Origin: Catenaria anguillulae PL171
Taxonomy: Eukaryota > Blastocladiomycota > Blastocladiomycetes > Blastocladiales > Catenariaceae
Direction of reading: 5' to 3'
DNA: 64,000 nt
Assembly (NCBI GenBank): GCA_002102555.1
Contig: MCFL01000007.1
Location: 620,001-684,000, forward strand
Each line of letters opens with the position of its first letter. Positions within the stretch are counted from its first letter, which is position 1. The position numbers and the translations under genes are program-made. Positions 1-64,000 of this stretch are shown here, piece by piece. A model generated the notes under the pieces. It was not told the origin of the DNA, did not search any database, and was given only the letters and a program-made list of their open reading frames with translations.

Positions 1-155
1 TCGTCGCGTCGCCACCACTGGTCCGTTCACCGACGGCTGCCACCGTCTCGTCTCGATTGCGGCATGATATCGCGGTGGACGAAGGGATTGCAATTTGTCC
101 CAGGCGTGGGCGTGTATACTCACCTGTGGGATTGTGATCGCATCGCACCGTGCAG

Positions 156-538
156 GCCGCACTTTCGCCACCCAAGCCGCCAAGCAGGCCACGGGCAACA
201 CGGGCCGCCGCGCTGCTGTCGCTGGAGTCATGACTGCGGCCGGTTTTGCTCTTGCCACCACCTACAAGTCGACTACCCGTACGTCATGCTTCGACATCTG
301 GCCTCGCTTGACGCGACCATGGCTGCGGCTGACACCCGATGGCTCTTGTCCTCTTGTCCCGCGTAACAGAACCGATCGAGGCCGCGGCTGCCGCTCAAAA
401 GGCGCCCATTGCCGGCGTCAAGGGCACCCCGTCGGAGCGTTCCTTCATTGCATCAAGCCCGATGGTGTTCAACGTGGTCTTGTGGGTGAAGTGATCAAGC
501 GTTTTGAAGCTCGTGGTTTTAAGCTTGTCGCCATGAAG
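156..538 (+). pseudogene. Nucleoside diphosphate kinase, N-terminal half (probably mitochondrial), separated from its C-terminal half
   Basis: NDK transfers the gamma phosphate between nucleoside triphosphates and diphosphates. Exons read as 156-288 and 370-538, joined in phase across an intron with a GTACGT donor. The first exon encodes an Arg/Ala-rich stretch with a hydrophobic helix, as in mitochondrial presequences. The second gives the NDK start (SERSF, then [13 protein letters not shown] and the following helix, ending LVAMK). One base is missing near 451, between SFIA and IKPDG, so the frame breaks there. The true start lies in an unresolved upstream exon or outside the window. No NDK sequence follows 538; the matching C-terminal exons begin at 20,020 on the same strand. 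It could be a gene split by an insertion, a remnant after rearrangement, or an assembly artefact. Confidence 0.75.
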
Positions 539-1023
539 GTTATCGTCGCGGTTGTCGTCAGTGTTGTCCGTGTTGTCGAATCAAGGAGAGCGGCAGACAT
601 GAAATGCGACCAGATGGGCGGTCAATGCGGTCTGCGGCGGGACGTTCGATGGGATGGTGGTCTTGCGGACGAGTTTAGCAGAGTACATAATGCACTTATG
701 TGGAGACGGGGCATGAATCTCAATGTTTTGACAAGCAAGAGACACTTGGTTCCTGCCACCGTCGAAACGCTCCCGAACCCAAGCGAAAGCGGCCACTCCG
801 GCACCAAAGCCACTGTCACCCTTCTTGTCCTCATCGTCTGCGGGTGCATCGTGGTCATGTTGGATATGGAGTGCTAGGGGGGTCTGTTGGGGCAATTGAG
901 CTCGTCAAGAAGGCAGCGGAGACTAACTTATCGGCTCTATAGGAAAAGCTTCGTGGCAGCAGCGAGCACGCCTATTGATACACGTTTTTTTGAGACAACA
1001 TGCAGACTCGTCAAGTGTTCACG
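539..1023. other. Non-coding stretch between NDK half and left inverted repeat
   Basis: Only short overlapping frames on both strands are present, with no recognisable domain. The sequence directly after the last NDK codon starts with GT, so it could be the beginning of a very long intron, but the donor is weak. Confidence 0.4.
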
Positions 1024-1272
1024 ACCACGTCATAAATAAAGCAGCAAGATTGCCTCCACATTCAAGATGTGAGGTTGCACAACTAAAATAGCAGGAGAGA
1101 CCGCGCCCGGAGGCAGCAGAACAGACCGCGCCCGTAGGCAGCAGAACAGACCGCGCCCGTAGGCAGCAGAACAAGGTCGAGAGAGTAGGCAGCAAAGGAG
1201 AGGAGACCGCGCCCGGAGGCAGCAGAACAGACCGCGCCCGGAGGCAGCAGAACAAACCGCGCCCGCAGCGAG
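1024..1272 (-). repeat. Left terminal inverted repeat: about 75-bp tail plus 25-bp tandem units
   Basis: Read on the minus strand, this holds about six units of roughly 25 bp (core GCTGCCTNCGGGCGCGGTCT), then a unique tail running from CTATTTTAGTTGTGCAACCT to GACGTGGT. The same tail, with a few mismatches, ends the copy at 19,075-19,312 in the opposite orientation. The array begins about 60 bp after the stop codon of the fusion gene at 1334, so it may form its 3' UTR. One unit is interrupted by an unrelated stretch near 1170-1195. The apparent Cys/Leu-rich reading frames here are translations of the repeat. Confidence 0.9.
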
Positions 1273-1333
1273 TAAAAGTGGATGCAGTATGACGGGTGGA
1301 CGGGTTGGGATGCAATGAGATAACGATGAAACA

Positions 1334-4300
1334 TCAGAGCTCGTCATACTGGAAAAAGTGAACCCGATCCAAAAGGAGATCTGAACGCGTGAAGAGAAGG
1401 CCAAGCACGTAATTGACGAGGGAGTCCAAGTACCGCTCCCATGCCTCATCCATGTCTGGCGGAACGAACCATTCAAAGTGGTCGGTTACCCGGTTCCAGC
1501 CCTCGACAAATAAGGTTTGCGGCTTGTCAAATGATCGCAACCGTTCTCGCCCCAGGCCGGCATTGACGCGAAGCAAGTGACGATCGGATCGGCCGTGAAA
1601 GATGTCCCCTTTGCCGCCAAGAGCTGCTGCGGTGCGCCTGGCTTGACGAATTGGGTCGTACAACGTCTGATGACCACGGCGGTGCATATCCTCGTCGATC
1701 TCGACCACGACACACCTGTCCCTTGTGTGGGCCTTGTCCCAACTCGGTGTCCGTGAAATACGGTCCTCGAGTGCCCTAGTATATCCATGCGTGGTGGGAT
1801 CAAGGCAAATGACCAGGTCGTAACGGTACTTGCGGCCGTCATCGGACTGGTACGCTTCGGCCCGCCATTTCAACTTGAGGCCGAGCTGCTCCAATCGAAG
1901 TTCCAAGTTGCGCAAAATCAAGAATTCTCGCGACTTGAATCCTTGGCAGCCGAGGTTGCGCAACGTCTCCCGTGTATGGGCTGAACACAGGCGGCCACCA
2001 AACTCATGGCAAAACAAACCATTCGCCTTGGTACGATTGCGGCACCGTTTCGTGATTGCGCCCTTGTAAAGTTCTTGATAGGCACACCCTTCGAGAGACC
2101 GCCGAACATCGACCAAGCCAAGCTTGTCGACGCACTCCTCGCAAAAGTAAAGGCCGCGGCCCTCAAGCCTTGTACGTTGACAGTACCAGCGTTTCGAGCG
2201 GCCAGCCCGGCAGTTGGGAGTTGAGCAGGTCCTGGTCCGCCGATGATGGGCTTCAAGCTCCGAGTCCGATTGGGATTTCGGCGGTTGCATGCGGCCATGC
2301 TTCTCGTCGAGGTAGCGGCGGTGCGTTGCTACCCGGCGCGCGATTCCACCATCAGGTTGGCGAAGGATGTATTGCTGAGCGAGAGGGTTGCCCATGGCAG
2401 CGGCACAGTCGATTGAGCACGCGGCGGACAGGAGTGGCACCCAATAACGAGGGTACTTTGGATCGCCAATTTTGGCACGATTTTGGCTGGAATAGTTGCA
2501 TGTCCGTTTGACGCGACCATGCTGGTGGAACTGGCGTGGACAGTACCGACCCATCCGCCATGCCTCAACTGGCGCACACTTGTGGCAATACACGGACCGC
2601 ACAACCGTCCGTGAAGGATCAAGAATGGCGTAGCACGCCTCGCCTTCGCCATAAAAGTATCGAATGTTGACATGGCATTTGGAGCACTGCAATTGATTCG
2701 AGTGGGTAAGCGCATTTGAGAACATAAACTTGGCCATCATCAGCTGCAATAGGTTCGAGGATGCCGCAAGCCGTCGGGAATCGTGCGGGTCGGTAAAGAC
2801 GTGATGGAGCGCACACAATCCGTCCGCGTTTGGAATGACAACACCACGCTGGTCCGCACGGGCCGCCTGAAAGTGGCAGGTTTCAACGCAACGCCTACCG
2901 GCCATGACTTTAAACGCACAAGGGTGAAGGCGAGTAACGATGTTCACCCCGAGGGCGAGGGCACACGGAAAGCAGAGAATTTCCTTGGTCGGTGCGCCAG
3001 TAGCATCGGCGCGTCGCGTTTTAACCGAGTAACTCTTGCACAACCGCGTGGAGCACTTCTCGGTACGGAGTGTGATCTTGCCTGTTGTGGGGTCTTGGAC
3101 GCGGGCACTGCGACGTGGTACGCCGTTGGCGTCATCGATTTGCAACTGATGTTTGATGCAAAAGGTGTTCTCGTTCCGGGTCCTGGTCTTGCACCCTTCC
3201 ACGCAACGGCCCCACTTGTCCATACCGCGGTATGCGCACGGGAGGTAGACGTTGATGACTGGGAAGTCGTCGTAGTGCTCCTTGCAAACACGAACAGTTG
3301 TTGGCTGACCATTGAAGTCCAGAATGAAGTGGTTGCAATTGAAATTGATGTGATCGCAGGAGTAGCAAGCCTTTACAAACGCGTGACGTGTTACTGACGG
3401 GCGAGGTCGCAGTGGCGTGCAGCTGACAAATTAGGCATGGTGAAAATGGGAGATCAGTAATGGCAACAGAGGTCGAAAGGAATAGGGGAACGTACTCTGA
3501 CTCGGGCATGGGTGCATGCAACAAGGTATCTGGCTCGGGGGTAATGGCGGCATCCATGCTGTGCCGGGTGCGTTTGACCAAAGGCGCGCTTGCGGATCCC
3601 TCGGCCATGCCTGCCTGCTCGACCGTATCCGGATCCGAAATAGCAGCAGTAGCGCGTGAGCGCTTCGCGGGTTTCGGCGTCACCGTCTTGGACGCAAACG
3701 GCATGCTTTTGGTACTGGCAAGTGGCGGCGAACTTGCCGAGAGTGAGGAGAGTGAGGAAACCGGCGAGGAAGCGGCGGGCGGCGCGGCTTGCGAGTTGAC
3801 GAGGACTGGAGATGACTCTCGCCGTGCGCGCTTCCCGGGCGGCTTGGATTTACCCGCGGCCGCTGGTTTTGGCGCGGGAACGGGTTTGGATGTTGCTGAC
3901 CTCGGCGCGGTCTCAGTCGTGTAGTGGGTTGCGGCAGAGGTGGGTGGAGTGGCGGGCGTGAGCGAATCAGAGTCGCGATCCGAAGAGAGAGGCGGGCGTT
4001 TGCGTTTTTGGTTGTTGACTGTGGCCTTATTCTTGGACGAAACCGGTTTCGGCGCGACCGGCTTCGGTACGGATCGACGAGCAGGCCCGGCTGAGACGAA
4101 ATCTTCATACAAATCCCCGTCCGAGTCGGAAATATTGTACGCCGTTGACTTGTTGGACGCGGCCGTTTTTGGCGCGACAGACTTGCGGGACGCAGCCACG
4201 ATGGGCGCGACAGACTTGCGGGACGCAGCCACGGTGGGCGCGACAGACTTGCGGGACGCAGCCACGGTGGGCGCGACAGACTTGCGGGACGCAGCCACGA

Positions 4301-5462
4301 TGGGCGCGACGGGCTTGGACGACGCAGCCACGATGGGCGCGACGGGCTTGGACGACGCAGCCACGATGGGCGCGACGGGCTTGGACGACGCAGCAGCGAG
4401 ACCGTGACCGGCGGAACCTGGGGTACCCGTCTGGACCGACAGCACGCGAGACATTTCATCTGTCCGCACATAGAAGAGCATGTAGGCACCTTTCTTGATG
4501 TCTTCGCGATGCACACCCCCGGCTTCGACGGAAATAGTCTCGTCATTGTACTGGATCCACTTGCCCGTTGAATGGTGGCGGACAAGCGTGTAGTAATGGC
4601 CGGCATCGAGCGTGGTGCCCTGGTGGACGATGATTGCATGCAGCTTGTACTCCACGTGGGTGGCGTCGACACACTTGAGCCGATCCGAGTTGAGCGTGAT
4701 GGGAACGTCAATGGCATTGTTGAGCTTGAGGGTACGCGTCTGGTCCCCAGTACCCGTGGTGTCGAAGCGGGCAAGTTGAATGACGAGGAGGGGTGGCAGA
4801 TGAGACATCTTGTCCGTCTTCATGCGGCCGTCAGCCATTTCTTCGCCGACAAAGTACGCCTTCAAGCAATCGTCGAGTGTGTCTGAATGAATGGCCGGAA
4901 CAAACACTTGCACGTGAGTGAGACCGGAAAAAAAAACGAAAACAAAAAAACGCAACGACTGTGCACATACCCGCACGCAAACCCACGGTCAAATGCGTCA
5001 TCGATTCCGAGGCGGACGCCCGGGGTACGTCATTGCCTTGTTGCATGAACGTGACCATGTCAAACGCAAACATGCCATCGACCACGCTCGCAAGGTCCGG
5101 GAGGCCGTTCTCGTCATTACGCATGAAGTCGAGCAGTGGGCTGAGCAATTCGTGCGCATCTTCTTGGACCCAAACGTGGCGGATACCGGCGGAGGCGATG
5201 AAGTTCGACGGGTCGATGATCGCGTCGGCGGAAGCTTGATCCATATCCCGCAAAAGGCGGCTCAAGTGCGCCAGTGTGTTGCGGGTGACTTTGAAATCAT
5301 TGTGAGAATCGGGGTTCCAGTCGGTAGACACATCTGCACGGGGGATACTGGCGTGCTCGACGATGGCTTTGCCCAAGGCTTTGATGTTGTGGAGGGACTG
5401 GAGCACCGCGTTTGTGTAGCATGTGTGGCCCAGGTTCCTCAGGCGGGCGCCAGTGAGGGGGG

Positions 5463-5532
<70 letters not shown>

Positions 5533-5625
5533 GGTGTTGTTGTTGAAGGACGACATGTTGTTGTTGTTGGTGTTGTTGTTGAAGGACGACATGTTGTTGT
5601 TGTTGGTGTTGTTGAAGGAAGACAT
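1334..5625 (-). CDS. Ubiquitin-specific protease fused to a Cys/His-rich region and a PD-(D/E)XK-like nuclease
   Basis: Three exons (5625-4971, 4906-3496, 3422-1334) join in phase into 1384 codons. Introns are 64 and 73 bp with GTATGT and GTACGT donors. Residues 1-60 are Asn/Ser-rich. The USP domain follows, with the Cys box NLGHTCYTNAVLQSL (Cys69) and the His box AGHYY (His322); the usual zinc ribbon between them is not visible. Seven 11-residue repeats (AASSKPVAPIV type) and a Lys/Ser/Pro-rich linker come next. Exon 3 carries many Cys/His pairs of the form CxxxC...CxxH, reminiscent of EsV-1-7-type repeats. It ends in a domain with YDLVICL (Asp about 1224), VVVEIDEDMH (Glu about 1263) and HLLRVNAGL, a pattern typical of nuclease-like proteins of giant viruses. 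Inferred role: a protease-nuclease effector. The weak point is the second splice, which decides fusion versus two adjacent genes. The start at 5625 is a choice among in-frame Met codons. Confidence 0.7.
4160..4395 (-). repeat. 33-bp tandem repeat coding seven 11-residue units
   Basis: In-frame repeat inside the linker of the USP fusion gene. Three units read AASSKPVAPIV; the later ones change to AASRKSVAPTV or similar. The two subtypes are grouped, which suggests stepwise local expansion. Confidence 0.85.
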
Positions 5626-5661
5626 GTTGTTGTTGTTGTTGTTGTTGTTGGTGTTGTTGAA
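5461..5661 (-). repeat. (AAC)n trinucleotide repeat encoding poly-Asn
   Basis: A near-pure GTT/AAC array, interrupted by copies of ATGTCGTCCTTC-like sequence, encodes poly-Asn with repeated MSSFNN units at the N-terminus of the USP fusion protein. The plus-strand poly-Val/Leu frames over it are shadows. Confidence 0.9.
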
Positions 5662-6261
5662 GCTTTGCTTGGTTCGTACGATGTGGATGGATTACAGCGT
5701 CGTAAGGATGAGAGAGATACGGCCGAAGGGGGGGGGGTGCGCGAGGTTTATGAGAGTCGTGGGAAGTCGTGGGTGGAAATCTTGGCGATCAGAAGTCGTG
5801 GGAAAATTGTGGTCACGCGGTTGTTTTTGTGGGGTAGGTAAAATTCACCACTGCTCTAGGATCGGCGTCCCTATTCTGGTAGGCGTCCCCACCGCTTCCA
5901 CAAACATTCCAATCGTTTCTCGGCCTTGGTAGGTTTAGGATTAGGTTCAGCGCCGGCAGGCGCTGCCTTTTTGCAATGTCGACCGTTAGGTTCGGTTAGG
6001 TTCAGCGCCGGTAGGCTCTGCCTTTTAGCAACGATCCCTCGTGGCGGTGAACGTTAAGATGGTGAAAGTTAAGAAGGATCGGCAGTTGGTGAACGATAAG
6101 CAGGTGAACGATAGGTTCACCCCTCCTCAGTGCAGTTTTCTTCAGGCCGCCGATCGCGAACCTGAAGTGGCATCGAGTTTGGTGGATGTGGATCCACCAA
6201 AAAGCGCGAGTGAATATGTATGTAGTGTTCGTTTGTATAACTATGCACAGCTCAGTCACCT
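5626..6261. promoter_or_regulatory. Shared divergent promoter region with direct repeats
   Basis: About 636 bp between the starts of the minus-strand USP fusion gene and the plus-strand gene at 6262. Two imperfect 34-bp direct repeats lie 54 bp apart at 5944-5977 and 5998-6031 (AGGTTCAGCGCCGG start). A shorter repeat, GGTGAACGATA, occurs twice near 6087-6111. A regulatory role is inferred from position only. Confidence 0.5.
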
Positions 6262-9200
6262 ATGAATAGCCCTGATCCTATCGTCTCTTGGTTGCCGAAC
6301 TCGTTCGTGTCTGCCTTCTCGGCAAAAAGCACAGACACTGCAATGGACCTCGAGACACGAGCCGTGCAAGAACAAACTCCAAGTCCAGCCACTCGACCGC
6401 CTATCGAACAGCCCCAGGAAAGCTCCATAACCCCGGCCGCGAGCGGCATGCAGAGCACCAGTGGTGTCATCGGCAATTCTCTGGCAACTGTCGCCCAGCT
6501 CACTTTCACTGGCGGCTTGGGTTTACCAGAGAGCAACGCGTCCATTCCTCCAGCCAAGTCAAAGGCAGACATGTCGTCGTCGTCGTCGTCCGCATCCGGA
6601 CAAAAAGTCACATATCATTACGACTCTGACGATGATTCGTTCATCGAACTGTCTGAGGTCAAGACGACATTTGATGCGGTTGTGCAAGACTTGCGTCGCC
6701 AGGGTGTCCCGGTCACTCACATTGCGGGAGACAAGTACATGATTGCTGGCATACCAGTGACCTTGAATGGTATGGTTGAGTTGAAGCGGGCGGTCATGGG
6801 TACGGCCTCTTTGTCTTCACACATAAACAAGGCATGCATATTCAGTTGTTTGACCTCATTTTAAATCTATTTCAAATCTCACAGATGGAATTTGGGTCAA
6901 GACGCAGCCGGGTTTCCCTTTGCGGGCTTCTCAAAGGAGTCGCCTGATCCAACCAACGTCAACTTCTTCACCTCAACTTCAGTCAGCTCAACCAACGGTT
7001 CCCGCGCCTTATCGACCTCCATCACCAAACCCACACGACACCATACTCGACCTCGACGCTGTCGACCCACGTTCGACTGGGACCAGGCGCCAGGCACCTC
7101 AATCTCAGTCTTACCCTGTCCCGCTCACCTCCATATCGGACGACAAGAATACGCGTGCGACACGAGTTGAGCCGAAAGCACCTAAAAATCGTCCAAACGG
7201 CTCTCAATCTCATCGAAGTCAAGTTCACTCTACGAGCGCCTCCCCTGTCCCACAATCTCTTCCCCTGCCATCCCCCGCACCGGCCGCCAGCAGCCAATTA
7301 GGTGGCGTGGGTGTCGTTCCAGGCCGACCCAACCCTCTTGCCATCATTTCTCAACCAACGCTCAATACGATTGTACGGAGCCTCGGACATCGCGAAGAAA
7401 TGTCGCGTGTACTCGGCGAAGTGTTGCGGGTATCTCAGTCCACGCTCGACTTGATTTCCGGCGTGGCAGCAGTTTGCACTCAAGTCGCTCTGAGTGGCTT
7501 TGCTCTCTGGGATACGGGATTCGAAAAGATTTCATTGCCACCAAGCTCGATGCAAGACCCATTGCGTTTCGGTGACCTTGTGTCATGCCTTGAAGCCGGA
7601 CGTACTGTGGATGTCAACAACAACGTCATGTGGGCCGGCATCGACAAAGTTTTACGGGCGCGCGACTTACGGCTTGCCTACGTTCTGCTTACCGATATGT
7701 GCAATGCACTTGGCGTGTCGATTCTTTCCTCTGGATTGCTCAAGATCACGAGCGATTTCATCACGTTCAACTGCCCGGATCGCTGCCCCATCGAGATCGT
7801 CGTCTGCCTCCTTATGGTCATGACAAACAAGCAAGAACAGTTTTTTGACCTCTTTTCACCATCCTCGACCGATCCGGACATCCGCGAGTACAAGACTGGC
7901 TTTGTCAACTTTGTTCGTCGTCTTTTTGGCGGGGCAACCGGATCCAAGGACCGCCAGTTCTTCTTTTCATTTTTACGACTTGGACCGATCCTTCTCGCTT
8001 GCATCCTCGGAGGAGAATGGAATGGTATCAATATTCCCCCGCTCTCCAAGACCGACTTTGTTCAAGGCAACTATTCATGTTTGGTCGACGTCCTGTTGCG
8101 ACTCGATCCAGAGATTTGGTGCTGGTATGGCGAAGAGTGCATTGCCATGATTCTCCGCGGATTTGGGCTGAATCCTCAAGACAAGTATTGCGGCAGTGTG
8201 CCACGCTCGTCGACAAGCCATGGTTCTGACAGCCATGAGCCTGTGGACACTCAATCGGATCCCTTTGACGCACCCGTCGACCGCAACGATTGGCCCAACA
8301 CGAACTGTGATCTGGCGCTACTGGGTGGGTTTGCACTCGCTGGGAACAAGCTGCGTGGGGCCGAGTTTTCCGTCACGGCGTCTCACATCAATGTACGAGT
8401 TCCTGGGTGCAGTGACGGTTGCACGGGATCCGGTTCGGCCGGGCATGAAACTTCTGTCTTCTATGCTCTTGCACGGTACTTGGAGGGCCATGTCCGCCGC
8501 AATTTTTCCCGCAAGCAACAAGCCCTTTTCCGTCCGATTTTGCGCTTGTTTTCGCCAGTCTTCAACGTGGCGACTTACGCGACAACCAAGGTGCCTATGT
8601 TGAAAAAGGTGTTTCTGGGCCCGCCGACATTTGCGAGCAATAAAACGGGATCAACTGGTGAGCCAGCCGGCCTCGCCGAAGCAGCACGGTCACTTTTCGA
8701 ATCCATCTTTCGCCGTCCCAGCGTCACCGCCAATGTTACGCCGATGCCCATGCAACACGCCGTCAGTTTGTATCGACTTGGCTCACCGCGAAAGATTGCC
8801 CAAGACGGATCGGAAGAGGGGGCGGTGTTTGTTGGGTGTACTCATGAAATGCTGCCAGACAATTGCCGCGTCCGCGAGTACTTGTTCAGCGCGCCCGACG
8901 ACATACCGTTCGAGTTGTTGTTTGCGCGCGATGAGCCTGGCCGTGGCAGTGGCGGTGGCGATTCTGATTCTCGGGCGGCAGGCGAGGCCAAGCAAGACGA
9001 TTCCGACGAGGGCACCACAGCGCAAACGAGTACAGATGGATCAGGCACGGTGCCTCGGCGTGCAAGGCACCAGCGTGCTTCTAAGTCGGCTGTGAAGCTA
9101 GGACAACATCCCAGTGTACGTGGATCGGAGCACGTGCCGGACGGCGCATCAAGAGCGCGATTTTCCAGGACAAAGCGCAAGCGCACTGCAACACATTTTG

Positions 9201-9424
9201 GGTCCACCGCCAAGTCTCGCCAAGGGCAAAAGTTCACTGTCGCGCAAGGGGGAGCTCCAAGTGACGAAGGACTCGATAGTGATATCGAGTTGCGGAAGCG
9301 GATCTTTTCATCCAAAGGCTGCTCGCACAAGGATAGCGACGACGAGGATAGTGACGACAAGGATAGCGACGACGAGGATAGCGACGACGAAACTCGGTGT
9401 GTCAAACGTCTGCGCATCGTGTGA
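6262..9424 (+). CDS. Orphan 1025-residue protein with acidic C-terminal repeats
   Basis: Two exons, 6262-6799 and 6885-9424, join in phase across an 85-bp intron (donor GTACGG, acceptor CACAG) to give 1026 codons including the stop. The N-terminal 100 residues are Ser/Pro-rich, then comes an acidic patch (YDSDDDSFIELSEV). A second low-complexity stretch follows. The middle (roughly residues 350-680) is globular, rich in hydrophobic helices with several Cys. The C-terminus is basic/Ser-rich and ends in DSDDEDSDDKD repeats and RLRIV. I recognise no domain and no transposase or recombinase signature. It is transcribed divergently from the USP fusion gene, so co-regulation is plausible. The basic/acidic tail suggests a nuclear protein (inference). 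Confidence 0.7.
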
Positions 9425-10069
9425 TTGGAATCGGAGCGAGCTGGTGAGGAGGGAGATTTTCTTTTGATGCCCAAACAGATGAGCAGCATTCCGGCTCTCG
9501 AAATGATAAGGTTGTTTTGTGTGAGGGGACGAAACTCATTCCCGATTGAGATCCTATATCGTTCGTTGATGCTTTCCACATTTCCCTTTCAATCGCCCGA
9601 GCGGACATTTGCAAATTGTGACCACTTTGCGTTTGGTAAGGGCGAGATTTCGTCCAAATGCACCAATTTTGACAATTGCATCAGTGTGTGGCCTGGGATG
9701 CAGACACGTGGTATCGCGTCCAAACCGATCGACACGTCCGACCGAGTCGCCGATTGGTCGGATGCCAACAACCGGCTGGATCACAAACTTTGTTTGCCTT
9801 CCAGGGCGTCCAGGAGGGCTCGTCTTCCGTGGCCACTGACTGCTGACACAATCCCTGGTGACTTCCCCCACGTATGCCCCCTCTTCTCGCGATCGGTACT
9901 TCAGCCCACCTGCCGCCTGGACCCAACGTCGACGCCGATACCGCCGCCGTTACCCCGGCCCACCGGTCAATCCCCGATGCAAGCTGCCCACGTTCAACAT
10001 GTTCTTCAGCTCCAGCAAGGGCATCTCGCCGAGCGCATTGAGACAATCAAGGTTCACGTTAACCGTGCT
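9425..10069. other. Gene-poor stretch
   Basis: One open plus-strand frame runs through here, but its composition is not protein-like and no domain is visible. It may be UTR and decayed coding sequence leading into the repeated family fragments downstream. Confidence 0.35.
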
Positions 10070-10187
10070 CAATTTGGGCTGTACGAAGCGACTGGAAGTA
10101 TTTAGTTGCCGCCAACGAGACATTCAGGAATGCGTGTTTCTTCCCCATTCAACTCCATGTGTACGTCCACATTTCGATACATTTTTT
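10070..10187 (+). repeat. Direct repeat copy A of a gene-end fragment
   Basis: Closely similar to 11,184-11,294: both contain an ATTGGGCTGT-like 3' coding end, a GGAAGTA stop region, GAATGCGTGTTTCTTCCCCA and a TACGTCCACATTTCGATACA tract. They are 3' ends of two diverged copies of one gene family. Confidence 0.8.
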
Positions 10188-10659
10188 GGCGCATGTTTAG
10201 GTTGCTCGCTGGGTTGCTCGATCATCCGTGATGTTTACTTACCCTTCCGGCTGCACTTCGTTCTCGAGACGCCGTACCAGCCCAGTTACGTCATCTGCGA
10301 CCAAGTCGTTCGTTCAACAGCTGCGTTCGGCTGTGGACATTCGGGGCCTGTAACTCGGCTGCATTCTTCCTGGGGTATGTACCCTCGTTAGCCACCACCT
10401 AGCCCATCTTCTCTCACCGTGACCCAATCCGGCCGTTTGCGGTTAAAGCTCATGCGTCCATTTTTGCCTTGATTCACGTTCCTTCGAGATCTTTGCCTTG
10501 GCTGCCGGAGCGGGTGCAGTGTGGTCGCAGCCATTGCACGTTTCCGGCTCGCGTGCCCGTTAGCAGACACTGCCCTTGCCACGTCCCGCTACTTATGCGT
10601 GCGTGGCAGACATGCCATGGGACCATTGCAATCCATTCGACGGACTGACCAACTGAAAT

Positions 10660-11216
10660 GGCGCGTTTTGACCTCGGCCGCGTTTGCCGGGAGCCCAAGC
10701 GAGGCGTTTGCGCATCGATTCGTCGATGTGTATGGGTACGAGGAACTCGAGTGGTTTGTGGAGCGTGCCCAGCCTGCATACGCAATCATGACCTGGCATC
10801 GCAACTCGTACTCCAATGACTACGACTCCGACTCCGACTCCGACTCCGACTCGGAATCATACTCCTCCGACTCGGACAAGTAAGTACGCCACCCGCTCAC
10901 CCTGTGACTGAAATCTGTCTTCTGTCAATTCAAGGCATGCAACTGACCCGTCCACATTGCACACTCGTGCACATCCTATCAATTCATGTCATGTCCATAG
11001 CGAAACGTGCCCTGGCTGCGACGGCAAGTGCGGCGCCTCGAGCTGCAACGATCACTACGTTGCCCGCTTTCTCCTTTCGTCGCCGTTGACCGAAAACGCG
11101 TTCGCCTCAACCAACAATCCCGCAACCATCGTGTACCGCGCGTGCATGGCCGACATGCCATGGGACCAGTTTAAGACGTGCTTAAATTGGGCTGTGCAAA
11201 GCTACTGGAAGTAGTC
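10660..11216 (+). pseudogene. Two-exon fragment of a GRDP/DUF7587-like family member
   Basis: An exon ending near 10,880 (SEAFAHRFVDVYGYEEL, then a run of DSDSDSD) joins at a GTAAGT donor to an exon from about 11,001. The second exon has spaced cysteines (ETCPGCDGKC, SSCND) and ends in WAVQSYWK and a stop at 11,214-11,216. The 53-bp stretch at 10,696-10,748 is almost identical to 12,289-12,341 in the neighbouring gene, so the two are paralogues. No 5' exon with a start codon is visible, so it is probably a truncated copy. Function unknown. Confidence 0.5.
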
Positions 11217-11294
11217 CTTTGCCAATGAGACATGCAAGAATGCGTGTTTCTTCCCCATTCAGCTCCGTACGTCCACATTTCGATACATTTTTTT
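11184..11294 (+). repeat. Direct repeat copy B of a gene-end fragment
   Basis: Partner of 10,070-10,187, offset by about 1.1 kb. It covers the last codons and 3' flank of the fragment above. Confidence 0.8.
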
Positions 11295-11347
11295 GTCCTC
11301 CTCGTCTGATACTAAATAAGATTTTCCCAAATCCTTTCCCGCCCACC

Positions 11348-33292: not shown

Positions 33293-35335
33293 ATGACCTC
33301 CTCGCCGCCTCCATCCTCTGCTCCCGTTGGCCGTCGCCATCTTCCCAACAGCAGCTTGAATGCAAATCCAATTCTCAACAACCATGATTCTTACGAAGCC
33401 TTGAGCTTCTCACTCGACGACATCCACCACCTTTATCAGCCCAGCACTAATCCTTATCCAATGTCTACCTCAACCGCCTCTGCTTCGTCGCACGCACTGC
33501 CTCCGCCGCCGCCGCGGTCGCGCACCGCGTCCTTGTCCCACTCGGCCAGCCTTGCCAGACAGTCAAGACCACAGGCACAGGCACAGGCACAGACACAAGT
33601 CGCACCAGCACCTGCCCCAGCACTCCGCCCAGACTCTGTCATGTACTCGTCGCCCTCCTGGGCACAGACCATGCCGCTCCCAAAGCTGCACGACCCGCTG
33701 CCAACCGCCCTTCCTGCGCGCGCCTCGGTCATGGCCCAGCTTCCGCCTGCCATGCGCCAGCTCGGCTTTCTCGGTGCCAACCGCGGCGGCGGCGGCGGTG
33801 ATTCGCTCTCGTCTGATGACGACACAAATATCCAGCAGGAGCACGTTTACACCCTCGACGACACGCCAGAGTTTCGCAGTACAATCTCGCTGCTCGAGCC
33901 CGAGGGCGGGGCCAGCGATGACGGTGGCGAGTTTGCCGTGTTGAATTTGGACGCTTCTTTCCACGACGACATTCACGTCATGTTCGACACGGACCCAGTA
34001 TACCACGACGACGTGGATGCAGAAACTCACGACCGCAGCGCGGCAAGCAGTTCGGATGCCACGCTCGTCCATGCCGCGACCCCGCCGTCGATCGAGCATG
34101 CCGATGATGCACACCAAGGGCGGTATGAGGGATTATCACTTGCGCCCATGCATCCTCCGTCAGACGAACAGCTGGTACGCGGCCGGCGACCCGCATCAAA
34201 GTCATCTGCACCCCCAGATGCCAATCGCGTTTCGGTCGTGGGCGACTTGCCCACGTTCCCACGCAAGTCGAACCGTCACACCAACCAACACCACGCCGCC
34301 CCCCTGCCATCCACACAAGAAGTTCCCTCTCCACCAACCCCGACTCGGCAAGAAATTCACGGCGCAGCAGTGGGTGGTGGCACCATATTCGGCAAACTCA
34401 AGCGCGCCTTGTCTGGCCGCCGCACGTCTCCCCACTCGCCAACTCCCCCTCCTCCCGCACCAGGTCGCGCCGACTCGGACCCTCCCGCAAACGCACCCAC
34501 GTCCCACCACCACCATCACCATCAACGGTCCAACTCGATCGATCAGGGCATTGGCACCTTGCGCCGCGCCCTGTCACGCGCCACCTCAGCGCGTCGCCGC
34601 AAGTCGCCTGAAGATCCGCCCATCCCTGCGCCGTCTTCACAGGCTCCGAACCCATATCACAATGCGACAGCCGCCGCGGCACAGCAGCAGCAGCAACAAC
34701 AGCAGTACCAAGTCTCACCCTACGGGACGATCTTGTACAATCACGACCAACACCACACCAGCCACAGTGACTACGAGCAGCAACCGCAGCAACAGCAACA
34801 ATTCTTTAGCCCGCCTCCCGAATCCACGCTCGGCGGTCTGGGCATTCTAGGCGGCGGCGGCGACCAACTGTACATGGCCACGCTTGCGCGTGGCGACACG
34901 GAAAGCGACCGGTCGCTCGACCACGCGTCCCAAGAAGTCTCGACCAACCCGTTTGCCACGCTTGCCGGCTTGCCACTTACGGTTCCCACGCGCACCGATT
35001 CGCGGCGCACGTCATCGGGCGCATACCTGTTGGGTGTGCCTACGAGTGCGGCGGCCAGCGGCGCGGGCCATGCCCCAGATATGGCATTGACCCCGCCTGA
35101 CATGCACGAGCCCGTGCCGGCCGTGTTTACGCTTGCGCGGCCGTCAGCACCAGCGGTAGCGCCACCATTGACGCCGACAAGGATCGAGGAACAGGCAACT
35201 GGGTATTTGACGTTGCAGTATACGGGCGCAAGAGGCCAACCAGGGTCGACGGTCGGCATCACCGGCGGCACAGATATGTTGGCGCAGGCCAGGGAGGTGG
35301 CTGCGTATCAGACCATGCGCCGCGGCGGGCGGTAG
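33293..35335 (+). CDS. Long disordered Ser/Pro/His/Gln-rich protein
   Basis: 680 residues in one frame from MTSSPPPSSAPVGRR. An N-terminal segment YEALSFSLDDIHHLY is the most ordered part. Acidic His/Asp stretches (DDIHVMFDTDPVYHDDVD) and two similar basic blocks (GKLKRALSGRRTS and GTLRRALSRATSARRRKS) follow; these could be phosphorylation or membrane-binding sites. Then His and Gln runs, and a more conserved-looking C-terminus (YLTLQYTGARGQPGSTVGI, AYQTMRRGGR). No family recognised. Confidence 0.6.
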   Translation: MTSSPPPSSAPVGRRHLPNSSLNANPILNNHDSYEALSFSLDDIHHLYQPSTNPYPMSTSTASASSHALPPPPPRSRTASLSHSASLARQSRPQAQAQAQTQVAPAPAPALRPDSVMYSSPSWAQTMPLPKLHDPLPTALPARASVMAQLPPAMRQLGFLGANRGGGGGDSLSSDDDTNIQQEHVYTLDDTPEFRSTISLLEPEGGASDDGGEFAVLNLDASFHDDIHVMFDTDPVYHDDVDAETHDRSAASSSDATLVHAATPPSIEHADDAHQGRYEGLSLAPMHPPSDEQLVRGRRPASKSSAPPDANRVSVVGDLPTFPRKSNRHTNQHHAAPLPSTQEVPSPPTPTRQEIHGAAVGGGTIFGKLKRALSGRRTSPHSPTPPPPAPGRADSDPPANAPTSHHHHHHQRSNSIDQGIGTLRRALSRATSARRRKSPEDPPIPAPSSQAPNPYHNATAAAAQQQQQQQQYQVSPYGTILYNHDQHHTSHSDYEQQPQQQQQFFSPPPESTLGGLGILGGGGDQLYMATLARGDTESDRSLDHASQEVSTNPFATLAGLPLTVPTRTDSRRTSSGAYLLGVPTSAAASGAGHAPDMALTPPDMHEPVPAVFTLARPSAPAVAPPLTPTRIEEQATGYLTLQYTGARGQPGSTVGITGGTDMLAQAREVAAYQTMRRGGR

Positions 35336-35546
35336 CGCTTCGACGTCTTGTTTTTCGCGAGCAATGCATTTGTATTTTTCGTCTACTTCTTCTTCTTCCA
35401 CATCGTCATCATCTCTCTCTGGTCATGTGTTACTCATTCCCGTTTCGCGCCGCCCCCCAATGCGTGGTTGTGGTTTGTATAATTTGCATGCTTAGCATTC
35501 CTTTCAGTATATACATGTGTATGTCCTCGTTACTTCATGCTCGACC

Positions 35547-36362
35547 CTACCTCTCTCTCTCCTCCAACACTCTTTCGAGCCACGCAAACCCCTCCTTGAC
35601 CCGCTCATCTCCGCGCACACGCGACACGGCCTGCACATGCCACGCGCGATCCGTGACCTTGTCCAAATCCAACAAGGCCACAATGTCGGCCACGGGCGCA
35701 GCATGGGCCAAGTCGGCTTTTGTTGCAAAGACAAGCACCGGGACGCCTGCGAGTGCATTGGCGGTCTTGAGCGCATTCCACACGTCCGTTGTCGATGCAA
35801 TGTATTCGGTGTCGGCCGCGTCAATGACAAAGACGAGTGCTTGGGATTCGGCAAAGACTACATATGTACACATGACGGCGGGAGACGTTTGGTCAGCCCG
35901 GGCAGTATGGAGCATCAGCGGACCGAGGCCCGGGTAAGAAATGACGCACTAGAGCGGTATGAAAGGAACCGGTATAGTAACTCTTGTGTGCCAATGTCCC
36001 ACGACCGGAAAAAGAAGCGCTTGTAGTGAAGAGACATCATCATCATGATGCCTGCACATGGCCGCATTTGGTCGTCGTCAGTTGTGCTTAATATGCCGTC
36101 CAAACGTGCAAAGACCCCATGTACCCATCGAATGCTGCGTGTACTCGATTTCATTCATGTCCTTGAGCCTGTACAATATGGTCGTCTTTCCTGTTTCATT
36201 GGTGAGCCAACTCCCAGTCAGACATGCCAGCACCCGAGTGATGGAATATGTCAAATGTTGCATACCTGCCGAGGGCGGGCCAAGCAAGACAACGTTCCAC
36301 GGCCTGTTGCGGCCAAACAAGCAGCCGGCGAAGCGGGTCAGAAACGAAAGAATGAGTCCCAT
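35547..36362 (-). CDS. ARL3-like ARF-family GTPase
   Basis: ARL3 releases lipidated cargo into cilia and flagella. Exons run from 36,362 down with at least three introns. MGLILSFLTRF starts the protein (Gly2 for N-terminal modification). The P-loop GPPSAGKTT is rebuilt in phase over a first intron. Then come RLKDMNEIEYTQHSMG, an exon with WDIGTQELLYRFLSYRS (the Gln of switch II kept), and a last exon with ALVFVIDAAD and VPVLVFATKADL. The end (AAPVADIVALLDLDKVTDRAWHVQ) aligns well with ARL3. Motif G4 is TKAD instead of NKQD, which should change nucleotide binding. The exon carrying switch I is not resolved. It could also be a divergent ARL2/ARL3 paralogue. Confidence 0.65.
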
Positions 36363-36609
36363 GCTAGTTGTGATTCAATGCTGGAATGGCGGCCGATGGT
36401 GGTTATCGGAGAGAACGCAAAGTGTGCAACTATCGGAGAGAGTGGGAAATCTGGAGTCAAACGAAACGTTGTAACAAAAAATGCCACGACAGATTCACAC
36501 GGCCAATGACTTTGTGCTGGCCGCCAATCTACACGAAAGGCAACCACCATGCAATAAACGCAGGTACATGAATTTGAATGGCAATGGACAATAACAAACT
36601 CGTCGACAC

Positions 36610-38407
36610 TCACCCCAGCATGTCCTCCTCGACTGCAAACCCCAAACAAAACCGGTTCTTGTCCATCAACACGACCCGTTTCCAGTCCTTGCTCCATTGG
36701 AACCCGCACACATTGAACTCGCCCAGCGGCACCGAGATGCTTTCTGCCACGCCCGTCGGCTCGTCGCCAATTTCGTCATCCTCATCATTGAAAAGTGCCA
36801 CTTGATCGGGCCGGTCAAAGTCGCGGATCGTGTACCCGCCGTCCCAATAGTACAGGCACGGCGAGCCCGTGCACACAATGAGGCGGTGTCGCTTGGTTTC
36901 ATGGTGCATCCAGTCCATGGATTTGATTGGGTCGGCCAGTTGGATGATGGTGAGTAGGCGAAGGAGTTTGATCGAGTAAATGTACACGAGGGTTGGTGTG
37001 TTTTCTGATGCTCATTGAAACTGTCAATCGGCGGAGTTCGGAAATCATGAACGTTGTGAGGCGAAATGCAGCACGCACCGTTTTTCAATGCGACGTACCG
37101 CCCGTCGCCCGACCACCGGATCATGCTCACACCCACCTTTTTCGCAGACTTGTCTGCATCCACCTTGACGTACGGGAATGATAGCGAGATGTTGGACTGG
37201 CCCGGCGCAGGCGGCAGAATCACCTCGACTACAGCAAGCATCCGCAGCGAGATGAGTCACAATTCCAAGAACTTCTCACACCTGGAGGCAACATGATTCA
37301 TACATCGCACCCTGGGCCTTGTCAAACTTGCCGCCAACGGCCACTGCGGCGCGCTCGTCTCGGCCGTTGTGGGCGCAGGCACAAGACACCCGGGCTCTCG
37401 AAACACGACAGTTTTCGATTTGGGCGTCAGCGTCAGCGAGCTGACATGTGCCCATTCGGCAATTGCGTTGAAAGTGTAATGGTTGAGGAGGTGGCATTTT
37501 TGGTCGTAGCCGCCGACAGCAACAAATTGGGACGTGGGCGACCAGACGGCGTTGCGGACGCCTAGGCCGTATTGGTAGGGGGCGTATGTGTGCATGAGGT
37601 TGCCTTCTGGCGAGTAGATGAGGACCTTAAACTGGTAGTTGGGTGTGGGTAAATTGGGGGTAGGTTTTGCTGCTCAGTTGGCGAGCGGTTGAAAAAAAAA
37701 AAAAAAAAGATGCAGATACAGGTACCGTACGTCAAGCAACGAGTCCCAGACAACAAGATGCCGGCCGTCGGGCGACCATGCAAGGTTATCGGCGTCGTTT
37801 GTGTCGATTGCGAACCTCTACCGGCAAAACACACAAGCAACGTTAGAATATCCCAGCCCCGCCGTCCCACAGCTGGAAGCAAATGTACCTTGACCATCTC
37901 CCATCCAGCGGCATCGTATATACAGACAAAGTCCTTGCAATCGACCCGATCCAGCACAGCCAAGTACCGGTTATCCTTGCGCCACGAATACCCGCGATCG
38001 GCATACTTTGGCTGTTGAATGCCAACAATGGACCCATCCAACAAATTCCACACGGTAATGCGCAACCCGTACGCTGACCAGGACAGAATGGACCGAGCCG
38101 AATACGGATCCCACATGACCCTTGTGCACCCCGTGATGCCTTCGTCGATCTTTGCCACGGGATCCGTGCCGTCAATCTCCCAGACCTGGATGGCGCCCAG
38201 TTCGTATGATGCACACAGCAAGTACTTGCCGTCGGGCGAGAACTCGATGGCCGAGATGGCGTCGACCGCAGTCAGTACCGTCACAATGTGCAGGGTTTCG
38301 GCGTCGCGCACGACCAGTTTGTGGCCGACAACATTGGCGACATGGGCGCCGTCCGGGCTGAAACGGCACAGATTGTTGGATTGCTTGAATACGTCAGAAA
38401 AGTCCAT
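36610..38407 (-). CDS. WRAP73: WRAP73 (WDR8) centriolar/spindle-pole WD40 protein
   Basis: WRAP73 acts at centrosomes, ciliary bases and fungal spindle poles. The start MDFSDVFKQSNNLCRFSPDG matches the family closely, followed by KLVVRDAETLHIV, VWEIDGTDPVAKIDEG, LRITVWNLLDG and RVDCKDFVCIYD. Later exons give NLAWSPDGRHLVVWDSLLD, VRNAVWSPTSQFVAVGGYD, a block rebuilt near 37,180 (LPYVKVDADKSAKKVGVSMI) and a last exon (PIKSMDWMHHETKRHRLIVC, RFCLGFAVEEDMLG). At least five introns; the one near 37,700 carries an A/T homopolymer. The neighbouring flagellar genes fit a basal-body role. Confidence 0.88.
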
Positions 38408-39041
38408 TGCGAAAAGTATTGATTATGGAGCGAATTACCTGGCCCCTTTGGCTTGCTGGGCGCTGGCAGACGTCGTCCTTCAGGTCTGATCGCCGCTGGC
38501 CGCCACTGCAGTTGACACAGCGATCACGTCAATGCCCACGGTTCAAAGTTCATGAGCGTGAGACGAGAAATTAATGCAAGGCCGTGACGATCTAGACCGC
38601 AATCAATGGAGTTGCCGGCGCCTCCACTGCCGCCAGATAGCGGTTTGGGGGCCTTTAATTGACTAGTACTGCTAACGAACGGACTGCCGACACCGGGGCG
38701 CCGGTCGCTCGTCAACAGCAACACCAACGAAGGAATGAATGGTGTACGGTGACTCATGGTTTGACTCATGGGCCATGCTGGGGCCGAGGAATGCATCTGG
38801 GCTCAAGGCACTCCCCGGAAGACGCTCAATGCTTGTGCAGGATTGAAGCACCAGTGAAGATATGTGCCTCGTTATGATCCAATCCGCATCCCTACATCCC
38901 CATGGCAAATCTCGGGTCAATCGCTTGTGTATCCAGCACGGCGCGTCCACTGACATTTTGTTCGCACCACCACTGCCATCACCTTGAGTTCTGCCTTTCC
39001 TTCCACAATACGAGCAACCTTTGTACATACGACAAACATAC
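38408..39041. promoter_or_regulatory. Divergent promoter region
   Basis: 634 bp between WRAP73 (minus) and the membrane-protein gene (plus). No recognisable binding motif; short frames only. Confidence 0.5.
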
Positions 39042-40497
39042 ATGTCAGTAGAAGAAATCGCTAAAACCATGGACCGCCGCGCTGCTCAGCAAAATTCGGG
39101 TTCGGCCCCACCTGCCCAGTCCACAGGCGCGCCACCACCAGCATCGTCCACCGCGGCACCGTCACCACCACCGCCACAAAGTTCCTCATCCGTTGTCAGA
39201 CCCTCGACTGGATCTGCATCATCTGCACTTCCAGCCACTACAAGTGCCCCTGCTAGTACCTCGGGCTCATCGGTTGCGCTCCCCATCTCGTCTACAAGCG
39301 TTGGTTCTCAGCAATCAACTACTGCTCCTGGTATGACGTGACTGACAAAGCGCTGCACACCAGTGCACAGCCAAAGCAAATCTAACCGTGTGATACACGA
39401 TCTTGATAGGCTCGTCGGTCCCTGTCAGCGGCTCCTCCACCATCAACCGCGGTACTGTCCCACGTGGCCCATCCGATGTGCCCTCGACGAGTGGGACAGC
39501 AACAATCAACAGCACCGATGACAATCCATGGACCGACACGGTGGTCGCAATTACATGGGGAAGCATTGGTGGTGTCATATTACTTGTCATTGGCATTTTG
39601 ATTTGGCGCAACAAGCGGCGACACGACAAAGAGGACCCTATCGCCGAGCCCGAAACGTATCACCCGCCCGTCCTCCGCCACCCGCCAAGGCCCGCCGTCC
39701 CTTCAGGACAATACGCACTCAGTGCAGCTCAGCTGGAGCAGATTCAAGCGCAAGATGACATGCGCCAGGAGCAGGAAGCAGCGATGGGATTCCAGGTCCC
39801 AGTTGGGCAACCTGGATCGCGTTTCTCAATCATCAGTCCAAACGGCTCAACGCTCGCGGCCCCGCCGACTCTCATGTTTGTATCTCGTCCACAAAACTCG
39901 GACTCTATTCCTACAATTGGATCGGGGCCTCGCCCAATGCTCCACCGCATGGCGTCCGCACCCGTCATGATTCGGCCCATTTCGTTTGTCGGATCAGCTA
40001 CGCCCACAAACGGAACGCCAAATACCATTCACGGCGCAATTTCGCCCGCATCCGGCGTGTCCGCCGACTCGTCGCCATATCTTCAGTCGTCGAGCGGCGC
40101 CCACCCGGTTCCAGTGTACATGATTCCCGTTTCATCGGCGGCACAGATGGACCCAAGCTTTGCGTATGCGACCATGAATCATGCACCAAATTGGGCAGCT
40201 GGAGGCATTCAATACGCGCCAACCCTTCCGCTCAACGCCGGGAAGCCTCAGGATCACACGAATCAGCACGACTGCGGCGAGGCAGGACTTGGCATCAACT
40301 CGAGCACGTCAGAGCCGATTACCGAGGAAAGTGACAAGGCGCAAGCAGCACTGATTCCAGAAGCAGACAATGTTCAGCGGAGACCAAGTGCAGAGAATGT
40401 ACGGCACCGCCAGATTGGTGGCTCGCCACAATCGGCAACGTTTGCAGAGGGATACTTGCCCCACAGTTCCTCAACCTTTTCTCTGACTGAAGACTGA
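39042..40497 (+). CDS. Single-pass membrane protein with Ser/Thr/Pro-rich ectodomain
   Basis: An intron of about 75-80 bp lies at roughly 39,335-39,411; the exons join at TTAPG+SSVPVSG. The first 150 residues are Ser/Thr/Pro/Ala-rich like a mucin stalk. One membrane helix follows (VVAITWGSIGGVILLVIGIL) with a basic stop-transfer sequence (IWRNKRRHDKE). A cytoplasmic tail of about 290 residues has Pro-rich and Gln-containing segments. This resembles fungal cell-wall sensors in layout, but no N-terminal signal peptide is visible, so the helix may act as signal anchor or an upstream exon is missing. No WSC or other sensor domain seen. Confidence 0.65.
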
Positions 40498-40783
40498 GGA
40501 CGGTGGAAAAGGGTGGCGTTTGGTTTGGAGCCGGATCCTTGATTTGATTTCTGCGCTGTGATGTTGGATAGAATCTGTTGATGTACCAAGGCTGAAAACT
40601 TGCTTGCTTTCCCTTTGCTTCACTGGGAGAGAGATGCGACGTATAGCGGAAATCACAGTTTGTACATTTGTGAAAAAAAGAAAGGTTATGTCTGAGCCAC
40701 AATAAAGCAAGTAAACGGGAAAAAACGGCAGCGGCATTCTGAAAAGCGATCCCCACTCATGTCCTGATCGGACCTCACACGGC

Positions 40784-42224
40784 TCACCGACTGGTCGTGT
40801 TGAACTGCATAAAGTAGCCCTCGGTCGGCGGATTCGTGTACACGACCTTGTCCATGTACGCCTTGCGCTGCTTGAACTCGTTGGCCAGCATTTGGTTTTG
40901 CGCCAGCATTTGCCTCTCGCGCTCGCGCTCGGCACGGTGCTTTTCGCGCTCCATCAAGACGGTTGCCCGAGACACCCAGAAATCGTGCTTTGCCCACGCT
41001 TGCTCGTCGCGCTTTTGCTGCTCGGACCGTTGCCGGGCTTCTTCGATTTGACGGTCGCGGGTTGCTTGGATTTCGGCAATTTGCTCCGGGGTCATGCCCT
41101 TGAATGCGTCAATGCGAAGGCTGTATTCCATGGCAACAGTCTCGTGATGTGTCAGACAATTGAATGAACGATTTTGAGGATAAACAGGATGGGAACGCAC
41201 TGGTGCGGGCCAGGCTGGGGCGGAGCTGGGCGCTCGGTCAAAAAGTCGCCAGTGACATTGAGTTGGATCTCTTCGAGGTTCTTTTCCGTTTCCTTTTCAC
41301 GGTGCTCGGCATCCTTGAGCTTCTTTTCCATGGCCTACACAGCATTGATCGAATCATTGATGTGAATCCGCGAGCAACAGTGAGGAAGGTCCAAAGAACG
41401 ACTGTACCAGCTTGAGATTGAACATGGCATCCTCCATGGCCACTTGCTTCCTCTGCAGCCGCTCGGCCTCCATCATCACCTGAATCCGCTGATTGTTCTC
41501 CATCACTTCCCTCTCTCTTCTCCAGTCCTCCTCCTCTTTCCGCTTCTTGTCTGCGTCATTCTCACGCATCTTTTGCCACGACCACACCTGCATCTGGTCC
41601 TTTTGCGCCTTGATCCGAAGCTGCTGCTCCAAGTCCTCACCCTCAAACTTTTGCATGCCCGACACAGTATTGCGCGTGTCTGCGTCCGAGGTGCGTGCGG
41701 GGCGGTCGTTCTTGAGGTGCATGGGATCGTACAAGTCAAAGTCGCGGCGCATGTGCGGCTGTTGGTGGTCTTGACGGAATGCATCCATGTCCTTGTGAAC
41801 GGCACGACGCGAAGCGGCTACTTTGGCGTCGAGCATTTGAAGGAGGTCATTGGTTTCGAGCGCCACTTGGTCTGCACAATCACATCGCTTGTGGGTATGA
41901 ATCGATAGATCAAATGGCGGATGATTCTATCGGAAATGACACGTACCAGCAGTAGCATTGCGCTCGTCTTCAATGGACTTGAGCTCGTTCTTGATGCGAA
42001 TCTGTTCTTCGAGTCCTTGGACGTCAATCTGCGTGAAACAGTCGATTGCGGGGCGTTCAGTCATGTTGGTTCTTCAAGTTTTGAGGCTCATGAAGCGGAT
42101 TTCATACACCCATCACGCGGACTTTGGGATCAAAGATGCGCTTCATGCGTTCTTGATCCAAGCGGCGTCGGCGCTGGACAGCCTGGAACTGGGCCAAGTC
42201 CACGGGATGGTCGAGTTTGTACAT
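40784..42224 (-). CDS. RIB43A-family flagellar doublet microtubule protein
   Basis: RIB43A proteins (RIBC1/RIBC2) line the inside of axonemal doublet microtubules. Exon 1 (42,224-42,108) starts MYKLDHPVDLAQF. Next come an exon with DVQGLEEQIRIKNELKSIED, a long exon with MRRDFDLYDPMHLKNDRPAR and NTVSGMQKFEGEDLEQQ (the family signature), then coiled coil. The last exon ends YTNPPTEGYFMQFNTTSR, again diagnostic. Introns are in phase where checked (e.g. VMG|IDVQ, ATA|DQVA). Heavy Arg/Glu/Gln coiled coil throughout. It lies next to DRC4 on the same strand. Confidence 0.92.
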
Positions 42225-42488
42225 GGTGCTGGGAGCGATGGCACAAGACTCGATGGCAAGGGGTGGAATGCTTCTAGTTTATTGTTGCATAGAGTGACCT
42301 GTCGGACATGTACATAAATTGACCTGGCGTACTCTCGGAATTTCGCAATGGATGGGGAGAGGGCTGCGAACAGACGCGACCATACATACCAGATCCATGT
42401 CGTCATCACACAACAGTTGCGGTCATCTGGCGAGTGTATCAATGTATTCATTCAACAAATGTATGGATAAGACAGGCAAAAATGAAGA

Positions 42489-44204
42489 CTACTTCAGCGA
42501 AACGACAGGCAAAATGGTGGCATTTGTGACGAGCGGCTTCAGAGTCAAGTCATCAATAGGGATTCCATTCTCGACCATCTTGGCTTGGAATGTGCGAATG
42601 AGATCGTTGTGTGCCTGCAAGGAAATGAATTCTCAAAAAGGTCAACACCATGCACCTGCGAAAAAAAAAAAAAAAAAAAAAAAACGGAATGTCCAGCGAA
42701 AACAACATACTTTGGTCACACGTGCCAAATCCAGCTGAAGTTCGCGAATCTGCAAGTTCTTTGCATCAATAATCTCATCCAACTTCTTGGAAATACTGGC
42801 CGCCGTCGCTGGATCCACATGACTCTGTGCCAAGAGCTCGTGCAACTGAATGTCCTTCTTTTCCAAACTGGTCCGCAACGCCTCCAACTTCTTTTCCAAC
42901 ATGAGGTTTTTGAACCCAGTCTTTTGCTGCACCTCGACAACGCGCGACAAGAACTGATTGTACAAATCGTCGCGTTCCTTTTGGACCTGCGCAAACCGCT
43001 GCTGCAGCACCTCATGCTCCCACTGCAGTGACTTGTGCGACTCCTCGAGCACCTTGAGCCTGGCTTTTGAGTTTTGAAGCGACATCTTGTCCTTTTGGTA
43101 GTTGCCCAGCTGCTTTCTCAGCGACTCGCCGTCGGCCAATGCTTGCTGAAGAGGCTCGGACAGGCGCTTGTTTTCGGCCACGATATCGGCCATGAGCTTT
43201 TCGTTGCGTTCCTCCTTCTTCTTCATCTCCTCGACCTGTTCCTTGAGCGAGTTGATGAGCGCCAGGTTGTTGAGTGTGATGTCGTTGTAGTAGTTTTTGA
43301 TTTCGGAAAAGGCCTTTTCGTGGTTCTTCATGAGGGCATTGATTTGACCATTCTTGCGCTCCTCGATTTCGTGGATTTCGTTCTTGCGGCGCAGCTCGAG
43401 GTCGTCGCGAATCGACTTCATCTTCTTGTCGTATTTTGTTTGGAGTTCCTTTGCCCGGCGCTCAAAGTCGACGCGGAGGGCGTTGATTTCGGCATCGTGC
43501 TTGGACTTGAGGTTGCGCACAACGTCTTCGTGCGAGAGCTCGAGTTCCTTGAGTTCGAGTTTGAGGGCACGTTTGTCCTTGCGCAGCACGGATTGTTGCT
43601 CGTCGTGCTCGGTGCCGGTTTGTGTGAGGGATTTGGTGTGCGAGGTTTGCAAGTGTGCGACGTTGTTTTGGTATTCGTAGAGGAGGTGCTTGACTTTTTG
43701 TTTGTAGACCTAATCCCCATCCATGCGTCATTAGTTTGTTAGTACGAGAAGATTGTGAGGAGAAAGGCAGGCTCGATGTATACCTTGATTTCGACTTGAT
43801 GCTTCTCTTCTTGCTCTTCCAGCTCGCGATCCTTGTTGAGCAACATGGCCTTGTTTTCACCGAGCTCATGCTTTGTGATTTCCCACAGTGACATGATCTT
43901 GTCCTGTTGTCACACCAAGCAAACGGCATCGGTATTGTCCGTCCACCGTCAGTCACGAGTCATTCCATTTCATTCAACCCAGGTCGATGCGACAAAACGT
44001 GCCCGCTCCAGCTGAAAGTAGTTGCGCTCCTCACGCTCCGTCGTCAGTTCTGCCTGCACCTTCTTGACCTCTTCCAACAGTTGCTCACGGGTCATGGTGT
44101 CGAGCGTTGGCGGGCCGCCATCACCGCCCTGCTTGGACGAAGCAGACCCGGTTTTCCTTGCGGATCCCGACTTTTTGCCGGCCGCCGACGACTTTCGTGA
44201 TGAC
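42489..44204 (-). CDS. DRC4: DRC4/GAS8, nexin-dynein regulatory complex subunit
   Basis: DRC4 (GAS8, trypanin) scaffolds the nexin-dynein regulatory complex that controls flagellar beating. The whole length is coiled coil matching the family: [120 protein letters not shown]. The last exon ([21 protein letters not shown]) stops at 42,489. The intron before it contains a long poly-T tract on the coding strand (A run at 42,661-42,684). The N-terminal Lys/Ser-rich exon begins at an acceptor at 44,204; the first exon with the start codon was not found. Confidence 0.9.
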
Positions 44205-44678
44205 TAGAATAAGTTTTACATTTGTCGGCATGATCAGTCCCCGTGACATCGTTTCTGGCTCAGCCTTGGTTGAAGTGGTCACGACAAACCATTTGCAGAC
44301 TGGGCTGGAATGGTGCGGACAGGGCTCTTGCTTCGGTCTCAAGGACTATTGCATCAAGTTCGATACCATGGATTCAACTCCATTCAAGGAGCCAGAGGAC
44401 TCGGTTTGAAACTGGCACGGTTGGGATATGAGAACGCAAACAGGCAAAAACGCGTCACGTCCCTGCGAATCCCCAATCGCGGCCATCTGAGTTCAGCCGA
44501 TGTCGATGTCGATCGCAATGACCTTGTATCCGCCTTGCTTCTTGACTGGTTGAGGTTGTCTCGCTCATCTCCATACATCTTCACTCCTCGTCTCCTCCTT
44601 CTTTCTCTTCGACTCTTCGAGTTGGGCAACGAAGTAACTGACGACTGCAATGCATCATTCTCAACACCACTGTGCACA

Positions 44679-46405
44679 ATGACCACCACCACCCCGACCC
44701 CGAAATCCGTCGTCATTATTGGCGCCGGCCTCGTTGGCGCATTGGCTGCCGTCTACTTTGCCGAGGCTGGCTGGAACGTGCGCCTGTACGAAATGCGCAA
44801 TGGTATGTCCCGCCCACCGTCACCATTGGCGTTGCCGTTTTCGGTCACGGCGTCCCCCACGGGCTTGTGCGCTCACCCTCTGATCCCAACTGCAAAGACC
44901 TCCGCAAGGAAAAGTACTCGCGCGAGCGCTCCATCAACCTGGCCCTCTCGCACCGCGGCATCCACGCCCTGTCTGGCGTCTCAGGCATCGACATGCCCGC
45001 GCTCATGCGGCTTGCCGTCCCCATGCACGCGCGCATGATCCACTCGCGCACGGGCGACCAAACGCCGTTGCCATACGGCCTGCACGGCGAGTCCATCTAC
45101 TCGATTGACCGCCGCATGCTCAACGAAAAACTGCTCGATATTGCCGACGCCATGCCCAACGTGACACTGTTTTTCAACCACGAAGTGCTCACCGCACAAT
45201 TCGAGGCAGGCACTGTCACGCTCATGGATCGTGGCATCAAGTCCCAAGTGGTCGTCAAGGCCGACTTGATTGTTGGCGCCGACGGCGCACACTCGGCTGT
45301 GCGCCGCGAACTGCTCCGTCCAGCGCGCATGGCGTTCCAGCAAGAATACATTGACCACGCCTACCTGGAACTCACGATTCCTGCCAAGAACCCGTCGGCC
45401 ACAGGCATGGACAGGTTCCACTTGGACCCAAACCACCTGCACATTTGGCCGCGCGGATCCTACATGATGATTGCCCTGGCCAACCCGGACGGGTCGTTCA
45501 CATGCACCGTGTTTGCGCCCTGGAACCTTCTGGACCAGGTCAAGACGCCACAGGACCTGCACGCCCTGTTCAAGCGTGAGTTTGCCGACGCCATGCCACT
45601 GCTGCCCAACCTCGAGCACGAGTTTTTCAACAACCCGCGCGGCCCGCTCGTGTCCATCAAGTGCAAGCCGTACCATTTGGCCGACAAGGTGGTCATTGTG
45701 GGCGACGCGGCCCATGCCATGGTGCCCTTCTTTGGCCAGGGCATGAATTGCGGGTTCGAGGACGTGCGCGTGCTCTTTGAGCACTTGCGTGCGAGTTCGG
45801 TCACAAGCACAAAGATGCCATCGGCCGCCCCCTCCATCGACACACACCTTGCGCACGCCCTCGAGACCTACTCTGCGACCCGCCACAAGGACGTGACCGC
45901 CATGTGTGACCTGGCCATGGCCAACTACGAGGAAATGCGTGCGTCCGTGGCCGACCCCGTGTTTCTCGCGCAGCGCAAGGTCGAGCGTGCGCTGTCGTGG
46001 ATGTTTCCCAACAAGTTTATTCCGCTCTACACCATGGTCAGTTTCACCAGCACGCCCTACTCGGAATGCTTGGAAAAGGGCCGTGCCTTGCGCAGGTTGG
46101 CCCTGCGCATCTTGGCGGGCGGCGCCGTCGGCACCTTGGCAGCGGTTGCTGGGCTCGTTGCTGCCGTGGTGTTGGCAAAGAAGCGGCCCGCCAGGGCAGT
46201 CACGGCCGCAGCTGCGGCCGTTGGCGCGGCAAGTGTTTCGGTGACGGCAGGCGCGGATGGCGTGTCGGTGGTTGTGGGAGATGGCGTCGTGGAAAAGGTT
46301 GGCGAGGTGGCAAAATCGGCTTGGGGGCTCGTTGTGGAAACGCCCAGGCAATTGACCGTCAATATCCTTGAGGGAGCCCTGCGCGTTGTGCGTGGCAGCG
46401 AGTAA
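44679..46405 (+). CDS. BNA4: Kynurenine 3-monooxygenase
   Basis: This FAD enzyme hydroxylates L-kynurenine on the way from tryptophan to NAD, on the mitochondrial outer membrane. Exons 44,679-44,802 and 44,898-46,405 join in phase. The dinucleotide-binding motif is VVIIGAGLVGALAAVYFAEAG. Then come YSRERSINLALSHRG, SIDRRMLNEKLLD, IVGADGAHSAVRRELL, the substrate-region block QEYIDHAYLELTIP and the second FAD motif VVIVGDAAHAMVPFFGQGMN. The C-terminal hydrophobic helix (LAAVAGLVAAVVLAKKR) fits the membrane anchor of the family. Complete and undisturbed. Confidence 0.93.
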
Positions 46406-46961
46406 ACGGGAATCTGTGTCAGCTTCCCAACTCTTTGTTGATTTGTACTACTACCAGTTTTCCTGTCTTATGTGCATACAAGAAGTCAAGTGTATACAAA
46501 TGCCCTGAATGTGCATATTGGATATCGTTGGAAAAGAGAGCGACAGTAGTTGTTTCGACAAATAGGACAGAGTGCAGAGAACAACTTGGACGACCTGCCA
46601 CAGCCAATTACAGGAACCGAAGCAAACAAACAGGCGGAGGGGAGGGGGGGGGTCAGGATTGGGATAGGTACAGAATAAATAGGAAGATGTGGGCACACTC
46701 TCTCAATACGATCCAGAAAAATGGAAGGGGGAAGAGGGTACATGTGGAAATGAGCGAGTCGCGCGCCAGCTCATGAGCGAAGGAAGAAAAGAAAAATAGG
46801 ACGGGGGCAAATTGGTATCACCATCAGTACACACAGAAAAAGGACACGGGGAGAGAGAAGACAAGTCGCCAACAACGAGCGACGGAGAGAAGAAATAAAT
46901 AAATGGCCAAACAAGCAGAAGAGACACTACCAGAAAGACCGTGACTGATCGAAACAATAAT
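46406..46961. other. Convergent intergenic region
   Basis: 3' ends of kynurenine monooxygenase (plus) and the Wee1-type kinase (minus) meet here. Purine-rich on the plus strand with AATAAATAAAT near 46,896. No gene supported. Confidence 0.5.
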
Positions 46962-49900
46962 TCACCTCCTAGGGCTGTGAAATGCCGACAAGGACGCCCT
47001 GCGCCTCTGGTCCGCGGCTGCTGCCGCCTGGCGCGCATATTCGCACGTGCCCGGGTCCGATCCAGGTGCATCCTCCATGACAGAATCCTCGTCGTCATCG
47101 CGCACCAGTCCATCGTCGGGTGCCGTCAATGGTGGCGAGGGGCCTTGCGACACCTGATCGGTCCTTGGATCCAACTCGTGCTGATGATGCGTGTCGCCAC
47201 CACGAAATCCAGCAAAGTGGACTGGCCGAAACGTGGCCGGATGTGAGAATGTCCGCGACCGTACACCGCGGAGAGGCGATTGCATGTGGGCAGGTGTATC
47301 TTCGTCATCGTCGTACTCGTCATCGTCCCCGCCATAGCTGGTGACGCCACCTTGGCTACTCAGATCAGCGTCTTGGTCGACAAATGTCCGGTGGCCGCCG
47401 CCGTCGTCTTCAGACAGGTTTGCGTCGGTCATCGGCGTATCCTGTGGCTCGGGGCCGGGGATGTATGAGGGCTGCGATGCCGATGGGGTAGGTGTAAAGT
47501 GAATCAAAGTTGGCAATCCAAGCGAAGTAGCCGGCGCGGGCGCGGGGGTCGACCTTGTTCGAAGAAATGAGATGCGGCTTGGAGGCTGCATGGACGACGG
47601 TCGTGGCTTGGCTGAGACGCGCGCAGCAAGTGGCGAGTCGTAGTCGGTGAGCGGGGAGGACGACGTAGACGATGGTGTGAGCGAAGAGGTCGAAATGGCT
47701 TGAAGAGCGCCGTTGGTGTTGAACTCTGTTGGACTCGATTCGGTAAAGCCTTCAGAAAAGGATTGCGATCCGGACAAGGGCTGTTGGGCAAGGTGAGGCC
47801 ACATGTACCCATCGCCAGCAGCCACTGGCGTCGACTCGGGGAGCGGCTGACTCGAGCTCGCAAATGGTACTGGGGTCGAACCGGGCAGAGGTTGGCTCGA
47901 GCTTGCATGCTGCTCGTACGTTGAACGGCCCACGGCGTTCCGTGGCTGGTTAACGCCAAACGATGCAGTCGCCAACTCATTAGGATCGTAGCTGAGCAAA
48001 TGAGGCTTCAGGTGTGCCGCGGGCCGCGGGCCAGGAGTGGATCCAGACGACGAAAAAGATGACGTGCGCGAATAGGTACGCTTTGTTCCACGATGCGTCG
48101 TTGGTGCACCTGGGCCGCGCGAAGGCGTCTGAGGTGGCGGTGCGCTCGGTGCAGCAAACGGATTGCCTGGTGAGTTGCCAAATACTGTCGAAGAGATGGG
48201 CGTTGGCGAGGCGAACGACGGCGGCGTCACTGTCGCTGCGGACGGCTTGCGTGGCGTGTGCAACAAGGACGCAGGTGTCATGGTTGGCGTGGTCACTTGT
48301 GCACCGGCACCCAACAATCCCGTGGCACCGTTCCATGATGGCGGATTGCGATCCGGGTGCGGGTTGGCCGGTGTGGGTGTCAAGCTCATGTCTGAACCAG
48401 CGGAATCCGTCTCGACGTCCTCGTCCGCCACAGTCCCAGCCATATCCTCCTTACTCCACACCTCGGCCCACCGCCTCTGCTTTGCCACCTTGATTTGGTC
48501 CACGTCCATAATCTGCTTGATAGTGGGTCGAAACCCAGGCATGGACTGCAAGCATGCGCTCATGACGGCCCGCAACTCTCTGCTCGTCTCTGTTGGAATC
48601 ATGGGAAGAAGGCCGTAAAAACGCCCGTCCGCAACTGCTCAAACCCTTCGCCGTCGCTCGGCATCTTTGCGTCCGTGACCATCTCGAGCGCCATGAGACC
48701 GTACGCAAACACATCCGTCTTTGTGGAAAACACGCCGTCAACCGATTCGGCAGGCGCATACATGACATCGCCATGGCGGTCGTCGGACGACCTGCGCGTC
48801 GCAAACTTGAGCGCCTCGACACTGGCCAGCCCATGCACCTGGGGATCCCACACACCGCCGGCCTCGGTCACCAACTCGCGCATCTCGTCGTCGGTTGGCC
48901 GGGGATTGCCCGCGTCATACCCAACAAATGTCGCCAGCCCGAAATCGCCCAACTTGCACCCGCCCAGCTGCGTCAAGTACACATTATCGGGCTTGACATC
49001 CAAATGCGCCACGCCCCTCGCATGCATCCACTGCAACGCCTGGCCCACATCTGCCAAGTACCCCCACACCTCGTCCTCGGTGGACGGCCGCCCTACATGC
49101 ACCGCGCGTGCCTCTAGGTACTCTGCGAGCGTACCGCGTGGGCACAGCTCCATGCACATGTGCAGCTTGCCCGCCTGCTCCCACGCGCTCGCTAGGTACA
49201 CGAGCCGCGGATGCGGCGCAAGCACGTGCCAGATCCACACCTCTTCGAGACAGCACCGCCGGTCCACGGCGCCCCGGTAGTGGTTGTTGAGGGATTTCAG
49301 AGCAAATGCACGTCCGTCCTTGAGTCGTGTCACGTGGTACACGGTCGAAAAGGAGCCGCGGCCGAGCCGGGCGTCGATGCGAAAGTGCTGACTGGTGTAA
49401 TCGGGGACAGTGCCCGTGGTCGTCGTGGTTGATGCGAGTACGTCGGGTGGTGGGTCGTCGTAGGGGAGTGCGTTTTCAAAGGATTCTGTTGCGGACAAAG
49501 CGGAAGAAGCATTGGAATTGGCGTTTGAGCGTGCGGCGGCGCGGAGAAAGTATTGGCGTGTGAGAATGTTTGGCAAAATGGGCAGCGTTGCTGGCGACGC
49601 AAACAATGAGCTGGAACTTGCGCGGCGTCCAGCTGCCGACAAGGTCGAGGATGTGCGAACTGCGGTGGATGGCGGTGCGCGCGGGACCTGGAACAGCGCG
49701 GGTGTGCCGCCAGCCCCAGATTGAAAGCCCGATCCACCAAACGCCGTGCTGCTGCCACCATTGGATAGTCTGGATTCAGACAGTGGGATCCGCGCAATGG
49801 ACCCGCCGCCATGTGTGCTGGCGCGCGATCGTGGGGCTACGGGTGTGGGCGCAGCCGACAAGGGTTTGAACGCAGGAAAGATCCGAGCGGGCGTGGGAGG

Positions 49901-50529
49901 TGGTTTCGAGCGAGACACCAGGCGGTCGCTTTTGGAAATGATGCCAGACGTGCTCCAGTTTGGGCGTGTGACGGTCGTAACTGGTGCGGGCGTGGTGAAT
50001 TGATCTTGATCGGTCGATAAGGAGGCGGAGGCGCCATACGCGGCAGGGGCAACAGGTCTGGTGCTGGCGGTTGATGATGCGGGAATGGAAGAGGAGGACG
50101 AGGCAGAGTGCGAGGCGGGCATGGTGGCAGGTCGTTTGGCAGCCTTTTTCGGGGGCATGAAGGGAGTTTCCAAAGCGGCGGAGGATCTGGGTAGTGCAGG
50201 AGTTTGTGCAGGAGTGTTTGAGCGGGAAGCCGGGACGCTGGGCCGGGCAAAGAGGGGCTGCGGCGGAGGAGGTGCGGCAAAGCGGGACGAGGACTGGGAG
50301 GGCGGTGTCGAGAATCCTTGAGAGAGCTGGGAGGCGCTACAGCTACTCGAGCGTATGGGCGTCGGTGGCGGCAACTTTGCGGCATTCCCATTGCCCGGGT
50401 TGCCCGTAATCCCTGGATTTGCCGAATTCTACAAGTAGACAGGCGATAGGCGCTGAGGTGTGAGTCACCCACATGGGTGGATGAAGTGGGAGTGACCGTA
50501 AACCGTACTGATGTTGGTGGATTGGACAT
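46962..50529 (-). CDS. WEE1: Wee1-family mitotic inhibitor kinase
   Basis: Wee1 kinases phosphorylate CDK1 on its inhibitory tyrosine. A short first exon starting at 50,529 (MSNPPTSVRFTVTPTSSTH) joins at a GTGGGT donor to the main exon. About 320 residues of Ser/Pro-rich regulatory region precede the kinase domain: LGRGSFSTVYHV, ALKSL, AWEQAGKLHMCMELCPRGTL, HLDVKPDNVYLT, GDFGLA, and HGDVMYAPAES where most Wee1 proteins have EGD..Y.APE. After the kinase core, one base is missing near 48,604 (a C run on the coding strand); then PTETSRELRAVMSACLQ, RPTIKQIM and a 500-residue Ser/Pro-rich tail. The long C-terminal tail is unusual for Wee1. Myt1 is the alternative. Confidence 0.82.
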
Positions 50530-51032
50530 GGCGAAACGGAATGAATGAGTGAGTGAGTCACCTTTGGTGAGCGAAAGGACTGTGAGTGATGGTGACGAGT
50601 GACTGGGTGTGGCGCTGAATGCAGCCGGCGGAATGCAAGTGGGAGACAACTTGATCGAGGCACTGTGGACGGCGTGAGTGCCCGCCTTGAACCTTGGGCA
50701 AGATGGCGGCGAATCGGTGCAAATGACGTTGCTCAGAGTCGTTTGTTTCACTTGGCTTCTTCTTCCGGGTGTCCTCCATGGTGCATTTTGCGGTAACGTT
50801 GAGAACATTTTTCATTCTGCTTCCGCACACCCTCTGGTCAAGCCTCTCGACGGATCGGTGGCCTTCGCCAGACTGCGATCGTTCGCGAAGTCAGAGCGCG
50901 ATTTGCAAGTGCAAACATGTACAAACTCGACCCGGTCTCCTTTGAGTGGGAAAATGATTCAACGTTCAATCAGAAAAACTTCGAAACATGGCTTCTCCGC
51001 CTAATCTCAAGCAGCATCCGGCGATAACCAAA

Positions 51033-54000
51033 ATGCGCGACCCATGCCTCCTGCCACTTCTCCTAACCCTCCTTCTCCTGTCCACACCTTGCCTGGGCAC
51101 AACCTCAACGGACAATGCACCCGCACACCCGCGCCAATGGGTCGTCCAGCTTCCAAACACTCCTGCTGACCAAGTCTCGGCCATTGCCACGCGCGATGGA
51201 TTCGTCAACCGCGGCGCTATCCCTGCCCTCCCCGGATACTGGATCTTTGAAGCTGCAGAAGACTTCCCACCGACCGATCCCGTGGCCATTCCGGGCATTC
51301 GCAGGCTACGGTCGCTCGGCATCAGGGATCGCAGGTCGGTTGCACAGATTCACAAGGAGTTGGACAGAAGTGACCGATATGGCGAGTACATGATGCAGGA
51401 ACGCCGGCCCAGGTATCGGCGTGGCGCCGAGCAGACGCTGCCACATCGTGGTAAACAATTCATTCCCGAGGCCGATTCGGAAGCAGCCGCAGCTGTCGTT
51501 GCCAGTCAGGGCAGTCCATCATCAGTTCGAGCACCCGTAGATGAAGAAGTGTACTCGGCATTTCGGCGGTACAATGACCCATTGTGGTCCGATTCCTGGC
51601 AAGTGGTTCGTTTTGCGACACAACTTTGTGCCCGTCCCTCCACACGATTTCATCATCCCACACTCAATCTCATACACTCGATGCGATTATTTATGCGACA
51701 GAATAGCCTCCCCGGTGGATCCAATGCCTCGCTCAACATTTTTCCCGCCTGGCGTGCAGGATTCACGGGCAAAGGGGTCAACATTGGTCTCATTGACGAT
51801 GGCATCCACCCGATCACCCCGATCTCGCAGACAGATTGAACGGCAACTGGTCATTCAACCCACTGTACAAGACACCTGATGCGAGTCCCAAGAGTGAAGA
51901 AGACAATCATGGCACACGATGTGCGGGCGAAATCGTGGGCATTCCCAATAATGGAAAATGCAGTGTGGGCATTGCGCACGACGCGCGAGTCACTGGTTCG
52001 TCATTTTGCTTCCTCAATCCTTCTGTTTCACGATACCCCTTCCCTTACTCCGTCTCGCGCCATACTATCAACAACAACAACAACAACAACAGCCATCAAG
52101 GTCATTGGCGACAAGCACCCAACCGACGCCGAAGAGTCCTTATCGTTTACCCACCTCCTCCCACACCACTCCATCTACTCGTCCTCGTGGGGCCCGCGCG
52201 ACGACGGTGCTTCCCTCGAAGGTCCCGCGCCACTTGCCCTGGCCGCCCTGGAATTCGGTACCACCCACGGACGCAACGGCCGCGGCTCCATCTACGTGTT
52301 TGCCGCGGGCAACGGCGGCCACAATGACGACAACTGCAACGCCGACGGATACGCCAACTCGCCCTACACGATTGCCGTCGGGTCGTTGCAGGCCGACGGA
52401 ACCTTGCCCTATTATGGCGAAAAGTGCTCTGCACACCTCATCATGGGCTTGGGCGGCGCAGGCAGAGACGGCGCGTTGGTGGCAACAACCGATATTCATT
52501 CCGGGTGCACGCTCGGGCACACGGGTACAAGTGCCGCGGCGCCGCAGGTCGCGGGCATGATTGCACTCGTGTTGCAAGCACGGCCGGATTTGGGGTGGCG
52601 CGACGTGCAGCATTTGCTTGTACGGTCGACAGTCTTGAATGATCGGAATGCGAGCGATTGGGAGCCGAATCGGGCTGGTTTTATGGTGCATCCGACGTAT
52701 GCGTTTGGGCTCGTGGATGGAGGCAAGCTCATTGCGAACGCGCGCAAGTGGGTCAAAGTGCCGATTCCCCAGCTTGTTGTGCGGACACAGGTAGACAATG
52801 GCGGTTGGCACGTGCCGGTGGCCAGCGACAGCAACATTCCCGGAGGCAACGCAACGTCGGTGCTCAGTGTGTCAAAGTATGTTTCGCGCGCAGACATTGG
52901 TCAGCTGAGGCGCCTCGAGCATGTGCTCGTGACGGTCGACCTGCGTCATCCGCGCCGGGGAAAAGTGCAAATGTGGTTGATTGGCCCAGAGGGCAGGTCG
53001 CGGTCGTTGCTCATGTCGACACGCAGGAACGACATGTCGTCGGCGGGGTTCCGCAAGTGGACAATGACAACGGTGAGCATTGGGACGAGAGTCCTGTGGG
53101 CGAATGGACACTTGAAATTGAAGACACGCGCACACAGGAGGAAATGGCTGGTGGGCAGGCACATGGTGTATTGGATTCGTGGCAGCTCGAGTTTCGCGGG
53201 AGGTGTGATACGGAAGACGCTGTCAAGCAGCCAGATGGAACGCTCGTTTGTGGTGGATCGTCAGTTCCAACGCCGCCTGCAGCGTCTACGGGAGCTGCCC
53301 TTCCGACGGCTGTCGTTGCACTTGCCGGGATCGTGATTTCAGTCGCACTGGTTGCATTTGCCGTGAGGGTATATAGACGCGGATGGGTTCGGGCAAGAAC
53401 TGGATCCTGGGTCACGGTGGCTGTTTACGAGCACAACTAGCGTGGTGCGGACAGCCGAGGAGGGCAAAAGTGGTGCCAATCGGTCGACGTTGTCCATTGA
53501 AACATCGGTTCGGTTGCCGCGGCCAGGATCGATTCGCGCCGCATTGGTCGGTGCTGCAAGTCGCGGGTCGTCGCCTGCATCGGCCGCGGCGCTTGCATCA
53601 GCTGCGTCCAAAAAGGACATGATTCCGTTGCTGTCAGGTCCGTCCAACGATGACGAGCAGAGCCCCGGTGACGAAGATGGAGCGAGTCCCAGCAGTCAGT
53701 TTGAGTCGCCGACCAGTGAGACGTCAGATGCATCACCCAGCTCGGCCTCGTCGTCTCCAGGATCGGGCAAGTCTCTTCGCACAACTGAACAACTTGCCAA
53801 CCTGCGGACGTCGGGCAGTCGCCGGTACAACAACGACCCGTCAGCTACACCTTACGACATGACACACATCCCAAACAACATGTTCCGTGACCCAGCAAGT
53901 GTTGGCGTTGGTTCCCCTCTCAGTGGTATTCCGCGAGCCCAGCCGACTCGCATTTGCAATTACCAATGCCGGCCCCTCCGCCGCGAAACGCTATTCCGCC

Positions 54001-54181
54001 GAGCCCACGGTCTCTGTCGCCCATGGGCATGCATCGGGATGAGTTGCGCAAGACGCGGTCGGCGTCCAATGTGTTGCCGCGCCTGCCGTCGTTGCCAAGG
54101 TTCCAGATTGGAGCTAATGGGACAGGGAGTGCGAGTCCGGATGGGTCACCAGGAAGGGACAAGGGGAGGCACAACGACTGA
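51033..54181 (+). CDS. KEX2: Kexin-type proprotein convertase, frame broken at several points
   Basis: Kexin cleaves after dibasic sites in the late Golgi. The signal peptide follows the Met at 51,033 (LLPLLLTLLLLSTPCLG). A propeptide ends in RRPRYRRG. The catalytic domain carries LIDDGI (Asp), DNHGTRCAGEI (His), FAAGNGG (oxyanion Asn region), DNCNADGY and TGTSAAAPQ (Ser). Then the P domain (SPVGEWTLEIEDT), a membrane helix (VVALAGIVISVALVAFAV) and a Ser-rich tail to 54,181. Introns at 51,603-51,701 and 51,996-52,092 join in phase. Single-base shifts occur near 51,808, 53,078, 53,400 and 53,948, the first in a C run. All active-site motifs remain, so base errors are more likely than decay. 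The tail part after 53,440 could be a separate gene. Confidence 0.8.
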
Positions 54182-54659
54182 AAGGTGGACTGTGGGCTGA
54201 GCTTGATGTGATAGGCAGAGGCTTGCAAACGAACGCCTAATACAATCCGTCTCTTTCGTACAATGGCATAAGCATCTGAGTCTCGCTGGCTGCTGTATGG
54301 ATCTCTCTTGCCCTAGACCCCGTCTTCTGCTTGCTCTTTGACTCGACGCATCAGAATCGTGAGAGCCAACGTGAGGCGATCGATCGTGTCACGTGCCGGT
54401 TCCCGTCGTGTCTCAACTTGCTGGGGGGCAACGTTCCCACCACACTCCTCAGCGCGATCGGCTCTGCCATGGCGACAACCTGTGGCGGACAGCTTCATAT
54501 AAGGCCGCGAGCCCCTCGCCCACCCACCCGTTGATCCTCTCGACAAGCAGGAGATTGAAATGACCTCGGCCCTGCTGAATAACTGCCTGAATCACCGCAT
54601 CGCCCACTCGCCAGAACCCGCCAGGTCAACCGAACAGAACACCACTGGTTGACATCATC
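54182..54659. other. Intergenic region
   Basis: Upstream region of the secreted protein at 54,660; a TATA-like ATATAAG sits near 54,497. No gene supported. Confidence 0.5.
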
Positions 54660-56759
54660 ATGAAGCTTCTTGCCCTGATTGCTCTCCTGGGCTCGCTGGC
54701 TCTGCTCGCCAATGCTTACCTCGTGTTCCACCCAACGAGTCTCTCGCTCACGTCCGACCTCTCTGGCGGCGTCGTCCAAGTACGTCTCGCAGCCCGGCCG
54801 CCGCGTACTGTTGCTGTCTACTTTGACGCGCCAAAGACTCGGTCCGTTGTTTTCGCTCGTTGGCGATGGATGCCCTGGATGGCTGACCCGCCGTTGTCGT
54901 TGGCGTCGTCGATAGGTTTGATCGTTGCTCTTTGACGTTCACGCCCGATAACTGGCAAACCCCCAAAACTTGCGCATCGTGTCTGAGCCCTTTGCGACGT
55001 TGGCCATCGCTGAGAGGCATGTGCCGGTCACGTTCCAAGCTTACAGCGAAGATTGCAACTGGACCAACAATGGTAAGACAGTGACTCTCCGAACTCGTCG
55101 CGATCCTGGCTGCGCTGGACGCTGCGCTGTAACGGGCGACCCGCACTTCGATATGGCACGGGAATAGACTTTTCCTGTACTTTGCCTGGTGTCTGAGTTG
55201 GCCTAACATCTTTTCTGCTCATTTTTTTTTTGAGACAGATTGATTTGCCTGGCACGTACCATTACCAGGTATGCAATGTGCTCTCACTTTCACGACTCCG
55301 GAACTCTACTGAGAAAATGACCCATGCTTGGATAGGGCGAGGGCGATTTCTACCTATTGCGCTCAGATATTCTTACGATTCAATCCCGTCAACGACGGTG
55401 CTTTGGCCGCCCGACATGCATTGTCGGCTTGGGCATTCGTTATGGCTCATCCGTGTTCATTATTGACGGGACTCGGCCCAATATCAACGACATGGTCCAA
55501 GCCGTCACCCACACCCAGGGCGTGACCATCTCTCGCTCCCGCTGCGGCAGTGTGTCGACCATCAACGTTGCTTCAACTCTGGATCGACCATCAAGGTGGA
55601 CATTGTCCAGGGCGCCAGTTTGTACAGCAATGTGTACATCAGTATGGGCACTTACTTGCGCGGGCGGACCTCGGGCCTGTGTGGCACCTTTGACGGCAAC
55701 GGCGCCAACGACTTTACGGGCGGCAACGGCCACGTGTACAATGCACACCAGCTGATTCGCGAATCCAACGCAGACCCGGCCAACCAAGCCGCCACGTTCC
55801 GCCACACGGGACTCAACGCATTTGGCGAGTCGTGGCGCGTCCCTGCGGCCGACAACATCTTTGCCGGCGTGCGCACGGCCAACCGGCTGCCGCTCGACGT
55901 GGCTGTCAATCAGTGCTTGCGTCCCGCGGCGTCGAGCGTCAAATGCACATGGGCCGACCCGGAACCGTGCTTGGACGCGTGGCAGTCGTCGTGGGCGTTT
56001 GTCCAGCAGGGGACACGCTTGCGCCGGGCCGTGATCCCAGGTGCCGCCACAAACTCGACTTGCGGATCGTCGTCGGCCGTGGTTCCCGATCCAATTGTCG
56101 TGGCGGCAGTTCCGCCCGGTTTCCAGGCCCAAGTCCAGATCCCAAAGTTTGACGGCAAGGCCCCCGAAGCGCCCAAGGGTGAAGCCAAGCCTGTTGCTCC
56201 GCCTTCGCAAGAAGAAATTGACGTGTTTGCCCGCGAGTGCTCGACAAAGATTGGTGACATTCGTGGCTGCATGCAAGACCGCAACAAGTTTGTCGACAAC
56301 TGCCAAGTCGACATCAACCAGCTCATGCACCCACAGGCCGCGTGGGAGCTGCACCGCTTGGCCTACACGGAGGCGTGCAAAGAAGAGCTGCTGTCGCTTG
56401 CGCAAGAGCCTGACGAGACGGTGGCTGCGGCCGCGCGCGAACTGGCGCGTGAGCAGTCCTTGGGCAATGCACCGTGCGACGCAAACTGCAAGCAGTGCAC
56501 GGATCGCGGATGCACAGAGTGCAAGCAGCCCACCTTGTACGAGATCAAGAATGGCCGGTGCGAGCTCAAGTCAGGTGATACACCCGTGGCAAATTCGGGC
56601 GCGTTCGAGCCGTTGCCGGCTGCTCGGATCTTGTCAAGGAACGAGGTGGCGCCTCAAGCGAGTGAGGACCAGATTCGCCAAGTTGGGGACAACCCGGCCG
56701 TGAACCCATTGGCCATTGTGCAGCAGGCGCTCGGATCGGGCCCCATCAAGCTTACTTGA
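54660..56759 (+). CDS. Secreted von Willebrand factor type D domain protein
   Basis: A signal peptide (MKLLALIALLGSLALLANA) opens the protein. A beta-rich segment follows (VYFDAPKT..., SLTFTPDNW) that resembles cell-surface beta repeats. A type D domain begins at CAVTGDPHF, continues over small exons (IDLPGTYHYQ, GDFYLLRSDI) and ends with SGLCGTFDGNGANDF, the typical closing motif. The rest (from GDGN to the stop at 56,759) is Cys-containing, with CTDRGCTECKQPTLYE near the C-terminus. Exons 54,660-54,841 and 54,916 onward join in phase. Shifts near 54,967 (CCCCC), 55,163 (GGG) and 55,550 each need one added base. Probably an extracellular adhesion or coat protein; substrate unknown. Confidence 0.7.
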
Positions 56760-57620
56760 GCCCAGTGACCAAGGAGACCAGATTGACGGGCGCATGAGTG
56801 TGTGCAGCCGCCAAACGTGGCGCTTTGTCGTTGCCCGAATTGAAATATCTGTTTACGATAATGTTGTGACAATTTTCTTCTCATGCAGCCTCTTCCCAAA
56901 CAAATGATGTTTCATTTCCTCCATCTTTCCGTGACATTTTGTTATCGGTGCAAATGAATGACGTGTGATTCATGCTCGATTATGATTGGTTGGGTTTGGC
57001 TCAGTCGACGAGTTTACATCGCAGACTTGAAAGTGACAAACACTTGCAATTCTGAACGGTGCGTTCAATGTTGAACGGATGCCCGACTTGTAGGGCCGGA
57101 TTTGTTCGCATCTTCTGTTTCCATGAAGGACATGCGATAGCGATCCAGCTGCCAGTGTGGCGTTCGTGGGAAAGACGCACGCTCTTGTAAAGCGTCACCT
57201 CCTTCCTCGCTAACCACCGCGTCAATGGCTACACAGACTTCGATTGCACCATCAAGCAGGAAGAGCAACAACACACTTTCTACTCAGTGCATTCTTCCTT
57301 GCGCATGCAGCGAACCTATCATTCCATAGACTCTACAAGAAGTTAGACAAATTGCATGAAAGACGCCTGACGTTTCGCACACACCGCGTCGGATCCACTT
57401 GTTCGCGCACCCCATTGCTTGTCGCTCCAATCCTGCCGTCGTTCGAAATACACCATCGACGTTGTGCGGACACTTGACCATTCGGCAGTAAACAACTTCA
57501 TCTGGCCTTGATTGATCCGCCAGATCCAGCGCCCAATCGTCGAAATTTCCGAGAGCTGTCGACGACAACGGCGACGTTTTCGTCCGGATACTGAAACTCA
57601 CCTCGCTATCTGTCATCGCC
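56760..57620. other. Intergenic region
   Basis: 3' flank of the vWD gene and upstream region of the Kin1-type kinase. Only short frames; an open minus-strand frame at 57,284-57,706 overlaps the kinase start and has no domain. Confidence 0.5.
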
Positions 57621-60418
<2,798 letters not shown>

Positions 60419-61122
60419 GCCGCGCCCGTGCGTCGTGGGAACAACTGGGATCAAGTGTGGGTAAATGGAGCGCCGAAGAAGGGATTAAACCAAGATGAAA
60501 CCTGATGAAACCCTTTGAAGGTGTTACATTCATATCGTGCCAGCTATCCTATGTCTGATTTGGGCCTCGATAGGGCCGTTTTCGTTTTCGTTGATTTGTT
60601 GTTGTTTTCTGATTCCTTTTCATGCAACATGATGTCAAATAGCCTTCCGTTCCTTTTTCGCTCTCTTTTGCATGTTTATTCGACGCCATTATCTCCTCCA
60701 ATGGTTTCTCTCTTGCTTCTGTAATCCATAATCCGTCCTCGACTGTCGGTTCGATAGATCCTCGTCCCTGTCTGGCGCGACTCACTGACGTTCTGAAGAA
60801 GAAATCAGGCTTGAGGCGGCCGTCGATCCAGTTGCAGTGTGGCGTCACGTCAGGTCTCCACTCCAGTCTGTCTCTGCTGCCTGGCGGCCAAGCACTTGTA
60901 TTGAAAAGACACCCACACCTAGCCTTTCAAGTTGGTCCACAATCATATCAGTTAATCCCGCGATGAATGGCATGATACAATACATGTAGAGACAATCCAC
61001 TGCGCATTGCAACCGCACATTCTCTAACCGAAAGCCTCCGACGGACCATCCACCCGTTCCTGCCACGCTACTCTTCAAGCTCCCTCGTCTCTCGACTTGT
61101 ACCTTCCGCTTCGATTCGCACC
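60419..61122. other. Intergenic region
   Basis: 3' flank of the Kin1-type gene and promoter of the TKL kinase. No gene supported. Confidence 0.5.
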
Positions 61123-64000
61123 ATGGTCGACCCACTAACGGCTACGCTCACTACGCGGGCCGTGACCTACGTTGTGGGTGTTGCATTCAACATGCAATCG
61201 CTCTCGCAGACGGCCAAAGTCAACAAGGAGCAGGCGCAGCTGCTGGCCAAGCGTGTGCAGATTGTGGCAGACTATCTGAAGGAGATGGATACTCGGCGGG
61301 AGCTGCTCAACATCCCTCGCATTGACGAGATCTTGCAAGAACTCATGGAAACGGTGGGTCGAGCCGAGGAACTCATTCAAGACTATGCCGCAAAGAATAA
61401 GTGGCACAAGCGCTTGTTGACGACTGGGTCGTTTCGAGCAAGCTTTGCCGACATCAACACTCGGTATGTGCTCTGAACCGCAGATTTGTGTGGTGGAGCG
61501 GCTCTTTTGACCGTCGAAACTGTCTCTTCACCAGGTTGAGTAATACCCTACAAATGCTCGACCTCGGCCTGTCCATTCACCAAACCTTCCCCGACTTTGC
61601 TCCTGACCTGGACGCAAAGGCCGAACAAATCGATCTTGCGGACATTAGGAATCAACTTGATCTCATCATTGAGCGCCAAACCGAGGAACACAAGTTGCTC
61701 TCCGTCATTTATGACCGTCAGCAGGAGCTCTCAGACAAGACAATCGACTCGCTCAAAGAGTACATGCAAACCGTTGTCATTTCCGCCCAACCTGCCGCCA
61801 AGGACAAATACGCCCATCTCGAAATCCCATTCTGGCGGCTGTGCTTCGAGGAGCAGATTGGTCGCGGCGGATTCGGTGTCGTGTACAAGGGCACGTATCA
61901 GGGCGAGCCCGTTGCCATCAAGCAGCTGGATGTGGATCGGCTCGGACCCGTGGCGCTCAAGGAGTTCAAGAACGAGATTGATGTGCTGAGCCGCATTACC
62001 TCGCGGTACATTCCGCGGTTGTATGGTATATGCACCGAGCAGGGCCGGTACTGCATTGTGATGGAGTTTATGCCCCGAGGCAACCTGTCTGAAGTGCTGC
62101 GCGACACGGACATTGACCTACCTTGGAGCTTGCGGTACCGGATGGCGCTCGAGTCGGCGCGTGCCATGCAACTCTTGTACGCCAACGGGATCCAGCACCG
62201 CGACTTCAAGTCGCTCAATGTGCTCCTCGACGAGTATTTGCACTGCAAGGTCTCGGATTTCGGTCTGTCCAAGTGCAAGTCAACCATCCTCACGACGACT
62301 CAAGCCGGAGGAACGTCAACACTTACCTCGGCAATGAGCTCAGCCGCAACACTGTGCTGGTTGGCACCCGAGCGCATGCGCATTGGCGCACGGTTTGACG
62401 AGTCGTGTGATTCATACTCGTTTGGTGTGACTCTGTACGAGATTGCGTCTCGCTCCTTGCCGTTTGCTGGCGAGGACCCATTTGTGATTCGCATGTCCAT
62501 TTTGGAAGGCGCAAGGCCGGAGATTCCCAAGGACACACCGCAAGAGTTTGCTGACTTGATTTGTTCCTGCTGGGCGCATGACCCAAAGCAACGGCCATTG
62601 TTCACGGAGATTGTGCGCCGGTTGGAGGTACCTTCCTCGTTTCTTTTCTGCGTCCTAACTCCGCCACCACTCATCACGGTTGATGAAGGTCTTGTTGGAC
62701 AAGATTGGCCGCCACCCGCACGCTCAACGGCCACCCCAAGTTTGCCAACGTCGCCGATTCACAACTCCGTCCCACCAGCGTATTCATCCCGTGCGCATGA
62801 TTATTCAAGAACGCCGAATACTGTTAACGATTCGGGCTACGTTGCATCCACTGGCATGTCAACAGACGACCACAGCGACAGCGATTCTGATGTTGCCGAC
62901 AGCATTCTTCTGCCTTTTCGGACCCGCCTGACATGTTTCCACCCCTTCCACCGATGTCGTTCATGCCTCCACGGCCTCCACGCCCACCTTCCCCACCACC
63001 TGTCCCGCATCAGCCTCCCCACTCGAGCCGTAGACGTGCCATGACTCCTGCGCCCGGTGGTTTCCGTCACCGCAAAGCGCAAGAGCAGCAACAGCAAAAT
63101 CAGATCCGTCAGCAGCAAGAGAACCAGCGCGACCACAACCGCGCCATTGCCGACGCTCACAAGGCTGAACAGCGCGAAAGCCGTCGCCGTGCGCGCAGTT
63201 CAGAACCACGCGCTCACCGGTCCCGCTCACATGCCGCGGATCCCCTCGATGAATCCGCAGCTCGCGTCGCCGACATTCAAGACCAAATCGACGCTCATGT
63301 TCAACACGTGCTCGCGCAAGCGGCGGAGGCAAGTGCCGCGGGTCTCGTCGCCGCATCACCAACCAGCTCGCCGCATACCGAACCAAAGGATATGCCGGTG
63401 GATTCAGCAAGTGTGGCCGAATCGGCGTCGTCATCCACGGTCAAGTCGGACAAGGGCAAGAAGCCTCGGTCATCGTTTCTGGCAGCAGCCATGTCGGCGG
63501 CGCTTGCGGCCATGGCCCCATCCAAGAAGAAGCACAAGGAAGACAAGCACCAGGATGCGGCAAAGAAGAAGGGCAAGCCAAAGATGGAGTTCAAAATCAA
63601 GTTTGGCTCTGACGCAACCGATCCCAAGCAGTCGCCAACCCCTCCGGCTACACCAGCGAGACCATCAATCAATCACGTCGCAACTCGAAAAGACGCTTTT
63701 GGCCAGTTCCTTGGACAAGGTCAAGTTGGATTTTGGTCAACTGGCTGAGAATGCGTTGATGTTCAAGGTCACGGACAAGGACGGTGTGGAGCATGAAGTG
63801 CCGCTTCAAGTGCCCTTGTCGCTGGCCAGTAGCAAGCTCAAGTCCAAGGGCAAACCTGCAAGCGCCTCCACCTCGGATCATGAGCCTGCCTCGTCATCCT
63901 CGTCGCGATCCAACTCCATCCCCCAGTCGCCTGTCACAACCGAGTCGGAGGATTCTGATGGAATGGCATCCTTAACCACACCACCTGACAATCGTTCACT
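61123..64000 (+). CDS. TKL kinase with MLKL-like N-terminal four-helix/brace region (3' end outside window)
   Basis: Exon 1 (61,123-61,463) and exon 2 (from 61,535) join at INTR+LSNT. Residues 1-215 are helical and follow the layout of the MLKL N-terminal domain plus brace: KEQAQLLAKRVQIVADYLKE, LLTTGSFRASFADINTRLSN, QLDLIIERQTEEHKLL. The kinase follows: GRGGFGVVYKG, VAIKQLD (Lys about 242), QHRDFKSLNVLLD (Asp about 336), VSDFGLSK, WLAPERM. All catalytic residues are present, unlike animal MLKL. An intron near 62,628 has donor GTACCT. The C-terminal extension is Ser/Pro/Gln/Lys-rich and needs one-base shifts near 62,740, 62,902 and 63,680. It continues past the window end. Role inferred: signalling kinase, possibly with a membrane-acting helical domain. 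Confidence 0.75.

Follow-up and report, generated by a model that had tools for sequence, protein, structure and literature searches.

The gene and its domains

The window analyzed here is a 64,000-nt stretch of the genome of Catenaria anguillulae PL171, an aquatic fungus that infects nematodes (MCFL01000007.1, 620,001-684,000); coordinates are positions within it. The gene, on the minus strand, has three exons (5625-4971, 4906-3496 and 3422-1334) that join in phase through two short introns, as the original prediction had it, giving one open frame of 1384 codons whose single stop is terminal. Splicing of both introns is predicted from this frame. The gene comprises the following elements.

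4971-5625, minus strand: exon 1, with the Met, a poly-Asn leader and the USP Cys box (Asn64, Cys69)
4907-4970, minus strand: intron 1, 64 nt, GTATGT...AAG
3496-4906, minus strand: exon 2, with the remaining USP domain including the His box (His322, Asn339) and a Ser/Pro/Lys-rich linker with basic KR clusters
3423-3495, minus strand: intron 2, 73 nt, phase 2, GTACGT...CAG
1334-3422, minus strand: exon 3, with Cys/His repeats and a nuclease-like C-terminus
4470-5445, minus strand: USP (UCH, peptidase C19) domain, Pfam PF00443, split by intron 1
4171-4394, minus strand: 6.8 copies of a 33-bp tandem repeat that encodes the repetitive linker
1949-3376, minus strand: Cys/His-rich region (residues ~705-1180), divided by eye into four tandem units
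1811-1828, minus strand: YRYDLV motif, from residue 1221, candidate D of a nuclease site
1682-1711, minus strand: VVVEIDEDMH motif, from residue 1260, candidate E-x-D site without a lysine
1556-1576, minus strand: LLRVNAG strand, from residue 1305

Identification of the N-terminal domain as a predicted USP deubiquitinase is well supported. Residues 61-364 match the Pfam UCH family (PF00443, E 1.3e-39) with a score of 136.8 bits against a curated cut-off of 23.9, and a PDB search returned 100 distinct sequences at E<=0.001, with USP7 first among the 60 matches listed. The Cys and His boxes read from the sequence at the outset are intact: Asn64, Cys69, His322 and Asn339 stand at the expected positions, by their letters and by alignment with USP7. 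By correspondence with USP7, we take these residues to be the catalytic Cys, His and Asn/Asp and the oxyanion Asn, the complete set for a member of peptidase C19. No domain other than the UCH family scored above the Pfam cut-offs in the protein.

None of 500 first-order Markov resamplings of the exon 3 region reached the 698 codons of its open frame (mean 169, maximum 550). Residues 690-1180 contain 35 Cys and 21 His; Cys/His units 1, 2 and 4 are mutually similar above shuffles, while unit 3 is not. In the alignment with a diverged paralogue (C435), 14 of 15 Cys residues are kept, against 63 of 189 non-Cys residues. The four units are putatively zinc-binding, and the region is probably DNA-binding. 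The Cys spacing, judged by eye, resembles that of the EsV-1-7 repeat; no EsV-1-7 match was listed by Pfam at E<=10, a search in which the HMMER filters drop weak matches.

The C-terminal tail

The YDLV...VVVEIDEDMH...LLRVNAG block does lie at the C-terminal end of the protein, at residues 1221, 1260 and 1305, and had led to the proposal of a PD-(D/E)XK nuclease. That assignment holds at the level of motifs and is not demonstrated. Of the D...(D/E)-x-K active site, the D and an E-x-D (VEID) are present and the lysine is absent; a closely related copy at C414 reads VVVEIDEDMD, having lost the His of the motif, and the relics at C420 and C305 carry YRFDLV in place of YRYDLV. The tail matched no catalogued family in Pfam, NCBIfam or PHROGs. 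Two AF2 models of the C-terminus reached pLDDT values of 36 and 39, and their Foldseek lists conflict, restriction-enzyme folds in one case and aspartate kinase in the other; with pLDDT below 40 and contradictory lists, we claim no fold for the tail. Two DUF559 nucleases (PF04480) encoded at C20 of the same genome carry VIEYDEHHHN and AIEFDELHHN, which resemble VVVEIDEDMH, but the profile comparison with the tail did not rise above shuffles (hhalign 15.6, within the range of 60 column shuffles with mean 11.6 and maximum 19.5), and this kinship was rejected. A reading of the C-terminal YDEL as an ER signal was likewise set aside; the C414 copy ends in YDEF.

Paralogues and distant relatives

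Two paralogues bear on whether the gene is one or two. At C414, a USP start is fused directly and in frame to the same C-terminus; the copy is 85% identical, shares the MSSFNN start and the 5' flank with the window gene, and is annotated as a single protein of 297 aa (BCR44DRAFT_37843). The C435 paralogue, at 36-40% identity, permits a 70-nt phase-2 intron to be read at the place of window intron 2 (L025 6432-6363). Both support the single polypeptide originally proposed over two separate genes. Exon 3 has eight matches in the genome and is full length in the window alone; relics of the USP or the nuclease part lie at further loci, and the sibling copies are partial or broken. The window gene belongs to a small family, so far known from Catenaria alone, whose members decay fast; among those found, it is the sole complete one.

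A 5.8-billion-protein database yielded no relative outside Catenaria among the candidates scored, which numbered 6726 in one search and, in the others, the 8000 with most words in common. The nuclease-profile search alone gave matches, namely two Catenaria proteins. The VEIDE pattern with Cys/His repeats had been described as common in giant viruses, and a search there for the same USP and VEIDE architecture had been proposed; scans of viral_contigs with short peptide patterns and tblastn found no relative, and a giant-virus origin gains no support from them. The papers listed in a literature search do not describe the USP, Cys/His and VEIDE nuclease-like fusion, and within that range the claim that this is not a described family stands for the exact architecture; it does not extend to analogues, as the CifB proteins and transposase-deubiquitinase fusions discussed below are in print.

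Inverted repeats bound the locus

The gene lies inside a block with inverted-repeat ends, together with a partner, gene X.

986-1270, plus strand: left inverted repeat of 25-bp tandem units, with five copies of a 22-base core (<=3 mismatches) at 1099-1251
19076-19312, minus strand: right inverted repeat, with six copies of the core and 88.75% identity to 1024-1258
16949-19051, plus strand: gene X, adjoining the right inverted repeat

The core occurs 11 times in the 64-kb window, each time within one of these two ends, and at least four copies of the terminal repeat were found. As in a TIR DNA transposon, inverted repeats surround the unit at loci with unrelated flanks: the arrangement recurs at C414, and a BLASTN comparison of the 9.9-kb C414 stretch with the window gave no match outside the inverted repeats. 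No target-site duplication was seen at the window or C414 copies, whose 50-base flanks share scattered 5- to 6-mers and whose ends are not sharply defined. Pfam recognized no transposase in gene X, gene Y or 10 unspliced interior ORFs, chosen by eye (nine from 50 listed and one other). Considered as cargo with a transposase, the interior 11 kb gave no match above a Pfam cut-off among the ORFs scanned, the best being DUF7587 (E 0.0016, 19 bits against a cut-off of 27). Gene X has no Pfam match and is probably broken; indels that disrupt the frame separate the copy in the window from the one at C414. The one genomic match of gene Y is itself. The inverted repeats suggest that the block is a mobile or selfish unit. 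The selfish element entertained in the original prediction becomes more likely through this boundary and stays unproven, with neither target-site duplication nor recognized transposase; nothing met in the analysis spoke for the defence effector that the prediction named as another possibility.

Selection and age

Between the window and C435, synonymous change exceeds non-synonymous change (Fisher p 9.9e-11); against C414, constraint is weak (0.57, Fisher p 0.04). The USP part shows no sign of constraint relative to its nearest relic, C403: Ka/Ks is 1.06 and 2.98, and the test for a difference from 1 gives p 1.0 and 0.17. Against C91 the values are 0.82 and 0.63, which also do not differ from 1. 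Gene X gave 0.83. A window copy evolving neutrally since the C414 split would be expected to gain 4.2 to 8.5 nonsense changes, if half of the divergence fell on the window lineage; the observed number is zero (P 1.5e-2 to 2.1e-4).

BLAST identity between the window and C414 is 92.1% for gene X and 87.7% for the nuclease half. The idea that the halves of the block differ in age was dropped, since ungapped identities are 95.6% and 92.3% and synonymous divergence is not significantly different (0.073 and 0.124, p 0.12).

A proposed model and its alternatives

The reading that we favor, at a probability of roughly 0.35, is a single nuclear protein, consisting of a USP domain, a basic linker, four Cys/His units and a nuclease-like tail, that is encoded in an inverted-repeat block and acts as follows. 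The Cys/His units would bring the protein to DNA, possibly to the 25-bp units of the block's own ends, and the tail would cut or handle DNA at the docking site. The USP domain would deubiquitinate its own protein, or the chromatin and repair factors near the cut; this would shield the protein from the proteasome and favor persistence or movement of the block. The fusion and the inverted-repeat ends around it suggest, without proving it, a selfish element able to disable the disposal of proteins by the cell. Bolder, and improbable, is the proposal that the block represents a novel class of mobile or selfish elements in eukaryotes, with the Cys/His units recognizing the 25-bp arrays of its inverted ends, the C-terminus making the cut, and the USP domain removing ubiquitin tags from both the protein and the broken chromatin.

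Of the alternatives, an ordinary host gene survives best: a nuclear USP, extended in this lineage by a zinc-repeat tail, that serves chromatin or DNA repair and is present as segmental duplicates with incidental 3'-flanking repeats shared by neighbors. Accessory domains on USPs are nothing unusual in fungi, and the few copies of the terminal repeat, the missing target-site duplication and the lack of a recognized transposase fit such a gene. The recurrence of the inverted arrangement at a second locus, where the flanks are unrelated, does not, and the confinement to Catenaria among the protein candidates scored, the lone full-length exon 3 and the lack of a sign of constraint on the USP part also make it doubtful.

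A killer-type selfish gene resembling CifB or Spok, in which the tail would damage DNA while the USP domain stabilized the protein or served as the resistance part, is quite improbable. Decayed, rearranged copies would suit it, as would the functional pairing described for CifB (PMC11342252, PMC12445526) and the single-protein pairing of nuclease and kinase domains described for Spok (PMC9972908); but gene X, the sole partner, differs by frame-breaking indels between its two copies, the enzyme is a USP rather than Ulp1/OTU or a kinase, and the nuclease is unproven.

It is also quite unlikely that two adjacent genes have been wrongly joined, one for a USP that ends past the linker and another for the Cys/His-nuclease part. 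The exon 2 frame is open past the donor as far as 3132, so a USP-only protein could be made without intron 2, and no deposited protein with exon 3 was found among the candidates scored, which did include two Catenaria paralogue proteins. Homology of the linker ends between the window and C435 was rejected (233 of 2000 shuffles score as high), so the argument from C435 turns on the place and phase of the intron. Set against a split are the C414 fusion, the identical phase-2 join permitted in C435, and the absence of a Met in exon 3 before 3223, which is already within the Cys/His units; neither the window nor the C435 copy has a Met upstream of the first zinc knuckle. About equally improbable is a recently dead copy, open by chance and with no present role for its protein, which the Ka/Ks values against C403 and C91, the weak constraint against C414 and the broken siblings would allow, but which sits poorly with 1384 stop-free codons and retained USP active-site residues.

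Comparison with known systems

The window protein resembles USP7 and USP2 (peptidase C19) in its full UCH domain, its Cys and His boxes and its best PDB matches; unlike them, it has a poly-Asn leader, Cys/His repeats and a nuclease-like tail. In Wolbachia CifB, Ulp1 or OTU deubiquitinases are described as joined to PD-(D/E)XK domains (PMC11342252, PMC12445526), and types I and V-IX share with the window protein the union of a deubiquitinase and a PD-(D/E)XK-type part, here nuclease-like, in one polypeptide. The CifB proteins are described as bacterial, paired with CifA and equipped with four REase domains bearing E...D...EXK, and the cited descriptions mention no Cys/His repeats, which the window protein has. 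Set beside the CifB features given in PMC11342252, the window protein has a USP instead and no REase family match, and gene X has no Pfam match. A deubiquitinase is reported to stabilize a nuclease-containing selfish protein (PMC12445526), the kind of role envisaged here for the USP domain.

Deubiquitinase domains have also been described in the Ginger1, Mutator and IS5-like transposon proteins, including a Trichomonas vaginalis protein that carries transposase_11 and peptidase C19 together (PMC2836005). In these proteins, as perhaps in the window protein, an enzyme of a mobile element is linked to a ubiquitin/SUMO peptidase; the enzymes there are known transposases, whereas none was recognized among the ORFs scanned here, and the deubiquitinase of the window protein lies N-terminal to the nuclease-like tail. 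Like the fungal Spok killers, which are described as combining nuclease and kinase domains (PMC9972908), the window gene may be a fungal single-protein element pairing a nuclease or nuclease-like part with a second enzymatic domain; in Spok that domain is a putative kinase, there is no USP, and killing has been demonstrated experimentally. Transposon proteins and nuclease-containing selfish toxins have repeatedly been found to carry deubiquitinase domains, and an open-framed fungal USP gene with its own candidate binding sites and broken siblings offers a compact case in which protection of a DNA-acting part by a deubiquitinase could be tested in vitro.

Domain content of the window gene

The window gene is read on the minus strand as three predicted exons:

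5625–4971, minus, exon 1
4906–3496, minus, exon 2
3422–1334, minus, exon 3

As originally predicted, the exons join in phase across predicted introns of 64 and 73 nt, yielding a frame of 1384 codons with a single, terminal stop. The first Met of exon 3 (position 3223) already lies within the Cys/His units, and an upstream exon is therefore required; the exon 2 frame runs open past its donor up to 3132, so the splice is not forced by sequence alone.

The ubiquitin-specific protease (USP) call, made from the Cys and His boxes, is well founded: residues 61–364 match the Pfam UCH family (E 1.3e-39), a PDB search with the window protein returned 100 distinct sequences at E ≤ 0.001 with USP7 at the top, and Asn64, Cys69, His322, and Asn339 occupy the expected catalytic places, the roles of these four positions being presumed from USP7. 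The USP is followed by a Ser/Pro/Lys-rich linker bearing a 33-bp tandem repeat and several basic clusters, which may be nuclear signals. Residues 690–1180 contain 35 Cys and 21 His, and four units were marked off in this region by eye. Of these, units 1, 2, and 4 are mutually alike (1 of 500 shuffles reaches each pair's score); unit 3 is unlike the others, with 24 to 92% of shuffles scoring equally high. The diverged paralogue on contig C435 retains 14 of 15 aligned Cys, compared with 63 of the 189 remaining aligned residues. Across the region, synonymous change also exceeds non-synonymous change (p 9.9e-11), and the pattern points to putative metal-binding modules formerly under selection.

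One polypeptide or two

Contig C414 carries a copy that shares the window gene's 5′ flank, MSSFNN start, and USP Cys box, after which the last zinc unit and the nuclease-like tail follow in frame, with all between missing; the product is annotated as a single protein. Read most simply, this means that the USP start and the tail already lay in a single order and orientation in the ancestor. The C435 paralogue is readable with a 70-nt, phase 2 intron (GTGCGT...TATAG) whose end falls at the matching position ahead of the first zinc knuckle; linker-end similarity to the window gene is not above shuffles (233/2000). The C414 join and the C435 intron place support the single joined polypeptide of the original prediction, to which we assign a probability of roughly 0.85.

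Over 268 codons, the tail compared with C414 gives Ks 0.124 and Ka 0.071 (ratio 0.57, p 0.04). Assuming that half of this divergence fell on the window lineage, 4.2 to 8.5 nonsense changes are expected in the window copy under neutrality since its split from C414; none is present. USP pieces compared with relics on C403 (Ka/Ks 1.06 and 2.98) and C91 (0.82 and 0.63) do not differ significantly from 1, and purifying selection on the USP since those splits is therefore not demonstrable.

Copies in the Catenaria genome

The exon 3 protein has at least eight matches in the 41-Mb genome: the window copy, C414, C435, C172, C428, C138, C420, and C305. Only the window copy is full-length; three of the eight (C172, C428, C138) contain stops within the match, and C420 and C305 change frame within the motif region. 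USP relics lie on C403, C91, and C425 (144.8 kb), among 16 USP genome matches of which those beyond the named copies are weak. Beside the C403 relic is a Pro/His-rich stretch (SVYPGLPRIHPRPW) that recurs at window 15661–16461 (minus).

A profile search recovered two deposited proteins, BCR44DRAFT_37843 (assigned to C414) and BCR44DRAFT_35888 (C172), both from C. anguillulae PL171; judged from these matches, the family is so far seen in Catenaria only. No deposited protein with the window's exon 3 was found in the length ranges searched (378–1204 and 761–2422 aa), which may mean that the gene lacks annotation or was withheld. Contig C20 encodes two divergently oriented proteins of the DUF559 type, ~2.15 kb apart and both carrying E[YF]DExHH motifs (extracted stretches L056 1444–2127, minus, and L057 1099–1761, plus), possibly another mobile or virus-derived unit.

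An inverted-repeat block

The window gene's 3′ flank is repeated, inverted, at the 3′ end of a second gene, delimiting a block:

986–1270 and 19076–19312, inverted repeats
16949–19051, plus, gene X (MSTNNYNPNSN...), adjoining the right repeat
6241–9424, plus, gene Y, a large open frame with no family assigned

All 11 window copies of the 22-base core of a 25-bp unit lie in the block ends (5 and 6, in opposite orientation), as do all ten in the C414 stretch (4 and 6, likewise opposed). Within 4.1 kb, C414 has the same layout of repeat, gene X, USP-tail gene, and inverted repeat; when the C414 stretch (9.9 kb) was compared with the window by BLASTN, no homology extended past the repeats. In ungapped comparison the two loci are 92.3% identical over the tail coding sequence and 95.6% over gene X; the 5′ flanks stand at 91.3% and the two compared pairs of ends at 93%. 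Synonymous divergence of tail (0.124) and gene X (0.073) does not differ significantly, and these values are compatible with one copying event. Gene X has no Pfam match; frame-breaking indels between its two copies and a Ka/Ks of 0.83 indicate that at least one is broken. Diverged, broken relatives lie at C65 (30.8–31.7 kb) and C425 (435.6–436.5 kb).

Nothing in the C414 stretch matches the 11-kb interior (5841–16814). A dispersed repeat common to contig C223 starts at 5839, at the interior's left edge, which hints that the interior was inserted into the window's block. Pieces of 5839–6126 (81–200 bp) recur five times at C223:1030743–1031340, in both orientations and 83–96% identical; this repeat begins (5839) where C414 homology ends (5841). 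Gene Y, too, is unmatched in the C414 stretch, and its middle part matches only itself in the genome. Also in the interior, window 11948–12370 (plus) matches Pfam DUF7587 below threshold, at 19 bits (E 0.0016) where the cut-off is 27.

With inverted repeats at two loci, the block looks like a mobile element. Against this, no target-site duplication was found at either locus, no transposase was matched by Pfam in the ORFs scanned, the ends are fuzzy, and only four copies of the block end were found, a lower bound. The selfish-element setting originally suggested is plausible but unproven.

Proposed roles and known systems

The window gene is a real, open, unusual fusion. The analysis shows its domain content; we infer all of its activities. 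Drawing on deubiquitinase-bearing transposons and CifB toxins, we propose that the USP would protect its own protein or deubiquitinate local chromatin, that the zinc units would dock the protein on DNA, and that the tail would cut it. The fusion is unusual, as first proposed, and its family is so far seen only in Catenaria, but functional pairings of deubiquitinases with DNA-acting domains are already known, and it is therefore not a new category. PMC2836005 describes OTU or Ulp1 domains in transposases of the Ginger1 and Mutator groups, and peptidase C19 in a transposase from Trichomonas; a deubiquitinase domain is common to these and the window protein. According to PMC11342252 and PMC12445526, CifB toxins place deubiquitinases, said to help stabilise CifB, beside PD-(D/E)XK domains; CifB and the window protein both pair a deubiquitinase with a nuclease-type region, although the window tail is nuclease-like only.
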